NCBI GenBank assembly: GCA_017617525.1
Contig: JAFZWA010000007.1
Coordinates: 1-64,000 of the forward strand
Length of the DNA: 64,000 nt
Direction of reading: 5' to 3'
DNA from: Clostridiales bacterium
GTDB taxonomy: Bacteria > Bacillota > Clostridia > Saccharofermentanales > Saccharofermentanaceae
In this document: in pieces, positions 1 to 64,000 of the stretch
How positions within the stretch are numbered: the first letter of the stretch is position 1
Layout: every line of letters starts with the position of its first letter
The notes under the pieces: model-generated
What the model was told of the DNA's origin: nothing
What the model saw: the letters and a program-made list of their open reading frames with translations, nothing else
Database searches by the model: none
Position numbers and translations under genes: made by a program

Positions 1-103
1 GACCCTTGTTCTGTCCACGATTTAATTATATCGAACTAAGGTTCACAGAATGGTAACACACGTGTCGGAAAGATTTCGCAAAGAATGCTATAATAATAAT
101 GTT

Positions 104-141
104 GGGGCTCAAAAGCAGATACGCTTTTAAGCCCCATTTTT
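104..141. terminator. Bidirectional intrinsic terminator
   Basis: A 13-bp stem (GGGGCTCAAAAGC with one C/A mismatch) and 6-nt loop lie just past the stop of the minus-strand zinc-ribbon gene. On the plus strand it is followed by ATTTTTT. It probably ends the zinc-ribbon transcript, though the U-run is better on the plus side. Confidence 0.6.
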
Positions 142-172
142 CATGTCTGTTTTTATTCTTGTTTTCAACCGG

Positions 173-712
173 TCAGTCCGTCGGTTCCGCCATCGGATCG
201 TCTGCCGGGATCGTGCCGCCCGATACCTGCGGGTTTTCGTTTTCCTGCGGGATCGCGTCATATAATCCTGCCGGCATAGGTGCAGCGCCGCCTTCCGTCT
301 GCTTAACCGTGTTTTCTTCCGGAACCTTATTTACTTCCGGTACGATCACGCCGAAACGCTCCGGATCAACTGTTGTTACGACATTGATATCGTTCGACTC
401 CGGGAACTTCGATCCGCACGCGGAGCAGTACTGGTGCTCGAGAAGGTTTTCTTTCTTACAGTTCTTGCACTCCTTGAAGCCTCTTTCGTAAAGGATCTTC
501 AGACGAAGGATCTCGTTATCCACGTAAAGCTGGGAAATGCTTTCACAGCGCGCGTTGATATCACGGGATACATCTGCGTTCATATCACGGTACTGTCTGT
601 AGTACAGTTTTCCGATCTCATCGAACAGCTGGCCGATCAGTCGGCTGTTGTCTTCGATCGACTTCTGGAACAGAGCGATCTGATTCTTTTTCGGATCAAA
701 TAATGCTGCCAT
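173..712 (-). CDS. Zinc-ribbon protein with coiled-coil-like N-terminus
   Basis: Encodes a 179-residue protein. The N-terminal half is charged and probably helical. A CxxC...CxxC zinc ribbon (KECKNCKKEN, then YCSACGSKF) follows around residues 83-101. The last third is Pro/Glu-rich and probably disordered. The ATG at 712 is preferred over an upstream in-frame ATG at 757, because AGGAGG lies 12 nt before 712. No enzyme motif is visible; double-cysteine ribbons of this kind are common in small Clostridia proteins of unknown role. It stands alone after trmB, with its own promoter reaching into the trmB stop region. Confidence 0.75.
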   Translation of the reverse strand: MAALFDPKKNQIALFQKSIEDNSRLIGQLFDEIGKLYYRQYRDMNADVSRDINARCESISQLYVDNEILRLKILYERGFKECKNCKKENLLEHQYCSACGSKFPESNDINVVTTVDPERFGVIVPEVNKVPEENTVKQTEGGAAPMPAGLYDAIPQENENPQVSGGTIPADDPMAEPTD

Positions 713-785
713 GTGTTTCTCATTCCTCCTGCGCCCGTAGCTCTCGCCGCTTCCCAAACCACTCGGCCGGAACTCAGGCGCCCCT

Positions 786-815
786 ATTATATATCGGATG
801 TACCCGATTTCTCAA
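786..815 (-). promoter_or_regulatory. Promoter of the zinc-ribbon gene
   Basis: Minus strand TTGAGA (815-810), 18-nt spacer, TATAAT (791-786). The spacer holds a 5-bp inverted repeat ATCGG/CCGAT. The -35 begins 4 nt downstream of the trmB stop codon, so the gene can be expressed separately from trmB. Confidence 0.6.
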
Positions 816-818
816 GTA

Positions 819-1481
819 TTAATCCTTTTTTTCGAGCATGATCCCGACAACTCTTTTGATCGGGATACCCTGCTCGGCATATTTCGATTCGAATTCCGTC
901 CGGATATTGTCCTTATCCCATTCGCTGTTGTGAAGATCACGCGTCACGCAGGTCGTTTCCCAGCCTGACGCTTCCATCTCTTCCAAAGTGAAATCGAAAA
1001 GCGGGTCGTTATCGGTCTTAAAGTGGATCTGTCCGCCCGGGACCAGGACCTGACGGTACATATCGAGGAAAGCGCGGTACGTAAGACGTCTCTTCGGCTT
1101 ATTCTGTCTTGTCCACGGATCGCAGAAGTTAATGAAGATCCGGTCTACTTCGGCAGGTCCGAAGAAATCGAGAAGTCCCGTCGCGTCACCGCGGATAAAG
1201 AAAAGGTTCTTCTGATCCGCGTCCTTTGCCTTTTCCATCGCGAGGAGGCAGCACGAAGGCTCACGCTCGATGGCGACGTAGCAGACATCCGGATATTTCT
1301 CCGCCATCTTCTGGGAGAAAAGTCCTTTTCCACAGCCGATCTCAACAAAAAGCTTACAGTCATCGGGCATGCCGCAGGCAGATCTCCACTTGCCTCGGTT
1401 GTCCTTCGGAACGTCAAAATAATGGTCCGAACAGGCCTCGGTACGCGGGATGAGATTCTTCTTTTTACGCATTCTTGCCAT
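819..1481 (-). CDS. trmB: tRNA (guanine-N7-)-methyltransferase
   Basis: Methylates N7 of G46 in the variable loop of many tRNAs, using S-adenosylmethionine. The 220-residue protein shows the class I methyltransferase motif VEIGCGKG at residues 46-53, the acidic end of strand 2 (AIERE, 70-74), the family motif NFCDPW at 118-123 followed by a basic stretch KPKRRL, and TEFE near 195, which matches the TrmB TE(Y/F)E signature. The ATG at 1481 is chosen because AAGGAG lies 5-6 nt upstream. The longer reading frame upstream (to 1667) overlaps the start of the divergent galactosidase gene and has no ribosome site. Length is normal for bacterial TrmB. Confidence 0.93.
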   Translation of the reverse strand: MARMRKKKNLIPRTEACSDHYFDVPKDNRGKWRSACGMPDDCKLFVEIGCGKGLFSQKMAEKYPDVCYVAIEREPSCCLLAMEKAKDADQKNLFFIRGDATGLLDFFGPAEVDRIFINFCDPWTRQNKPKRRLTYRAFLDMYRQVLVPGGQIHFKTDNDPLFDFTLEEMEASGWETTCVTRDLHNSEWDKDNIRTEFESKYAEQGIPIKRVVGIMLEKKD

Positions 1482-1576
1482 GGTTTTCTCCTTGAGCAGC
1501 GGGGATGTCCCCGCTATTGTACTCGAAAAGCACTTCTTTGTGAACACTTTCGGCAAATTGCCTACGAGGATCAAGT

Positions 1577-1604
1577 TTGCAAAATCAGGAAAACTAAATA
1601 TACT
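1577..1604 (+). promoter_or_regulatory. Promoter of the alpha-galactosidase gene
   Basis: TTGCAA (1577-1582), 16-nt spacer, TATACT (1599-1604), ending 35 nt before the ATG at 1640. Confidence 0.55.
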
Positions 1605-1639
1605 GTTTATGGATATCAATTCGAAGCGAGTGGAGATAT

Positions 1640-3277
1640 ATGAAGCCGACAAGCGCAACCATTTCATTTCTTCAAAACGGCGTCCAGAGAGATCTGGACC
1701 TTATGTCTTCAGAAAGCGGCAGCCTTCTGAAGTTTGACGCCGCGCTCGAAGAACACAGAACGACGATCCGTCTCATGCCCGAAAAGTCCATCGAGATCAC
1801 GGAACTGAAAGTGGTTTTCCCGTATAATTTCGAAAAAGAAGACACGATCCTCATGAACGGATATCAGTCCTGGACGGTCTGCAAGGAATACAGCCTCGAC
1901 ACCACAAACGTTATGGCCGAGCAGGTCGCGAAGATCATGCGCCACAAAAAGACCGACAACTGCGGAGACAGAGAATTCACGAACTACGAAAAGGAGAACA
2001 GATGGCTTCACGGTGTAAGCTACGGCTACGTAAGAAGAGGCGCGGACTTCTACTTCTTCGGTTCTCTTAACGAGCAGCAGGGCTTTACTTTCTTCGATAT
2101 CAATACCAAAGATAATACTCTGACCGTGCGAAAAGAACTGCAGACGAGATTTTTCGATCAGGAGTTCACCGCGCTGGACATCATTTTCCTCAACGGCACG
2201 GAAGATGAAGTCTTCGATCAGTATTTCGAAAAGCTCGGCATCACTTCGACGCATGCCGAACCGATGACCGGATATACGACATGGTACCGCCATCAGCAGG
2301 ACATCTCCGAAAAGGTCCTCGTCAAGGATATCCAGGACATCAGCGCCAATGCCAAGCGTTTCCCCTGCCAGGTCTTCTGCATCGACGAAGGCTACGAGAA
2401 CGCGATCGGCGACTGGCTGACGCCGAAAAAGCAATCTTTCCCTCACGGTATCTACCCGATCACCAAGAGGATCTTAAGCACCGGTCTTCGCGCCGGTATC
2501 TGGATCGCTCCTTTTATCTGCGAGAAGCGTTCAAGGATCTTCAAGAACCACAACGACTGGCTACTCCGCGATTCCTCCGGAAATCTCGTCAAGGCCTGCT
2601 CTTCGTGGAAGAACTGCTACTGCCTGGATACATCGAATCCGGCTTTCAGAAGACACTTGAAGAACGTTCTCATGACGATGCGTGACGACTGGGGCGTATC
2701 CGTATTTAAATTCGATTTCCTTTACGCGGCATGCATGCTCCCCTCGTCTTCCCAGACCCGCGCGGAAAAGATGTTTGACGCGATTCATTTCCTCAAGGAC
2801 TGCGTCGGCGATTCCATTACGATCGCCTGTGGTGTGCCGCTCATGGCCGCTGCCGGTGTCGTGGACTACTGCCAGGTCAGCTGTGACCTTTCCGCCGAGT
2901 GGTTCCCGCCGCTTGCTCCGGCGAGTCGCGAGCAGAACTCGACATACCGCGCCCTTCTGGACATGATCAACCACAGACAGCTCTCCGGACGCGCTTTCGA
3001 GATCTTCACGAACGTGCTTCCGATCAATAACCCTCTGTTCTTCTTCTCGAAGGACAAGAGATTCCTTCTCGGCCGTGCCATGGGCTTAAGCCGCGGTATG
3101 ATCCTGACATCAGATGATCTTACGGACTACGATGCCGAGGATACGGTCGCCTGGAACACGATCCACGAGCTTCGCAACGCCACGATCAAGGATATCCACC
3201 ACAAGGACCAGAAACTCATCGTCGAATACGAGCTCTACAAGCAGCCGCAGAGGCTGAAGATCTCGCTTCTGGAATGA
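1640..3277 (+). CDS. Alpha-galactosidase-like glycoside hydrolase (GH36)
   Basis: A 545-residue retaining glycosidase of the GH36/clan GH-D type, expected to release terminal alpha-galactose from oligosaccharides. Residues 1-210 form the beta-sandwich N-domain. The (beta/alpha)8 barrel starts at TTWYRH (213-218) with FCIDEGYE (246-253) and GIWIAPF (286-292). The nucleophile is D359 in VFKFDF, equivalent to the KWD motif. The acid/base is D416 in CQVSCDLS. No signal peptide is present, so the enzyme is cytoplasmic and would act on imported sugar. Start: ATG with TGGAG 4 nt upstream. It is shorter than classical 700-residue GH36 enzymes; substrate range cannot be read from sequence. No sugar transporter lies nearby. 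Confidence 0.85.
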   Translation: MKPTSATISFLQNGVQRDLDLMSSESGSLLKFDAALEEHRTTIRLMPEKSIEITELKVVFPYNFEKEDTILMNGYQSWTVCKEYSLDTTNVMAEQVAKIMRHKKTDNCGDREFTNYEKENRWLHGVSYGYVRRGADFYFFGSLNEQQGFTFFDINTKDNTLTVRKELQTRFFDQEFTALDIIFLNGTEDEVFDQYFEKLGITSTHAEPMTGYTTWYRHQQDISEKVLVKDIQDISANAKRFPCQVFCIDEGYENAIGDWLTPKKQSFPHGIYPITKRILSTGLRAGIWIAPFICEKRSRIFKNHNDWLLRDSSGNLVKACSSWKNCYCLDTSNPAFRRHLKNVLMTMRDDWGVSVFKFDFLYAACMLPSSSQTRAEKMFDAIHFLKDCVGDSITIACGVPLMAAAGVVDYCQVSCDLSAEWFPPLAPASREQNSTYRALLDMINHRQLSGRAFEIFTNVLPINNPLFFFSKDKRFLLGRAMGLSRGMILTSDDLTDYDAEDTVAWNTIHELRNATIKDIHHKDQKLIVEYELYKQPQRLKISLLE

Positions 3278-3302
3278 CGTTTAAGTGCAAGAAAATTGCC
3301 AG

Positions 3303-3331
3303 TTGACAAAAGCAACTGAAATCGCTATTAT
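3303..3331 (+). promoter_or_regulatory. Promoter of tRNA-Ser
   Basis: Consensus -35 TTGACA (3303-3308), 17-nt spacer, -10 TATTAT (3326-3331). Between it and the tRNA lies a 7-bp hairpin GTGAAAC/GTTTCAC (3342-3359), which would form in the 5' leader of the precursor. Confidence 0.8.
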
Positions 3332-3375
3332 TTTAAGGCACGTGAAACAGAGGTTTCACGCATTCGATCAGTTAT

Positions 3376-3468
3376 GGAGAAGTCGCGTAGCCTGGTCGAG
3401 CGCGCACGACTGGAAATCGTGTAAACCCCAAAAGGGTTTCGAGGGTTCGAATCCCTCCTTCTCCGCCA
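3376..3468 (+). tRNA. tRNA-Ser (anticodon GGA)
   Basis: Reads UCC/UCU serine codons. The 7-bp acceptor stem GGAGAAG/CTTCTCC, discriminator G and encoded CCA end are all present. The anticodon arm CACGA-CTGGAAA-TCGTG places GGA at 34-36. A long class II variable arm follows, built on ACCCC/GGGGT-like pairing, as required for serine tRNA. The T-arm is GAGGG-TTCGAAT-CCCTC. It has its own promoter and terminator, so it is a single-gene unit. Confidence 0.97.
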
Positions 3469-3470
3469 AA

Positions 3471-3509
3471 AACCCGAAAGCCTGAGAAATCAGAGCTTTC
3501 GGGTTTTTT
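3471..3509 (+). terminator. Terminator of tRNA-Ser
   Basis: An 11-bp perfect stem AACCCGAAAGC/GCTTTCGGGTT with a 13-nt loop, running into six Ts, starts 3 nt after the CCA end. Confidence 0.9.
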
Positions 3510-3562
3510 CTTTTGCTATGGATATGTTGATTTTCAGCTAAATCCTGATCGCTTTTATCGGA

Positions 3563-4015
3563 TCAGTAGCCCAGGGTTTTCAAGCAGTCCTTGGCATCGT
3601 CTTTTTCCGCCGCCATAACAATGATCAACATTTCGTCCACAAGGACCACGTACGAACACATCACCGGTTCTGCAATAAATGCCTCATGGTCGGAGAACTT
3701 ACACTCAGTCAGCGCACCTGCGTCTTTTTGCGCCAGGGACTCTTCCTTGAAATCATCCCAGTACTCATTTGCTATATCGACAGTTTCGAACATTTCGTAC
3801 ACGGCAATAACTCCGTCGCAGCTGACAGCGGCCAATGATCGGATAACATGATCGACCTGCTCATCGTTTTCCCGGACCGTGTATCCGTCCGCCTTAAGCT
3901 TTCTCTCAAACTCGTCCGGAGTGATCTTCATGTATGTTTTCTTTTTGCATGCCGCCATCGATAAAGCGATCGCGCCGACCATCACTAATGCTGCCAATCT
4001 TACTGTTTTTCTCAT
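3563..4015 (-). CDS. Small secreted lipoprotein of unknown function
   Basis: A 150-residue protein with a lipoprotein signal: Arg/Lys start, hydrophobic stretch 7-19, and lipobox SMAAC with Cys at 23, then KKK. The mature part (about 128 residues) starts with a helix-turn pattern ITPDEFERKLKADGY and contains no enzyme motif I recognise. Similar small lipoproteins are frequent in Clostridia. The ribosome site is weak (AGGG close to the ATG). It is a single gene, convergent with the tRNA unit. An imperfect hairpin CTGATC/GATCAG (3545-3566) spans its stop codon and may help termination. Confidence 0.7.
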   Translation of the reverse strand: MRKTVRLAALVMVGAIALSMAACKKKTYMKITPDEFERKLKADGYTVRENDEQVDHVIRSLAAVSCDGVIAVYEMFETVDIANEYWDDFKEESLAQKDAGALTECKFSDHEAFIAEPVMCSYVVLVDEMLIIVMAAEKDDAKDCLKTLGY

Positions 4016-4267
4016 AACCCTATACCATTTTCCCTTGTATTATTTTCACGTTCGGTTTTCCACGTTCGTCCGCGTGATCAGAAGAACGTTCTTTAATAGA
4101 TTTTACTGGGATACAGAACACAGGTCAATTATGATTAAGCTGTTTTAGAAGACGCTAATTTGCCTCGGAGAAAGATGTTTGCATGAAAATTTCCGTTTTA
4201 ACGGTCTGAAAAGTGAAAATCATGTGAAATATTCATATTAACTGTATCAAAGAAAATTGTTTTCATG

Positions 4268-4273
4268 TATAAT
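4268..4273 (+). promoter_or_regulatory. Probable -10 of the pilT promoter
   Basis: TATAAT 29 nt before the pilT ATG; the matching -35 at 17 nt is poor (TATCAA). The start codon itself is set by GGAGGTG at 4291-4297. The preceding 287 bases from 4016 hold no gene, only a 12-bp palindrome AAGAACGTTCTT at 4082-4093. Confidence 0.45.
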
Positions 4274-4302
4274 TATGGCATATTTATTTCGGAGGTGTTG
4301 TT

Positions 4303-5379
4303 ATGACTTTTGAGCAACTAATGGATTATGCCATTGAACAAGATTGTTCTGACGTCCATATTACCGTCGGTACCAATCTTGCTGTTAGGCGATACGGTGT
4401 GCTTCATATCCTCGAGGAGTGCCCTACCGCAGAAGAATCTCTCGCAATGATTTATACGATCCTTTCTAACGAAGAGATCGCACGTGTAGAAGCCGGTGAA
4501 GACGTCGACCTGGGTCTCATGATCGACAATGAAATCAGAATCAGAGCTAACGTATATCATCAGCGCAATAATCTTGCTTGCAGCATCCGCCTCCTCATGG
4601 CTCAGATCCCTGAATTTGAAGACCTCGGCCTTCCGGAAGTTGTAAAGTCCATGGCAACTGCCAAGAACGGTATCATCCTCGTAACCGGTCCTACGGGTTC
4701 CGGTAAGACAACGACGATGTCCGCTATCGTTGACTACATCAATAAGAACGAAGCTAAGCACGTTATCACGATCGAAGACCCGATCGAGTACATCTACCCG
4801 CATAACCGTGCTATGATCCATCAGCGTGAGCTGCACCGCGATACAGATTCTTTCGCGAAAGCTCTTATGTCTTCCCTCCGTGAAGACCCGGATATCATCT
4901 ACGTTGGTGAGATGCGTGACTTCGAGACCATCGCGGCTGCCATCACTGCCGCTGAGACCGGTCACCTCGTTCTCGCAACACTCCACACATGTGGTGCCGC
5001 ACAGACGATCAACCGTATCATCGACGGTTCCCCGGCGGATAAGCAGGCGATCATCCGTCAGCAGTTCGCGACAAACATCCGTGGTGTTATTTCTCAGCTG
5101 CTTCTTCCGATCAAGGACGGCACAGGTCGTATCCTCGCAACAGAGATCATGGTCGGTACAACAGCTATCAAGAACCTGATCCTTGAAGAAAAGATCCAGA
5201 TGATCCACAGCACAATGCAGTCCAGCCGTGCTCAGGGCATGCACACTCTGAACGAAGACCTCATCCGTCTCTACAAGGAAGGCTTCCTCAGCTATCAGAC
5301 CATCGTAGACGCTACATACGATCTGCAGGATCTGGAAAAGGCTCTCGGACTCAACAAGCCGATCGGCGGAGCTTTCTGA
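4303..5379 (+). CDS. pilT: Type IV pilus retraction ATPase (PilT family)
   Basis: A 358-residue hexameric ATPase that powers pilus retraction from the cytoplasmic face. All family boxes are present: Walker A GPTGSGKT at 129-136, Asp box IEDPIEY at 157-163, Walker B DIIYVGE at 197-203, His box GHLVLATLHT at 220-229, and a variant of the AIRNLIRE motif (AIKNLILEE) at 288-296. The N-terminal PAS-like domain (SDVHIT) is intact, and length is normal for PilT. No pilin, PilB, PilC, PilM or prepilin peptidase gene lies in the window, so its partners must be elsewhere. It is a monocistronic unit closed by a strong terminator. Roles could include twitching or DNA uptake; the sequence does not decide. 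Confidence 0.93.
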   Translation: MTFEQLMDYAIEQDCSDVHITVGTNLAVRRYGVLHILEECPTAEESLAMIYTILSNEEIARVEAGEDVDLGLMIDNEIRIRANVYHQRNNLACSIRLLMAQIPEFEDLGLPEVVKSMATAKNGIILVTGPTGSGKTTTMSAIVDYINKNEAKHVITIEDPIEYIYPHNRAMIHQRELHRDTDSFAKALMSSLREDPDIIYVGEMRDFETIAAAITAAETGHLVLATLHTCGAAQTINRIIDGSPADKQAIIRQQFATNIRGVISQLLLPIKDGTGRILATEIMVGTTAIKNLILEEKIQMIHSTMQSSRAQGMHTLNEDLIRLYKEGFLSYQTIVDATYDLQDLEKALGLNKPIGGAF

Positions 5380-5406
5380 TCGATCAGCTCGTATCTTAAA
5401 GATCAC

Positions 5407-5440
5407 AAAAAAGAGCTGCCTCATGAGAGGCAGCTCTTTT
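5407..5440. terminator. Bidirectional terminator between pilT and the signalling operon
   Basis: A 14-bp perfect stem AAAAGAGCTGCCTC/GAGGCAGCTCTTTT with loop ATGA has T-runs on both sides, so it ends pilT and the convergent signalling operon. Two further strong hairpins lie nearer the operon stop: GGATCAC/GTGATCC (5467-5493) and GGCGCCT/AGGCGCC (5494-5511). The latter covers the last codons. Confidence 0.9.
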
Positions 5441-5502
5441 CATTTGCGTTTAATGTTTTGACAAGCGGATCACGCATTCAGACGATGTGATCCGGCGCCT
5501 GG

Positions 5503-8253
5503 TCAGGCGCCTCTTTGGTCGTCCTTATCCTTCTCACGAAGGAGCAGTCCGAAGGTTCCCGGTCCGCAGTTAACGGCGATTGCCGGGGATGCCTGCTGGA
5601 AGTATACTTCGTCGAACTTGATACGCTTTTCGATCTGCTCACGGATCCAGTCCAGATCACGCTTACTGAGACCTACATAGGTGACAAACAGGATCTTCGT
5701 GTCGATCGGTCTTTCACTTGCGAGGCACTTACCGATGTACTTCTTCCATGCTCTCTTTCTGGAACCGAAGAAGAGTTTTCCAAGACCCATGGTTCCCTTT
5801 TTCAGGACAAGTACCGGTCTTCCCATCAGGGAGTTGACCAGATTGGCCACACCCTTTCCTACCTGCTTGGCGCGGGCGAGGAAGTCGAGGTTATCTACGA
5901 TGAAACTTGTATGTACTTTCTTCTTCAGACGCTCTACTCTCGCGATGATCTCATCCGGGCTCTTTCCGTCTTCCGCCATACGGCAGGCTTCGATCGCCAG
6001 AAGTCCCTGACCGCTCGAGAGGTGTCCCGTATCGATAACGTAAACACTGTCGAAGGACTTGGATGCTTCGAGCGCGACCGCGAAACCACTGTGCTGGACC
6101 TTGCTCGAGATAGAGATATGGATGATATTGTTCGCGACGGACAGCTGCTTGGCGAAGAATTCTTCGACCTCTTTCGTCTCCGGGACCATTGTGGTAACTT
6201 CGCGGTCCGGATCCTCCATGTACTTGAGGACACCCTTCGTATCGATCTCGTTTCCGTCCTTGAAGATACCTTCTTTGGTCTGAACCTTATGAGGCAGCAC
6301 CGCGATGTCATATCTGTCGATCAGTTCCTGCGGAAGGTCGGCAACACTTTCAGTCGTGATAACGACTCTCTTCCTCTTCTTACTGTTATTCATCCAGGAG
6401 ATCGACTCCTCGGCGATCTCGGTCCTGTTACCCGTGATATGTACGATATCTCTCGGCAGGATTCTGTAAAGCTCGTTTTCAAGCTCCGCGCCGCTTACCG
6501 GTTTTACGAGATAACCATCGAAGTTTTCTTTCTGATAAAGCGCGCGGTTCTCTTCGTCGGCATTCGCCGTAAGGATGACGATGCTCGTCTCACGGCAGCG
6601 GCCGCCCGTCTGATCGATGATGCGGCGACGGCATTCGATACCGTCCATCTCCGGCATGAGGTGATCCATGAAGATCGCGTCATAATGGATGTTTAATGTC
6701 TTCCTCAGAGCGTCCGCTCCGCTTAAAGCCGTATCGACACGGACTTTCGTCTCGCGAAGGAGTTTGCTTACTACCATGAGGTTGGCTTCGTTATCGTCAA
6801 CGACGAGTATCCTTGCTTCCGGAGCTTCAAACTTAGGCACATAGTCTTCCTTGTGGCTTAAGCTTCCGGTCTTCTCGAAATTGTACTGACCCATCTTCGA
6901 CTTGTTCTCGCAGACCTGCGGAATCTCGATGATGAACGTGCTTCCCTTGGTGTAGACACTGTTAACGGTGACCTTACCGCCCATGAGATCGACAAGCTGC
7001 TTTACGATGGAAAGGCCGAGGCCCGTTCCCTCGATGTGCTTGTTCGTGTCTTCATCTACACGTTTAAAGGCCGAGAAGAGATACGGGATATCTTCAGGCT
7101 TGATGCCGACACCCGTATCCGAGACGTTGTAGATCATGTTGCAGGTGTTCTCGTTGACCATCTCACACTGAACGTTCAGAGAAACGGAACCTTCCTTGGT
7201 GTACTTGATGGCGTTATTCAAAACGTTGATCAGGATCTGCTTGATTCTGACATCGTCACCGATGAGTTCGTGCGGGATATCAGGAGAGACATCCACATGG
7301 AACTCCAGCTTTTTCTCTTTGGCGCGGATCCACATCATACCGACGAGATCGGAAAGCATCTCACCTGTCTGATACGGCGCGGAAAGCAGCTGCATACGGC
7401 CCGACTGGATCTTCGACATATCGAGGATATCGTTAATAAGGTTAAGAAGGAGCTTACCCGCGGATTTGATGTTCGCGGCGTCTTCCAGTACCTCTTCACT
7501 TACGTCTTCACGAAGGATCATCTCGTTAAGACCGATGATCGTGTTGATCGGAGTTCTGATCTCATGGCTCATATTGGAGAAGAAGCTGTTCTGCGCTTTG
7601 TTCAGCATCTCGATCTCCTGATGCTGACGGTTCGCCGTAACGATCTCTTTTTGCAGACAGTACTTCGTATAGAGCATGACGATACCCATGACCAGCTGGA
7701 ACACGAGGAATACCAGGAAGTTTACAAACGACTCCTGGGAAGTGATCCCCTTCTGCGAATAGGCAACGTACATAAGAAGTCCCATGCCAACATCTGAAAC
7801 AGTGACCAGACAGATATACTCAAGAGGATTCAAATAGATACAGATCGGAACCATCAGGGAGACAGCCAGGAAGATCGTCGTATCGATGTAATCGTTGAAG
7901 TGAACGTTCACAAAGGAAAGCGCGATACAAAGGGCATACATCATGACACCCAGGAACGGACTTAAGAACTTCATGACTTTGTATCTCGTGTCGAAGTCCT
8001 TGGACGCGTAGCGCATCAGTACGATCCAGAAGCATCCCGTCATGAGGAATGTAAGATATAAGATCCTGTGAAGCGGCAGACTGTTATCGAATGCCGACGG
8101 TTCGATCAAGGTCCAGATAAAGAACGCGAAGACGAATGCCATCGTGAACATGACCATCGCGTGCGTCGTTCTGGCCATTCCTTTGTAGATGGACTTTTCG
8201 ACTTCCTTATCGTGTGTCGAGGGTCTGAAAATGTAATCGATTATACCTTTCAT
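5503..8253 (-). CDS. Hybrid sensor histidine kinase with receiver, fused to a DegV domain
   Basis: A 916-residue fusion. Residues 25-200 hold about six membrane segments with no extracellular sensor. HisKA follows with H230 in FSNMSHEIRTP, then HATPase_c with the G boxes DTGVGI (379-384) and GTGLGLSIV (409-417). A receiver spans about 480-597 with phospho-acceptor D530 (IFMDHLMPEMDG) and K584 in LVKP. After a linker, residues 628-906 match the DegV/FakB fold in full length: VVITTESVADLP, HISISSK, VIDTGHLSSGQG and SFIVDNLDFL. Several FakB ligand residues are replaced (see findings). It overlaps the preceding kinase stop by ATGA. An internal ATG at 6393 with GAGGAG 12 nt upstream could yield a free 296-residue DegV. 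It has no HPt, unlike its two sister kinases. Confidence 0.88.
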   Translation of the reverse strand: MKGIIDYIFRPSTHDKEVEKSIYKGMARTTHAMVMFTMAFVFAFFIWTLIEPSAFDNSLPLHRILYLTFLMTGCFWIVLMRYASKDFDTRYKVMKFLSPFLGVMMYALCIALSFVNVHFNDYIDTTIFLAVSLMVPICIYLNPLEYICLVTVSDVGMGLLMYVAYSQKGITSQESFVNFLVFLVFQLVMGIVMLYTKYCLQKEIVTANRQHQEIEMLNKAQNSFFSNMSHEIRTPINTIIGLNEMILREDVSEEVLEDAANIKSAGKLLLNLINDILDMSKIQSGRMQLLSAPYQTGEMLSDLVGMMWIRAKEKKLEFHVDVSPDIPHELIGDDVRIKQILINVLNNAIKYTKEGSVSLNVQCEMVNENTCNMIYNVSDTGVGIKPEDIPYLFSAFKRVDEDTNKHIEGTGLGLSIVKQLVDLMGGKVTVNSVYTKGSTFIIEIPQVCENKSKMGQYNFEKTGSLSHKEDYVPKFEAPEARILVVDDNEANLMVVSKLLRETKVRVDTALSGADALRKTLNIHYDAIFMDHLMPEMDGIECRRRIIDQTGGRCRETSIVILTANADEENRALYQKENFDGYLVKPVSGAELENELYRILPRDIVHITGNRTEIAEESISWMNNSKKRKRVVITTESVADLPQELIDRYDIAVLPHKVQTKEGIFKDGNEIDTKGVLKYMEDPDREVTTMVPETKEVEEFFAKQLSVANNIIHISISSKVQHSGFAVALEASKSFDSVYVIDTGHLSSGQGLLAIEACRMAEDGKSPDEIIARVERLKKKVHTSFIVDNLDFLARAKQVGKGVANLVNSLMGRPVLVLKKGTMGLGKLFFGSRKRAWKKYIGKCLASERPIDTKILFVTYVGLSKRDLDWIREQIEKRIKFDEVYFQQASPAIAVNCGPGTFGLLLREKDKDDQRGA

Positions 8254-10925
8254 TTTTCTGTCCCTCCTTCCTCTTCATCCGGAATGAACTCGAGGATCTC
8301 CTCGGTATCTTCCGCGGCATCGGAAGAAGTGCTTTCCGCGGAGAACTCCAGGATCTCGTCATCCTGCGGTTCGGCCTTTGGCGGCGTTTCTTCTTCTGCC
8401 TTCTTTTCTTCTTTGGCTTCGCGGATCTCGTCGGCGAGGATCGTCGACAATCCCTTATAAAGCGCTCCGTATTCACTCATCAGCGGATAGTGGTTTTCCT
8501 TGATGAATTCTTCTTTCTTTTCTTTCGCCGCAAGCTCGAGCTGCTTGGCTTTATCCGAAAGCACTCCCGCGCCGATCATCTTTGAAGTGCTCTTCAAAGC
8601 ATGCACGAGGATCTCGTAATTTTTCCAGTCGGCGGATTCATAGTATCTGTTGATCAGCGGGATCTTCTCGGTCGCTTCCGTCGCGAACTGGACGAGGAGC
8701 GACTTATAGAACTCGAAATCATTCAGGCAGTATTTCATACCGGCATCGGTATCGACACTGTATGGTTTGAGCTGCTCACGAAGCGAAAGCGCCGTGATCT
8801 TCTGGACAGGTTCTTTTCGCATCTCTTCGAAATCCGGCTCCGGCTCGGAAGATTCGTCGATCTCTTCGTAAGTCACCATGGACTTCGGAAGTACCTGACG
8901 CATGACACGCTCGAGTTCATCCGTCTCGATCGGCTTACTGACGAATCCGTCAAAGCCTTCCGCAAGGAACATCTGCTTGGCGGAACTCATGGCATTCGCG
9001 GTAAGGGCAACGATCGGAGTCTCTCCGTTCTTGCCCGCGACATCCGAACGGATCCTCTTCATAGCTTCGACACCGTCCATGCCGCCCATCATGTGGTCCA
9101 TAAAGACGATATCGAACACCTTTTCACGGCAGATATCGATCGATTCCTGTCCGGAAAGCACTGTCGTTACTTCCATGCCGTAGTTTCTGAAGATACTCTT
9201 TCCAACGACGAGGTTCATCGGCTCGTCATCGACGACCAGAGCCTTGACGCCTCTGCAGAACATCTTAAATCCTGTAGCCTGCTTGTCGTGAACGCTCGTG
9301 TTGAGGACCGAAACGACCGGGAAGCAGTAGAACGGCTTTTCCATGACTCTCGCGTTCGAACCGGACACGAGCTTGAAGTCACCGTTGGCAACAACGACGA
9401 CGATCATATCTTTCGCGTATTCTTCGATCAGGTCGACATTCGAAGCGTATTCTTCTTCCGCGACGAACAGGTGCGTCATATGGATCGTGCTGTGCAGGAG
9501 TTTTAAGTCCTCCGGATTGTTTACACGGTGCATCTGAACGCCAAGGCCCTTAACGATATTCAGTACCATGGAGTTATAGTAGTCACGGACCTGCGGATCC
9601 GGATACTTTTCAAAGTGCAGATAAGCGCCGATGATCAGTTCGTCAGGGTGAGCGACCGACATGCAGGTCGTCGGATCGATGACTTTCATCGGAAGAGAAA
9701 CATGTACGCTCGTTCCCTTATCCGGCTTACTGCTGATCGTCATGAAACCGCCGAGCAGTGAGACAAAGCCGGAAACGATCGCAAGGCCGAGACCCAGGCC
9801 GCCGCCCATTCTCGCGCGTCCGGAGTCTGCCTGATAGAAGCTGTCATACACTTTCTCAAGTTCGTATTCCGACATACCGATACCGGTATCCGTGACTTCG
9901 ATACAGAGGTTGACGCCGTAGTCGTGCTTTTCGCATACGATACGTACATAGACGCCGCCCTTCTTCGTATATTTCAGACCATTGCCGATCAGGGCACGAA
10001 GGATCTTTTTCAGTTTGGAAACGTCGGTGTTCATGACGGCGGGGATCGCCGGGTCGACGTCGATGATGAGCTCAACATCCGCAGGCTTCAGGACACGGAT
10101 CTCTGTAACGAGGTCGTGAAGCACAGAAGAAAGCATATAGTCTTCACTGTTGTTAACGGCTTTCTTTCTGTCGAGCTCGGAATAGTCGAGGATGTCGCTG
10201 ATCTGGTCGGCGACTCTTCGGCCGGCTTCTCTTACCGCGATCAGGTCTCCGTAAATCTCACGGTTCTGTGACTTATCGATACAGATACTGGTCAGACCGA
10301 TAACGGCGTTGACCGGAGTTCTGATCTCGTGGGAAACATTTGCCAGGAAGTCATTCAGTCTTTCTGTCGCTTCCGTCAGCTGTTCGATCTCGAGCTTGGA
10401 AGTGGAGAATACCTGTGTCCACCTGTCGATGATGATCCTCGCGAAAAGCCCGACGACAAAGATCAGAAGAATGTGAAGAGCGATCCTTGTGATCTGTAAG
10501 TTATCGAAGCTTTCACCGTTATAGATCATCACGGAAATGTTGTACGTCATGGTCAGGTAGTAAGTGACCATGCAGATAGTGATCAATCCCTTCATTCCCG
10601 TTGTCGTGAAGAGCACGATCAGGACGGCCATCACGATCGCAAGATCATAGGTGCTTGTCGGATGGATACCGTAGAAGAACGCCGTACACATCATCAGGAC
10701 AGCGTAGATCCTCATTCTGAAAACAGGAGTTCCGTCTTTTCTGAAATGAATGATCCAGCAAATGATCACAGCCAGCGCGATGAGAGGAAGTATGAATTTC
10801 TCCCATCCCAGGAGGAACGATTCACCGATAAGAAGGATCGTACTTACCGTGAATGTGATCAGCACCATCAGGTGCGACGAGGCAAACAGGTCGTTTTGTT
10901 CATTGGACAGATTTGATTTATTCAT
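8250..10925 (-). CDS. Hybrid histidine kinase with degenerate receiver, receiver and HPt
   Basis: An 891-residue membrane kinase. It has about six hydrophobic segments between residues 18 and 165, HisKA with H199 (NVSHEIRTP), and HATPase_c (DTGIGM 346-351, GLGLGLAIV 376-384). A receiver-like stretch at 425-540 has no acceptor Asp. A full receiver follows with D610 (VFMDHMMGGMDG) and K664, then an HPt domain with H775 (LVHALKST). The acidic tail carries two copies of an EILEF motif. The ATG at 10925 is preferred over one at 10955, because GGAGGG lies 6-7 nt upstream. It overlaps the upstream stop by 8 nt (ATGAATAA). Its HPt is clearly paralogous to that of the dCache kinase (shared DWKNYEI and LKSTSK). 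Confidence 0.9.
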   Translation of the reverse strand: MNKSNLSNEQNDLFASSHLMVLITFTVSTILLIGESFLLGWEKFILPLIALAVIICWIIHFRKDGTPVFRMRIYAVLMMCTAFFYGIHPTSTYDLAIVMAVLIVLFTTTGMKGLITICMVTYYLTMTYNISVMIYNGESFDNLQITRIALHILLIFVVGLFARIIIDRWTQVFSTSKLEIEQLTEATERLNDFLANVSHEIRTPVNAVIGLTSICIDKSQNREIYGDLIAVREAGRRVADQISDILDYSELDRKKAVNNSEDYMLSSVLHDLVTEIRVLKPADVELIIDVDPAIPAVMNTDVSKLKKILRALIGNGLKYTKKGGVYVRIVCEKHDYGVNLCIEVTDTGIGMSEYELEKVYDSFYQADSGRARMGGGLGLGLAIVSGFVSLLGGFMTISSKPDKGTSVHVSLPMKVIDPTTCMSVAHPDELIIGAYLHFEKYPDPQVRDYYNSMVLNIVKGLGVQMHRVNNPEDLKLLHSTIHMTHLFVAEEEYASNVDLIEEYAKDMIVVVVANGDFKLVSGSNARVMEKPFYCFPVVSVLNTSVHDKQATGFKMFCRGVKALVVDDEPMNLVVGKSIFRNYGMEVTTVLSGQESIDICREKVFDIVFMDHMMGGMDGVEAMKRIRSDVAGKNGETPIVALTANAMSSAKQMFLAEGFDGFVSKPIETDELERVMRQVLPKSMVTYEEIDESSEPEPDFEEMRKEPVQKITALSLREQLKPYSVDTDAGMKYCLNDFEFYKSLLVQFATEATEKIPLINRYYESADWKNYEILVHALKSTSKMIGAGVLSDKAKQLELAAKEKKEEFIKENHYPLMSEYGALYKGLSTILADEIREAKEEKKAEEETPPKAEPQDDEILEFSAESTSSDAAEDTEEILEFIPDEEEGGTEK

Positions 10926-13299
10926 TACCGCCCTCCTTTTGCTTACGTTCTTCATCTTCTTTCATGATGGAGATCATGATATCAGCGAATTTCGGGTCAA
11001 ACTGCGTGCCCTTTCCCTTCGTGAGCTCGGCGATGATCTCCTCTTTTGAAAGACTTTTTCTGTAGCTTCGGTTGCTGGACATGGCATCGTAGGAATCGGC
11101 CACGGCAATGATCCTGGCCGCCTCCGGAATGTCAAATCCCGACAGTCCGTCCGGATATCCCCTTCCGTCGAACCGTTCGTGATGGTAATGCGCCGCGATC
11201 GTGAGTTCCGGATCCTCTTTGATGTTCGAAAGGATCTTCGCACCCATGCCCGGATGCTCCTTGATCTTGGCAAACTCCTCATCCGTTAATGCACTCGGTT
11301 TGTTGATGATATCATTCGGCACGCCGATCTTGCCGACGTCATGGAGAAGACCCATCATGTAGATCTCATCCTGACGGAATTCCGAATAACCGGCACGCGC
11401 GGCGATCCTCTTCGCGTATTCCGCCACACGTCCCGAGTGACCTCTCGTATAGAGGTCCTTGGTATCGATCGCCGCCGCGAGAGACTCGACGACATGAACA
11501 AGAAGAAGTCTGTTTTCCTGTGTCTTCTTCTGTACTTCAAAGTTCAGCTGGTTCTGAAGCGTAACAAGCTCGATCATGTGCTTGACGCGAAGGAGCAAAA
11601 CTTCCGGAACGAAAGGCTTTCTGATAAAGTCCATCGCGCCGAGGGAAAGACCCTTGCTTTCCGCGCCCTGACTTTCGTCTGCCGTAAGGAACATGACCGG
11701 AGTATTGGCCGCATCCGCGCTGATCGTACGAAGCTTCTGCAATGTCTCATATCCGTCCATCTCCGGCATCTTTACGTCCAGAAGGATCAGATCCGGACAG
11801 TCATTTCCGTCCGCGATGTAGTTGATCAGTGCTTTTCCCGATTTAAGAGCCGTTACGCGGATACCGCCTGACGAAAGGATCTTGCCCGCGACCTGCAGGT
11901 TCATCGCGTCGTCATCGACGATGATGACGGTTCTGTCTTTCTTTCTGTTGTACTTCGACTCGTATTCGTTTCCGAGGAATTCGCTCTCGAATCTGACATT
12001 GAGACGGCGGCCCATATGGCGTTCCCAACGCTCGACGATATGGTTGATGACCTTGCCCGTACTGTCCTCACGGATGTCCGTCAGGAAGACAAAATACTGA
12101 TTCTTTCTGTTTCGCATCAGGATGTCTGTCTTACGAAGCGACTGGCGGATGTGATTGCCGAACTCATCGAGAAGATCGACATATTCCTCATTCGAAGTCT
12201 CTTCCGTCTTTTCCAGCGTGAAAAGCACCTTGCAGGCAGAGATCCTGTTTCGGATGATGTATCGGATGATATATCTGTATACAGGGGAGAAAGAATCCTT
12301 ATCGAGCTGCAGCGCGACATCCGGGATAGTTCTTTCACCGAGGATGCCGGAGATCGCGGCGATATCAGGAAGCGCGTCGCCCGAATCGTCATCGTCGAAA
12401 GCCTCGACGGAGAAAAGGCTGTAGCCGTGCTTTCCGTTTTTCTTCACGTTATAGAGAGCCTTGTCGGCCTGCTTAAAGAGCGTATTGAAATCGTTGCCGT
12501 GACGCGGTACATGGATGGCACCGATCGAAGCGCCGAGTGGGATATCCATATCCTCGCCCATCAGGTCTTTGGCCATGGCGACGACTTCGCTGTTGAGTTT
12601 TTCGGTGATCTCGGCAACCGGTCCTTCGGTCGTCACGCCCTTGGCAAAAGCGATGAACTCGTCGCCGCCCAATCGTCCGCAGGTGCTTCCGTCCGGAACC
12701 GCGTTTTTAATGATCTGCGCGAATCCCAGAAGAACCTTGTCGCCCATGTCGTGTCCGTAGATATCGTTGACGGGCTTAAAGGAGTCGAGGTCGATCATCA
12801 TCAGGCAGCCGGTGGTGTTGGCACATATCTTGGTCATCATGGCTTCTGTCGCGCCCTTATTGAGAAGACCGGTGAGCTTGTCGATGGAAGCTTCACTTTT
12901 CAGGTTCTGCATCTCGGATCTGCTCGACATTACGTTGTCGATACGACGCATCAGAACGTCAGGGTTAAACGGTTTTCTTACAAAGTCCGAAACGCCCATC
13001 TCGAAGCCTCTCGTCTCTGTATTCGTATCTTCGTCTGCCGTCAGGAAGATGACGGGAGTCGCTTCGGCGTTGACCGACTTTTCGTAATCACGGAGAAGCT
13101 TCAGTGTCTCAAATCCGTCGATGCCCGGCATCTTGATATCCAGAAGGATCAGATCCGGGAATCCTTTCTCCGGGATATATTCCAGGAGCGCGTTACCCGA
13201 CTTGAGAGCCGTTACGCGCATGTTGTTTCTGCTCAGGATATGTCCTGCCATCTTAAGGTTAGCGGTATCGTCATCGACAACCATTACCCACTTCGCCAT
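10918..13299 (-). CDS. Two-receiver GGDEF and HD-GYP c-di-GMP enzyme
   Basis: A 793-residue cytoplasmic response regulator. Receiver 1 (3-122) has acceptor D54; a GGDEF domain (about 136-298) has an intact RLGGDEF at 209-215 but no RxxD inhibitory site five residues before it. Residues 320-440 look like a decayed GGDEF domain (KTDILMRNRKNQYFVF in place of the active half-site). Receiver 2 (456-575) has acceptor D508. HD-GYP spans about 595-785, with H652-D653 (LLHDVGKIG), HH at 706-707 (YHHERFDGRGYPDG) and GYP. It can therefore both make and break c-di-GMP, each output behind its own receiver. The start has AGGAGG 7 nt upstream. It lies 15 nt after the dCache kinase and overlaps the next gene by 8 nt. 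Confidence 0.92.
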   Translation of the reverse strand: MAKWVMVVDDDTANLKMAGHILSRNNMRVTALKSGNALLEYIPEKGFPDLILLDIKMPGIDGFETLKLLRDYEKSVNAEATPVIFLTADEDTNTETRGFEMGVSDFVRKPFNPDVLMRRIDNVMSSRSEMQNLKSEASIDKLTGLLNKGATEAMMTKICANTTGCLMMIDLDSFKPVNDIYGHDMGDKVLLGFAQIIKNAVPDGSTCGRLGGDEFIAFAKGVTTEGPVAEITEKLNSEVVAMAKDLMGEDMDIPLGASIGAIHVPRHGNDFNTLFKQADKALYNVKKNGKHGYSLFSVEAFDDDDSGDALPDIAAISGILGERTIPDVALQLDKDSFSPVYRYIIRYIIRNRISACKVLFTLEKTEETSNEEYVDLLDEFGNHIRQSLRKTDILMRNRKNQYFVFLTDIREDSTGKVINHIVERWERHMGRRLNVRFESEFLGNEYESKYNRKKDRTVIIVDDDAMNLQVAGKILSSGGIRVTALKSGKALINYIADGNDCPDLILLDVKMPEMDGYETLQKLRTISADAANTPVMFLTADESQGAESKGLSLGAMDFIRKPFVPEVLLLRVKHMIELVTLQNQLNFEVQKKTQENRLLLVHVVESLAAAIDTKDLYTRGHSGRVAEYAKRIAARAGYSEFRQDEIYMMGLLHDVGKIGVPNDIINKPSALTDEEFAKIKEHPGMGAKILSNIKEDPELTIAAHYHHERFDGRGYPDGLSGFDIPEAARIIAVADSYDAMSSNRSYRKSLSKEEIIAELTKGKGTQFDPKFADIMISIMKEDEERKQKEGGNE

Positions 13300-13314
13300 A
13301 AGAACCTCCTACCT

Positions 13315-15981
13315 CTAGTTATTATCCTCCGGGAGGAACTCGAACACCTCGTCGTCCTCCGCGATATCGTCTTCTTTCACTTCCATATTTTCCTCGATGA
13401 CCTTTACGATCTTCTCGTAAAGATCCATCGCCTTGCCGTGTCCGTCCGAAAGCGCGAGCTCATCTCCCTTGCCCGCTGCTTCTTCCAGGTCGGCCGCCAT
13501 CTCGAAAAGCTTTTTCGCGCCGATCGTCTTGCTCGTGCTCTTGAGCGAATGGATGTAGATCTCATAGTTCTTCCAGTCGCGTTTCTCGTAGCAGCTCACA
13601 AGGTTCTGGAACTTGCTCTTCTTTTCCGTGCAATACTCGGAAAGTATCGATTTATACATTTCCGTATCGCCCTGACAGAAGTAAAGTCCCGTCTTCGGAT
13701 CCACCCCGTTTTTCGTCAGCGCCTCGAAAAGCACCGCCGTCTTTTCGTCTCCCGAAGATACGTCTTCTTCGACCTTCTCCTCGACGATCTCGATCTTGCT
13801 CTTCGGAAGATGCGTCAGAAGCATCTTCTCGAGCTCATGTCCGTTGATCGGCTTTGTCAGATAATCATCGAAGCCCTGCTCGATGTATCTTTCTCTCGCG
13901 CCACGGATGACATCCGCGGTCAGACAGATGATCGGCGTCTTCTCGTTGAGCTTGCTCTCGAGCTTTCTGATCTCACCCATCGCTTCCGTTCCGTCCATGA
14001 TCGGCATACGCTGATCCATGAGGATCATGTCGTATTTGGTCTCGTCACAGAGACGGATCGCTTCTTTTCCGCTCAACGCCGTATTGATGCGCACTCCCGT
14101 TTTCTTCAGAAGATTTGCCGCGACGGCGATATTCATCTTCGTGTCGTCAACGATCAGGATCAATGCCGTCGGCGCGTGGAAGGATTCCTTGTAGACCTCC
14201 TCGGTCTCCTCTTCCGGCGCGTTTCCGACTTCAAATTCTCCGATCGGATCATTGTTCTCGACCTTCTGCCAGATCTCGAACCAGAACTTGGAACCGACGC
14301 CGTATTCGCTCTCGACCTTGAGCTCACTATCCATGAGTCCCAGAAGTTTCGTGCAGACCGACATGCCCAGTCCCGTGCCCTCGATGTTCCTGTTTCTTTC
14401 GACATCCAGCCTCTCGAACGATTCAAAGAGACGTTTCATATCCTCTTCTTTAATGCCAATTCCTGTGTCTTTTACTTCAACAAAAAGAAGAATTTTTCCA
14501 TCGGGGGTATTTTTTCTCTCTTTTTCTTTGACGGTTAAGGTGACCGACCCCTTCTCCGTATACTTCACGGCGTTGGTCAAAAGGTTCATGATGACCTCGT
14601 TGATACGCGTGTTATCACCGTAAAGCTCCGACGGGATATTCGGATCGATATCGGTCTGAAGCTCGAGGTTTTTCGATCTTGCTCTTTCCGAGATCGAATT
14701 CATGACATAGGAAAGCTGGGATTTCACATTGTAAGGCGCGGAGACGATCTCCATCTTGCCGTTCTCGATCTTGGAAAAATCGAGGATGCTGTTTACGAGC
14801 GTCAGAAGATTCTGTCCGGACTGACGGATATTTCTGGAGTAGCCCATGATCTCTCTGTTTTCCGTCTCACGGATGATCATCTCGTTCATGCCGAGGATCG
14901 CGTTGATCGGGGTACGGATCTCATGTGACATATCCGCGAGGAACCGGCTCTTGGCTTCACTTGCCTCGTCGGCCGCCTGTTTTTCGAGACGCAGAACCTT
15001 CTCCGCGTATTCCTGCTGCTGCGTTCTGTACTTATCGAGAACGAGAGCCAGCACGACGGCACAAGTACCGCCGATGAGCGCCGCGACGACTGCCGCGATC
15101 AGAAAGCTCGTGACCAGGCCGTTAAGACCTTTCTGCATTTCGCTCTTACTTGTCGCGATACCGACATGCCATCCGCTGTTCTGCATCTTGGAAACGACGA
15201 TACCTCTCGTGACACCGTCATAATCCTCGACATAGACCGTCTCGTGGGAATCCTTGCGCATGTTGTTCACGACATCTCCGTATGGAGAACCGGAAACTTC
15301 AAGAATACCGACCGGATCATCGACAAATGTATATGCCTCGTTCGGGTGGACGATGACGCCCATGTTCTGGTCGACAAGGAAAGCGTAGCTGTCTTCCGCG
15401 ACATCGGCATCGTTGATGATGTCCACCAGAACATCGACGAAGATATCCGCGGCGATGATGCCCTTGAGCTCACCGTCCGCGCGTACGGCCTTCGAGATCG
15501 TGATGATCGGTACTTTCGTATCCGAATCCATGTAAGGGACGGAATAGTAGATCTCGTTCGTTTCCGCCGCGACCGTATACCAGTCGCGCTCGTGAGAAAA
15601 ATCGACGGTTCCGTCCGCGACGAAATCCGAGGCGCACGCCATCGTGTTATCCGGGAAAGTGAAATAGATATCGTAGATATAGCCCTTCGTGTTCAGGCTG
15701 TCATATACGGATTTTAAATAGTCATGGAAAAAGGCGCCGTCCTGATCAAAGAACCGGCTGTATTCGATATTCGCGGCAAGCGTGTCGACGATCGTGGCAT
15801 TACCGTTGAGCCACGTAGTCAGCTCCTGCGCGTATTTATCTGCCGCCACGCGGTACTTTTCTTCCGACTGGGAGAAAACACTCTGCTTCGCTCTTCGATA
15901 ACTGATCATGGAAAGAAGACCGGTACTGGCCAGAATGACCAGTACGATCATTGCCGTCATCTTAACACGGAAACTCCTCAT
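13315..15981 (-). CDS. dCache hybrid histidine kinase with receiver and HPt
   Basis: An 888-residue kinase and first gene of the signalling operon. TM1 spans 9-27, an extracellular double-Cache sensor about 32-285 (DWYTVA, YYSVPYMD, IAADIF), and TM2 287-315. HisKA has H353 (DMSHEIRTP), and HATPase_c shows DTGIGI 505-510 and GTGLGMSV 535-542. The receiver has D656 (ILMDQRMPIMDG) and K710 (LTKP), and HPt has H811 (YIHSLKST). The tail ends in DEVFEFLPED. The Cache domain suggests a small-molecule ligand such as an amino or organic acid; which one is not readable. The ATG at 15981 has AGAGGT directly against it, so the ATG eight codons in (15960, AGGAG 13 nt upstream) is an alternative. No clear promoter was found in the 161-nt gap upstream. 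Confidence 0.9.
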   Translation of the reverse strand: MRSFRVKMTAMIVLVILASTGLLSMISYRRAKQSVFSQSEEKYRVAADKYAQELTTWLNGNATIVDTLAANIEYSRFFDQDGAFFHDYLKSVYDSLNTKGYIYDIYFTFPDNTMACASDFVADGTVDFSHERDWYTVAAETNEIYYSVPYMDSDTKVPIITISKAVRADGELKGIIAADIFVDVLVDIINDADVAEDSYAFLVDQNMGVIVHPNEAYTFVDDPVGILEVSGSPYGDVVNNMRKDSHETVYVEDYDGVTRGIVVSKMQNSGWHVGIATSKSEMQKGLNGLVTSFLIAAVVAALIGGTCAVVLALVLDKYRTQQQEYAEKVLRLEKQAADEASEAKSRFLADMSHEIRTPINAILGMNEMIIRETENREIMGYSRNIRQSGQNLLTLVNSILDFSKIENGKMEIVSAPYNVKSQLSYVMNSISERARSKNLELQTDIDPNIPSELYGDNTRINEVIMNLLTNAVKYTEKGSVTLTVKEKERKNTPDGKILLFVEVKDTGIGIKEEDMKRLFESFERLDVERNRNIEGTGLGMSVCTKLLGLMDSELKVESEYGVGSKFWFEIWQKVENNDPIGEFEVGNAPEEETEEVYKESFHAPTALILIVDDTKMNIAVAANLLKKTGVRINTALSGKEAIRLCDETKYDMILMDQRMPIMDGTEAMGEIRKLESKLNEKTPIICLTADVIRGARERYIEQGFDDYLTKPINGHELEKMLLTHLPKSKIEIVEEKVEEDVSSGDEKTAVLFEALTKNGVDPKTGLYFCQGDTEMYKSILSEYCTEKKSKFQNLVSCYEKRDWKNYEIYIHSLKSTSKTIGAKKLFEMAADLEEAAGKGDELALSDGHGKAMDLYEKIVKVIEENMEVKEDDIAEDDEVFEFLPEDNN

Positions 15982-16030
15982 ACCTCTTAACCTGCACAGG
16001 CTTCGACACCCCGGCCTGCTTTCCCCCCTG

Positions 16031-16058
16031 TTTCCGCGGCCGAAAAGGCCGCAGGAAA
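16031..16058. repeat. GC-rich inverted repeat upstream of the signalling operon
   Basis: TTTCC-GCGGCC, loop GAAAA, GGCCGC-A-GGAAA: an 11-bp stem with one bulged A, 50 nt before the first kinase gene. Neither strand has a U-run directly after it, so it is more likely a leader structure than a terminator. Confidence 0.4.
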
Positions 16059-16142
16059 ATACATTTTTATTTTATCAGTAAAGGGGTACGGTTTCTATGC
16101 TTCTCCCTAATTCGTTACAGCAAGTTCACATCAACTCCACAA

Positions 16143-17999
16143 TTACACCAGATAATTGTGAGCCTGTCTGTCAAACATCTCTCTGTAACGTCCGTTAAGA
16201 GCCATGAGTTCGTCATGAGTTCCCTGCTCGATGATCTTTCCGTGCTCGAAAAGATAGATGCGGTCCGCCATTCTTGTCGTCGACAGTCTGTGCGAGATAA
16301 AAATGACGGTATTCTCTCCCGCGTTTTCGATCAGGTTCTTGTTGAGTTTATATTCGGATACCGGATCAAGCGCCGAGGAAGGCTCGTCGAGGATACTGAC
16401 CGCGCGGTCGTCATTCCGGAGGAACACACGAGAGATCGCGATCTTCTGTCCTTCACCGCCCGAAAGGTTTACGCCGTCGTCATCAAACTCACGAGTCAAA
16501 GGCGTGTTGATACCCAAAGGAAGCGAGTCGAGTTTTCTTCCGAAATCGGCTTTCTTTAAGGCATGCAGGACATCCTCTTCGTCTTCCTTATTCACTTTTC
16601 TAAGAAGCACATTCTCCGCGATCGTCGCCGCGTAGATGTTGTAGTCCTGGAAGACCGCGCTGATCTTCTTTCTGTACTCTTTTGTATTGTACTCACGGAT
16701 ATCATGTCCACCGTATGAGATGCTTCCTCCGGTGACATCGTAAAGACGCATCAGGAGTTTTACGAACGTGGTCTTGCCCGCGCCGTTTTCACCTACGATC
16801 GCGATCTTCTCACCCGGATGGATCTCGATCGAGATATCTTTCAGCGTATCTTCACCGGTATTCGGATAGCGGAAAGACACATGTGAAAGCACGAGCGGTT
16901 CCGATCCTTTTTCAGGTGTAAGACCATCGGCAACCTCAATGTTCGGTTCATACTCCAGAAGCTTGATGAGCTTGCTGCCGTAGCGTCCGATGACCTGGAA
17001 ATCAACGAGGCAGTAGTTGATCTCGTTCAAGTTCCTTCTTACATAGTTTGCCGCGTTATTGGCAGACGCGACTTCGCCGAGTGCGATGCTCTTAACGACC
17101 AGCGCGAGGTAACCGAGGTACGCGGGGATCGCGAAGAATGAGAATACGGTAAATACGGAGATCCAGTTTACGAGAGATACCCATGTCAGCGGAGGTCCGT
17201 AGATCCTTCCTTCTTCCGCGGCTTCATCGAGCGCCTCGTCGAACTGAAGGCGCAGAGGTCCTCTTACATCCGTGAGCTTACACTCTTTCGCGAACTCCGG
17301 CTGATAGAAAACGCGCTTGCTGTAGTCGGCTTTACGAAGCTTCTTTCTGTATTCGACCCACCACGTGTAGTTGATCTTTTCGATCTTAAAACGTGTCGCG
17401 AGATTGACGATGAAACCCGCGATCGGGAAGATCGCCAGGACCGGATCGATGGTGAGGATCATAGCCGCGGCGACAAAGAGCGCGACGGTTCCGCCGATGA
17501 TCTTACTGACGACCGTGACGGCTTCCGAAACAAGTTCATCCGCGCGCTGCGATACTACCGCGTAAGTGTCATAGGTCTCCGGATCATCGTAGAAGATCAG
17601 GTCCTTCAGGCTGTTCTTTTCCGCGAGATCTCTCTGGATACGACCACTTAACGGAATGAGTTTTGCCTTTGACCATTCGTTTATAAGCTGATGGATCCAT
17701 TCGAGGATCACGACTAAAACAAGCGAGATCAGAAGGAGGATCATGATGCTTCTAAACGCCATGTCTCCGGTAAGACCGTTGATGATCAGTTTCAGGATAA
17801 AGGTGTCATTGGCGGCCATTCCCGAAAGAAGAAGGATGTTTAACACCATGATCTTCACGATCAGGGGTTTATCGTATTTACTCGCGTACTTCAAAAGGTA
17901 AGTAACGTTTCCGATCATTTCGCGGATCGTGATCTTCTCTTCCTTCTGTTTGTCTTTTCTTCTCGATATATCTTTTCTTTTCGACTTGTCTTTACTCAT
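16143..17999 (-). CDS. ABC exporter, permease-ATPase half (second of pair)
   Basis: A 618-residue half-transporter: a Lys-rich cytoplasmic N-terminus, six membrane helices within 45-330, and a nucleotide-binding domain from about 365. Walker A is GENGAGKT (403-410), the signature is a variant LSGGE (512-516), Walker B is SILDEP with the catalytic Glu present, and the H-loop is FISHRLS. It starts inside the upstream gene (8-nt overlap ATGAGTAA), so the two halves are very likely a heterodimer. Family members of this type export peptides, lipids or drugs. No substrate gene (peptide, modifying enzyme or immunity) is beside it, so the cargo is unknown. Confidence 0.85.
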   Translation of the reverse strand: MSKDKSKRKDISRRKDKQKEEKITIREMIGNVTYLLKYASKYDKPLIVKIMVLNILLLSGMAANDTFILKLIINGLTGDMAFRSIMILLLISLVLVVILEWIHQLINEWSKAKLIPLSGRIQRDLAEKNSLKDLIFYDDPETYDTYAVVSQRADELVSEAVTVVSKIIGGTVALFVAAAMILTIDPVLAIFPIAGFIVNLATRFKIEKINYTWWVEYRKKLRKADYSKRVFYQPEFAKECKLTDVRGPLRLQFDEALDEAAEEGRIYGPPLTWVSLVNWISVFTVFSFFAIPAYLGYLALVVKSIALGEVASANNAANYVRRNLNEINYCLVDFQVIGRYGSKLIKLLEYEPNIEVADGLTPEKGSEPLVLSHVSFRYPNTGEDTLKDISIEIHPGEKIAIVGENGAGKTTFVKLLMRLYDVTGGSISYGGHDIREYNTKEYRKKISAVFQDYNIYAATIAENVLLRKVNKEDEEDVLHALKKADFGRKLDSLPLGINTPLTREFDDDGVNLSGGEGQKIAISRVFLRNDDRAVSILDEPSSALDPVSEYKLNKNLIENAGENTVIFISHRLSTTRMADRIYLFEHGKIIEQGTHDELMALNGRYREMFDRQAHNYLV

Positions 18000-19830
18000 A
18001 GAATGCCTCAGCTCCCTTCAGCATTTCTTCAGGCAGGCTGTCCTGATAGTTCTCGGCCTGCAACATGAACATCTCGTGGTAGTGACCTTTACTTTCCATG
18101 AGCTGCTCATGCGTTCCGTGTTCGACGACGGATCCTTCCTTCATCATGTAGATCTTATCCGCCATTCTCGCGGACGAGAGACGGTGCGAGATAAAGACGA
18201 CACCGCGTCCTTCCGAAAGGCGCATCATGTTGTTGTACATGTTGTATTCGGCCAATGGGTCAAGTGCCGAAGAAGGCTCATCGAGGATGACCATGTCCGG
18301 CTGCTGCGCGAAGACTCTCGCGATCGCGATCTTCTGTGCCTGACCTCCGGACGGGATAAATCCGCTCTCATCAAACTCACGGCTGACGATCGTGTCGAGG
18401 CCCTTCGTGAGTCCCGGATGCGAACAGTCAAACTGCGCTGAGGTCAGTGCTTTTTCCGCGGCATCATAATCTTCCTTGCCGGAAGGTCTTCTCATCAAGA
18501 CGTTTTCGACAAGTGGCATCGCGAATACCTGAAGGTCCTGGAACACGGTTCCGAATCTTTTTCTGTACGCATCGCCGTCGATCTCGTTGATGTCGGTGCC
18601 GTTGACGAGGATTCTACCTTCCGTGACCGGATAAAGGCCCATGATCAGCTTGATCATCGTGGTCTTGCCGGCGCCGTTATAGCCGACGATCGCGAGCTTC
18701 TCACCTTTGTTCCAGGCGAAACTGACATCGCGGATCGAGCTCGATTTCGCACCCGGATAAGTGAACGAAACATGCTGAAGTTCGATGCTCTTGATCTCGC
18801 CGACATCGGGCTTTTTCTCTTTCGGTTTTCTGTCCGTCTCGAGGAATTCTTCAAGGTTCTTAAAGAGCCTGGATTCGTTGCTTAAGTAGATACGGTTCTC
18901 GACGGCGTGCTTGAGCTGGTCGGTCGAAAAGGCCATCGCCGTGATCATGGCAACATAGCTGGAGATGTCCGAAACTTCGCCGTGCTTGATGCGGAAAGCA
19001 ACGTAAAAGTACGCCGCGATTCCGGCCAGCACCGAGTAGCTTCCTTTCATGAGGAATGAATAGAAAGCCGACTTCATTCGATACTTCAAAGAGACTTCGC
19101 CCATCCTCTCGACCGCCTGCTGTTGCTTTTCGAGCATGATCGAGTTGATGTCGAAAAGACGGATCTCCGAAGCATATTTCTTTTCGTAGTATACGCGTTT
19201 GACATAGTCCGCGGTACGCTTGTCACGGGTGATCGCCTTTTCCCTGTCGTAGTTGCATTTACCGTTTTTGTTTCCGTAGTAAAGGCTTACGACCATAGGA
19301 ACGATCATAAAGATCAGAAGGACAGGGTCGACCATAACGACGATGACAAGTGACATGATCGTCGCGCCGACATTACCGATATACACTCCCGTCTGGATCG
19401 AAAGATCGATCGCCTGCTCGGCGCAGCGGTCAAGCGCTCTCGCGTATCTGTCATAGAATTCCGGTGACTCATAATCCGAAAGCTCGAGCGTATCCGAGAT
19501 ATCCATCACGCGATGGAAGATGTGTCTGTAAACTTCCGGCATCTTGATCTTTCTATAGGTCTCGTACCATCCGCAGATGAAGTGAACGCATACGTGACCT
19601 AAGCACGCGAAGATCAAAAACCAGAACAGTTTACTGTACTCGATATTTCTTTCGATACAGTTGAAGATGTACTTCGTCAGATACACGAAGAAGAACACGT
19701 AGAAGATCTGTTCTACAGAGTTCTTAAAAAGCGTAAACGGCAGCAAAAGCCGATCCGCGTCCCACACCTGCTTCAACGCGTATCGAAGCTGTTTAAATGT
19801 GTTGTCTTTTTCCTTTTTCTTCTTTGCCAT
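17992..19830 (-). CDS. ABC exporter, permease-ATPase half (first of pair)
   Basis: A 612-residue half-transporter and partner of the following gene. Membrane helices lie within 27-300. The NBD shows Walker A GYNGAGKT (383-390), variant signature PSGGQ (493-497), Walker B VILDEPSSALD (514-524) and H-loop FISHRLS. Both halves keep the catalytic Glu and the H-loop His, so unlike the 41-45 kb pair there is no obvious degenerate site, although both signature motifs are off-consensus. The ATG at 19830 opens the operon; the sequence upstream is shared with a divergent plus-strand gene. Substrate unknown. Confidence 0.85.
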   Translation of the reverse strand: MAKKKKEKDNTFKQLRYALKQVWDADRLLLPFTLFKNSVEQIFYVFFFVYLTKYIFNCIERNIEYSKLFWFLIFACLGHVCVHFICGWYETYRKIKMPEVYRHIFHRVMDISDTLELSDYESPEFYDRYARALDRCAEQAIDLSIQTGVYIGNVGATIMSLVIVVMVDPVLLIFMIVPMVVSLYYGNKNGKCNYDREKAITRDKRTADYVKRVYYEKKYASEIRLFDINSIMLEKQQQAVERMGEVSLKYRMKSAFYSFLMKGSYSVLAGIAAYFYVAFRIKHGEVSDISSYVAMITAMAFSTDQLKHAVENRIYLSNESRLFKNLEEFLETDRKPKEKKPDVGEIKSIELQHVSFTYPGAKSSSIRDVSFAWNKGEKLAIVGYNGAGKTTMIKLIMGLYPVTEGRILVNGTDINEIDGDAYRKRFGTVFQDLQVFAMPLVENVLMRRPSGKEDYDAAEKALTSAQFDCSHPGLTKGLDTIVSREFDESGFIPSGGQAQKIAIARVFAQQPDMVILDEPSSALDPLAEYNMYNNMMRLSEGRGVVFISHRLSSARMADKIYMMKEGSVVEHGTHEQLMESKGHYHEMFMLQAENYQDSLPEEMLKGAEAFYE

Positions 19831-19927
19831 GTGAGATGAATTGCCCCCTTGCGACGTTCAACTTATATTACCACTGATCCCTGCTCGAAAAGCACTTTTT
19901 ATACCGCGTGGATAATATGTTTTTCCG

Positions 19928-19936
19928 TGTTATAAT
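19928..19936 (+). promoter_or_regulatory. Extended -10 promoter
   Basis: TGTTATAAT, a perfect extended -10, 36 nt before the GTG start at 19972. The -35 is poor. One AAAAGCAC octamer (19888-19895) lies just upstream. Confidence 0.55.
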
Positions 19937-19971
19937 GTGTTCGGAAACACATTTATGACAGGAGGGATACT

Positions 19972-20553
19972 GTGAAGAAATTTGAGATCACTGCCGTTTT
20001 GGAAGAAGCTTGTCGTCAGACACTTCTGTGCCGCATGTTTTTAAAAGCAGACCCGAACTGTTACAGCTGCTTTCCGATCAAAGCCGGAGAAGAACTGTTC
20101 CTCTATATGGACGAACAGGATTTCCGTCTGGACGGATACGTCGTACGCCGTCTGAAAGATATCGTCGAGATCAACTCGAAAGTCGATCTGACAAACGATA
20201 TCCTCGAAAATGAAGGCGTAACTTCACAAGTCAAAAAACTCGACATGGATATCGCCTCCTGGGAAGGCGTGCTTTCCTATCTTTCACATAACCGTTTGAA
20301 CGCGATCTTCGAGTCGGAAGACCGAAACAGCGGCAACATCGATTATGTGATCGGACGGATCGAGAAAAGAGACGATCGTTACCTTTACGTTCGCGGCTTT
20401 GACACAGACGGAAAGTGGGATGAAAAAGCAACACGCATCGCTTTTTCCGAACTCGTCTCCGTCTCTTTCGGCACGAGATATGTGGAAGTATTCAGTAAGT
20501 ATCTTCCGCCCTGCCCGGTCGAGCGTGACATCTCGATCCTGCCGAAGATCTGA
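19972..20553 (+). CDS. Unknown 193-residue protein
   Basis: GTG start, set by AGGAGGG 6-7 nt upstream. I do not recognise the family. Visible parts: a short helical N-terminus (residues 1-25), a stretch rich in beta-strand pattern (FPIKAGEELFLYMDEQDF, 34-51) that could be a small barrel, and a second beta-rich region 118-165 (YVIGRIEKRDDRYLYVRGF). There is no signal peptide, membrane segment, metal motif or nucleotide-binding loop. It leads a two-gene operon with the TSCPD protein 26 nt downstream and is divergent from the ABC exporter pair. Confidence 0.6.
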   Translation: MKKFEITAVLEEACRQTLLCRMFLKADPNCYSCFPIKAGEELFLYMDEQDFRLDGYVVRRLKDIVEINSKVDLTNDILENEGVTSQVKKLDMDIASWEGVLSYLSHNRLNAIFESEDRNSGNIDYVIGRIEKRDDRYLYVRGFDTDGKWDEKATRIAFSELVSVSFGTRYVEVFSKYLPPCPVERDISILPKI

Positions 20554-20579
20554 AAAACATAACCCGGAGGAACAAAAAC

Positions 20580-20834
20580 ATGCACTATACTTATCGAACA
20601 AGCGGAGTCTGCTCTTCTAAGATCGATTTTGAGATCAACGATGGCGTCATCACCGATGTCGTATTTACAAACGGCTGCAACGGAAACTTAAAGGCCATCG
20701 GTAAACTCGTTGACGGATGGAAAGCAGAAGACATCGCCGAGAAACTTGCCGGCAACACCTGCGGATTCAATTCGACATCCTGCGCCGATCAACTGGCGAA
20801 AGCAGTACTCGAAGCGAAGGCTGCCGAGAACTGA
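20580..20834 (+). CDS. TSCPD-domain protein (TIGR03905-like)
   Basis: An 84-residue protein matching the small TSCPD family of Clostridia. It begins with YTYRTSGVCSSKI, has the central FTNGCNGN, and ends with STSCADQLAKAV, a variant of the TSCPDQL motif that names the domain. The same domain occurs at the C-terminus of some B12-dependent ribonucleotide reductases; free-standing copies have no assigned role. The cysteines at the two conserved positions suggest metal or thiol chemistry, an inference. The ATG has CGGAGG 9 nt upstream. Second gene of the operon. Confidence 0.85.
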   Translation: MHYTYRTSGVCSSKIDFEINDGVITDVVFTNGCNGNLKAIGKLVDGWKAEDIAEKLAGNTCGFNSTSCADQLAKAVLEAKAAEN

Positions 20835-20841
20835 TCTCCAT

Positions 20842-20860
20842 ATCAGCTCGGTGAGCTGAT
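20842..20860. repeat. Short inverted repeat between convergent genes
   Basis: ATCAGCTC, loop GGT, GAGCTGAT. It sits 8 nt after the TSCPD stop and 5 nt before the convergent transglutaminase stop. No U-run follows, so termination is uncertain. Confidence 0.4.
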
Positions 20861-20864
20861 TGAA

Positions 20865-23234
20865 TCACACTTTTACTTCGTACAAAAGTCTGACCCTGAG
20901 TTTTCTGAACCAGGGTTGCTTTTTGCGCAGTTTCCCGAGTCCGACGCGAACGCTCTTTTTCAATTCTTCAAGTTCTTCTATCGAGATTCCGTCTTCGCTG
21001 AAGACCGCTTTCTGCGCAAGGAACTTCGTCTTAAAGAGCGGCTTTCCGCGCCACTTCTTTCCGATCCACATGAAGTAACGATAGTATGCGCGAGCACGCG
21101 CGTTTACATTCTTCTGATGGAATGACCTGAGCCACATAAGTGTATACACGCTTCGGATGATCACGATCAGAAGGATGATCGAAAGTGCGATAAGAAGCCC
21201 CGTACGGTGTTTTTTGATCCACTTGAAAGCGGCGTTTTCTTTCGCGGGTCCGTTCGATCCACCCGGCTCTGAAGAAGGCGAGGTTCCGCCCGGAACCTTT
21301 TGCGTATTTGCTCCGCCTGCCGGAGTCACGGTCGGCTTTACGGTACCTGCGCCCGGAGTCGGATTCGTTCCCTGAACAGGCGTACCTGTCGGTGACGTTC
21401 CGATACCTTCGAGTCCGTATTTTTCAGTGATCGCGGCAACACCATACGCATCCTCTGCCGCTTTATTTCCCGGCGTCGGATCAGAAAGGATCCATCCGAA
21501 TTCCGGATCAAAGAATTCAAGCCACGCATGCGATTCTTTTGACGTGACCGTGCAACGGGAACCATCCTCAACGTTCGAAAGCAGATAACCTGTGGAATAA
21601 CGAGTCGGAACGCCGATCATACGAAGAAGGACCGCCGATGTGCTCGCATAGTGCACGCAGAAACCCGTCGGACTGTCCGCCATGAACCACGCGACGAAAT
21701 CCTTATCGGACGGCGGATATGACGTGTTGACATCGTACGGGTGAAGACTTCTGACAAAGGTGGTGACCGACACGACCTTTTCCATATCACTCATCGTCGT
21801 GACACCGTTATAAAGATCCATATACCACTGGGGCAGAAGTCCGCTGTTTAAGATCGCCTGGCGGGTCTCCTCCGGAACTTCAAGTGCCGTTTCATTGACA
21901 TAAGCCAGATACTCGTCCGACCAGCACGAAGGATCTCTTCGGATCGGGACCTCATCGGAAGCATAGTCGATCGTCTGCATGATCGCGCCTTCCGCGACCG
22001 TGCGCACGTTAAAATCGTTTCCCGTCGTTACTTTGTTCTCGTAAGTGGATGGAACGATATATCCGTCGGTATAGTACGGAGCGAAATAATAACCGCCCAG
22101 ACCTACCGAATTGACTCTCGTAAAGAACGGCGCCATCTCATGAGGAAGCGGATCGTCATTTGAGTAGATATCATCCGAATCCGGTTCGTTTCCCGAAACA
22201 GACCATTCGTGTCCCGTATACGTATCACTCGAAGCGGTGCGGATATACATGCTTCTTGAGCCCTTCTGCGTCGTGTTACCCGGATTTCTGTTTCGAGTCA
22301 CATAGAAGACCGTGTATTCAGGCGGATTAAAGTTTCCGACCAGATTTAAGTCTTCGTGGCCGGGATCGATCTCAACGATCTGGTTGGCGATCGATTCCAT
22401 GATGATGCTGCCCATATACGAATCACTGATACGGTCGATCGTCGGAGCGATCGCTTCTCTGGCCTCGTTTGGAACAAGACCGATGAGTTTTCTGATCATG
22501 TTGAGCTGGCGCACGGCGACCTTCTGCTGGTCGTACCTGCTCTGCGGGAAACAAGCGCCCAGGATCAGGACGATGACAAGCGCCGGGACCGTCAGCTTGA
22601 TGAGTTTACTGTCGCCCTGGTTTCTGTCAGCTTTTCGGAAGTTCTGGTAAAGGCAGAGGATCATGGCCATGGCCAGTATGATCTCGCACCATACCTGCGC
22701 CGGGAACATGTAGTTCAGCGCGACAGAAGAGATAAACAGCGGCAGATAAAGCGGCACGCACCAAAAAGCGCTCTTTCTTCTCGTGATCGCCCAGGTCGTC
22801 ACGAGTGCCGGAAGAACATTATACGCGATCAAAAGTCCGGTGATATCCTTGGACGGCTGTTCTTCAAAACTTACCGGCGGAAGCACCTTAAACGTATACT
22901 GGCGGAGCACATACTGAAGATAGTCGATCTGACTTCTCATGAAGTGGTGACGCAGGATCATATAGAATAAGAGGGCGATCGCCGTAAAAATCGCGACAAG
23001 TGATATCCACTTCTTCTTTTCCGTCTTAAGATGGAAAACCGTCGCGGCTACGGAGAACAGAAGGATCGCGATAATGACCGGGATCGGTCTGGCCGTAAGT
23101 TCCGCTCCGTAAGTACTCGTCAGCATGAACGAGAAGCTGATACCGAGGAGCGCGGAAACAACAATGGGGAAAATATAGTTCACCGCTTTTGCCGGGACGA
23201 TCGGTGCTGTGATTTTTTCTATATCACGTCTCAT
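20865..23234 (-). CDS. Membrane transglutaminase-like protein (TgpA type)
   Basis: A 789-residue protein. Several membrane helices lie within residues 19-230. A large extracellular part carries the transglutaminase core with the catalytic triad in order: C526 (GFCVHYAS), H569 (SHAWLE) and D585 (SDPTPG). A Pro/Thr/Gly-rich linker follows (about 614-672), then a membrane helix (about 683-705) and a basic cytoplasmic tail. This is the architecture of TgpA-like proteins, whose substrate in Gram-positives is not established; crosslinking or hydrolysis of surface peptides is likely. The start overlaps the DUF58 gene by 11 nt, with AAGGAGG 6 nt upstream. It completes the MoxR-DUF58-TgpA module. Confidence 0.9.
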   Translation of the reverse strand: MRRDIEKITAPIVPAKAVNYIFPIVVSALLGISFSFMLTSTYGAELTARPIPVIIAILLFSVAATVFHLKTEKKKWISLVAIFTAIALLFYMILRHHFMRSQIDYLQYVLRQYTFKVLPPVSFEEQPSKDITGLLIAYNVLPALVTTWAITRRKSAFWCVPLYLPLFISSVALNYMFPAQVWCEIILAMAMILCLYQNFRKADRNQGDSKLIKLTVPALVIVLILGACFPQSRYDQQKVAVRQLNMIRKLIGLVPNEAREAIAPTIDRISDSYMGSIIMESIANQIVEIDPGHEDLNLVGNFNPPEYTVFYVTRNRNPGNTTQKGSRSMYIRTASSDTYTGHEWSVSGNEPDSDDIYSNDDPLPHEMAPFFTRVNSVGLGGYYFAPYYTDGYIVPSTYENKVTTGNDFNVRTVAEGAIMQTIDYASDEVPIRRDPSCWSDEYLAYVNETALEVPEETRQAILNSGLLPQWYMDLYNGVTTMSDMEKVVSVTTFVRSLHPYDVNTSYPPSDKDFVAWFMADSPTGFCVHYASTSAVLLRMIGVPTRYSTGYLLSNVEDGSRCTVTSKESHAWLEFFDPEFGWILSDPTPGNKAAEDAYGVAAITEKYGLEGIGTSPTGTPVQGTNPTPGAGTVKPTVTPAGGANTQKVPGGTSPSSEPGGSNGPAKENAAFKWIKKHRTGLLIALSIILLIVIIRSVYTLMWLRSFHQKNVNARARAYYRYFMWIGKKWRGKPLFKTKFLAQKAVFSEDGISIEELEELKKSVRVGLGKLRKKQPWFRKLRVRLLYEVKV

Positions 23235-24126
23235 CGGTCTCCTCCTTCGGTATCCTCATGTTCAGAATACGGATCACCGCCTTATCCAGATCACGCTGTG
23301 ACTGGATATCAAAAGCGATCTCACGTCTCATCGGCGGGAGCACACGGATCTTGTGCGGAAGGTCTTTTTTCAGAAAATAATCCGATGTAAAAAGCAGTTC
23401 TCCCATGCGCTTATCAAAGGTATCCCTGTCCTCGGAAAACTCAAGGAAAACACGCGCGTGACCGAAGCACTCTTCCTGCGGTTCTTTTACCATGAGCGCG
23501 TCTTTTTTTGCGGAAGCTTTCCAGTGGATATTCTTGATCGGGTCACCGATGATGTAATCTCTGACATCGTAGATCTCCGTGTAAGGAGACGTCGATTTTC
23601 TTAATGTCTTTGCCTTAAAGCCGTTCAGATCCGGGATCGCGTCGGGGATCCTTCTGATCGGCTGGATCAGGACTTCGCAGGCGGTCTTGACGTTCTTTTT
23701 CGTGCAGAAAAGTCCGAAGAGATCGTACACTCTTACCGCCTTTACTTCCATACGAAAAGCACCGCAGTGGGTCGTATCTACGGGAATGGAAACTTCCGTT
23801 TCACCCTGCGCGAATACGCGATATGTCTTTGTTTTTCCCGTCATCTTTTCGGTCACGAGAATGTCGACTCTCGAGATCGAAAGGATCGGAAGATACTTCT
23901 GCGAGACCTTCATCTTAAGGGATGCCTGATCGCCCATCTTCACGTTTCTCGGCGCGATCAGACTCAGCTGATAGACACCTCTGCTGAAAAGGCACATGAT
24001 CAAAGAAAGAACCGGCATAAGGAGCAAAATTCCCAGGCAGAACCAGGCCAGCCATTGCTGGTAGAAAAGGAAGAATGCTGTCGTGCCCAGTAGCGCGACA
24101 ATGTACAAAAACCGGTTTTTAAACAT
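23224..24126 (-). CDS. DUF58-domain membrane protein
   Basis: A 300-residue protein with two membrane helices at 8-25 and 29-50, a beta-rich middle region, and the DUF58 signature RDYIIGDPIKNIHWKASA (about 190-207), with KKDALMVKE just after. DUF58 proteins nearly always accompany MoxR ATPases and often transglutaminases, as here. They resemble vWA-fold proteins and are thought to be MoxR clients. It starts 16 nt after the moxR stop and overlaps the transglutaminase start by 11 nt, so the three are one operon. Confidence 0.9.
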   Translation of the reverse strand: MFKNRFLYIVALLGTTAFFLFYQQWLAWFCLGILLLMPVLSLIMCLFSRGVYQLSLIAPRNVKMGDQASLKMKVSQKYLPILSISRVDILVTEKMTGKTKTYRVFAQGETEVSIPVDTTHCGAFRMEVKAVRVYDLFGLFCTKKNVKTACEVLIQPIRRIPDAIPDLNGFKAKTLRKSTSPYTEIYDVRDYIIGDPIKNIHWKASAKKDALMVKEPQEECFGHARVFLEFSEDRDTFDKRMGELLFTSDYFLKKDLPHKIRVLPPMRREIAFDIQSQRDLDKAVIRILNMRIPKEETDET

Positions 24127-24141
24127 GAAAAGAAAACCTCG

Positions 24142-25074
24142 TCAGATCTTCGGGGCAGGTACGGACTTCAGGATCGCCTTCGCGATCTCATCGATCTTGA
24201 GTTCGTTGACTTCCGCTTCCGGAGTAAGAAGCAGACGGTGGCACATAACAGGACCGAATACGGCCTGTACGTCACCCGGAACGACGTAGTTTCTGTGGAA
24301 GATATACGCGTAGGATCTGGCCATGGATGTCAGTGCGAGAGTTGCACGCGGGCTGGCACCTCTTTCCAGGTCCTTATGTGTTCTTGTTTTTCCGACCAGA
24401 GCGATGATGTAGTCGAGCATCTCATCATTTACGAAAACGCGGCTGACTTCATCCTGCATCATCGAAAGCTCCATCGCGCTGCAGAGGCGGCGGACAGAAG
24501 AGATCGGGTTGAAGCCTTCCTTTCTGGTCTCGAGCATTGCTTTTTCATCAGAAGCGGACGGATATCCCATCGAGATACGGATGGCGAAACGGTCCATCTG
24601 CGAGTCCGGAAGAAGCGATGTACCGGAAGCGCCTGACGGGTTCTGTGTCGCGAATACCGTGAACGGCTTCGGAAGCGCGTAAGTACTTCCGTCGACAGTG
24701 ACCTGGCCTTCTTCCATGGCTTCCAGAAGCGCGGACTGTGTACGCGAAGATGCGCGGTTCAGCTCGTCTGCGAGGAAGAGGTTATGGAAGATCGAACCCG
24801 GCTGATACTGCATCGACTGAGTTCTTTTATCGAACACCGAAAAGCCCGTGATATCCGAAGGGAGAACGTCAGGGGTAAACTGGACACGTCCGTAGTCCAG
24901 TCCCATCGCTCTTGAAAAAGCAACGGCCATCGTCGTTTTACCTACACCCGGAACGTCCTCGATCAGGACATGTCCTCCGGAGAGGATTCCTGCCAGTGCC
25001 AGCAGGATAACGTAGTCTTTTCCGCAGATGACCTTTTTGATCTCGGTAATGATCTCATTCGTTTTATCGCTCAT
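24142..25074 (-). CDS. MoxR-family AAA+ ATPase
   Basis: A 310-residue cytoplasmic AAA+ protein, expected to remodel or load a partner (probably the DUF58 or transglutaminase product). Walker A is PGVGKTTM (42-49), Walker B LFLADE (99-104), then NRASSRTQSALLEAMEE, and the sensor 1 ATQNP (142-146) typical of MoxR. The C-terminal lid is complete. Start: ATG with GAGGAAG upstream. It follows the polysaccharide deacetylase gene by 51 nt and could share its transcript. Confidence 0.93.
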   Translation of the reverse strand: MSDKTNEIITEIKKVICGKDYVILLALAGILSGGHVLIEDVPGVGKTTMAVAFSRAMGLDYGRVQFTPDVLPSDITGFSVFDKRTQSMQYQPGSIFHNLFLADELNRASSRTQSALLEAMEEGQVTVDGSTYALPKPFTVFATQNPSGASGTSLLPDSQMDRFAIRISMGYPSASDEKAMLETRKEGFNPISSVRRLCSAMELSMMQDEVSRVFVNDEMLDYIIALVGKTRTHKDLERGASPRATLALTSMARSYAYIFHRNYVVPGDVQAVFGPVMCHRLLLTPEAEVNELKIDEIAKAILKSVPAPKI

Positions 25075-25125
25075 GTTTTCTTCCTCGTTTATTCAGTTTT
25101 TCTTGGGGGCAGATCCTTCGAATAC

Positions 25126-26976
25126 TTATCCTCGGATCGAGAAATAAGCCTTTCCGTTTTCCATCTGCACATTCTTGTATTCCGCCAGTTCATCGATAGT
25201 CACGAGAGTGAATCCCGCGTCGATCAGGGCCGGAACGATGGTCTCGACTGCTGTCGCTGTTGTCTCGTAGAGATCGTGCATGAGAACGATGTCGCCGTCA
25301 CGCACATTGTTCAGTACTTCGTTGATGACATGATCGCTGTCCTTATATTTCCAGTCATTTGTGTCGATCGACCAAATGATCATGGGCATACCTACGTTTG
25401 CGGACACTGTCGAGTTATAAGAACCTCCGACAGGACGCATGACGACCGGACGGATACCGGTCAGGTTGTAAACTGCATCGGCGCAGTCGTTGATCTGTGT
25501 GCTTACCGCGTCGCCGGAGATCCTGGTCAGTGTCGTGTGATTCCATGTGTGGTCACCGATCTGGCATCCCAGATTCACCGCGCGGACGATGCATTCTTTG
25601 TAGTTGTTGACGCGGTTACCGACGACAAAGAATGTCGCGTGCGCGCCATAAGGTTCGAGCGCGTCAAGGATACGCATCGTAACGTCTGTGTACGGACCGT
25701 CGTCAAAGGTAAGCGCGACGACTTTTTCCGGCACTTTCTTTTCGACCTTTGTATCGATCCCGTATTCGCTCATCTTCGCGTCAAACGCCGGATCACTTAA
25801 GATCGACTCGAGGACTCTTTCTCTCGTGACGCCGTTCTTCAGACCGATCTTATACGCTTCGATCTTTTCCGGAGCGGCGGCTTGTCCGTAGCACACATCA
25901 AATACGGCATTGAGGTATTCGTCATCCGTCGCGAAAAGCGTCATGCTCTCAGGGTTAGAGAGCATCTCCACGATCGCGTCTCTCGTCTTGCCGGAATCTT
26001 CGAGCGTCTCCGAAACATAGGAATTCAGATCCTCCGCACTCGGACGTTTTCCCGCGAACTGCGTGTAAAGACGTGTCAGGAAAGATGTCAGTTCCGGATT
26101 CTTATCTCTTGCTTCCGTGAGCGTCACGGTACCCGGTCGGATCCCGACGCTGCTGCAGTTGGAAAGATAGTTCGGATCGGATGCGATCTGCGACGCGACA
26201 TATGTCATCGACAAACCGCTGTCGAGCATGCCGAGGTAGGCTTCTTTTTCAGAAGGATCCGCTGTTCTTCCGAGCATGACGGACGAAAGCACGTCGATCG
26301 TCGACTCATCGGACAGGCATCTGGAAGTGAACTCCGAAGACTTCACGATATCCATAAGCGTCGGGGCGAGTTCTTTTCCCTCGGTAAAATACTGACACCA
26401 GATGTTGTACTCTTCCGTCACCGGAGCTCTTCCATACATCTGCTCGAAAAGCACTTTAACGAAGTTCGTCATCTCGGGATTTATGTCGCGGCTGTCGAGG
26501 TCCGTGATCGTACCCGGTTCGATCTGATACTGCGCGCAGATCTGCGCGAACTCAGGCGTTACCGCCATGTCGGCAAGGTAACGGCGGATCGAGATGCCGC
26601 AGTTCAAATAGTAGACATACGTCTGTTTAGTCGTATCATCGGCCGGCTTTCCGGTCATCGTCTGAGACAGCACGTCGATCGTCTGCTCAGGCGTATAGTT
26701 TTTACGATAGAAATCATAGCTCTGGGTAAGCATGTCGATCAGGCCGACAGCCGTGGTGCTACTGTCCTTCAAGTGCCAGTACCAGTAGCCGAAGCGTTCA
26801 CTGTCGGCTTCTTTATCCAGGATGGTTCCGTAGATATAGTCGACGAAATCCGCGGTGAGGTCTTCTTTTGCGCGCGACTTCGACGGAACCAAACAGGTGC
26901 CCGCAAAAACCGCGATCGTCAGGATCATACAGATGAATCGAAGAACGAATCTGACCCCTTTAGCAAAAGCTTTCAT
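25126..26976 (-). CDS. Secreted polysaccharide deacetylase with DUF4214-like repeats
   Basis: A 616-residue exported protein. A signal peptide or anchor spans residues 8-28. Residues 38-405 are three tandem units of about 125 residues resembling DUF4214 (each with a YGR/GKxA-type turn; units two and three open near PGTITDLDSRDINPE and PGTVTLTEARDKNPE). The NodB domain (about 415-605) has D425-D426 (LTFDDGPY), H476 and H480 (HTWNH), R514 (RPVGGSYN) and H567 (LMHD), so catalysis should be intact. It would remove N-acetyl groups from peptidoglycan or another surface glycan. The second ATG (26976) is preferred because AGAGG then sits 7 nt upstream; the first touches it. Confidence 0.88.
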   Translation of the reverse strand: MKAFAKGVRFVLRFICMILTIAVFAGTCLVPSKSRAKEDLTADFVDYIYGTILDKEADSERFGYWYWHLKDSSTTAVGLIDMLTQSYDFYRKNYTPEQTIDVLSQTMTGKPADDTTKQTYVYYLNCGISIRRYLADMAVTPEFAQICAQYQIEPGTITDLDSRDINPEMTNFVKVLFEQMYGRAPVTEEYNIWCQYFTEGKELAPTLMDIVKSSEFTSRCLSDESTIDVLSSVMLGRTADPSEKEAYLGMLDSGLSMTYVASQIASDPNYLSNCSSVGIRPGTVTLTEARDKNPELTSFLTRLYTQFAGKRPSAEDLNSYVSETLEDSGKTRDAIVEMLSNPESMTLFATDDEYLNAVFDVCYGQAAAPEKIEAYKIGLKNGVTRERVLESILSDPAFDAKMSEYGIDTKVEKKVPEKVVALTFDDGPYTDVTMRILDALEPYGAHATFFVVGNRVNNYKECIVRAVNLGCQIGDHTWNHTTLTRISGDAVSTQINDCADAVYNLTGIRPVVMRPVGGSYNSTVSANVGMPMIIWSIDTNDWKYKDSDHVINEVLNNVRDGDIVLMHDLYETTATAVETIVPALIDAGFTLVTIDELAEYKNVQMENGKAYFSIRG

Positions 26977-27108
26977 ATACATACCTCTTTACATAAAACT
27001 CCACTTAATCAGTATATACTACGCGCATAACAATTAAATGACATATATGCAATTTTCAGGTTACCGATTTTGGCGAAAGATTGTTATAGTTTCAGGAACG
27101 ATACTTGT

Positions 27109-27137
27109 TTGAAAGCACTATGGGATGGCGATATATT
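27109..27137 (+). promoter_or_regulatory. Promoter of a small RNA gene
   Basis: TTGAAA (27109-27114), exactly 17 nt, TATATT (27132-27137). No open reading frame with a ribosome site follows before a strong terminator 70 nt further on. Confidence 0.65.
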
Positions 27138-27143
27138 ATAGGT

Positions 27144-27244
27144 GAATAGGTTAACGAGCGAAATGGATTGTTATATTATCCCCAAAAGGAGAACGCTCAC
27201 ATCGGCAGGAGTTGGTTTATGTGTTTCCCAGCTCCTGCTTTTTT
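27144..27244 (+). ncRNA. Candidate small RNA, about 100 nt
   Basis: Defined by the promoter at 27109-27137 and an 11-bp terminator ending near 27244. The body has a closing stem GAGCG/CGCTC (27156-27160 with 27194-27198). It encloses an AU-rich arm (GGAT/ATCC) and a segment CCCCAAAAGGAG that could bind or mimic ribosome-site sequence. I compared it by eye with 4.5S RNA, 6S RNA, T-box, preQ1, fluoride and c-di-GMP consensus features and none fits. Nothing co-directional follows: the next genes run on the other strand, so it is not a leader. Confidence 0.55.
27205..27244 (+). terminator. Terminator of the small RNA
   Basis: Stem GCAGGAGTTGG/CCAGCTCCTGC (11 bp, one G-U), 12-nt loop, then six Ts. 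Confidence 0.85.
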
Positions 27245-27261
27245 ATGTCTTTCAGCAGAGC

Positions 27262-27331
27262 GAAAAAGAAGATCTTCGGCGCGCTTCGCTTCGGACTACG
27301 TCCTCAGAGGCGCACCTCCGATTTCTTTTTC
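27262..27331 (-). repeat. Dispersed hairpin element, family A copy 1
   Basis: Outer stem GAAAAAGAA/TTCTTTTTC (27262-27270 with 27323-27331) encloses the conserved core at 27284-27310. Read on the minus strand the core is CCTCTGAGGAC, a 3-nt loop, GTCC, then GAAGCGAAG. The sister copies are at 31637-31712 and 41215-41294. Together with the small RNA and the next terminator it fills the 425-base gap 26977-27401. Confidence 0.65.
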
Positions 27332-27346
27332 CGATCCGTAAGAAAA

Positions 27347-27377
27347 CAAAAAAGCCGGGAGCTTGTCCCGGCTTTTT
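27347..27377. terminator. Bidirectional terminator of the alaS-HIT operon
   Basis: GCCGGGA, loop GCTTG, TCCCGGC with A/T runs on both sides, 25 nt past the HIT stop. Confidence 0.85.
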
Positions 27378-27401
27378 CCGATTTCAGTTTTCGATCCTTG
27401 A

Positions 27402-27743
27402 TCAGATCATCTTCTCGGAGAGCTTTACGCCACCGAGGATATGGAAGTGTACGTGCTTAACTGTCTGACCGCCGAACTCACGGCAGTTGTTGATGACTCT
27501 GAATCCCTCGTCGATGCCGGTTGCCTTAACCACTTCCGGGACCGCGTCGAGGACGTCACCGAGTGCCTCTTTGCCCTCTGCGGAAGAGGACATATCAAGG
27601 ATGTCATCAAAGTGCTTTTTCGGAACAATCAAGACATGTACCGGAGTTGCCGGATTGATGTCCTTGAAAGCCAGGACCTTGTCGTTCTCAAACACTTTGG
27701 TGGAAGGGATCTTGCCTTCTACGATATCACAGAATAAACACAT
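27402..27743 (-). CDS. HIT-family nucleotide hydrolase
   Basis: A 113-residue histidine-triad protein of the HinT type, which hydrolyses AMP-lysine or AMP-amide and similar nucleoside phosphoramidates in the cytoplasm. The start CLFCDIVEGKIPS and the active-site motif HVHFHILGG (about 98-106) are both present, along with conserved ATPVHVLIVPKKH. The ATG at 27743 is chosen for AAGGAGG 8 nt upstream; an upstream in-frame ATG (27779) lies inside alaS. It is 13 nt after the alaS stop, and the pairing is sensible because HinT enzymes clear aminoacyl-adenylates. Confidence 0.92.
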   Translation of the reverse strand: MCLFCDIVEGKIPSTKVFENDKVLAFKDINPATPVHVLIVPKKHFDDILDMSSSAEGKEALGDVLDAVPEVVKATGIDEGFRVINNCREFGGQTVKHVHFHILGGVKLSEKMI

Positions 27744-27756
27744 ACGTTTTTCCTCC

Positions 27757-30447
27757 TTACAGCATCTTTTCAAGTTCAACTTTTACAGCTGCCAGAGCAT
27801 CGTCGATGCCTGCCGGGTTCTTACCGCCGGCCTGAGCCATGTTCGGACGTCCGCCGCCGCCACCGCCGACGATCGGAGCGATCGCCTTGATGAGGTTACC
27901 GGCATGAGCACCGGCCTTGACCGCGGAATCTGTCGCCATGATGACGATATTGGCTTTTCCGTCGCAGGAAGAAAGGAGAGCGACTACGCCGTCACCGATC
28001 TTATCCTTGAGCTGGTCACCGAGATCACGGAGAGCACCCATCTCGACGTTGTCGAGTTTCGCGGCGAGGAGCTTCACGCCCTTGACATCTTCTGTCTGCT
28101 CGAGAGAATTGCCGAGCGCTTCTTTTGCAGCCTTAGACTTCAGGGACTCAACTTCAGCGTTAGCGGCCTTGAGGTCTTTCTGCAGGTGATCGATCTTGGT
28201 TACGATCTCGGACGGATTTGCCTTCAGGAGCTTAGCAGCTTCATTGAGGAGCGCCTCGAGTTCCTTATAGTAAGCGAGCACGCCGTCACCGGTCAGAGCT
28301 TCGATTCTTCTTACGCCTGCCGCAACACCGGACTCGGAAAGGATCTTGATGGATCTGATCTGAGATGTGTTGCTTACGTGTGTACCACCGCAGAGCTCAA
28401 CGGAGAAGGCATCCTTGAAGTCGGCTTCGTTGTTTCCGGATGTGCCCTTACCCATGCTGACGACACGAACGACATCGCCGTACTTCTCACCGAAAAGCGC
28501 CATCGCGCCGGTGGATACAGCTTCCTGCTGGCTCATCTCATCTGTGCGTACGGCAAGAGATGCAGCGATCTCTTTATTCACGATCGCCTCAACCTGAGCG
28601 ATCTGCTCAGCAGACATTGCCGAATCGTGAGAGAAGTCGAAACGCAGACGGTCCGGAGTTACCAGAGAGCCCTTCTGCTCAACGTGATCACCCAGAACGA
28701 TCTTCAGTGCCTTCTGCAGAAGGTGTGTCGCGGAGTGGTTCTTACATGTGTTGCTGCGGTTCTCTTCGTCTACGAAAAGTGCAGCAGCGCTTCCATTCTT
28801 GATCGAACCCTTGGAAACATAACCTGTGTGACCGACACGGCCGTTCGCGAGGTGGATCGCTTCAGTAACAGTGAACTCACCGTCAGCGGTCTTGATGATA
28901 CCCTTATCACCGACCTGACCACCCATGGTGCCGTAGAAGGAAGTGACGTCTGTTACGACCGTACCCTTCTCGTTCTCGGACAGGGAATCCTTCAGGGAAG
29001 CTTCGTCAGCAACAGCTACGATCTTACCTTCTGTATTCAGTCCGTCGTAACCGACAAACTTTGTCGTGATGCTTTCATCAAGAGCGTCGAAGATACCTGC
29101 GGAAGAACTGAGCTTCGCGGAGAAGTTCTGGCTGTCACGAGCCTTCTGCTTCTGCTCTTCCATGGAGACCTTAAAGCCTTCTTCATCAACCGAGAGGCCC
29201 TCTTCCTCGGCAAGCTCTGTAGTGAGCTCGAGCGGGAAGCCGAATGTATCGTAAAGATAGAAAGCGTCTTTACCTTCGATCTCTTTCTTGCCTTCGGAAC
29301 GGGCTGTATCGAGGATCTTCTTGAACTCCTTCATGCCGTTCTCGAGAGTACTCTCGAAACGCTCGATCTCCTTAGTCAGTTCATTCAAGATGAACTCACG
29401 GTTGGAGGTCAAGAGCGGATAGCTGTTCTTATAGATCTCATCGATAAAGATGGTCGCGATCTTAAGGATGTCATCCTTCTTGAGGTTCAGTGTACGAGCG
29501 TGTCTTACCGCACGACGGATCAGACGACGGAGTACGTAGCCTGCGCCTGCATTTGCCGGAACGAGCTTCGCGGCGTCACCGATGAGCATGACGGATGTAC
29601 GTGTGTGGTCGGCGAGGATACGCATGGAGCGTGTCATCTTCTCGTCCGCGTTGTACTTCTGTCCGGAAACTTTCTCGATATAAGCGATGACCGGAGCGAA
29701 CAGGTCGATCTGGTATACATCACGGGAACCGTTGAGGAAAGCGAGGATTCTCTCCAAGCCCCAGCCGGTATCTACGTTCTTCTGCTTCAGAGGAGTAAGG
29801 GTTCCGTCCTTGTGCTTTTCGTACTGCATGAATACGTCGTTACCAAGCTCGGTGTACTTACCGCAGGAGCAACCCGGGCCGCAGTCCGGACCACAATCCG
29901 GGCGATCGGCGATGTAGAACATCTCGGAGTCCGGGCCGCAAGGACCGTACTCGAGGCCCCACCAGTTATCGTCGGCACCTAAGTAGTAGATGTTTTCTTT
30001 CTTAAAGCCGGAAGCGATACGGAACTCTGCGCCTTCTTCGTCACGTGGTGCGTTCTCGTCACCCGAGAAAACAGTAGCGGCGAGGTGGTCAGCGTCAAAG
30101 CCGAAGACCTGTGTCAGAAGCTCGAAGCTCCACTGGCAACGTTCTTTCTTGAAGTAATCGCCGAGCGACCAGGAACCCATCATCTCGAAGAAGGTAACGT
30201 GGCTCTTGTCACCGACGGAGTCGATATCGTTTGTACGGACACAGCCCTGTACGTTGCAAAGTCTTGTGCCGAGCGGGTGCTTCTGGCCGAGAAGATAAGG
30301 CATCAGAGGCTGCATGCCGGCGACGTTGAACATAACGCCCGTGGATCCGTCAGACACCAGGGATACGGCGCCGACATCCACATGACCGCGGTCGATATAG
30401 AACTGCTTCCATGTATTTCTCAATTCATCTGAGGTAAACTGTCTCAT
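27757..30447 (-). CDS. alaS: Alanyl-tRNA synthetase
   Basis: An 896-residue enzyme charging tRNA-Ala. The class II catalytic core has motif 1 around RNTWKQFY and conserved GDKSHVTFFEMMGSWSLGDY. The editing domain has NHSATHLLQKAL (the HxxxH zinc site) and the CGGTH motif near residue 690. The C-terminal oligomerisation part ends in GGGGGGRPNMAQAGG, typical of AlaRS. Full length. Start: ATG with AAGGAG upstream. The 100-nt gap to the preceding gene holds a terminator and is too short for a T-box leader, so no amino-acid-responsive leader is visible. Confidence 0.97.
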   Translation of the reverse strand: MRQFTSDELRNTWKQFYIDRGHVDVGAVSLVSDGSTGVMFNVAGMQPLMPYLLGQKHPLGTRLCNVQGCVRTNDIDSVGDKSHVTFFEMMGSWSLGDYFKKERCQWSFELLTQVFGFDADHLAATVFSGDENAPRDEEGAEFRIASGFKKENIYYLGADDNWWGLEYGPCGPDSEMFYIADRPDCGPDCGPGCSCGKYTELGNDVFMQYEKHKDGTLTPLKQKNVDTGWGLERILAFLNGSRDVYQIDLFAPVIAYIEKVSGQKYNADEKMTRSMRILADHTRTSVMLIGDAAKLVPANAGAGYVLRRLIRRAVRHARTLNLKKDDILKIATIFIDEIYKNSYPLLTSNREFILNELTKEIERFESTLENGMKEFKKILDTARSEGKKEIEGKDAFYLYDTFGFPLELTTELAEEEGLSVDEEGFKVSMEEQKQKARDSQNFSAKLSSSAGIFDALDESITTKFVGYDGLNTEGKIVAVADEASLKDSLSENEKGTVVTDVTSFYGTMGGQVGDKGIIKTADGEFTVTEAIHLANGRVGHTGYVSKGSIKNGSAAALFVDEENRSNTCKNHSATHLLQKALKIVLGDHVEQKGSLVTPDRLRFDFSHDSAMSAEQIAQVEAIVNKEIAASLAVRTDEMSQQEAVSTGAMALFGEKYGDVVRVVSMGKGTSGNNEADFKDAFSVELCGGTHVSNTSQIRSIKILSESGVAAGVRRIEALTGDGVLAYYKELEALLNEAAKLLKANPSEIVTKIDHLQKDLKAANAEVESLKSKAAKEALGNSLEQTEDVKGVKLLAAKLDNVEMGALRDLGDQLKDKIGDGVVALLSSCDGKANIVIMATDSAVKAGAHAGNLIKAIAPIVGGGGGGRPNMAQAGGKNPAGIDDALAAVKVELEKML

Positions 30448-30468
30448 TCGTTTTCGTCTCCTTACGTA

Positions 30469-30502
30469 AAAAGCGAGGCACGCGCCCTAGATTTCGCGTG
30501 CC
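30469..30502 (-). terminator. Terminator between the WYL regulator and alaS
   Basis: Minus strand GGCACGCG, 10-nt loop, CGCGTGCC, then TCGCTTTTT. It lies 46 nt after the WYL gene stop and 22 nt before alaS. Confidence 0.7.
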
Positions 30503-30547
30503 CCGATATTTTACACGATTTAAGTAAGAAAATCTATACTTATATAC

Positions 30548-31570
30548 CTATAGTTGTGCGTCGATTGCCTTTCGGACATGCGCTTCGTATTTTTCCTTGA
30601 CGCTTTTCGGTCCGATGATGGAAAAACCGCCTTCGTATTGGGACACCCAGGAGAAGAATGTCGGACTGACACTTACGGAAACATTTGCCTGAAGATAGTC
30701 TTTGTCCTTCGGATCGGAGAAGATCGGAAGCTCTCTTTCGAAGCGGTCGTAGAACTGTGTCAGAAGGTTCTTTCGGAAACGCAGCGTGACCTGCTGCGGA
30801 TCGTCGCCGTACATACCGAACGTGGTCTGGGCGTGCTTGGCAACGCTGAATCCCTTCGGTGTTTTAGCAAGTTTCGTATCCGTCTTCGCCTTGACTTCTT
30901 TCATGCGGTCGATACGGAAATGGTAGATCTCCTCCGTCTTATCGCTCTTGCTCTGTTCCGGACGAATGCCGAGGCAGTAGTAAAAACCGTTTTCCCAGAC
31001 AAGTGCCAGCGGGTGGAGTATGTAAAGCATCCCGTCATGGCGGAAGGATTCTTTTCCGATCTTTTCATTCGGGTCAAAAGTGTACTCGATATACTTAAAC
31101 GTCACCGGATGTTTCTCGGAGATCGCGCGACGGATCGTGTTTACCGTGTAGATAAAGTCGTTATTCGAAGAGTGATGGCGGCCGATGTACTGGATCTGCT
31201 CGCTTAATTCCGATGCGATCGGCGAAGACGTCAGGCCTTTCAGTTTCTTGATCAGGGAAGCCTTTTTCTTTTCCGTCATGAAGCCTGCGGATTCGATGGC
31301 ATCGATCAGGATCACGATCTCTTCCACCTCAAAATCTCTGTCTTCGATGTAGTATTTCGGAACTTTTCCGCCGGACTTTTCGACAGGGATCGAGGAGTCC
31401 TCAAGCGCGTGAATATCGTCGTAAAGGGTCTTTCGATTGACCGGAAAACCGGCTTCGTCGAGTTTGTTGATCAGATCCTGCGTCGAAAGGCCGTGTGCCG
31501 CGTCCGTTTCTTTTTGAAGGATCTCGAGAAGACAAAGGAGTCTTCCTCTTCCGTTTTCGCGATTCGCCAT
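30548..31570 (-). CDS. WYL-domain transcriptional regulator
   Basis: A 340-residue regulator. The N-terminal winged helix-turn-helix (residues 8-80) has the pattern LSTQDLINKLDEAGFPVNRK then TLYDDIHAL. A WYL domain (about 140-235) follows, with VTFKYIEYTF, LHPLALVWENGFYYCLG and FRIDRMKEV, and a WCX-type C-terminal extension comes last. WYL domains bind small ligands or nucleic acid ends and often act as repressors or activators of stress and defence genes. The ATG at 31570 is preferred over 31588 because GGAGGT lies 6 nt upstream. It is divergent from the DUF1015 gene, which is a plausible target. Confidence 0.87.
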   Translation of the reverse strand: MANRENGRGRLLCLLEILQKETDAAHGLSTQDLINKLDEAGFPVNRKTLYDDIHALEDSSIPVEKSGGKVPKYYIEDRDFEVEEIVILIDAIESAGFMTEKKKASLIKKLKGLTSSPIASELSEQIQYIGRHHSSNNDFIYTVNTIRRAISEKHPVTFKYIEYTFDPNEKIGKESFRHDGMLYILHPLALVWENGFYYCLGIRPEQSKSDKTEEIYHFRIDRMKEVKAKTDTKLAKTPKGFSVAKHAQTTFGMYGDDPQQVTLRFRKNLLTQFYDRFERELPIFSDPKDKDYLQANVSVSVSPTFFSWVSQYEGGFSIIGPKSVKEKYEAHVRKAIDAQL

Positions 31571-31601
31571 GATCCCACCTCCGATCAAATCCCTTTCTTC
31601 T

Positions 31602-31610
31602 ACTATAACA
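31602..31610 (-). promoter_or_regulatory. Extended -10 of the WYL regulator
   Basis: Minus strand TGTTATAGT, 32 nt before the ATG at 31570; no good -35. Confidence 0.45.
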
Positions 31611-31636
31611 CGAAGAATGAAAAATCTTCATACTTT

Positions 31637-31712
31637 CGCGAAGAAGAAAGACTTCGAAGTGCCTCTGAGAACGAAGTTCGAAGCGAAGCACGAGAAGCTT
31701 GTCTTCTTCGCG
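31637..31712 (+). repeat. Dispersed hairpin element, family A copy 3
   Basis: An 11-bp outer stem CGCGAAGAAGA/TCTTCTTCGCG (31637-31647 with 31702-31712) encloses the core at 31662-31688 (CCTCTGAGAAC, loop, GTTC, GAAGCGAAG), here on the plus strand. It lies between two divergent promoters, so it cannot be acting as the terminator of either flanking gene. Confidence 0.65.
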
Positions 31713-31741
31713 TGAAACACGAGAAGCTTGCCTTCTTCGCG
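31689..31741 (+). repeat. Tandem duplication of the element's right arm
   Basis: Two 24-bp copies (31689-31712 and 31718-31741), differing by one base, 29 bp apart. Each begins CACGAGAAGCTTG and ends CTTCTTCGCG. Confidence 0.75.
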
Positions 31742-31770
31742 CATTATGGGAAGATTTTTCTTTCCCCGCG

Positions 31771-31779
31771 TGCTATAAT
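31771..31779 (+). promoter_or_regulatory. Extended -10 of the DUF1015 operon
   Basis: TGCTATAAT, 38 nt before the ATG at 31817. It lies downstream of the family A element, so the element is not transcribed from here. Confidence 0.55.
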
Positions 31780-31816
31780 GTTATGGCTATTTTTGCATTT
31801 CATCGGGAGGGTATCC

Positions 31817-33118
31817 ATGAATTCTATTTACAAAGACATCGCAGTCGCAGCGCCGAAGATCCTTCTGCCGAAGAAGGGCACAGACCTTTCGAAATGGGCA
31901 GTTATCGCGTGCGACCAGTTTACATCCGAGCCGAAATACTGGGAGGATGTTGAAAATACCGTAGGAAAAGCACCGTCCACGCTTCGTATGTTCCTGCCGG
32001 AAGTTTATCTGGAAAAAGAAACACCTGAAAGAATCAACGAGCGTCTTTCCAATATCACTTCTTCGATCAACAATTACATCGACGAAGGCACCCTGACAGA
32101 ACTTGATCCGGGCTTCATCCTTCTCGATCGCAAGACCAAGGTCAACGAGTCCAGAAAGGGCCTGATGCTCGCTCTTGACCTTGAGCAGTATGACTTCACT
32201 CCGGGAAACAAGAGCCGCATCCGCGCGACCGAAGGCACCGTCCTTTCCCGTATTCCGCCCCGCGTTCGCATCCGTGAGCGCGCACCGATCGAAATGCCGC
32301 ACATCATGGTACTGATCAACGATCCGAAAAGGACCGTGATCGAGCCTGCTTTTGACGCGGTATCCAAAGACGCAGCTAACCTCGTTTATGACACCGACCT
32401 CATGATGGACGGCGGTCATATCAAGGGCTATTTCACACCGGCAGATTCTTCCGTTGCGGAAGGCATCATCTCCGCACTTCGCGGACTTCTTTCTGCTTCC
32501 GAGGATGGTTTCCTCTTTGCCGTCGGCGATGGTAACCACTCCCTCGCGACCGCGAAGAAGCACTGGGAGAACGTAAGAGAGACTCTTCCGGAATCCGAAA
32601 GAGAGAGCCATCCGGCACGCTACTGTCTCGTTGAGATCGTGAACATCCACGACAATGGTCTGCAGTTCGAGCCGATCCATCGCGTTACATTCGGTCTGAC
32701 AAAAGAAAAGCTCACTGAAGCGGCAAATACATACTTCGCTTCCCAGGACATCAAGTTCACCGACGCAAGTGCTTTTGCCAAGGAAGGAACCGCGGACGGA
32801 TCCCAGACGATCCTCGTCACGACAGGTAAAGAAGACTTCACGATGGTCATCGGAAAGCCTGCGCATACACTCGCTGTCGGCTCACTTCAGGGCTTCCTGG
32901 ATTCCATCGAGTCCGACTCGATCCACACTGACTACATCCACGGCGAAGATTCCGTAAGATCTCTTGCCGAGGAAGACAAGCTCGGCTTCCTGCTGCCGGA
33001 CGTTTCGAAGAATTCGTTCTTTGAGACCATCAGCAAAGAGGGCGTTTTCCCGAGAAAGACCTTCTCCATGGGCGAAGCGATCGAGAAGCGCTACTACCTG
33101 GAAGCAAAGAAGATCTGA
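31817..33118 (+). CDS. DUF1015 family protein
   Basis: A 433-residue cytoplasmic protein matching DUF1015 over its whole length: the N-terminal PKILLPKKGTDLSKWAVIACDQF, the central YRPPRV-like segment IPPRVRIRERAP, and the strongly conserved FAVGDGNHSLATAKKHWE (about 234-251) with the GDGNHS motif. The biochemical role of the family is not established; a SerC-linked or sugar-phosphate-related HTH role has been suggested for relatives, but nothing here confirms it. The ATG has GGGAGGG 6 nt upstream. It leads an operon with the FAD oxidoreductase 20 nt downstream. Confidence 0.9.
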   Translation: MNSIYKDIAVAAPKILLPKKGTDLSKWAVIACDQFTSEPKYWEDVENTVGKAPSTLRMFLPEVYLEKETPERINERLSNITSSINNYIDEGTLTELDPGFILLDRKTKVNESRKGLMLALDLEQYDFTPGNKSRIRATEGTVLSRIPPRVRIRERAPIEMPHIMVLINDPKRTVIEPAFDAVSKDAANLVYDTDLMMDGGHIKGYFTPADSSVAEGIISALRGLLSASEDGFLFAVGDGNHSLATAKKHWENVRETLPESERESHPARYCLVEIVNIHDNGLQFEPIHRVTFGLTKEKLTEAANTYFASQDIKFTDASAFAKEGTADGSQTILVTTGKEDFTMVIGKPAHTLAVGSLQGFLDSIESDSIHTDYIHGEDSVRSLAEEDKLGFLLPDVSKNSFFETISKEGVFPRKTFSMGEAIEKRYYLEAKKI

Positions 33119-33138
33119 CTTAGTTAACGGAGGAAGAA

Positions 33139-34209
33139 ATGGAAGGCAAAACTTCGATCTGTGTCATCGGTGCCGGTCTTTCCGGTCTGGTCTGCGCGTA
33201 TAAGCTGGCGCAGGCCGGTTTCCGCGTGCAGGTCGTTGAGCAGCAGTCCACTCCGGGCGGCATGCTCGCGTGCTCGCGCCTTGGCTCCGAATACATCGAG
33301 CTTCTTCCCCACCACATCAGAAAATCCGACCGTGCCCTGATCTCGCTTCTTAAAGACCTCGGTCTTTCCGATGAGCTTCAGTGGTACGATTCCCTCTGGT
33401 ACGGCAAGGCAAGTAAGAAGAAGCTGGGTTATCTCGATAACGGCTTCCACTCACTTCTGGCCGCGCTCGTTCAGGAGATCACCGACCGTGGCGGTATCAT
33501 CCAGTACGGATATACCGTTTCCGACATTTCCAAGAGCGAAGATCCGACTCGCCCGAGATACCGCGTTCAGTGCGTTCTGGCCGACTCGTCCTCGATCTTT
33601 TTAGAGTGCGACACGATCCTTTACACAGGTTCCTGCCGAAATCTCGTGCACATCACGCACGCTCTCAATATGCCGACCGACTTCCGTGACTCTCTCATGG
33701 ACGTTACGTATCAGGCGAACATGTGCCTACTGCTTCTCATGAAGTCGCCGTTTACGGAGTGCTACTCACGTATGCTTCCTGTCGACGAACCTTTCCAGAG
33801 ACTCATCCAGCACACGAGCATGGTCGGCGAACGCCGCTACGGCGGACACGTTTTGTATCTTTCCGGAAGCTTCCTTACTTCCGCTCCGCTTTGGACCGCG
33901 TCTGACGCGGATGTTTTCAAAGCCTTTTTCAAGAGACTTCAATACATGAACCCGAGCGTCACGAGAAGCTCGGTTCGAACCTGGCGTCTGACGCGTACGC
34001 GTTACGCCAAGCCGCTCAATCACCCGCTCGATGAATTCATCCAGCCGGTCGAGGGCCTTTATGTATGCAGTCTCGCCATGACGCCGAGCCCGGTCGAAGA
34101 TTCGAAATTCCGAATGGACGCCTGTGTTTCCCAGGCCAACGCGACCGTCGCTAAGATCAAGGAGGATTTTTCGCGTGAAAAAGAACTCGTCGAAGTCGAA
34201 CCGCAGTAA
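33139..34209 (+). CDS. FAD-dependent oxidoreductase (amine oxidase / UDP-galactopyranose mutase-like)
   Basis: A 356-residue flavoprotein. The dinucleotide-binding loop VIGAGLSGLVCAYKL (9-23) is followed by VVEQQSTPGGM, the usual ribose-binding Glu and GG pair. A C-terminal segment EGLYVCSLAMTPSPVEDS recalls the second FAD contact of amine oxidase-type proteins. Protoporphyrinogen oxidases, phytoene desaturases and UDP-Galp mutase share this fold. The neighbour is a giant glycosyltransferase-like membrane protein, so a sugar-nucleotide or lipid-sugar substrate is the likeliest guess. AACGGAGG lies 7 nt before the ATG. The next gene starts 35 nt before its stop. Confidence 0.8.
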   Translation: MEGKTSICVIGAGLSGLVCAYKLAQAGFRVQVVEQQSTPGGMLACSRLGSEYIELLPHHIRKSDRALISLLKDLGLSDELQWYDSLWYGKASKKKLGYLDNGFHSLLAALVQEITDRGGIIQYGYTVSDISKSEDPTRPRYRVQCVLADSSSIFLECDTILYTGSCRNLVHITHALNMPTDFRDSLMDVTYQANMCLLLLMKSPFTECYSRMLPVDEPFQRLIQHTSMVGERRYGGHVLYLSGSFLTSAPLWTASDADVFKAFFKRLQYMNPSVTRSSVRTWRLTRTRYAKPLNHPLDEFIQPVEGLYVCSLAMTPSPVEDSKFRMDACVSQANATVAKIKEDFSREKELVEVEPQ

Positions 34210-37200
34210 TTCCGGCAAAAACCGGGTGCGCACCGCCGATGTCAGAAACACGGGAGCGAATCTTATAGACGATAGATCCGATTCGGAGTTTAAGTATTCT
34301 CTTCGCGAAAGACTCGTCGAAGATATCGAGTGGAAGACCGTCATTCCGAGAGTTCTTCTCTTACTGGTTCCTGCCCTGATCGCTTTTCTCGCGGGATACT
34401 TCTTAAAGCAGGATCACGCCGATTTCTTTTCCTGGTGGGGACTTCTTTATATCTACGGATGGGCCGCTTTCCCATTGACCGCTTACTTCTTCCGCGGCTT
34501 TCTTTCGGCAGGTTACACCTTTGCGAAAAGCTTCGGTATCCTTCTGACAACAGCGTTCATCTGGCTTCTTTCCTACCTTGGCATCTTTAACGCCTTCAAC
34601 CGACCGATGTGCTGGATCGCGTTCTTCATGCTCGCCATCTTCAGCTGGTGCACGCCGAAGACCCGAAATGCTGCTTTTTCCGCTTTGTCGGACAATTCCA
34701 ATCTCGCGCATATACTCTGGGAGGAAATGCTCTTCATCGCCCTTTTGACGGTCCTTTGCTTCTGCAAGGGTGTCTTCCCGATCATCAACGGCGAAGAGAA
34801 GTTCATGAACTACGCCTTCATGAACTCCATGAACAGATTTGACGGACTTCCGGCAAAAGACCCGTGGCTCGCGGGCGAATCCATTAACTACTATTACTAT
34901 GGACAGTACATGTTCACTTATCTCGTGAAGATGCTCGGCATGAACACTGAGGTCGGCTACAACATCTCGATGTGTACCGCCATCGCGTTCCCGTTCATCT
35001 CCGCGTATGGTCTCGGACAACTCTTTATCGACGCGCTCCGACAGAAAAAGGATTGCCAGGTATCGAAGCACTATCTGCCGTTCGCCGGCCTTCTTTCCGC
35101 CTGCTGCACCATGATCTTCGGTAACTCACATTCCTTCTTCTATGATGAGCAGAGCTTCGGTAACAAGATGCTTTTCTGGAAGATCTGGGGCAAACTCGGT
35201 ATCGACGTCGGCGAGACCGGAAGCTTCTTCTATCCGAACTCCACGCGTTTTATCGGACACAACCCGGACCTGTACTTACAAGGCGTTAAGGAGACCGCCG
35301 ACTGGACGATCCACGAGTTCCCGTTCTATTCCTACCTGATCGGTGACCTGCACGCCCACGTCGTAAGTCTTACAGTCGTCCTTCTCATCATCGCGTTTAT
35401 CTTCGTCGCCGTCTATCGCGCCGAATATCCGAAAAAAGCACTTTCCTCGATGCGCCGGATCCGCGACCTTTCGAAGAATCTCGTCTCGGAGATGGAGCAC
35501 ATCTTCCGTCCGGAATTCTTCATCTGCGCTTTCTTCCTCGGCATCTCCCAGATGTGCAACTACTGGGACTTCCTGATCTACTTCATCTTCTGCGCCATGG
35601 GCCTTCTTGTATATCACGGAAGATCTTCCACGTATCTCATCTCTTTTTCCAGTTTCATGGTATTCCTCTTCGACCTCGGCGCGGTCCTCGGTGTCTACCT
35701 GAAATTCGGTGAGAACATCTTCTTGCATCTGTGCCTGCAGATACTGATCTTCATGGTCGCGTATCTTCTTTCCACGATCTTCCCGTCCGCGTTCTCGAGA
35801 ACGGGCACGAACATGGCGTTCATGTTCGCCTTCTCCAGCATGATCGCGCTGACCTTTAACTACAACTTCGACATGATCTCCAACTCGATCAAGCTGGTCG
35901 ACAGACACACATCTTTGTTCCAGTTCATGATCGTCTGGCTCATCCATGTTCTTGTTCCGCTCGCGCTCATCGCGCTTGTCGTATTTACGAAGCGCCAGGC
36001 ATTTAAGAGAAACAAGCTCCCTGTCACTCCCGCGCCGCTTTCCCTGAAACGACCGCTTACGTACGCTCAGCTCACATGTAAGAACAGGACAGGTGCTTTT
36101 GAAAAGGAAGAAAAGCCTGAAAGAAAACCAGAAAAAGTTGAATATGACTTCTCCGACGATCCGGATATCATGGATCCGGACTTTGCCGCCGAAGAGATCC
36201 TGAATACTTCGGAAAAAGCACTTGAAAAGGTCGCTGAGGAGGTCGTTGAACCTACCGAAGAAGAAAAGGCCGAAGCCGAAAAAACGCCGAAGTTCATCCT
36301 GGCGATCCTCTGCTTCATCCGCATGCTGGACTTCAAATTTGCCAAGCTCGGCGATACCGCGCTTTGCAAGTTCTTCCGGAAGAGATCCATCATCGATATC
36401 TTCATGGTCGGCATGACCGTCGTCGGTATGATGATGCTGATCGCGCCTGAGATCATCTATGTTCCGGACATTTACGGCGCCAATAACCAGCGCGCGAACA
36501 CCATGTTCAAATTCACATTCGCGGGATTTGTGATTCTTTCCCTCGTCGTCGCTTATACAGTCTTCCGTTTCATGGCGCACGTCACCAAAGAGGGCAATCT
36601 GTCGAACTGGGGCCTGGGTGTTTCGATCGTCATGCTGGTTCTCATCATCTTCATACCGGGACACTATACGCTCCGCGCGCTGGATCAGAGATCCGGCGAG
36701 ATCAAGTGGTCCACATATGAGGGCTTAAACGGTACCGATTACCTGTCCACTTGCATTCCGCATGAAAAATCCTATTACGACCAGTCCCGCCGTGTTGCCG
36801 GCGCGTATATCCCGTACGAGGAAGCGATCGACTGGCTCAATGAAAACGAGAAGGGTTCGGTCAATATCTGTGAATCCTACGGTATCAGTTACACCGAGGA
36901 CTGCCTCGTCTCTGCTTATACCGGACTTCCGACCATCGTAGGCTGGGAGACTCACGAGCGTCTGTGGCATTTCCACGGCTGGACCAATCCGGAGACCGGT
37001 GAATTCGAAAATGATCCGGAGCAGGATGTATTCAAGCTCTATCTGTGGCCACGTCAGAACGCCGTCGCGACAGTATATACTTCGATGGATGTATTCGAGG
37101 TCGCTCGCGTGCTCAAGGAGTACGATGTGCGCTATATCATCTGCGGTTCTCTGGAGCTCGACCAGTTCGGCATGATCTACTACCCGTGCATCGAGTCCCT

Positions 37201-37342
37201 CTGTGGTCAGCCGGTATTCACCTCATCCGACGGATCCCTTCGCATCTACAAAGTCCTCACCTCTGAGGACATCTCCGAAGTTCAGGAAACCCTCCCCGAG
37301 ACCGTCCCCTCCGTTCAGGAAGAAGCCAAGCCTGATCCCTAA
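34175..37342 (+). CDS. DUF2298 (YYY-motif) polytopic membrane protein
   Basis: A 1055-residue protein with about 16-18 membrane helices. The family hallmarks are present: DPWLAGESINYYYYGQYMF near 240-258 and FPFYSYLIGDLHAHVV near 400, where acidic and aromatic residues face the outside as in GT-C glycosyltransferases. A Glu/Lys-rich cytoplasmic insertion (about 645-715) and a C-terminal soluble domain (about 865-1055, with SYGISYTEDCLVSAYTGLP) follow. It is thought to be a lipid-linked sugar glycosyltransferase; substrate unknown. The start is a GTG at 34175, set by AAGGAGG 8 nt upstream; a longer ATG form (34124) lacks a ribosome site. It is coupled to the oxidoreductase by a 35-nt overlap. 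Confidence 0.85.
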   Translation: MKKNSSKSNRSNSGKNRVRTADVRNTGANLIDDRSDSEFKYSLRERLVEDIEWKTVIPRVLLLLVPALIAFLAGYFLKQDHADFFSWWGLLYIYGWAAFPLTAYFFRGFLSAGYTFAKSFGILLTTAFIWLLSYLGIFNAFNRPMCWIAFFMLAIFSWCTPKTRNAAFSALSDNSNLAHILWEEMLFIALLTVLCFCKGVFPIINGEEKFMNYAFMNSMNRFDGLPAKDPWLAGESINYYYYGQYMFTYLVKMLGMNTEVGYNISMCTAIAFPFISAYGLGQLFIDALRQKKDCQVSKHYLPFAGLLSACCTMIFGNSHSFFYDEQSFGNKMLFWKIWGKLGIDVGETGSFFYPNSTRFIGHNPDLYLQGVKETADWTIHEFPFYSYLIGDLHAHVVSLTVVLLIIAFIFVAVYRAEYPKKALSSMRRIRDLSKNLVSEMEHIFRPEFFICAFFLGISQMCNYWDFLIYFIFCAMGLLVYHGRSSTYLISFSSFMVFLFDLGAVLGVYLKFGENIFLHLCLQILIFMVAYLLSTIFPSAFSRTGTNMAFMFAFSSMIALTFNYNFDMISNSIKLVDRHTSLFQFMIVWLIHVLVPLALIALVVFTKRQAFKRNKLPVTPAPLSLKRPLTYAQLTCKNRTGAFEKEEKPERKPEKVEYDFSDDPDIMDPDFAAEEILNTSEKALEKVAEEVVEPTEEEKAEAEKTPKFILAILCFIRMLDFKFAKLGDTALCKFFRKRSIIDIFMVGMTVVGMMMLIAPEIIYVPDIYGANNQRANTMFKFTFAGFVILSLVVAYTVFRFMAHVTKEGNLSNWGLGVSIVMLVLIIFIPGHYTLRALDQRSGEIKWSTYEGLNGTDYLSTCIPHEKSYYDQSRRVAGAYIPYEEAIDWLNENEKGSVNICESYGISYTEDCLVSAYTGLPTIVGWETHERLWHFHGWTNPETGEFENDPEQDVFKLYLWPRQNAVATVYTSMDVFEVARVLKEYDVRYIICGSLELDQFGMIYYPCIESLCGQPVFTSSDGSLRIYKVLTSEDISEVQETLPETVPSVQEEAKPDP

Positions 37343-37349
37343 GCAACAA

Positions 37350-37466
37350 AACAGCAAAGAAAATCCCCCGGAACGCCATGTATCGGCGCCCATTGAGGAG
37401 TAATCAATAAAAGAGCGTAAAAAAATACCTTCCGTGCCTTTCACGGTGAGGATTCATCAAAAGGTA
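37350..37466 (+). repeat. Two degenerate hairpin units next to the family B element
   Basis: Unit one (37350-37409) starts with 26 bases identical to the left arm of the family B hairpin (37350-37375 versus 37479-37504), then CGCC/GGCG and TTGAGGAG. Unit two (37426-37466) is TACCTT, CCGTG/CACGG, TGAGGATTC, AAGGTA. Both repeat the layout of outer arm, short hairpin, GAGG-type linker. Confidence 0.55.
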
Positions 37467-37478
37467 ATCAAATAAAAG

Positions 37479-37562
37479 AACAGCAAAGAAAATCCCCCGG
37501 AACGATTCCGCAGGGCGTATGCCCGAGGACCAGTGACGGGGGATTATTGCTTTGCTGTTTTT
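37479..37562. terminator. Terminator hairpin carrying family B element, copy 1
   Basis: Three nested stems: AACAGCAAAG/CTTTGCTGTT (37479-37488 with 37550-37559), AATCCCCC/GGGGGATT (37491-37498 with 37538-37545) and GGGC/GCCC inside the conserved core 37508-37535. T-rich on the plus strand; it separates the DUF2298 gene from convergent nagB. Confidence 0.75.
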
Positions 37563-37570
37563 AGGAGCGA

Positions 37571-38305
37571 TTACTCTTTGATGTAGCCGATCTCCAGAGC
37601 GAGCTTCTTCTCGAGTACTACTGTAGCATCTCTGTGAAGTCTCATGAATGTAGCCGGGCACATCGGATCGATCGTGTCGTTCATCAGGAGCTTGGTAGCA
37701 GCGTCTACCTTGTTGCCGTTGATGATCATCAGGAGTGCCTTCGCACGCATGATATTGCCCATACCCATTGTTACTGCGTAACGCGGAACTTCGTCACGGG
37801 AAGCGAAGAAACGAGCGTTAGCGTCGATCGTTGTTTCGTCAAGGATCTCTTTATGAGCGCCATCGAAGAGAACCGGACCCGGCTCGTTGAAACCGAGGTG
37901 ACCGTCAGGACCAACACCGAGAACCTGGATCTCGATATCTGCCTTATCCAGTACTGCGTTAAATTCCTTGAGGTTCTCGTCTACATCGCCGATTCCCTTA
38001 GCAACGTATGTGTTTGCCTTATCGATGTTGATGTGGTCAAACAGGTTGCTGTCCATGAAATAACGGTAGCTCTGGTTGTGAGTCGGCTCAAGACCTACAT
38101 ACTCGTCGAGGTTTACGGAGTGGATCTGAGAAAAGTCGAGACCCTCTTCCTTGCAACGACGGGACAGTTCCTGATACATGCCTACCGGGCTTGATCCTGT
38201 AGCAAGACCGATGGTGCATGTCGGCTTTTCACGGATGATCTTCTCCATGATATCTGCCGCCTTCTTGCTGGCATCCTGATAATTCTCTGCGATAATAACT
38301 TTCAT
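37571..38305 (-). CDS. nagB: Glucosamine-6-phosphate deaminase
   Basis: A 244-residue enzyme that converts glucosamine-6-phosphate to fructose-6-phosphate and ammonia, feeding amino sugars into glycolysis. Motifs: GLATGSSPVGMYQEL (phosphate loop, 34-48), VNLDEYVGL (catalytic Asp-Glu region, 64-72), and GVGPDGHLGFNEPG (about 131-144) with the active-site His. Length is normal. AAGGAGG lies 7-8 nt before the ATG. It is separated from glmM and the beta-helix gene by a terminator, so synthesis and breakdown of GlcN-6-P are neighbours but separate transcripts. Confidence 0.96.
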   Translation of the reverse strand: MKVIIAENYQDASKKAADIMEKIIREKPTCTIGLATGSSPVGMYQELSRRCKEEGLDFSQIHSVNLDEYVGLEPTHNQSYRYFMDSNLFDHINIDKANTYVAKGIGDVDENLKEFNAVLDKADIEIQVLGVGPDGHLGFNEPGPVLFDGAHKEILDETTIDANARFFASRDEVPRYAVTMGMGNIMRAKALLMIINGNKVDAATKLLMNDTIDPMCPATFMRLHRDATVVLEKKLALEIGYIKE

Positions 38306-38349
38306 AAATGTACCTCCTTGTACCTGAGTTTTTGCGCAGTTGTTTTTAT

Positions 38350-38386
38350 AAAAAAGCCGCGCGATGTCAGCATAAACACGCGCGGC
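38350..38386 (-). terminator. Terminator of the glmM operon
   Basis: Minus strand GCCGCGCG, 15-nt loop, CGCGCGGC, then TTTTTTAT; 7 nt past the beta-helix gene. Confidence 0.88.
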
Positions 38387-38392
38387 CCTTTA

Positions 38393-39061
38393 TTACTTTC
38401 TCTTGATCACGATATTGCCCTGATCTTTATAAATGCTGTTCTCCGGAATCACACCGCGAACACATGACGTCGGATAGACGTTACTGTTTCTTCCGATGAC
38501 CGTACCCGGATTCAGAACGCTGTTGCAGCCGACCTCAACGTAGTCGCCAAGCATCGCGCCGACCTTTTTACGTCCGGTCTCAACTTTTTCATCACCGTTC
38601 TTGATAACGACCGGAAGCTTATCGCTCTTGACGTTACTTGTGATGGAACCCGCGCCCATGTGGGACTTATATCCGAGGATGGAGTCGCCGACATAGTTAT
38701 AATGCGGAACCTGTACGCTGTTGAAAAGGATAACGTTCTTCAGCTCAGTGGAGTTACCGACTACGCAGCCTTCACCAACGAGAGCGGAACCACGTACGAA
38801 CGCGCACTGACGGACTTCTGTCTTGTGACCGATGATGCAAGGTCCGCCGATGTATGCTGTGGCGAATACCTTTGCGTCTTTAGCGATCCAAACATCCTCA
38901 GAAGGATGATCGAACTCGTCTTCCGGAAGTGTCTTACCGATCTCGAGGATCAGATCTGTGATTCCGGCAAGTGCTTCCCAAGGATAAGTGAACTTGGAAA
39001 GATAATCTTTTACCTGAGGATATGTCTGTGTCAGATCATAAAGGTCATTAATCGTATACAT
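38393..39061 (-). CDS. Left-handed beta-helix (hexapeptide repeat) sugar-nucleotide-type transferase
   Basis: A 222-residue protein with a helical N-terminus (residues 1-50) and a hexapeptide-repeat beta-helix from about 60 to 215: repeats such as AYIGGP, ALVGEG, CVVGNS, VEVGCN and TVIGRN. Related Clostridia proteins are named UDP-N-acetylglucosamine pyrophosphorylase-like and resemble the acetyltransferase half of GlmU. Its start overlaps the glmM stop by one base (TAATG), so it is translated with glmM. It could supply the glucosamine-1-phosphate acetyltransferase step after GlmM, an inference from position. There is no pyrophosphorylase (Rossmann) domain. Confidence 0.82.
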   Translation of the reverse strand: MYTINDLYDLTQTYPQVKDYLSKFTYPWEALAGITDLILEIGKTLPEDEFDHPSEDVWIAKDAKVFATAYIGGPCIIGHKTEVRQCAFVRGSALVGEGCVVGNSTELKNVILFNSVQVPHYNYVGDSILGYKSHMGAGSITSNVKSDKLPVVIKNGDEKVETGRKKVGAMLGDYVEVGCNSVLNPGTVIGRNSNVYPTSCVRGVIPENSIYKDQGNIVIKRK

Positions 39062-40437
39062 TATTTCTTTACCTCCACAAGATGGCCGCTCTTTTCCATA
39101 GCAGCGATGATGGAATCTACCTGCTTTTCACACTCTTCGATCGTGCCTGCCTCGGACATAACACGGAGAACCGGTTCTGTACCGCTCTTTCTGAGAAGAA
39201 CACGACCGTTGTCACCGAGCTCCTTGGTGCAAGCCTCAACCTGAGCCTGAACAGCCGGATCAGCAAGTGTGCCGTCCTTATCGTCAACGACTACGTTCTT
39301 AAGTACCTGCGGGTACATGTCGCAGCCCTTAGCGAGGAGGGAAAGCGGAAGGTTCGTATCAATAAGAACACCCATCAGCATTACAGCGGTAAGAACGCCG
39401 TCACCTGTGTGAGCGTGCTTTCTGAAGATAACGTGACCGGACTGTTCGCCGCCGATCATGTGGCCGTTCTCCTTCATGTTCTCGTAAACGTAACGGTCAC
39501 CTACTGCTGTCTTCTCGTAAGCAATGCCTGCCTCGTCAAGAGCCTTGTAAAGACCGAAGTTACTCATGATCGTTGTAACAACTGTGTTGTTATCGAGCTC
39601 ACCCTTCTCCTTCATGTACTTCGCGCAGATGTACATGATCTTGTCGCCGTTAACGACTTCACCGTTCTCGTCAACAGCGAGGCAACGGTCTGCGTCACCG
39701 TCGAAAGCGAATCCGAGGTCGAGCTTATTCTCAACAACATACTTCTGCAGGCCCTCGATGTGAGTGGAACCGCAGCCTGTGTTGATGTTTACACCGTCCG
39801 GTGTGTTGTTGATTACGAATGTCTTAGCGCCGAGAGCATCGAATACGGCACGGCCGATCATCCAGGAGCTGCCGTTCGCGCAGTCCAGACCAACCTTGTG
39901 CTTTTCGAAAGACTGAGTAGCCAGGCTTACGAGGTAACCGATGTAGCGGTTTCTGCCGGAATAATAGTCAATTGTCTTACCGATCTTATCTTCGGAAGCG
40001 TAAGGAAGCTCTTCGAGCTCACCGTCGATGTACTTCTCGATCTCGTCCTGGAGATCATCGTCCATCTTCTCACCTTCGAAGTTCATCAGCTTGATGCCGT
40101 TATCGTAGTACGGGTTATGGCTTGCAGAGATCATAGCGCCGCAGTCGAACTCTTCTGTTCTTGTGATGTAGCTGACGCACGGCGTAGTTGTTACGTGCAA
40201 TAAATAAGCATCAGCGCCCGAAGACACGATGCCAGCTGCCAATGCGTTCTCATACATATAAGAAGAACGACGAGTATCCTTACCGATTACGATCTTTGCA
40301 CAATCCGAATTACCGGATTCCTGATGTTTCTTTGTATAGTACCAGCCGAGGAAACGGCCTGTCTTAAAGGCGTGTTCTGCTGTAAGGACAACACCTGCCT
40401 TACCACGGAAACCGTCTGTACCGAAATATTTACCCAT
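39061..40437 (-). CDS. glmM: Phosphoglucosamine mutase
   Basis: A 458-residue enzyme that interconverts glucosamine-6-phosphate and glucosamine-1-phosphate for peptidoglycan precursor synthesis. It opens with GKYFGTDGFRG, has the phosphoserine loop MISASHNP with S106, the metal loop DGDADRCLAVD (about 243-253), GGEQSGHVI for sugar binding and RKSGTEPVLRVM for phosphate binding near 415. Length is normal. GGAGG lies upstream of the ATG at 40437. An 8-bp inverted repeat at 40480-40497 sits in its promoter region. Confidence 0.95.
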   Translation of the reverse strand: MGKYFGTDGFRGKAGVVLTAEHAFKTGRFLGWYYTKKHQESGNSDCAKIVIGKDTRRSSYMYENALAAGIVSSGADAYLLHVTTTPCVSYITRTEEFDCGAMISASHNPYYDNGIKLMNFEGEKMDDDLQDEIEKYIDGELEELPYASEDKIGKTIDYYSGRNRYIGYLVSLATQSFEKHKVGLDCANGSSWMIGRAVFDALGAKTFVINNTPDGVNINTGCGSTHIEGLQKYVVENKLDLGFAFDGDADRCLAVDENGEVVNGDKIMYICAKYMKEKGELDNNTVVTTIMSNFGLYKALDEAGIAYEKTAVGDRYVYENMKENGHMIGGEQSGHVIFRKHAHTGDGVLTAVMLMGVLIDTNLPLSLLAKGCDMYPQVLKNVVVDDKDGTLADPAVQAQVEACTKELGDNGRVLLRKSGTEPVLRVMSEAGTIEECEKQVDSIIAAMEKSGHLVEVKK

Positions 40438-40479
40438 AGAAAAACTCCTCCAGTTTGTATTTCTGTAAAAATTTTACAC

Positions 40480-40497
40480 TTCAAGTTGAAACTTGAA
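40480..40497. promoter_or_regulatory. Inverted repeat upstream of glmM (possible operator)
   Basis: TTCAAGTT, two bases, AACTTGAA. On the minus strand it fills the space between a weak -35 (TTTCAA) and a -10 (TAAAAT) 16 nt apart. Confidence 0.4.
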
Positions 40498-40569
40498 AAT
40501 ACTTTTTGGAGGATTTTTTTCTATCGAAAATCACTTTTTTTCGGCGTCACTGTCGATATGGATATATAC

Positions 40570-41088
40570 TCAGTACTTTCTGGCCGTTTTCTGTGCAATT
40601 CGCGGCATACCCGGACGGTGATGCGCGGAACCGCAATCGGTTTTGATGCCACGGATAAGATCGCGCTCGAAAGCCTTTACCTGACGTCCGCAGCTGCAAC
40701 GGCAGAACCACTGCAGGTTCTTTCCGCTCTTAATACCGGTCATCTTCTCAGCGGTCAGTTCACCGAACACCTGGCCCGTGATGTCTTCCATCGCGGAAGC
40801 GCAGCGGCGTGTCTCGCCGGAGAAGTCCTCTTCCTTCAGTACTTTTCGTGTCGTATCGCGATACGGGCAATTCTCGTCAAAGCAATTACTGATCTCTGTG
40901 TGCAGAAGACGGTGCGACGTGATCTTGATGACATTCCCGCAGTCACAGCGGCACAGCCAGATCACCTTGCCATTAAAACGCTCCGGTGTCTCTTCGATCG
41001 CAACCAGATGACCAAATCTCTCGTCCTTGATGTCCTTCACTTTACGACCACGGTTCTCAATTTTCTTGTCTCTGATAATCGTTGGCAT
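40570..41088 (-). CDS. Double CxC zinc-ribbon protein of unknown function
   Basis: A 172-residue basic protein built from two related halves. Half one has FGHLVAIEE then WLCRCDCGNVIKI and a CFDENCPY end. Half two has FGELTAEK then WFCRCSCGRQVKA and a final TDCGS. Each half should bind one zinc. This FGxL...WxCxCxCG pattern is known from phage and mobile-element proteins that may bind DNA or RNA. A nucleic-acid role is therefore likely but unproven. The leader (41089-41143) can fold so that the ribosome site AAAAGGT is paired. No phage genes lie nearby. Confidence 0.65.
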   Translation of the reverse strand: MPTIIRDKKIENRGRKVKDIKDERFGHLVAIEETPERFNGKVIWLCRCDCGNVIKITSHRLLHTEISNCFDENCPYRDTTRKVLKEEDFSGETRRCASAMEDITGQVFGELTAEKMTGIKSGKNLQWFCRCSCGRQVKAFERDLIRGIKTDCGSAHHRPGMPRIAQKTARKY

Positions 41089-41149
41089 ACCTTTTCAAAC
41101 AACCCCTTGTCTTGTTGAAAAATCGGGTAGTTTCACCCAATATAAAAAC

Positions 41150-41177
41150 ATTGTAGCATTACGTTTGAGAATATCAA
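41150..41177 (-). promoter_or_regulatory. Promoter of the double zinc-ribbon gene
   Basis: Minus strand TTGATA (41177-41172), 16-nt spacer ending in TGC, TACAAT (41155-41150): a good extended -10 promoter. The 55-nt leader holds GGGT/ACCC followed by GATTTTT, then a second stem pairing TTTTTCAA with TTTGAAAA over the ribosome site. Confidence 0.6.
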
Positions 41178-41208
41178 GACAAAAATTAATGAGGTATTTG
41201 CCAAGACA

Positions 41209-41294
41209 TAAAAACGCGCTGTCGGATAAACCTTCCGGCCCTTCGCTTCGGACGCATGTCCTCAGAGGTGCCTTCAGGTTTTCCGATCAGCGCG
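41209..41294 (-). terminator. Terminator of the MarR-ABC operon carrying family A element, copy 2
   Basis: The outer stem of about 17 bp (CGCGCTG/CAGCGCG, TCGGA/TCCGA, AAACC/GGTTT) encloses the conserved core 41241-41268. On the minus strand the stem runs straight into TTTTTAT. It is 17 nt past the exporter stop. Confidence 0.75.
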
Positions 41295-41310
41295 ATCGTT
41301 ATTGTCTTGA

Positions 41311-43290
41311 TTACTCGAGTTCGAAAGCGCCGGTGTAGAGCTGATAGTACTTGCCCTTGTCGGCGATGAGGGACTGGTGGTCGCCTCGCTCGATGATGTG
41401 TCCGTTTTCGAGTACCATGATCGCCTTACTGTTCTGTACTGTGGACAGACGGTGCGCGATAACGAATACGGTACGGTTTTCCATCAGGGCATCCATACCA
41501 CGCTGTACGATCGCCTCGGTACGTGTATCGATCGAAGATGTCGCCTCGTCAAGGATCATGACCGGCGGATCGGCAACCGCCGCACGTGCGATCGCGATCA
41601 ACTGACGCTGACCCTGCGAAAGCTCTGCGCCGTTGGCGGTCAGCTCCGTGTTATAACCCTGCGGGAGCTTGCTGATGAAGTCGTGCGCGTTGGCAAGTTT
41701 TGCCGCGGCGATACATTCCTCATCGGTCGCCTTGAGGTTACCGTAACGGATGTTTTCCATAACAGAACCCGTAAAGAGGTTCGTGTCCTGAAGAACGATT
41801 CCCAGAGAGTGACGCAGGTCGCTCTTCTTGATCTTGTTGATGTTGATGTCGTCGTAACGGATCTTACCGTCGGCGATATCGTAGAAGCGGTTGATCAGGT
41901 TCGTGATCGTGGTCTTACCTGCACCGGTCGCGCCAACGAAAGCGATCTTCTGACCCGGCTTTGCGTAAAGCGAGATATCGTAGAGGACCTGCTTCTTTCC
42001 GTCGTAGCTGAAGTCGACATCGAAGAGACGAACGTCGCCCTTAACTTCGGCATAAGTCAGTGTGCCGTCCTGATGCGGATGCTTCCATGCCCAAACGTAA
42101 GAGGTTCCCTCGAAGGAATCTTTTCCGTTATGCGCACGCTTGAAAGAAAGTGCTTCTTCTTCCGAAACTTCGGTGAGCTTGTCGCCTTCCTTCTTGCAGT
42201 GAACGAGCGTAACGTATCCGTTGTCTTCCTCCGGCTTTTCGTCGAGAAGCTTGAAGATACGGTCCGCGCCGGCCATCGCCATGATGATCGAGTTCATCTG
42301 CTGGGATACCTGAGATACCGGCATGATGAAGGACTTGGTCAGCTGCAGGAAGGATCCGATAACACCGATGGTGATGACATCGGAAAGACCGCATTCGATC
42401 GCGAGGAATCCGCCGATGAAAGCAACGAGGACGTAAAGCACGTTTCCGATGTTACCCATGATCGGCATCAGGATATTCGCGAAGATGTTCGCGGATGTCG
42501 CGTTCTGGCAAAGCTCTTCGTTCTTCTTGTCAAAGACGTTCTTCGCGCGGTCTTCGTAGGTAAATACCTTAACGACTTTCTGGCCGTTGACCATCTCTTC
42601 GATGTAACCGTTTACATCACCGAGGGAGGCCTGCTGCTTCATGAAGAAGGTGGCGCTCTTTCCGCCGATCTTACCCATAAGGAAGATCATGGTGAACGTA
42701 CCGAAAAGCACTACGATGGTCAGATGCCAGGAGGTGTAGATCATGGCGGCGAGCGTCGCGACGATCGTGATGCCCGAAGAGATCATCTGCGGGAAGCTCT
42801 GGGAGATCATCTGACGGAGCGTATCTACGTCGTTGGTGTAATGGCTCATGACATCACCGTGCGAATGCGTGTCGAAGTAAGAGATCGGCAAGGTCTGCAT
42901 GTGCTTGAACATATCGCCGCGGACATTTCTGAGAACATTGTTGGCAATGACGAGCATGACCTGGCCCTGAACGAGGTTGGCGATAACACCGAATCCGAAC
43001 AGGATCGCTACCATGCGGATCCATTTCAGAAGACCGGAGAAATCGGCAGCTCCCGTTTCCGTCTTTGTTTTCAGGATCGGAACGATATAATCATCGATCA
43101 GGTTCTTGATAAACATATTACCCAGAACAGACGTGACGGATGCCACGATGATGCAGATGACGACGATGCCCAGTAATGCCCTGTATTTACCTGTTACATA
43201 ATGCATCAGTTTCTTGATGAGGTCTTTGGAGATCGGGTTTTTCTTAAAGTCCTCCCGATTCATCGGACGTGCTCCTCTCGGCGGCGGCAT
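41311..43290 (-). CDS. ABC multidrug-type exporter, catalytically complete half
   Basis: A 659-residue half-transporter. Six membrane helices lie within 38-330. An extra soluble segment of about 55 residues (about 365-425) lies between the membrane part and NBD. Walker A is GATGAGKT, the signature has the variant LSQGQ (followed by RQLIAIARA), Walker B is MILDEATSSID with the catalytic Glu, and the H-loop is VIAHRLS. LSQGQ is typical of one half of heterodimeric exporters of the BmrCD/TM287-288 type. Start overlaps the partner's stop by TAATG, with GGGAGGTG upstream. The substrate is unknown; control by MarR suggests a drug or toxic metabolite. Confidence 0.9.
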   Translation of the reverse strand: MPPPRGARPMNREDFKKNPISKDLIKKLMHYVTGKYRALLGIVVICIIVASVTSVLGNMFIKNLIDDYIVPILKTKTETGAADFSGLLKWIRMVAILFGFGVIANLVQGQVMLVIANNVLRNVRGDMFKHMQTLPISYFDTHSHGDVMSHYTNDVDTLRQMISQSFPQMISSGITIVATLAAMIYTSWHLTIVVLFGTFTMIFLMGKIGGKSATFFMKQQASLGDVNGYIEEMVNGQKVVKVFTYEDRAKNVFDKKNEELCQNATSANIFANILMPIMGNIGNVLYVLVAFIGGFLAIECGLSDVITIGVIGSFLQLTKSFIMPVSQVSQQMNSIIMAMAGADRIFKLLDEKPEEDNGYVTLVHCKKEGDKLTEVSEEEALSFKRAHNGKDSFEGTSYVWAWKHPHQDGTLTYAEVKGDVRLFDVDFSYDGKKQVLYDISLYAKPGQKIAFVGATGAGKTTITNLINRFYDIADGKIRYDDININKIKKSDLRHSLGIVLQDTNLFTGSVMENIRYGNLKATDEECIAAAKLANAHDFISKLPQGYNTELTANGAELSQGQRQLIAIARAAVADPPVMILDEATSSIDTRTEAIVQRGMDALMENRTVFVIAHRLSTVQNSKAIMVLENGHIIERGDHQSLIADKGKYYQLYTGAFELE

Positions 43291-45017
43291 TACTGATCAC
43301 CTCCCTTCTTCTGTGATTCATAGACTTCTTTATAGATCTCGTTATCTTTCAGAAGCTCTTCGTGCGTTCCGACGGCGTTGATCTTACCGTTATCGATAAC
43401 GATGATCCTGTCCGCGTTCTCAACGGACGAGATACGCTGCGCGATGATCAGCTTGGTCGTTCCCGGGATGTACTCGGCAAAGCCCTTCTGGATCTGCGCA
43501 TCGGTCGCTGTATCGACGGCACTTGTGGAGTCGTCGAGGATCAGGATCTTCGGCTTCTTAAGGAGCGCTCTGGCGATACAGAGTCTCTGCTTCTGTCCGC
43601 CCGATACGTTCGATCCGCCCTGCTCGATATATGTGTCATATCCATCGGGAAAAGCACTGATAAAAGAATCAGCCTGCGCGATCTTACATGCCTGGATCAT
43701 CTCTTCGTCGGTCGCGTTCGGATTACCCCAGCGGAGGTTTTCCTTGATGGTGCCGGAGAAGAGAACGTTCTTCTGAAGTACCATCGCGACGTTGTCACGG
43801 ATGACGTCAAGGTCATAGTCTTTGACATTGACTCCGCCGACTTTGATGTCACCGTCGGTAACATCGTAAAGACGCGGGATCAGTTGTACGAAGGAAGACT
43901 TACCGGAACCTGTACCACCGATGATACCGATGGTCTCACCGGACTTGATGTGAAGATCGAAGTCCATCAGGCAGCTCTTGTCTTTGTTCTTGGAGTAGCT
44001 GAAGAATACGTGATCGAAATCGATGGATCCGTCTTTCACTTCCATGACCGGGTTTTCCGGGTTCGTGATATCCGCGGTCTCGTCAAGGAGCTCGGAGATA
44101 CGCTCGGCAGAAGTCTTGGAGATAACGAGCATTACGATGATCATGGAAACCATCATCAGGCTCATCAGGATCTGCATCATATAGGAGAACATACTTGTGA
44201 GCTGGCCGGTCGTCATTTCATCGTTTACAACGAGCTTTGCGCCGACCCAGGAGATCAGGAGCATTGCCGAATATACGCTGAGCATCATCAGCGGCGCGTT
44301 GAAGTTGATCGCACGTTCAGCCTTGACCGCGTCATTTCGGATGCTGTTGTTAACGTCCATGAACTTATCGATCTCGTGATCTTCTCTTACGAAGGACTTA
44401 ACGACGCGGATACCGCGCACGTTTTCCTGGATGACGTTGTTCATAAGGTCGAACTTCTTGAACATACGGACGAAGATCGGATGTGCGTAACGGAACACGA
44501 TGATCAAGCCGAGCATCAGGACCGGCGCGATACCCAAGAGGATCAAGGCAACTTTCGCGTTGACGTAGAAGCTTGCGACCATCGCGAAGATCAGCATGAT
44601 CGGCGCTCTAACCGCGATACGGATGACCATCTGATACGCGTTCTGAACGTTCGTGACGTCCGTCGTCAGTCGCGTAATGATACTACTGGTCTTGAACTTG
44701 TCGATATTCGAAAAGGAGAACGTCTGCAGGTTGTGGAACATATCGTGACGTAAGTTCTTCGCAAAACCCGCGCTCGCCTTTGCCGCTTCTCTTCCTGAAA
44801 GTGCGCCGAATGCCATGGAAATGAACATGCACACCAGAAGAAGCGATCCCATGATCCAGACATAATTCATGTCGCTCTTTTCGATTCCGTTGTCGATCAG
44901 CTTACTCATCAGAAGAGGCATCAAAACCTCCATGACGACTTCGCAGGAGACAAGGACCGGAGCAAGGATCGAGGGCTTTCTGTACTCTCGTACTGATTTA
45001 AGTAGTCTTCTAATCAT
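43290..45017 (-). CDS. ABC multidrug-type exporter, half with degenerate ATP site
   Basis: A 575-residue partner half. Membrane helices lie within 18-300. The NBD has Walker A GGTGSGKS (367-374) and signature VSGGQ (471-475). The Walker B region reads LILDDSTSAVD, with Asp (D496) replacing the catalytic Glu, and the H-loop has Gln (Q527, IIAQRIS) in place of His. This pattern means the ATP site it contributes through its own Walker motifs is non-hydrolytic, as in known asymmetric exporters. Its start overlaps the marR stop by ATGA, so regulator and both halves form one transcript. Confidence 0.9.
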   Translation of the reverse strand: MIRRLLKSVREYRKPSILAPVLVSCEVVMEVLMPLLMSKLIDNGIEKSDMNYVWIMGSLLLVCMFISMAFGALSGREAAKASAGFAKNLRHDMFHNLQTFSFSNIDKFKTSSIITRLTTDVTNVQNAYQMVIRIAVRAPIMLIFAMVASFYVNAKVALILLGIAPVLMLGLIIVFRYAHPIFVRMFKKFDLMNNVIQENVRGIRVVKSFVREDHEIDKFMDVNNSIRNDAVKAERAINFNAPLMMLSVYSAMLLISWVGAKLVVNDEMTTGQLTSMFSYMMQILMSLMMVSMIIVMLVISKTSAERISELLDETADITNPENPVMEVKDGSIDFDHVFFSYSKNKDKSCLMDFDLHIKSGETIGIIGGTGSGKSSFVQLIPRLYDVTDGDIKVGGVNVKDYDLDVIRDNVAMVLQKNVLFSGTIKENLRWGNPNATDEEMIQACKIAQADSFISAFPDGYDTYIEQGGSNVSGGQKQRLCIARALLKKPKILILDDSTSAVDTATDAQIQKGFAEYIPGTTKLIIAQRISSVENADRIIVIDNGKINAVGTHEELLKDNEIYKEVYESQKKGGDQ

Positions 45018-45502
45018 TTTTCCAAATTCCTTCTCATTCTTTCTGTCAGTTCTATATATGTATTGATTTCTTCTTTAGTAAGGCCTTTGACCAGACGCTT
45101 CTCGACGCCTTCGATCGTGTTGTCGACACGCTTTTTCGTCTGTCTGGCTTTCTCCGTGACCGTGATCCTCTTTAACCTCGCATCCTTCTCTTCGCTTTCT
45201 CGACGGATCGAACCGCGCTGCTCTAAAAGCTTTAAGATGCCTGTCGCCGTACTTCGCTGGATGTGAAAGACCTGCTCGATATCTTTCTGGTAGACCACGT
45301 TTCCGAGCTCGTGCTGCATGTTGAGATATCCCATCACGTGCGCCTGCACCGACGTCAGTCGCGTCTCGCCGGCCGCGGAAAACTCCTGATCCAGCGCCTC
45401 ATCGATCGAAAGACGGATCGACTTAGAAAGGTGCCGGACATAGGGTCCGATATGGATGTCATTCCCGGGACTACTGCCGGGAAGTGCTTTTGGATCTTTC
45501 AT
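45014..45502 (-). CDS. MarR-family transcriptional regulator
   Basis: A 162-residue winged-helix regulator. The recognition region runs YQKDIEQVFHIQRSTATGILKLLEQRGSIRR (about 80-110), and the wing has SEEKDARLKRITVTEKA, the classic MarR DxRxxxxxLT-like signature. N- and C-terminal helices for dimerisation are present. The ATG at 45502 is preferred over the upstream in-frame ATG (45580), which lacks a ribosome site and would start inside the promoter region. It is the first gene of the exporter operon and probably represses it through the inverted repeat at 45586-45607. Confidence 0.9.
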   Translation of the reverse strand: MKDPKALPGSSPGNDIHIGPYVRHLSKSIRLSIDEALDQEFSAAGETRLTSVQAHVMGYLNMQHELGNVVYQKDIEQVFHIQRSTATGILKLLEQRGSIRRESEEKDARLKRITVTEKARQTKKRVDNTIEGVEKRLVKGLTKEEINTYIELTERMRRNLEK

Positions 45503-45585
45503 AGGATCGTTTGACTCCCCCCTGACCCGTGATCTTCCACCTAAATCACACAGGTCAACACATAAAAAGTGCCCGAACAAAATTA

Positions 45586-45607
45586 AATTGTTAGGACACT
45601 AACAATT
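45586..45607. promoter_or_regulatory. Probable MarR operator
   Basis: A perfect 9-bp inverted repeat AATTGTTAG, GACA, CTAACAATT overlaps the -10 and start region of the marR promoter, the right size for a MarR dimer. Confidence 0.75.
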
Positions 45608-45633
45608 ATATCGATACACATTTTATAAGTCAA
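45605..45633 (-). promoter_or_regulatory. Promoter of the marR-exporter operon
   Basis: TTGACT (45633-45628), exactly 17 nt, TATAAT (45610-45605) on the minus strand. A repressor on the operator would block open complex formation. Confidence 0.8.
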
Positions 45634-45751
45634 CACATTCAGCACCGGAGAAAGTCAACTTTTCTTTACTAAAAACACAGTCCATGGTACTCTGTTTTTG
45701 GAAAAAGAACTCAATATATAGGAAACACATGAAAGAAATTCGGAGGTAGTT

Positions 45752-47443
45752 ATGAAACGCGCATTTTCGATTTTGCTGACTTCAGCCATGATCCTTTCGC
45801 TCGCCGGCTGTTCGAAGAGCAAAGAGACAAAGAAAACGAAGAAACCGAAGAAGACAACTTCAACCAAGATCACAGAGACCGAGGATCCGGAGACAGAAAC
45901 AGAAGTTCCTTCGGACACAGACGAAACAGAGACCAATTCGACGCAAGGACCGAAAATTCCGGTTGACCTTTCTCTCCACCACGATCTTGAGGTACTGGAG
46001 TTCAACCACAATATCGTCAGAAACGACTATGCGGAGATGACAGACAAATTCCCGTACGAATTATTCTGGGTATGCTCACATTGCGATCAGTATCAGATCG
46101 CAACCCCGGGATATGACGCTCTTTCCGCTTTTCTCGATGATCTCACGGAAGAAATGACGGACGACTCGGATGAGCATTACTCGTCGTACTTAAGTCAGTT
46201 CGACGGCTACATCGCGACCGCGACGGAAGACGATGTCTGGCTTTATACCGACCACTATCGCCACAACCAGCTCAGCATCCTGCGCGCCGATGAGAAGGTC
46301 CTGTCCTTCTATCGGACCATCACTACTCGCGATGGCGGATACTTTTCCGACCATGAGCACTACACCCTCGATTCGAAGACAGGAAAGCTCCTCGAACTGG
46401 GTGACATCATTACCGACTTCAACGCCTTTGCGGACGCTGTAGAAGCATACGAAAGCAATCACTTCTACGCATATACACCGTCGGGACTCTTTTCGACCAT
46501 GGCCGATCATCTCCGAAAGGGAGAGCTGGATCAGCTCGAGTTCTGCGTCAATCAGAACTGCATTCTCATCTTTATGGATTACGAAGATTCCGTTGGAGAT
46601 ATTTCCGAATATGTCTGCTACGTTTCCGCACTGGCGCACACAGATTGCATCGATCCGGAATACTTCATCCACACGCCCGAGAACTACACGCTGACACCTG
46701 ACTCCGCGAACGAGATCTACTGGGATTTTGATGAGGACGGCAATATCGACAAGTTCGTGATCGATTACGACGAGAACTACACCACAGGATATGTCACCGA
46801 TTACAACATCGAGATCTCCATCAATGGCGAAGCTTATGCTGTCGGCGACTATCACGAAGACAGCGAGGGCTGCTACGAACTCGGAGACATTTTCCTGATG
46901 TCCGTTAACGGTGAGTATCGCCTCTATATCGAAGGTTATGTCGACGATCCGACAAATCCCTACTTCCTCTTCAATATGAACGGCAAGTCTTTCGATTACA
47001 TCGACTACCTGGATCAGATCTCATGGTATCCTTACGATCCGAACAACATCGGCATCCAGATCCGCGGAGAGATCCTCGGAACGGGATCTTATACCAAGCC
47101 GTCAACACTTTGCACCGGCAACGGTCTTCCGCTCACGATCGATTCCTTCTACCATAAGACCGGTGTCGGTCTTACCACGAAGAAGATGCAGCTGGGTCTC
47201 TTTACTGAGGATGGCCAGCCGACAGGCGAAAGCATCACGGTCCCGGCCGGAACTCCCGTCCGTCTCGAAGGTATCGATACGGACAAAGGACTCGCCTACT
47301 TCACGACGCTGCATCGTGACGCGTCCCAGAATGAATCCTTCCAGATGGTCCTGACAGTTGATCCGGATTACGAGTACTACGATGTCAGATTTGACGGCGA
47401 AGGAAACTTCCAACTGTTCAAAGGTTCGCACTATTACGACTGA
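45752..47443 (+). CDS. Large acidic lipoprotein with RsiV/DUF3298-like region
   Basis: A 563-residue lipoprotein. The signal ends in lipobox SLAGC with Cys at 20. A Lys/Thr/Glu-rich low-complexity spacer follows (21-70). Residues about 170-285 contain YRTITTRDGGYFSDHEHYTL then DSKTGKLLELGDII, which recalls the DUF3298 fold of RsiV, a lysozyme-binding anti-sigma factor, but no anti-sigma domain is present. A DFDEDGNID segment near 330 looks like a calcium-binding EF-type loop. No enzyme motif. CGGAGGT lies 4-5 nt before the ATG. Single gene, divergent from the marR operon, ended by terminators at 47471-47557. Confidence 0.7.
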   Translation: MKRAFSILLTSAMILSLAGCSKSKETKKTKKPKKTTSTKITETEDPETETEVPSDTDETETNSTQGPKIPVDLSLHHDLEVLEFNHNIVRNDYAEMTDKFPYELFWVCSHCDQYQIATPGYDALSAFLDDLTEEMTDDSDEHYSSYLSQFDGYIATATEDDVWLYTDHYRHNQLSILRADEKVLSFYRTITTRDGGYFSDHEHYTLDSKTGKLLELGDIITDFNAFADAVEAYESNHFYAYTPSGLFSTMADHLRKGELDQLEFCVNQNCILIFMDYEDSVGDISEYVCYVSALAHTDCIDPEYFIHTPENYTLTPDSANEIYWDFDEDGNIDKFVIDYDENYTTGYVTDYNIEISINGEAYAVGDYHEDSEGCYELGDIFLMSVNGEYRLYIEGYVDDPTNPYFLFNMNGKSFDYIDYLDQISWYPYDPNNIGIQIRGEILGTGSYTKPSTLCTGNGLPLTIDSFYHKTGVGLTTKKMQLGLFTEDGQPTGESITVPAGTPVRLEGIDTDKGLAYFTTLHRDASQNESFQMVLTVDPDYEYYDVRFDGEGNFQLFKGSHYYD

Positions 47444-47513
47444 CAGGTGCTTTTCGAGAAGGAAAAGCGATAACGGCAAATTCTTTCCGTTATTTCTGAC
47501 CTAAACTGCAAAT

Positions 47514-47557
47514 GCGAAACGCCAATACACCGATTTCGGGATATTGGCGTTTTTCGC
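47514..47557 (+). terminator. Terminator of the lipoprotein gene
   Basis: AACGCCAATA, 14-nt loop, TATTGGCGTT, then TTTTC, with outer GCGAA/TTCGC pairing. A weaker hairpin TAACGG/CCGTTA lies just before it (47471-47494), and an imperfect GCTTTTC/GAAAAGC hairpin lies at 47449-47469. Confidence 0.85.
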
Positions 47558-47561
47558 GCTA

Positions 47562-47570
47562 TGCTATAAT
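47562..47570 (+). promoter_or_regulatory. Extended -10 of the SPFH gene
   Basis: TGCTATAAT directly after the terminator. The leader then holds a 14-bp palindrome GAAGAACGTTCTTC (47585-47598) just before the ribosome site. Confidence 0.6.
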
Positions 47571-47619
47571 TTATCTCGAGCCGAGAAGAACGTTCTTCGG
47601 TTCAAAGGAGGAAAAGAAA

Positions 47620-48669
47620 ATGTTAAATGTAATATTCCGTATGTTGGGACTCATCCTTGTGATCGCGGCCGTTGCGATCGTCGCGAGAAAGTCGTTTCAT
47701 TCGGGAACGAATCTTCAGGGAGTGAAGAAGGTTCCGCTGAATAAGAAGGCCGTAGTCATTCTGGCCGCAGCAGGTATCCTCTGCGTACTCTTCTCATTCT
47801 CATTTACGATCATCCCGACAGGTTATACCGGCGTTCGCGTGACATTCGGTCAGGTCGAGGAGCAGACACTGAATAACGGCTTCAACTTCCAGATCCCGTT
47901 CGTTCAGGAGATCGTTCTTGTTAACAACAAGCAGCAGGACATCAAGTTCTACGACAATCCGATCTCTTCCGAGACTTCCGAGCGTAACACCGTAAACTTC
48001 CAGGGCATCACGGTCACCTATCAGATCAACCCGCAGAAGTCCGCGTGGATCTTCGCGAACGTAACGAACTACGAAGCAGGTCTTGTCAGCGAGTCGCTCG
48101 TCGCTTCCGCGATCAAGACAACTTCCAAGACACTGTCTCCGAACGACTGTACGAACCGCTCGATCATTGAGCCGAAGGCGAAGGAAAACATCCAGAAGTC
48201 TCTCGATGAGAAGTACGGACCGGAAGTCGTATACGTCAACAAGGTCGTCATCAATGACGCTTCCTTCGACAGCGAGTACGACGAGAAGATCGCCAAGAAG
48301 CAGCAGGCGCAGATCGATTACGAGACACAGCAGATCGAGAATAAGAAGAACATCGAAAAGGCCGAGGCTGACGCTGCCGTTACAAAGACAAACGCTCAGG
48401 CAAAGGCTGACGCGAAGGTCATTGAGGCTCAGGCGGAGGCAGATGCCAACAAGCTCATCTCCGACTCCATCGATGACAACGTTCTCCGCAACAGATACTA
48501 CGATAAATGGGACGGCAAGCTCCCGACAACGATCGTAGGTTCCGACGCTTCCGCTTCTCTTCTGATCACACCGGACGCCATGGAAAACGCGAAGTCTTCT
48601 GCCGCTGCATCTTCGAACAACACCTCGAATGATACGACCACAGACACAGGTGCTGACGCGGAGAACTAA
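47620..48669 (+). CDS. SPFH / band 7 (prohibitin-like) membrane protein
   Basis: A 349-residue membrane scaffold protein. Two hydrophobic helices at the N-terminus (4-22 and 44-66) are followed by an SPFH domain (about 66-235) beginning IPTGYTGVRVTFGQV. A long Ala/Glu/Lys-rich coiled coil (about 225-290) with repeated KAEADAAV-type heptads comes next, and a Ser/Thr/Asn-rich tail ends the protein. Prohibitin-like proteins form large rings that organise membrane domains and proteases. The ATG at 47620 has AAAGGAGG 8-9 nt upstream; a longer frame to 47512 would cross the terminator and promoter and is rejected. Monocistronic. Confidence 0.9.
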   Translation: MLNVIFRMLGLILVIAAVAIVARKSFHSGTNLQGVKKVPLNKKAVVILAAAGILCVLFSFSFTIIPTGYTGVRVTFGQVEEQTLNNGFNFQIPFVQEIVLVNNKQQDIKFYDNPISSETSERNTVNFQGITVTYQINPQKSAWIFANVTNYEAGLVSESLVASAIKTTSKTLSPNDCTNRSIIEPKAKENIQKSLDEKYGPEVVYVNKVVINDASFDSEYDEKIAKKQQAQIDYETQQIENKKNIEKAEADAAVTKTNAQAKADAKVIEAQAEADANKLISDSIDDNVLRNRYYDKWDGKLPTTIVGSDASASLLITPDAMENAKSSAAASSNNTSNDTTTDTGADAEN

Positions 48670-48709
48670 CAGGTTCTGAACGCATCTTCCATCAAAGGAA
48701 CAGATAAAC

Positions 48710-48748
48710 AAAAAAGAGGCTGCCTCCCACGAGGCAGCCTCTTCTTTT
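48710..48748. terminator. Bidirectional terminator
   Basis: A 13-bp perfect stem AAGAGGCTGCCTC/GAGGCAGCCTCTT with A and T runs on both sides, between the SPFH gene and a convergent gene. A second inverted repeat GTTCTACAAA/TTTGTAGAAC lies at 48778-48804. Confidence 0.9.
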
Positions 48749-48825
48749 CTTACGTTCAGTTTTGTGTTCTACGTTTTGTTCTACAAATTTCCTTTTTGTA
48801 GAACATTTTGTTGAACATCGGCCGA

Positions 48826-49464
48826 TCAGCGCTGTACCTGGCTTCTCCACCAGTTCTCGATCGTACTCTCGACATCGGCTTTCGCCTTGACATCCAGAAG
48901 TTTTCCGTCGGTCAGTTCAATATGAAGAAGCTGGCCGCCGAGAGCCTTTTGATAAGACATGTTTCGGATCTGATCCGGTGTGAATGTCAGCGACGGTTTC
49001 AGCGAGCAAAGCGCGCTCGTCGCGATAGCGCCAAGAGCACCGAACATCATGGATGCCATACCGCCCTTTCGCGAAAAGATCAGAAGATTATTCGTGATCT
49101 CGACATACCACATCGCGGCTGTCTCGAGCTTGATGCGTTCCTTATTCGCATTCTTCGGATTGAGGACGGTAACACATACCGGAGCCATGCTGAAAGCCGG
49201 AGCCGCTACCGCCTGAACCGGAGCACCTGCCTGCATCGGAACTGCCTGCGGCATGACCTGCTGAGGAACGACCTGCTGCATTGCCGGCTGAGGAACCGCC
49301 TGCTGGGGCATCGGCTGAACCGGCATCTGCTGCATCGCCGGCTGAGGTACTGCCTGTTGAAACGCCTGCTGTACCGCCTGCGGCGCTGCCATTACCGGGA
49401 ATCCGCAAAACGGACAATTCGCTACCTGATCCTGAATCTGATTTCCACAATTACCACAAAACAT
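48826..49464 (-). CDS. Zinc-ribbon protein with Gln/Pro/Ala repeats
   Basis: A 212-residue protein. The N-terminal double-CxxC zinc ribbon (FCGNCGNQI, then CPFCGFPV) spans residues 2-26. A low-complexity region of imperfect QQAVPQPAMQQ repeats follows (about 28-100). The folded C-terminal domain (about 105-212) has alternating beta strands (VCVTVLNP, WYVEITNNLLIFS, LLHIELTDGKLLDV) and resembles a small PH-like or membrane-associated domain without a clear family match. The ATG at 49464 is preferred over 49476 because GGAGG then lies 5 nt upstream. Function unknown. Confidence 0.72.
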   Translation of the reverse strand: MFCGNCGNQIQDQVANCPFCGFPVMAAPQAVQQAFQQAVPQPAMQQMPVQPMPQQAVPQPAMQQVVPQQVMPQAVPMQAGAPVQAVAAPAFSMAPVCVTVLNPKNANKERIKLETAAMWYVEITNNLLIFSRKGGMASMMFGALGAIATSALCSLKPSLTFTPDQIRNMSYQKALGGQLLHIELTDGKLLDVKAKADVESTIENWWRSQVQR

Positions 49465-49525
49465 AAAAGCCTCCATTTTCCCTACTCACTTTTTCCCCAT
49501 TATACCAAACAACCCCACAAAAAGC

Positions 49526-49669
49526 CTGTTCTTCTGAGACACCCCACGCATGAATAAATGAAAGAAAAAAATAAATCCCTTCCGCGCCTCCGCAGGGCAA
49601 AGCCCGAGGACCAGTGCGAGAAGGGATTCTATTTTTCTTTTAGTTTATGGCCGCGTCTCAGAAGAACAG
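49526..49669 (-). terminator. Nested double terminator of serA with family B element, copy 2
   Basis: Outer stem: 15-bp perfect repeat CTGTTCTTCTGAGAC (49526-49540) with its complement at 49655-49669, followed on the minus strand by GCTTTTTG; one arm is the last codons of serA. Inner stem: AATCCCTTC/GAAGGGATT (49574-49582 with 49620-49628), followed by a T-rich run. The conserved core is at 49590-49616. Confidence 0.7.
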
Positions 49670-51262
49670 CTGTGTGACTCTGAGAACACCATCGATACCG
49701 CGGAGCTCAGAAAGGATATCCTCGCTGAGTTCTTCGCTGACACCGAGGAAGGACTGGGCCTTTGTGGAACCCGGCTTAACGCCCCAGTGCATGCTGTTGA
49801 TATTGATGTTGTGATCACCGATCGTTGTAGCGATCTTACCGATGATGCCCGGCTTATCTTCGTTCTGCATGGCGATAACGATCGGAGCCAGAGCGAAGTC
49901 GGCCTGATAACCGAAGAAGCTTACGAGAACTTCTGTGTCATCACCGACGATCGTACCGGAAACGGAAAGCTCACGGCCTTCTTCTGTTACGAAGTTAACA
50001 ACGATCATGCTGGTGTAACGCTCGCACTGTGCGCTCTTGCTCTCGACAACTTCGATGCCGTGAGCCTCAACACCCTGACGTACGTTAACGAAGCTTACGC
50101 GTCCGTCGGAATGAGCGGAGAGGAAACCCTTCAGAACAGAGAGTGTCAGGATGCCTGTCTCCTGCTCAGCGAGAGCGCCTCTGAATTCAACCTCGATCTT
50201 CTTAACAGGTGTTTCTTCCGCCTGATAGTAGATCTTACCGAGTTTCTCAGCAAGGTCAGCGTACGGACGGATCGCCGCCATATCGCCGCTGAAAGAAGGC
50301 ATGTTGATCGCAGCAACGAGTTCGCCGCGAAGTGCTTTTGCAACGAGAGAAGTAACCGCGGAACCTACGTTGTGGTTAGCTTCCTGTGTAGATGCACCGA
50401 GGTGAGGTGTAACTACGCAGTTCGGAAGAGTAAGCAGCGGGTTCTGGTACTGCTGCTCGCCCGGTGCTTTATCATAGGAAGGCTCCTTATCGAATACGTC
50501 GATCGCGGCAGCGGCAACCTGACCGGACTTCAGTGCTTCGTAGAGAGCCGCCTCATTTACGAGACCACCACGAGCGGCGTTAACGATACGAACGCCCTTC
50601 TTGCACTTAGCAAGTTCTTCAGCGCCGACCATGCCGACTGTTTCCTTGTTCTTCGGTGTGTGGAATGTGATGAGGTCAGCAACAGCAAGGAGATCCTCGA
50701 GCTTCGCGCAGCGCTTAACACCTACTGTGTCGAACTTCTCCTGTGTGATGTACGGGTCGTAAGCAACGACTGTCATACCGATACCCTTGAGCTTTCTGGC
50801 TACGATGGAACCGATACGGCCGAGACCGATGATACCTGCGGTCTTGCCCTCGAGCTCGTTACCGATCATCTGTGCACGACGGAAATCGTCGTTATGAGCT
50901 GCCTCGTTTGCGTGGCAGAGATTTCTGAAAATGGAGAAAGCGTGAGCAACCGCGAGCTCACCGGCTGCCATGATGTTAGCTTCCGGAGTGTTTACCGCGA
51001 TGATACCCTTCTCTGTGCAAGCAGCAACGTCGATGTTGTCGATACCGTTACCTGCGCGGCCTACGACCTTTAAGTTCTTCGCGTTAGCGAGGAGGTCCTT
51101 GTTGACCTGTGTTACGGAACGTACGATAAGAGCGTCGTAATCACCGATGAACCCCTTGATCTCGTCCTGGGAGCAACCTAATCTCTCGTCTACTTCAAAA
51201 CCTTCGTCCTTCAGATACTGGATTGCATCTGCCGCGATCTTTTCTGCAACTAAAATCTTCAT
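49658..51262 (-). CDS. serA: D-3-phosphoglycerate dehydrogenase
   Basis: A 534-residue enzyme oxidising 3-phosphoglycerate to 3-phosphohydroxypyruvate with NAD, the first step of serine synthesis. Motifs: VVGRAGNGIDNID near 65-77, NAD loop GLGRIGSIV near 146-154, RIVNAARGGLV near 230, and the active-site His in VTPHLGAST. After the catalytic part come the intervening ASB domain and a C-terminal ACT domain (KPGIIGKIATTIGDHNININ, about 467-486), so serine feedback control is likely. It follows the aminotransferase by 21 nt, and its last codons form one arm of a long terminator stem. Confidence 0.96.
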   Translation of the reverse strand: MKILVAEKIAADAIQYLKDEGFEVDERLGCSQDEIKGFIGDYDALIVRSVTQVNKDLLANAKNLKVVGRAGNGIDNIDVAACTEKGIIAVNTPEANIMAAGELAVAHAFSIFRNLCHANEAAHNDDFRRAQMIGNELEGKTAGIIGLGRIGSIVARKLKGIGMTVVAYDPYITQEKFDTVGVKRCAKLEDLLAVADLITFHTPKNKETVGMVGAEELAKCKKGVRIVNAARGGLVNEAALYEALKSGQVAAAAIDVFDKEPSYDKAPGEQQYQNPLLTLPNCVVTPHLGASTQEANHNVGSAVTSLVAKALRGELVAAINMPSFSGDMAAIRPYADLAEKLGKIYYQAEETPVKKIEVEFRGALAEQETGILTLSVLKGFLSAHSDGRVSFVNVRQGVEAHGIEVVESKSAQCERYTSMIVVNFVTEEGRELSVSGTIVGDDTEVLVSFFGYQADFALAPIVIAMQNEDKPGIIGKIATTIGDHNININSMHWGVKPGSTKAQSFLGVSEELSEDILSELRGIDGVLRVTQLFF

Positions 51263-51283
51263 GTTCGTGTTCCTCCCAAAATC

Positions 51284-52381
51284 TTATGCGTTCTGAGCCT
51301 TGAGCTCAGCAATAACTTCGTCGAGATCCTTGAGCATAGCCTTGATCTCATCAATGGTCGTATCTGCCATATGTGCGATACGGAATGTGGTTTCCTTAAG
51401 AGCACCGTAACCGCCGGACAGGAGATATCCTCTCTCGCCCATCTTCTTGTTGATCTCCGGGAACGGGATGCCCAGTGTGTTCTTGATACATGTAACTGTT
51501 ACGGACAGGTTATCCGGATCAGAGTAAAGCTCCGCGTTCTTTCTTGCCCAGTCACGAACGAGCTCTGCCATTTCGCAGTGTCTCTTATAACGGTTCTCAA
51601 CGCCCTCAGCGAGGATGCAGTCGAGCTGGTAGTCCAGAGCGAACATGTGCGCCTCAGACGGTGTGGACGGATACTGGAACGGCTTCTCGTGTACAAACTT
51701 GGCCAGTTCTACATAGTCGAAGTAAAGTCCACGGTTCGGGATCGTCTTTGCCTTTTCGAGCGCACGGTCGGAAACCGAAGCGATCGCCATTCCCGGAGGA
51801 AGTCCGAGACACTTCTGTGTAGAAGTGATGCAGACGTCGATGCCCCACTCGTCTACCGGAATGAAGTCACCGCCCATGGAACTTACCGTGTCCACGCAGA
51901 GGATGACATCCGGATACTTAGCCTTAAGGACCTCCGAGATCTTTCCGACAGGATTGTGGATACCTGTGGATGTCTCGTTGTGTGTGATGGTGATCATGTC
52001 GTACTCGCCTGTGGAGAGAGCCTCATCAACCATCTCAGGTGTTGTGATTCTACCTAATTCGGAACGGAAAATATCTGCCGGAACACCATTGGATGTAGCC
52101 ATCTTATACCAGCGCTCACCAAATGCTCCGATGGAGAAGATCGCTGCTTTTTTCGCAGTGAAACATCGTACGGCGCCTTCCATCAGACCGCTTCCTGATG
52201 AAGTTGAAAGAATGATAGTGTTCTTCGTACCCATGACCTTCTGCAGTTTCTCGGAAATTCCCTGCTGCAGAGCAGATGCATCTTTGGTACGGTGGCCGAT
52301 CATCGGCGTAGCCATCTTTTCCAGAACTTCAGCACGAACTTCAGTCGGGCCCGGAATGAAAAGCTTCTTGTGCGTACTCAT
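51284..52381 (-). CDS. Class V aminotransferase (probable phosphoserine aminotransferase role)
   Basis: A 365-residue PLP enzyme of the alanine-glyoxylate/serine-pyruvate aminotransferase type. It begins KKLFIPGPTEVRAEV, has the PLP contacts SSGSGLMEGAV and VDTVSSMGG, and the Schiff-base Lys in TSTQKCLGLPPG (about 183-194). Being co-transcribed ahead of serA with a 21-nt gap, it most likely transaminates 3-phosphohydroxypyruvate to phosphoserine, as in other anaerobes that pair SerA with this family; serine-glyoxylate activity is the alternative. The ATG at 52381 has GGAGGG 7-8 nt upstream and is preferred over 52405. Confidence 0.88.
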   Translation of the reverse strand: MSTHKKLFIPGPTEVRAEVLEKMATPMIGHRTKDASALQQGISEKLQKVMGTKNTIILSTSSGSGLMEGAVRCFTAKKAAIFSIGAFGERWYKMATSNGVPADIFRSELGRITTPEMVDEALSTGEYDMITITHNETSTGIHNPVGKISEVLKAKYPDVILCVDTVSSMGGDFIPVDEWGIDVCITSTQKCLGLPPGMAIASVSDRALEKAKTIPNRGLYFDYVELAKFVHEKPFQYPSTPSEAHMFALDYQLDCILAEGVENRYKRHCEMAELVRDWARKNAELYSDPDNLSVTVTCIKNTLGIPFPEINKKMGERGYLLSGGYGALKETTFRIAHMADTTIDEIKAMLKDLDEVIAELKAQNA

Positions 52382-52468
52382 GATAATCCCTCCATGTAAA
52401 TCCAATATTACATAATTACATACCGTACTATTGTAGTCGCAATTAATCGATTTTTCTAGTCAAAAAGC

Positions 52469-52541
52469 ACTGTCATTTGCATTTTCGGCAAATTATCAAA
52501 AAAAGCTCTTTTCGACGGCTCTTTGCACACAAAATGACAGT
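52469..52541. repeat. Inverted repeat upstream of the serine operon
   Basis: ACTGTCATTT (52469-52478) and AAATGACAGT (52532-52541), perfect 10-bp arms 53 nt apart, 88 nt before the aminotransferase start. Confidence 0.45.
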
Positions 52542-52570
52542 TAGAAGCGCCAAATGATTTTTATTCGACG

Positions 52571-52602
52571 AAAAAGGAGCCGCTTCCCGAAGGAGCGGCT
52601 CC
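52571..52602 (-). terminator. Terminator of the PP2C-like gene
   Basis: Minus strand GGAGCCGCT, 9-nt loop, AGCGGCTCC, then TTTTT; 32 nt past the stop. Confidence 0.85.
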
Positions 52603-52633
52603 CGTTGCTTCATGTTGTGACTTCAAAACTTCC

Positions 52634-55579
52634 TTATGCTGCCGGAGTCTCTGTTGTTGTCGTTGTCGTATTCAGCATAGCCGCCGGCGGGAGCTTGATC
52701 TGTACACCTTCAGCAGGTACGAAGGAAGCGTCGAGTCCGTTGTATGTCAGGATCGTCGTTACACGAGGATCAGACTCGGAATCGAGGTTGACGCCGTATA
52801 CGGTATGGAAGAGATCCCACCATGTGCGGCAGCCTGTCTTCGCGGAGAAGGTATAAACACCGATCGGATCGTTTTCGGAACTCGGAGTAGATTCCGGAAC
52901 TACCGGAGTCGTGTCGGTCGGGACCGTGTCGGATGTGGAATCGGAGATATCCGTGATCGCCGTATCGGAAACGGACAGATCCGTCTCGGAGCTCTTAGAG
53001 CTTCCGCAGGACTTCACGATCAGCACGATGATGATGATCAGGCAGACCAGGGAAACTGCAGCGAGTACGAAAGGCAGATAGCTGGAACCGAAGCCCTCAT
53101 CGCCACTGTCGAAGCCGTCATCGATCGTATCCGGTCTTCTTCTTGCAGGCTGTGTGTTCGGACGGTTGCCCGGACGCTGTGGCTGCTGCGGACGCTTCAC
53201 ACCCGGAACGGAACCCGGACGAACTGCCTCACCCTGCTGCATGTATGCGGGGATGGAGGAAGCAACGGGCTCTGCCGCGGAAGGAGCGCCTGTCGGAGCC
53301 ATATCGAAAAGATCTGCCACGGACGGCGGCGGATTGTCAAAGTCATACTGCTGAGCGGCAGCTGCTGCGTACGGATCATAATCCGCTTCACTTACTGCCG
53401 GGATCTCCTGTGTCGGCTCGTCGTAGTAAGCGCTTCCCGCGTCGGAGAAATCAGGCTGATCCAGATTCACGAACGGGGATGCCGGAGCCGGTGCCGGATT
53501 AACGAACTGCGACGGAGCAGCTTCGTCTTCGTCTACTGTGTAGGAACCGCGAGCGTAAACGCCTGTGTCCTCGTAGCCGACCGGTGTATCGCTGTTTGTC
53601 GGATACGTCGGCGGAACATATGACGGAGCTTCGTAAAGCGGCATTTCCGGAACATCGTTGGCAGAAGCGGTCGCGTTGTTTGTCGCGTCACCGGATGCGA
53701 ACGGGATCACGAACTCGCTGCCGGACGGAACTTCTTCGGAAGGAGCCATGCTCTCTGCGTAGTCAGCCGGGTAACCTTCTTGTGCCTCATATTGATCTTC
53801 AGCGGATGATTCTGCGTCACCGAAGAAAAGTGGTGTTTCGTCGAACTCTTTTGGATCGTTGGAATACTCGGGCTCATCGTTCATAGGCTTTTTCACCTCA
53901 TCTTCCGCTTCGAAAACAAGAGGTGCGTCCTCTTCTGTTTCCGCAACAAACGCCGGAGCCGATCCTCCGGAGATCTGTTCAGTTCCTGCCACGTTCTGTT
54001 TCTCGGCGGGTTCAACAGGCTTTCCTGCGAAGAGATCATCGCCGATATAAAGCGGAGCACCGGTATCGGGTTCTTCTGCCGGGCTCTCTCCGCCTACTTC
54101 GAAAGATGCTTCGTCGGTGGCTTCTTTTACGATGCCTTCCGAGTCATTCTGAGCCTTGACGGCTGCCTTGAAGAACGGGTTGTCCTCGTTCTTTACGGCT
54201 ACGAAAGGCTCATCCTTCTTGATTTCTTCTGTCTTCTGCGGAAGTACGAACGGACTTGCGGATTCTGCCGCTGTCTCTGCCGTTTCAGCTGTCTTTGCTT
54301 CGAGCTCGGCCGCTGCCTTGTCAAAGCTGTTCACGAACGGAACGACCTTCGTAACTTCGTCATTCTCCTCTGCCTTAGCTTCGGCAACAGGAGCGTCTTT
54401 TGCCTTTTCGGGAACCGGTGTCACGCCGGTGTCGTCTTTCATCAGATCAGAAATGTCGCCGAACGAAAGCGGCGGTTCCGGAATCGGTGTATTGATCGCG
54501 TCATCGACCGCAGAGCCTGCCGCCGCGCCTACTGCCGCGGAAGCTGCTGCTTTAGATGTCTCGGCGCCGAGGGAAGCGATCGCGTCAGCCGCTGTGCCGA
54601 CAGGCGGGATCACCGCCGTAGTCTCGATGGCTTTTGCCTCAGGTGTCTTTTCTTTCTCATCGCCGAAAAGCATCGCGCCCGGAGCCGGCTCCTTCTCTTC
54701 CGTCTTCGGAGAATCGAGCGGTACCGGCGGAGCAACGTTGTACTCGTCGTCGTAATCTTCCTGCTGCGCGGCCTTCTTCTTCTTTCTTCCGAATCCGAAC
54801 AGTCCGCCTCTCTCGCTGGATGTGATGTCTTCAACGAAGGAGATCATGAACTGAAGCGGAACGCCCGGAAGCTTTGCCGCTGCTTCGGTGATAACTACGC
54901 TTGCCGCGTCACTCTGGTCCTCGGCGTCGTAGAGGATACGCAGGAGTTCCTGCTGACCTAATGCCTCATAGACTTCGCGGTTACAGAGAATGATGCAGTC
55001 ATCAAGTTTCAGCTGGGCGATGTTGGAGCAGAGCGCCGGAGCTGTCTTTGTCGCGCAGAAATTATAGAAATTGTCGACCTTCTGACGAGCGGTGTTGATC
55101 GCGTCGATACGGATATCGGTCGCTGTCATCGGGTAGAGTGTGTCATCACGATAAAGGAATGCGAGTCCTTTTCCGATAGTGGAAGCAAACGCCTCACCGT
55201 CTTTGACCATAACGCCGGCAAAGAACGGAGCACGGCTGTTGTCCTGCTGGATCTTCATCTTACCGGTAATGGAAACGGCGGTATTGACCATCTCGCCGAT
55301 CGAATCATCAAGAGATCTTCTTCCGGCCTTCAGTTCGGTACCGAGGCGGCGCAGGAACGGCTCATACGGCGGAAGCGCGTTCGGATCCTGATCCGGGATC
55401 GTCTGGTGAGAGAATACGGAGAAGAAAAAGCCTCTGTCCTCTTTGTCGTTCGTCAGATCCGCGGAGCGGGCGACCGTCTTACTGGTCACACGACCATCCA
55501 TATAAAATGCGTCTGTCAGTTCTGCTGTAGGAAAATATCTTGCTGTAAGCGTCGTCGCAAGACGAGTCTGCTTTGCCAT
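52634..55579 (-). CDS. PP2C-like pseudophosphatase, disordered linker, membrane helix, LysM-like domain
   Basis: A 981-residue protein. Residues about 15-255 follow the PP2C fold (strand pattern ending LDDCIILCNREVYEALGQQELLRILYD), but the metal-binding Asp positions are lost: GDSR is GKGL and SDG is NRE. A very long acidic, Ala/Pro-rich linker follows (about 265-830), holding repeated short motifs such as PLSFGD, PLYIGD and PLFFGD. One membrane helix lies at 834-857. Outside is a Ser/Thr-rich stalk and a domain (about 905-960, TWWDLFHTVYG...ILTYNGLD) resembling LysM, which binds peptidoglycan. The ATG at 55579 is chosen for GGAGG 9 nt upstream. Monocistronic. Confidence 0.75.
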   Translation of the reverse strand: MAKQTRLATTLTARYFPTAELTDAFYMDGRVTSKTVARSADLTNDKEDRGFFFSVFSHQTIPDQDPNALPPYEPFLRRLGTELKAGRRSLDDSIGEMVNTAVSITGKMKIQQDNSRAPFFAGVMVKDGEAFASTIGKGLAFLYRDDTLYPMTATDIRIDAINTARQKVDNFYNFCATKTAPALCSNIAQLKLDDCIILCNREVYEALGQQELLRILYDAEDQSDAASVVITEAAAKLPGVPLQFMISFVEDITSSERGGLFGFGRKKKKAAQQEDYDDEYNVAPPVPLDSPKTEEKEPAPGAMLFGDEKEKTPEAKAIETTAVIPPVGTAADAIASLGAETSKAAASAAVGAAAGSAVDDAINTPIPEPPLSFGDISDLMKDDTGVTPVPEKAKDAPVAEAKAEENDEVTKVVPFVNSFDKAAAELEAKTAETAETAAESASPFVLPQKTEEIKKDEPFVAVKNEDNPFFKAAVKAQNDSEGIVKEATDEASFEVGGESPAEEPDTGAPLYIGDDLFAGKPVEPAEKQNVAGTEQISGGSAPAFVAETEEDAPLVFEAEDEVKKPMNDEPEYSNDPKEFDETPLFFGDAESSAEDQYEAQEGYPADYAESMAPSEEVPSGSEFVIPFASGDATNNATASANDVPEMPLYEAPSYVPPTYPTNSDTPVGYEDTGVYARGSYTVDEDEAAPSQFVNPAPAPASPFVNLDQPDFSDAGSAYYDEPTQEIPAVSEADYDPYAAAAAQQYDFDNPPPSVADLFDMAPTGAPSAAEPVASSIPAYMQQGEAVRPGSVPGVKRPQQPQRPGNRPNTQPARRRPDTIDDGFDSGDEGFGSSYLPFVLAAVSLVCLIIIIVLIVKSCGSSKSSETDLSVSDTAITDISDSTSDTVPTDTTPVVPESTPSSENDPIGVYTFSAKTGCRTWWDLFHTVYGVNLDSESDPRVTTILTYNGLDASFVPAEGVQIKLPPAAMLNTTTTTTETPAA

Positions 55580-55624
55580 ATCTTGAAGCCTCCAAATAGT
55601 GGGATCACCCATTTCTTCTTGTTA

Positions 55625-55633
55625 ATTATAACA
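55625..55633 (-). promoter_or_regulatory. Extended -10 of the PP2C-like gene
   Basis: Minus strand TGTTATAAT, 46 nt before the ATG at 55579. Confidence 0.55.
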
Positions 55634-55795
55634 TAATGTCTTTTCATACAAGTATTTGAAGATGACTTTTTGCTACAATTTCGTGACAAATTCAGGTCGA
55701 TGACATTGCACGGCAAAAACAGAGACGATATCAGGCACTTTTTAGACTTTTCGAAACAACGAAACTATTTCACTGTGATTACGAGCGAAAATGCG

Positions 55796-57646
55796 TCAAG
55801 ATTTCTTGCTCTCAACGTATTTTTCCATATCCTCCTTGAGGATCGGGAAAGGCGCGCAGCCCAGGTCGAGGTAAGCTTTCATGACCTCGTCCTTCGTGCA
55901 GATGCCGTCAAGTTCTTCTACGGCACTGTCGATGATCTCCGACGTGAAGATATAACCGAACGCGTATTCTACGGCGAAGCACTGCTCAGCCGTAATGCTC
56001 TTCCAGTATTCTTTCATGATGGATTCGTCCTGGCCGTAGTGGTATAGATATGTCGCGCAGTCGTCATAGGTCCAGCCCTCGTACTCGATGCCGATGCTCA
56101 TTCTCGCGGACAGCAGGATGCTGTAAAGAAGCGACGCCGTCCAGGCGCTTTCCGCCATCTGCTGGTCAAAAGGCGCGTAGTGGATCATGTTCCACTCGGA
56201 GTACTTCGCCCAGCCTTCCGCGTATGCCTTCGAGGTCGCGAAGACCTGATATCTGCTTTCGAGGTTTTCCGCCTGGTACTGGTGCTGATAGAGGTGGCCC
56301 GGGTACATTTCGTGGCTGATGAGCGTAAACATGTTGTACTCGGGATTTTCAACGAGCGCGGTATTTACCCAGACCGTGTGCTTGGTAAAGTTATCGATCG
56401 GCGCGGAATAGTAAGTCGCCGGCTGCATCGATTCACTGAACTTCTCCGGAACATTAAAGACAGAGACTTCGTTTGCCGAGATCTCCGGGAAATGCTCGGA
56501 TGTGAAGCGTTCGCACCACTTTCTGGCGTCGTCGAACGACAGGTCGCCGTAGCCGAAGTATGTCCCCTTCGTCTGCCAGAGCGGATAGTACGTGTCATTG
56601 ATCTCATTGATCTTCTGCTGCAAAAGCTCGATACAGTCTTCAACAGGCATATCCGTTCCTGCTGTCAGGTGGAAGATCGCCTCATAATATGCTTTTCCGT
56701 CGGCCGTCGAAGCCAGATACGGCGTGTCGTTGCACATACCTTTGAGTTCCGGGAGCTTTTCGATCAGCATCTCAAATGCAGGATAGTACGAGGTTTCCAG
56801 AAGCTCGTCATTTCTTCGGATCAGTTCCTTTGTCTCCTGATCGGAAAGGTGGAGCGCGCCGACGCGGCTTTCGAACGTGGTCTTCATGAAGTTCGTGTCA
56901 CGTTCGTCCTGCATCTTCACACAGTCTTCGATGATGCGGTCGATGCTTTCGTCATTCCAGCCGATGCCCATCTCACTTCTCTGCTTTTCCGCCTCAAAGA
57001 CCTGCGTAAAGAAGTTGAGGTAATCCTCCAGGATCACGAAATAACGCATGACGTCATCCTTCGAGTTGAACTGGATGAGAGAAGTCAAAAGCGGATAAAG
57101 GATCTGCTTTCCGCCCATCGGATTGAGGTGCGGGACATACTGGTAATACTTGTATTCATCCGCCATGTATCGGAAATCGTAGCACATATCCTTGATCGCG
57201 CGGTTCTGTCCTTCCGTGAGCTCATCCGGATCCAGTGACTCAAGTTCATCCGCGAAGCTTTCATAACTTGCCGCCGCGGAGGTGTATTCATCCACGGTCG
57301 GGAAATGAAGTCCGACCGTCGGCCAGTCGCTGTAGTAATTCTTCGGATCGTCGAAGGAATAGTACGCCGTCAGAAGATCCGAGGATCCGACGAAAACGCC
57401 CATGTCGTAATAACGGAAAAGCTGCGATGCCTCGCTCTCGTTTCCGGAGTCGTGGCCGACACTTAACCATTTCTGGTCGTCGTCAGGAAGGATCGCGCCG
57501 TTACCGTCCGTCGCCGTTGTCGCCGCTCTTGGCTTGGCGATCTTATCCGGATCGACCTTTTTTGAGCACGCGCTAAGCGGCGCGATAAGGATCGCGCCGC
57601 AGGTAAGCAGTGTTATTGATCTAAATGTCCGATTGTATTTTTTCAT
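55796..57646 (-). CDS. DUF885 lipoprotein, putative zinc peptidase (second of pair)
   Basis: A 616-residue exported lipoprotein: lipobox PLSAC with Cys at 27. The DUF885 core covers about 60-610. The metal motif is HEMYPGH (HExxxGH, near residue 450), then QHQYQAEN, and the third ligand Glu lies in AYAEGWAKYSEWN about 40 residues later. DUF885 proteins are distant relatives of M32/M2-like metallopeptidases; their substrates are mostly unknown. It follows its paralogue by only 12 nt, so they are co-translated. The two share the TVG(L/I) and DUF885 layout but have clearly diverged. Ribosome site weak (CGGAAT). Confidence 0.85.
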   Translation of the reverse strand: MKKYNRTFRSITLLTCGAILIAPLSACSKKVDPDKIAKPRAATTATDGNGAILPDDDQKWLSVGHDSGNESEASQLFRYYDMGVFVGSSDLLTAYYSFDDPKNYYSDWPTVGLHFPTVDEYTSAAASYESFADELESLDPDELTEGQNRAIKDMCYDFRYMADEYKYYQYVPHLNPMGGKQILYPLLTSLIQFNSKDDVMRYFVILEDYLNFFTQVFEAEKQRSEMGIGWNDESIDRIIEDCVKMQDERDTNFMKTTFESRVGALHLSDQETKELIRRNDELLETSYYPAFEMLIEKLPELKGMCNDTPYLASTADGKAYYEAIFHLTAGTDMPVEDCIELLQQKINEINDTYYPLWQTKGTYFGYGDLSFDDARKWCERFTSEHFPEISANEVSVFNVPEKFSESMQPATYYSAPIDNFTKHTVWVNTALVENPEYNMFTLISHEMYPGHLYQHQYQAENLESRYQVFATSKAYAEGWAKYSEWNMIHYAPFDQQMAESAWTASLLYSILLSARMSIGIEYEGWTYDDCATYLYHYGQDESIMKEYWKSITAEQCFAVEYAFGYIFTSEIIDSAVEELDGICTKDEVMKAYLDLGCAPFPILKEDMEKYVESKKS

Positions 57647-57658
57647 GCAGTATTCCGA

Positions 57659-59602
57659 TCAGTGCTGTTTTTCAACGTAAAGCGGCATGTATTTCTCGAG
57701 GATGTCGAAGGAGCTCGGGCCCATATCGAGATAAGCGGCATGGATCTCGCTCATCGTGTACTCGTTACCGTACTTGTCGACCGCGTCATTGATGATCTTA
57801 CTGCAGTAGTAGTTACCGAAGCAGTAAGGGGTGACGTAGCACGGGATCTCGACCGTCGTGTCCCACATTTCATCCGCGATCCCGGAGCCTATACCCGGGA
57901 AGTACTGGTTGAAATAGTCGGCTACATCGTCCTTCGTCCAGCCGTCGTAGTGAACTCCGATGTCGACATATGCCCACATGTGGTAGTTCAGAAGATCGAT
58001 GTAAAGATCGTAAGTATCATATACGACCTGATCGTAGTCGGTCAGCTTGATGATGTAGTCTTCCGAATAGGTGGACCAGCCTTCTTTATACGCTGTCGTT
58101 CCGCCCTTCTGATAGTAGTTGTTCATGTAGATCATGTGATAGACCGCTTGATACATATGACCCGGCAGTGCCTCGTGCGCGACCGTCGTGAGCATATCAT
58201 TCAGTCCGCTACTCTTGTCGTTGATCATCAGGACATTCTTCGTGATGTCATCGTATGGTGTGGACATATAGGCCGCGGGAGAAAAATACTCCGCCATTGC
58301 TTCCGGAATATGATAGACCGAATACTTGATCTCGCCGAGATCCGGGAAGTCGGATTTGATGGCATCTCTACAGAATTCGACATCCGATTCAAAAGAACCT
58401 GTCGTGTAGTTGAAATCACCGGAGACGACCTGTTGGTACTGGTCACTGTTCAGCTGCGAAAGAGCCGCATAGAAATCCGTAAATTCCTGTTGGATCAGGC
58501 CTTCCAGAATTGCCTTTGCCTCATCGATCGTAAGGTGGGTTCCGGAACGATACTGGAAGTACTTCTCGTAGAACTCTTTTCCTCTGGGCATATCGCAGAC
58601 GTTACCGTTTGTCATCGCCGTACCGTAAAGAGTCTTCATATTCTCCGCGAGTCTCTCATAGCCCGGGAAGAAAGAAGTATCGAGGATCTCTTTGTTTCTC
58701 GCGATCAGATCCTGCTTCGTGGAAGCGTCGAGATCCATTGCGTTGATGCGGTCTTCAAAAGTAGTGTACATGTAATTGCCGTCGTGATCCGTATAGACAG
58801 CCTCGAGAGATTCAATGACCTTCTTAAGGATCTCGTCCGGATAGGATCTTCCGAGCTCGGCGCGTTTCTTCTCATATTCGAACATCGAATCGTAGTATGG
58901 TCCGACGTCGTTTAATATCGTCAGATAACGCTCGACGTCCGCCTGATCGTCGAAGTTCATCGTCGCGAAAATGATCGGAAGTTCCACATTGATACCGGTC
59001 AGATCGTTGATCGTACCTAAGTAGAAATCCATGCCGTATGTCTCAAGCGAAAGCTCATAGTCGCTCTTGATGGTCTCATAGAGGATCTGATCTTCCAGTT
59101 CCAGGGAATCAAAATCGATCTCATCGAGTGTATCCAGTACATGTACGGAGAACTCATAGTTTTCGACCTCGGCATCCATATTGTATGGCTCGATGCCGAC
59201 CGTCGGCCATTCAAGACCGAGTTTTTCAGGATCTTCCACGTCATAAATGAGGGAGATGATATCCGTTCTTCCCTCTTTGAAGATCTCTTCGTCAAGTTCA
59301 TGGAGTTTATCTTTCGCGTCAGCGCCGAAATAGATCGTATCTTTCGGATCGCGCGCGGTCGCCGGAGGATACAGCGTCGGATCCGGCATGGTATCCGTCG
59401 GTTCCGTATCTGTCGGTTCCGTATCCGTCGGGTCAGTAGATTCAGAAGGTTCGTCTGTAGTCTCTGTCGGCTCTTGTGTTGTCTTTCTTTTCTTTCTCTT
59501 CTTTGTTGTCGTTTCTTCGGGTCTGCATGCCGCGAGAATGATCGATGCCGAAAGAACAAGGCATCCCAATACGCGCAGCTTGTTTCTGATCGTCTTATTC
59601 AT
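57659..59602 (-). CDS. DUF885 lipoprotein, putative zinc peptidase (first of pair)
   Basis: A 647-residue exported lipoprotein: signal with lipobox ILAAC (Cys about 26), then a basic patch TTKKRKKRKTT and a low-complexity spacer of PTDTE repeats (about 45-72), longer than in its paralogue. The DUF885 core has HEALPGHMYQ (near residue 470) and AYKEGWSTYSEDY as the second metal region. Both motifs are complete, so activity is expected. AAGGAG lies 7 nt before the ATG. The terminator candidate and AAAAGCAC inverted pair at 59694-59717 separate it from the ABC transporter genes upstream. Confidence 0.86.
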   Translation of the reverse strand: MNKTIRNKLRVLGCLVLSASIILAACRPEETTTKKRKKRKTTQEPTETTDEPSESTDPTDTEPTDTEPTDTMPDPTLYPPATARDPKDTIYFGADAKDKLHELDEEIFKEGRTDIISLIYDVEDPEKLGLEWPTVGIEPYNMDAEVENYEFSVHVLDTLDEIDFDSLELEDQILYETIKSDYELSLETYGMDFYLGTINDLTGINVELPIIFATMNFDDQADVERYLTILNDVGPYYDSMFEYEKKRAELGRSYPDEILKKVIESLEAVYTDHDGNYMYTTFEDRINAMDLDASTKQDLIARNKEILDTSFFPGYERLAENMKTLYGTAMTNGNVCDMPRGKEFYEKYFQYRSGTHLTIDEAKAILEGLIQQEFTDFYAALSQLNSDQYQQVVSGDFNYTTGSFESDVEFCRDAIKSDFPDLGEIKYSVYHIPEAMAEYFSPAAYMSTPYDDITKNVLMINDKSSGLNDMLTTVAHEALPGHMYQAVYHMIYMNNYYQKGGTTAYKEGWSTYSEDYIIKLTDYDQVVYDTYDLYIDLLNYHMWAYVDIGVHYDGWTKDDVADYFNQYFPGIGSGIADEMWDTTVEIPCYVTPYCFGNYYCSKIINDAVDKYGNEYTMSEIHAAYLDMGPSSFDILEKYMPLYVEKQH

Positions 59603-59693
59603 ATTCGTTTCTCCTTCTCTCTTTCATGTGTATTTAATCACAAAAGAGGGGCAAAGTAAAACCGAGGAAATAAAGGAATACACCCGAAGAACA

Positions 59694-59717
59694 GTGCTTT
59701 TGGCGCGGGAAAAGCAC
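59694..59717. terminator. Hairpin made of two inverted AAAAGCAC octamers
   Basis: GTGCTTTT (59694-59701), 8-nt loop, AAAAGCAC (59710-59717), 14 nt past the ABC-2 permease stop. The tail on the minus strand (TGTTCTTC) is only moderately U-rich. Confidence 0.5.
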
Positions 59718-59730
59718 CGTGGCGGGACAT

Positions 59731-60864
59731 TTACGTTCTCACCTTCTCGCTCTTATAGGAAGCGAGCGTCAGGATCAGAACGCCGACGGCAAGGACAAGA
59801 AGCGAGATCGCGACCATCAGCATGTTGTCCATCTTCGCCCTCGCGTTCAGAAGATCCTGGAAGATCAGGCAGATGTTGTACACGGGGATGAGATAGTGCG
59901 ACGAGGGTGATGTGCCGAAACGGAACATCGACATCATCGAAGCCAGTGTGCAGACGAGGGTGACCGGGATCTGGGCGGTCTGTGCCTGGTTCTGGTCTTT
60001 ACAGAACAGAGAGATCAGCACGCCGAGGTTTGAGAACAGATAGCAAAGGAGCACGGCGTAAAGAAGGATCAGGAGGATCTGCGACATGGAGACCGAAACT
60101 CCCGCGAAACCGAAGACGTCCTTGACGCCCGCCGCTTCACATATCCTGCTTCCCAATATGTCGATCCCTATGTAGACGGCGCTGCTGACCAGACTGATCA
60201 GGCTGACGGAAAAGATCTTGCCCATGATCAAGGACAGCGGCGGAACGGGAGAAAGCATGACCTGATAGAACGTGCCTCTCGCCTTATCGCCCGCGATCGT
60301 ATCGCTGGCGAAGTTCGCGATGTTCGCCGTAAGCGGAAGGATCAGCATGTAAGGAAGGAGCATGGCGATCATGCGGTTGGTGGTGTCTTTTTCGTTGATG
60401 TCGGTAAGCTCGACACTACGGAACGAAGCGCCCGTGACCTGTCCCTTGTACGCGGTATCGAAGGATTCTCTGACGAACGCTTCCGCGCTCATCTTGAGGT
60501 AGCTCGAGACCGAATTGCTTTCGTAGTAGTAGATCGTCACATGCTCGACATCCGAAAAATCGACAAGGACATCGCTGTGATGGAAATCATCGGAAAGAAC
60601 GAAATCAGCGGGGTTTTCGTCGACTTTCTTGATCCAGATCTGCTTATCGTCTAAAGCTCCGATGTTATATGAATCGATCTCGAGACCGTAAAAGAACATG
60701 CTGTACGAATCCACGTTCTCGCCGGATGTTTTCGGCCGGAGCATGGAAATACCGACCGTGACGAAAAGCGTCAGGACCGGCAGAAGGATAAAGCCGAAAA
60801 GAAGGCTCTTTTCCTTCAGTATCTTTTGCATTTCATGGTGGAATATCTTTCCGACTCCGCGCAT
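59731..60864 (-). CDS. ABC-2 type transporter permease
   Basis: A 377-residue permease. One N-terminal membrane helix (about 22-40) is followed by an extracellular domain of about 130 residues (45-170) and five more helices (about 175-375), the last at the C-terminus. This is the NatB/YhgE-like ABC-2 layout. The segment TIAGDKARGTFYQVMLSPV is the coupling region typical of the class. AGGAG lies 6 nt before the ATG. It sits 37 nt after the ATPase gene. With two different permeases and one ATPase, the transporter is probably a heterodimer. Cargo unknown; sodium or drug export are known for relatives. Confidence 0.87.
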   Translation of the reverse strand: MRGVGKIFHHEMQKILKEKSLLFGFILLPVLTLFVTVGISMLRPKTSGENVDSYSMFFYGLEIDSYNIGALDDKQIWIKKVDENPADFVLSDDFHHSDVLVDFSDVEHVTIYYYESNSVSSYLKMSAEAFVRESFDTAYKGQVTGASFRSVELTDINEKDTTNRMIAMLLPYMLILPLTANIANFASDTIAGDKARGTFYQVMLSPVPPLSLIMGKIFSVSLISLVSSAVYIGIDILGSRICEAAGVKDVFGFAGVSVSMSQILLILLYAVLLCYLFSNLGVLISLFCKDQNQAQTAQIPVTLVCTLASMMSMFRFGTSPSSHYLIPVYNICLIFQDLLNARAKMDNMLMVAISLLVLAVGVLILTLASYKSEKVRT

Positions 60865-60901
60865 GTTCTTCTCCTGTTTCTACTCGTTCTTCTTTGCTTC
60901 T

Positions 60902-61666
60902 TCAGTTGTTGCCGTGGCGGCCGACGATGGCCTTTTCTTCGTGGTTTTCCTTGTAGAGCTTGATGAAGGCCTGATCGATCGTCTCGACACCCTGGCTTTC
61001 CGGAAGCTCCGCGACCGTTCCGCAGAAAACGCTTTTTCCGTCGACGATGATGCCTACACGGTCTGCCATTCTTCCGACAAGGTCAAGGATGTGCGTCGAA
61101 AGGATGATGCACTTGCCCTGCTCTTTCAGCTTCAGAAGGTATTCCTCGATCAGCTGCTGGGTCAGGATATCCAGTCCATTGGTCGGCTCGTCGAAGATGA
61201 TCGTATCCGGGTCGTGAAGAAGACAGATCGCGAGCGATGTCTTCTGCTTCATGCCGGTCGAAAACGTGTCATATCTTCTGTTTCGGAATTCGCTGATGCC
61301 GAAATAATCGAAAAGCTCATCTCTTCTGCTATTGATCTGCTCCTGCGTCATCTCGTAAAGGCCGCCGTAGTAATCCGCCAGCTCATCCGGGGTGAACTGT
61401 CCGTCCAGACGGATCTCGTTCGTCAAAAACGCGATCCTCGATCTTACTTCTTCATCGTTTTTCAGAAGGTCTTTTCCATCGAAAAAGATCTTGCCGGAAG
61501 TCGGAAGAAGAAGGGTACTGAGCATCCTCATCGTCGTTGTCTTACCCGCGCCGTTCGGTCCCAGAAGCGCGAAGATCTCTCCGTCACGGATCTCCAGGGA
61601 AACGTCCTTGACGGCTTCGACTTTGTTCTTTTTAAATGTCTTTTTCAGATGTTCGATAGTGATCAT
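60902..61666 (-). CDS. ABC-2 transporter ATPase (NatA-like)
   Basis: A 254-residue soluble ATPase. Walker A is GPNGAGKTT (about 37-45), the signature is the variant STGMKQKTSLA (typical of NatA-type proteins that lack the canonical LSGGQ), Walker B is TIIFDEPTNGLD, and the H-loop is ILSTHIL. It supplies energy to both flanking permeases. The ATG at 61666 overlaps the upstream permease stop by ATGA and has AAGGA 7 nt upstream, which decides it over a GTG at 61684. Confidence 0.93.
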   Translation of the reverse strand: MITIEHLKKTFKKNKVEAVKDVSLEIRDGEIFALLGPNGAGKTTTMRMLSTLLLPTSGKIFFDGKDLLKNDEEVRSRIAFLTNEIRLDGQFTPDELADYYGGLYEMTQEQINSRRDELFDYFGISEFRNRRYDTFSTGMKQKTSLAICLLHDPDTIIFDEPTNGLDILTQQLIEEYLLKLKEQGKCIILSTHILDLVGRMADRVGIIVDGKSVFCGTVAELPESQGVETIDQAFIKLYKENHEEKAIVGRHGNN

Positions 61667-62793
61667 TCGGAAGTCCTTTCCCACAATCCGGAAGACAGGA
61701 TCATGCTTAGGCCAAACAGCAGGATGCCGATGGCAAGTGCGGTAAAGATCGGTGTGTATGAAAACTCATCTTTGCAGATGCTCTTTAAGACCGGAGTCCA
61801 GTTTGAAAGCGGGAAATACTTGACGAGATCCGTGCTGACAAAGGACGGCAGCATCGCGCTCACGGAAATGAGCACCATTCCCGCCGAAGAAAAGAGCGAT
61901 GCTTTTTTCGTCTCGGCAAAAGCACTGCCGATGATGCTGAAGATCGCCGTGATGACAAGAGATGCCGCAAAGATGATCAGAACGATCGCCAGGACCGCAC
62001 CGAAGACCTCGGTGCCGTTTTCATCGATCGCGGCAAATTCCTTCGGGCTCCAGATCGCCATACCCGCGATGGCCGCCAGAAATCCGACGATCCCCGAAAG
62101 GAAGATCTCGAGGTGCATGACCAGCTCTTTTCCGATAAGGATCTTCGAAAGATCAGCCGGGCACAAGACCAATGTGTCGAAAGTCTGGCGTTCTTTTTCC
62201 CCAGTGATCGTACGGGCGGAAAGTGCCATGGCGTTACTGGCCATCATGAGGAAGATGATCATGCCGATCACGCCGCCGACACGGTCGAGATAGCCTTCGA
62301 GACGGTCCGCGGAAGAACTCATATCAATGGTCTCCACTTCCGGATAGATCTCGTAGGCATCGTTGTAATACTGCCTTCCCGCAAGAAGATAAGAGATATC
62401 AAGACCTAAGTCCTTTGCTTCCTTTAAGGCACTGGGAGATGTCAGTATCGAAGAATCGTAAATGATATGGATGAATCTGTCTTCGACCACGAGCGCGCAG
62501 TCGACCTTGCCGTTGCTGACACGTGCTTTCGCGTCGTCCATTGTGCCGTTTTTAAAACTGAAAACGGAATAATACTCGGAAAACTCCGTCTCCATCTCCT
62601 CAGCGGAGATCTCTTCGGGGAAATAAACGGCGCCGCTATATCTGTTTACGAGAACCATGACGTAGCTTAAGCACCAGGACAGGAAAAGCACACTGAGCAT
62701 CGGCACAAGAAGCATCGTGACCAGTTGGACCGGTGTCTTCCTGGTCTTCTTCCATTCACTTTTCATGACATGAAGTACGTGATTTTTCCGCAT
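61663..62793 (-). CDS. ABC-2 type transporter permease (NatB-like)
   Basis: A 376-residue permease, first of the transporter operon. TM1 lies at about 25-45, an extracellular domain at 50-170 (acidic), then five helices (about 175-370). The coupling segment TITGEKERQTFDTLVLCP is the ABC-2 hallmark. It is related to the second permease but the two are not close copies, which supports a heterodimer. It follows the acyl-CoA synthetase gene by 21 nt; the shared transcript may mean the cargo is a lipid or fatty-acid derivative, a guess from position only. Confidence 0.87.
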   Translation of the reverse strand: MRKNHVLHVMKSEWKKTRKTPVQLVTMLLVPMLSVLFLSWCLSYVMVLVNRYSGAVYFPEEISAEEMETEFSEYYSVFSFKNGTMDDAKARVSNGKVDCALVVEDRFIHIIYDSSILTSPSALKEAKDLGLDISYLLAGRQYYNDAYEIYPEVETIDMSSSADRLEGYLDRVGGVIGMIIFLMMASNAMALSARTITGEKERQTFDTLVLCPADLSKILIGKELVMHLEIFLSGIVGFLAAIAGMAIWSPKEFAAIDENGTEVFGAVLAIVLIIFAASLVITAIFSIIGSAFAETKKASLFSSAGMVLISVSAMLPSFVSTDLVKYFPLSNWTPVLKSICKDEFSYTPIFTALAIGILLFGLSMILSSGLWERTSE

Positions 62794-62814
62794 CCGTCGC
62801 TTCCCCTGATGTCG

Positions 62815-64000
62815 TTACTGTTCTTCTTTTTCCTGCGGTTTCTCTTCTTTCAGCCCCTGCGCTTCCTTTTCAAGCGCGCGGAAATCGATCTTGCCGATCC
62901 TTGTCATCGGGAATTCGTCCTTGAATTCATATTCCACCGGGCACGCGTAAGGGATCAGGTTCTTCTTGCAGTTTGCCGCGATCTGCTCTTTGATCTCTTC
63001 CTTTGTCGCATCGTCCGCCGAACGGTCCTTAAGGACAAGATATGCCTTTACGACATGGAGACGATACGGGTGCGGGATCGCGACCGCGCAGGCCGCTTCC
63101 AGAGCTTCGTTTTCCAGGATGACCTTTTCGATCTGCGTCGGGAAAACAGGAACGCCGGAGACCTTGATGATCCTCTTGATGCGCTGGTCGAAATAGAAGA
63201 AACCTTCTTCGTCTCTGTGCCCGAGGTCGCCGCTGTGGATCCATCTTTTTCCGTCCGCATGGACATGGATGGCCAGATCCGTTGCTTCCGGATCGTTGAG
63301 ATAGCCGAGCATGACCGTCGGACCGCTGATGCAGATCTCACCTTTTTCGCCGACCGGGACTTCTTCGTCGGTTCCCGTTTTTACGATCTTCATATCGATG
63401 CCGGGAAGCGGAAGTCCGACAGAACCGCTCTTACAGTTCTTTTCGGGATTAACGGCACATACCGTCAATGTCTCCGTCAGGCCGTAGCCTTCACGAAGTG
63501 AGATGTTCGCGCCATGCGCGTGTATATATTCCTCGAAACGCTTCTTGAGATCCATCGGAAGAGTGTCGCCTCCGCTGAAGCACGCACGAAGGAAATCGAG
63601 GTTCATCGTCTTCAGCTTGTCGCTCTTGAGCATCCCCTCGTAAAGCGTCGGTACCGCCGCGATAAGCTGCGGCTTTTCTTTCTTGATGATCTTCGCCAGT
63701 TCGTCCGGCTTAAAGATCGGCACCAGAAGCATGTTGATGCCACAGGCGATCATGCAGTGCATGCACATGCAGATACCAAAACCGTGGAACAAAGGAAGGA
63801 TCGCGACCATCGTCAGATCCGGGAAGTTCTCGGGATCAGTAAACGGATCCGAAACGCGGATGATCTGCGGGCCGAGCATCGCCGGCACATTCATGTTCGT
63901 TGAAGAGATCACGGCGATCTTCGGGGAACCCGTCGTGCCGCCGCTGTGAAGATAGATCGCCGGATCGTCAGGTCCGATCGGGCGGACATATTCTGCTTTT
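62815..64000 (-). CDS. AMP-forming acyl-CoA synthetase/ligase (5' part outside window)
   Basis: The reading frame runs off the window edge, so only the C-terminal 394 residues are seen. The AMP-binding signature LHSGGTTGSPK lies at the very edge (near 63935), followed by GYGLTE and the hinge region SGDLGHRDEEGFFYFDQR with IKRIIKVSG. The C-terminal lid ends near RIGKIDFRALEKEA, with the catalytic Lys in GKID. It activates a carboxylic acid, probably a fatty acid, to acyl-AMP and then to CoA or a carrier. Chain length cannot be told. It reads into the ABC-2 transporter genes. Confidence 0.9.
   Translation of the reverse strand, partial: KAEYVRPIGPDDPAIYLHSGGTTGSPKIAVISSTNMNVPAMLGPQIIRVSDPFTDPENFPDLTMVAILPLFHGFGICMCMHCMIACGINMLLVPIFKPDELAKIIKKEKPQLIAAVPTLYEGMLKSDKLKTMNLDFLRACFSGGDTLPMDLKKRFEEYIHAHGANISLREGYGLTETLTVCAVNPEKNCKSGSVGLPLPGIDMKIVKTGTDEEVPVGEKGEICISGPTVMLGYLNDPEATDLAIHVHADGKRWIHSGDLGHRDEEGFFYFDQRIKRIIKVSGVPVFPTQIEKVILENEALEAACAVAIPHPYRLHVVKAYLVLKDRSADDATKEEIKEQIAANCKKNLIPYACPVEYEFKDEFPMTRIGKIDFRALEKEAQGLKEEKPQEKEEQ

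Follow-up and report, generated by a model that had tools for sequence, protein, structure and literature searches.

A hybrid histidine kinase carrying a DegV domain in a cyclic di-GMP operon of Saccharofermentanaceae: a putative ligand-sensing module

Introduction

In the Fak system, free DegV proteins serve to carry lipids (PMC9136124). Arg173 of FakB1 is reported to be conserved in all FakBs and essential for the Fak reaction (PMC9136124), and the R173A variant exchanges fatty acids normally and holds palmitate in its crystal (PMC9136124, PMC8892158). A second system of relevance is RpfC/RpfG, in which the fatty-acid signal DSF lowers c-di-GMP and affects pilus function, and for which a link to type IV pili is reported (PMC3749722).

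The window analyzed in this study is a stretch of 64,000 nucleotides (positions 1 to 64,000 of contig JAFZWA010000007.1, assembly GCA_017617525.1) from a Clostridiales bacterium of the family Saccharofermentanaceae, and all positions given below are those of the window unless a locus is named. It contains a run of four genes with the architectures dCache-HK-REC(-Hpt), REC-GGDEF-REC-HD-GYP, HK-REC-Hpt and HK-REC-DegV, the last of which is the gene of interest. The locus resembles RpfC/RpfG in its anatomy, with a hybrid kinase that has a receiver and an Hpt, a partner that has a receiver and an HD-GYP domain, and a c-di-GMP output. It differs in that the window operon encodes a pair of hybrid kinases and joins GGDEF and HD-GYP in one protein, and the description of RpfC in that source names no DegV domain (PMC3749722). 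With kinases of the BarA, TorS and ArcB types the window protein shares the HisKA-HATPase_c-REC core (NCBIfam; all listed kinase models score below their curated cut-offs), but it has a C-terminal DegV domain and no Hpt. It differs from the FakB/DegV family (COG1307; TIGR00762, PF02645) in the fusion to a kinase, in the replacement of Arg173 by Gln, in belonging to a clade apart from the free DegVs of genomes with FakA, and in its host genome, where FakA and PlsY have no match and PlsX has none over the cut-off. DhaQ, the co-activator of the Dha operon in Lactococcus lactis (2iu4), and DhaK differ from it in ligand and partner and have no kinase fusion (14% identity).

The initial annotation of the gene knew of no kinase-DegV signaling system, and text searches of open-access papers on DegV with kinase or c-di-GMP terms agreed with this, as they gave no description of such a fusion or operon; nothing was found there on Saccharofermentans with cyclic di-GMP or on DhaQ and DhaS of Lactococcus lactis. 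The system is of a known kind, a hybrid kinase phosphorelay, and what is new is the proposed DegV sensor module, for which no description was found in the open-access literature. Few input signals are known for hybrid kinases or for the c-di-GMP modules of clostridia. We propose, with a probability of about 0.6, that the DegV domain serves a hybrid histidine kinase of the membrane as its ligand-binding input (regulatory) module.

Results and Discussion

The window protein

The protein and its parts are as follows.

5503..8253 (-), HK-receiver-DegV hybrid protein, 916 aa (ORF call, Pfam, NCBIfam)
7654..8253 (-), N-terminal membrane part, residues 1-200 (hydropathy, and helices in the structure model)
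7399..7593 (-), HisKA, residues 221-285 (Pfam 1.2e-17)
6916..7260 (-), HATPase_c, residues 332-446 (Pfam 2.2e-26)
6472..6810 (-), receiver (Response_reg), residues 482-594 (Pfam 2.5e-20)
6367..6471 (-), receiver-DegV linker, residues 595-629, with SWM conserved (alignment)
5536..6366 (-), DegV domain, residues 630-906 (Pfam, NCBIfam and fold)

The frame at 5503-8253 (-) starts with ATG and runs for 916 codons without interruption. Its ATG shares bases with the stop codon of the gene upstream (ATGA, 8250-8253) and is preceded by AGGAGG. ORF call, Pfam, NCBIfam and hydropathy agree with the architecture first read from this frame, namely membrane helices, HisKA, HATPase_c, a receiver and a complete DegV domain, and the motifs quoted for it (TTESVAD, TTMVPET, HSGFAVA and VNCGPG) are all present. 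Six hydrophobic segments lie within residues 1-194, with only short loops between them. The predicted phospho-acceptor His230 (in SHEIRTP) and the receiver Asp530 (in MDHLM) are both invariant in 24 aligned full-length sequences, the window protein included. With a HisKA that has its His, a HATPase_c and a receiver that has its Asp, the protein is by its features a hybrid histidine kinase. The DegV domain matches PF02645 at 3.4e-45 (155 bits against a cut-off of 27) over profile positions 2-278 of 280, and TIGR00762 of NCBIfam with 166 bits against a cut-off of 99.7. In the structure model this domain has the DegV fold and is modeled confidently, with a pLDDT of 87.5; the pTM of the whole-protein model is only 0.37, so that it carries no statement on domain packing.

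The operon

The neighboring features are as follows.

8250..10955 (-), partner hybrid kinase (membrane part-HK-receiver-Hpt), directly upstream with a 4-base overlap (Pfam)
10918..13299 (-), REC-GGDEF-REC-HD-GYP protein with GGDEF, HDVGK and RGYP motifs intact (Pfam, motif check)
13315..15981 (-), dCache-HK-receiver protein, adjoining the module in the loci of genus g1 (Pfam)
5408..5441 (no strand), inverted repeat resembling a terminator, located between operon and pilT (sequence)
4303..5379 (+), PilT-like ATPase, convergent with the operon (T2SSE match; the name PilT is an interpretation)

The motifs SHEIRTP, GGDEF, HDVGK, RGYP and HALKS (of the Hpt) are intact in the operon. The dCache-HK-receiver protein has in addition a weak Hpt match (21.3 bits, below the cut-off of 24.6) in which an HSLKS motif is present. 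The operon holds the genes expected of a c-di-GMP phosphorelay, an Hpt together with receiver-GGDEF/HD-GYP proteins whose motifs are intact. With these motifs, and with the invariant His of the kinase and Asp of the receiver, the module is equipped for the passage of phosphate and for both synthesis and breakdown of c-di-GMP, and we infer that the operon passes phosphate and makes and breaks c-di-GMP.

Elsewhere in the window, a 1072-aa frame at 34124-37342 matches the DUF2298 membrane protein, a polysaccharide deacetylase with DUF4214 lies at 25126-26982, and a 992-aa frame at 52634-55612, which has no Pfam match at 1e-4, may be a shadow frame.

Recurrence of the fusion

The family was surveyed by a Pfam DegV search with follow-up in 115 genomes, and DegV proteins were counted as fused when their frames were at least 450 aa long. 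The kinase-DegV fusion was found in 67 of the 115 genomes, the window genome counted. In one further genome (G084, locus L100) a DegV of the fused type is truncated by the contig end, which gives 68 genomes with a fused-type domain. Among the 67 fused loci, the frame of L040 is broken within the kinase, L049 and L096 end at contig ends, and L097 contains a run of N. The kinase of the HK-REC-Hpt type lies directly upstream of the fused gene in 62 of the 67 loci (three others are at a contig end and two are partial or broken), and the next gene has GGDEF and/or HD-GYP in 58 of the 67 (seven at contig ends, two other). In 34 of the 115 family genomes the search yielded no DegV at all.

A scan of named genomes gave 547 pattern matches, 472 of which are relatives, and the best 80 of the 472 were kept. 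Receiver and DegV share one frame in 80/80 of these contigs. The names among them include Saccharofermentans, Ruminococcaceae AB4001 and YAD3003, Lachnospiraceae G41 and Ruminococcus flavefaciens; many come from rumen samples, and AB4001, YAD3003 and Lachnospiraceae G41 are isolates. Some contigs are common to the family set and the named set, and once duplicates were removed, 94 distinct DegV domains of the window type remained. In a second family, f28, a match at 1e-60 was found in 47 of 299 genomes, with frames of at least 450 aa for 57 of the 62 matches listed.

The DegV part is under purifying selection in close pairs, with a median dN/dS of 0.055 and a maximum of 0.139 (19 pairs, one of which gave no finite value). 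The initial annotation had named an assembly error as a circumstance that would undo the fusion, and the window genome is indeed a 64-contig assembly. Because the fusion recurs across the family genomes and in the named contigs, isolates included, it is no assembly error, and with the low dN/dS the chance that it is an assembly or frame artefact is negligible.

Comparison with FakB

Positions of FakB1 were mapped onto the window protein by profile alignment, and 94 distinct fused-type, 35 distinct free family and 12 standalone class DegV domains were compared. The free family domains align too uncertainly around FakB1 Ala121/Ala158 for that region to be used. Two codons of the window gene are of particular concern.

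5863..5865 (-), codon of Gln797, which aligns with FakB1 Arg173 (profile alignment and counts)
5569..5571 (-), codon of Asn895, which aligns with FakB1 His270 (profile alignment and counts)

At the place of Arg173, Gln is found in 94/94 fused-type domains, and Arg in 35/35 free family and 12/12 standalone class domains. At the place of His270 all 94 fused-type domains have Asn. The loss of the GTHTGPG histidine had been pointed out from the start and the replacement is real (Asn895); it is not diagnostic, because S or N also occupies the place in 33/35 free family domains, which come mostly from genomes with FakA. The missing histidine was accordingly rejected as a sign of lost Fak function, as most free family DegVs likewise lack it. 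The place of Thr62 is Pro in 70/94 fused-type domains, and Ser is kept at the place of Ser95 in 90/94. In the membrane-entering helix of FakB1, Trp180 corresponds to Asn in 80/94 and Leu184 to Ser in 89/94.

The f28 domains are less uniform. Arg stands at the Arg173 place in 13 of 33 domains in the larger set and in 1 of 6 in the smaller set, and the Ser95 place is variable (S in 8/33, G in 13/33). For this reason the idea that loss of Arg173 characterizes all kinase-linked DegVs was rejected; Gln is fixed in the window's 94, and at least two of the 13 domains that keep Arg (L289:14937 and L291) fall outside the kinase-linked clade.

The genome context was considered as well. In the window genome (G000, 94.97% complete) the fused protein carries the only DegV, FakA was not found by PF13684 or PF02734, PlsY had no match, and PlsX had none above the cut-off, with one weak match of 22.7 bits against 29.1, a pattern that bears on the first acylation of glycerolipids in this organism. 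Across the family, FakA occurs in 33 of the 68 genomes with a fused-type domain and is absent in 35, these genomes being related and some incomplete. The association between the fused type and FakA has a Fisher p of 0.003. No weight is placed on FakA association statistics, whether with fused or with free DegV, because the genomes are related. Within genus g1, FakA has a match in G099 alone, and there genes for a free DegV, PlsX (PF02504, 230 bits) and FakA (three FakA domains) lie side by side at L102:3853-7523.

These observations bear on whether the fused DegV is a covert FakB that continues to deliver fatty acids to a fatty acid kinase. The domain does belong to the DegV family, and FakA is present in the 33 genomes just mentioned. 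Against this, all 43 FakA genomes among the 115 also have a free DegV, Arg173 is found in 35/35 free and 0/94 fused domains, and 33 genomes with a fused-type domain (some incomplete) have neither FakA nor another DegV. Such a role is very improbable. FakB function was rejected for the window clade on the replacement of Arg173 by Gln in 94/94 domains and on the FakA search in G000, and judged from sequence the fused DegV of this clade is not a working FakB. The hand-over of a ligand to a fatty acid kinase is likewise disfavored in the window genome, where FakA and PlsY have no match, PlsX has none over its cut-off and Arg173 is Gln as in the other window-type domains.

A further alternative is that the domain is a ligand-free scaffold, its DegV fold being retained solely to offer the kinase complex a surface for docking or dimerization. 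The replacement of three head-group residues of FakB1 (Thr62 in 70/94 domains, Arg173 and His270) is in its favor, as is the variation of the f28 copies at several head-group places. It is opposed by the purifying selection on the DegV part, by residues of the SSGQG, SFIV and NxGxGTFG motifs that are invariant or nearly so, by the retention of Ser95 in the window clade, and by the confident model of the domain. On balance a pure scaffold appears unlikely. The rebuilt head-group site does affect what might be bound: since the Arg, the His and mostly the Thr are gone, the ligand head is perhaps less charged than that of a free fatty acid, and the same changes mean that the ligand may be something other than a fatty acid, or that there may be none. 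An acyl ligand is likely for the DegV domain.

Placement and phylogeny of the DegV domain

Two quick trees, with SH-aLRT as their only support values, were calculated. The first comprised 75 of 150 distinct domains, and the kinase-linked DegVs formed one clade of 43 rows (SH-aLRT 99) that adjoins standalone class DegVs and lies away from the free family DegVs; L098 and L101 may be joined there by branch length. For the extended tree the window-type rows were thinned to 13 of 35 and 33 f28 domains were added, which gave one clade of 52 rows (SH-aLRT 100), with long branches for L288, L216 and one standalone row. This clade takes in all DegVs of the f28 set that are linked to a kinase or lie in a kinase operon, and L289:14937 and L291, which are neither, stay outside. 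L099 was left out of both trees, being more than 90% identical to L098.

Within this one clade the position of the DegV domain varies. In the window protein and in most copies it lies behind the receiver. In 8 of the 33 f28 DegV proteins, and in L214, it lies between the receiver and an Hpt, and the Hpt was above the Pfam cut-off in the four such proteins checked (L214, L276, L277 and L281). In L285:5431-8304 the DegV is in front of the membrane segments and the kinase, the far end of the gene being cut by the contig. In L288:10264-12852 HATPase_c and DegV are kept, and HisKA and a receiver are not detected by Pfam. By eye, the membrane part of L288 resembles that of the partner kinase at 8250-10955 of the window. 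The DegV is a separate gene within kinase operons in L098, L099, L101, L286, L287 and L289:4992, and in L098 and L099 this gene sits between REC-GGDEF and REC-HD-GYP genes. In the extended tree the separate forms of L098, L101, L287 and L289 branch outside the fused rows and that of L286 inside, which suggests that the lineage may have begun as a separate gene and that L286 may have split off again later. L102 (a 399-aa frame) was rejected as a further arrangement, as its start is overlong, its DegV begins at residue 114 and it groups with the standalone DegVs.

These arrangements can be compared with a reading of the DegV as an output domain, in which phosphorylation of the receiver opens or closes it and it stores, releases or hands over a lipid. 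The place directly behind the receiver in most copies is the usual place of an output, the REC-DegV order of the window would suit an output domain equally well, and free DegVs carry lipids in the Fak system (PMC9136124). Several findings count against it. First, the DegV precedes the kinase in L285. Secondly, L288 retains its DegV while HisKA and receiver are no longer detected. Third, the Hpt comes after the DegV in eight f28 loci. In addition, the known acceptor FakA is not found in G000 and is absent in 35 of the 68 fused-type genomes. Lastly, the residue before a conserved Gly near FakB1 Arg205 is Arg in 12/12 standalone and Lys or Arg in 29/35 free domains and Phe in 91/94 fused domains, a match that is unsure, as Arg205 (FakA and membrane docking) aligns with the Gly itself and the basic residue is off by one. 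An output role is therefore quite unlikely. Since the DegV occurs before, inside and after the kinase and persists where the receiver has decayed, its behavior is that of an input or regulatory module. Of the two roles offered in the initial annotation, sensor and output, the varied DegV positions within one clade favor the sensor or regulatory one, and a movable input module fits better than a receiver-driven output.

Proposed mechanism and the type IV pilus

If the DegV is an input module, the cell probably uses the kinase to detect a lipid or a molecule of similar kind. The DegV domain would bind a fatty acid or another acyl ligand, taken from the membrane or the cytoplasm, and its occupancy would shift the balance between kinase and phosphatase activity. 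Phosphate would then pass from His230 to Asp530, to the Hpt of the neighboring kinase and on to the receivers of the GGDEF/HD-GYP protein, and the level of c-di-GMP would go up or down as a result. Two observations speak against parts of this proposal. The hydrophobic residues of the FakB1 helix (Trp180 and Leu184) are turned polar here, which is an argument against the sensor reading, and the f28 domains, some of which keep Arg173 and which differ among themselves at the Ser95 place, are an argument against a uniform sensor clade.

The type IV pilus is a likely target of the putative relay in the window's genus. The pilT gene is the convergent neighbor in 16 of the 18 loci of this genus (the remaining two stop close to a contig end), and a PilT-like gene lies beside the fused gene only in this genus. 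The sole MshEN match in G000 is the product of L295:259-1968 (-), which also matches T2SSE with 445.8 bits and is a predicted assembly ATPase of the PilB kind (the name is an interpretation). It has two stretches close to the RLGxx..Q motif, seven residues apart; the spacer in the published c-di-GMP-binding MshEN motif is five (PMC5013675). PilZ was rejected as the c-di-GMP receiver, as it had no match in G000. The convergent pilT, the single MshEN ATPase and the lack of a PilZ match make pilus extension a sensible output, and pilus extension is perhaps the output of the module in the window's genus, acting through this ATPase and the convergent PilT. The link is one of guilt by association, and the pilT neighborhood is limited to one genus.

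Conclusions

One practical consequence of these results is that the sole DegV of a genome should not be called FakB before its partners are examined. The free relatives of the domain bind fatty acids, and its fixation in an operon conserved among clostridia of the rumen and gut points to a class of signal that can be tested. It is conceivable, at somewhat less than even odds, that these proteins represent an undescribed and widespread class of lipid-gated kinases, in which the DegV fold was turned a single time into a movable sensor and free fatty acids or other acyl molecules set c-di-GMP and through it pili or surface behavior. If so, gut and rumen clostridia would be concerned, including hosts without a detectable acyl-phosphate route, and there would be another route, besides DSF/Rpf, by which a fatty-acid-like signal sets the level of c-di-GMP.
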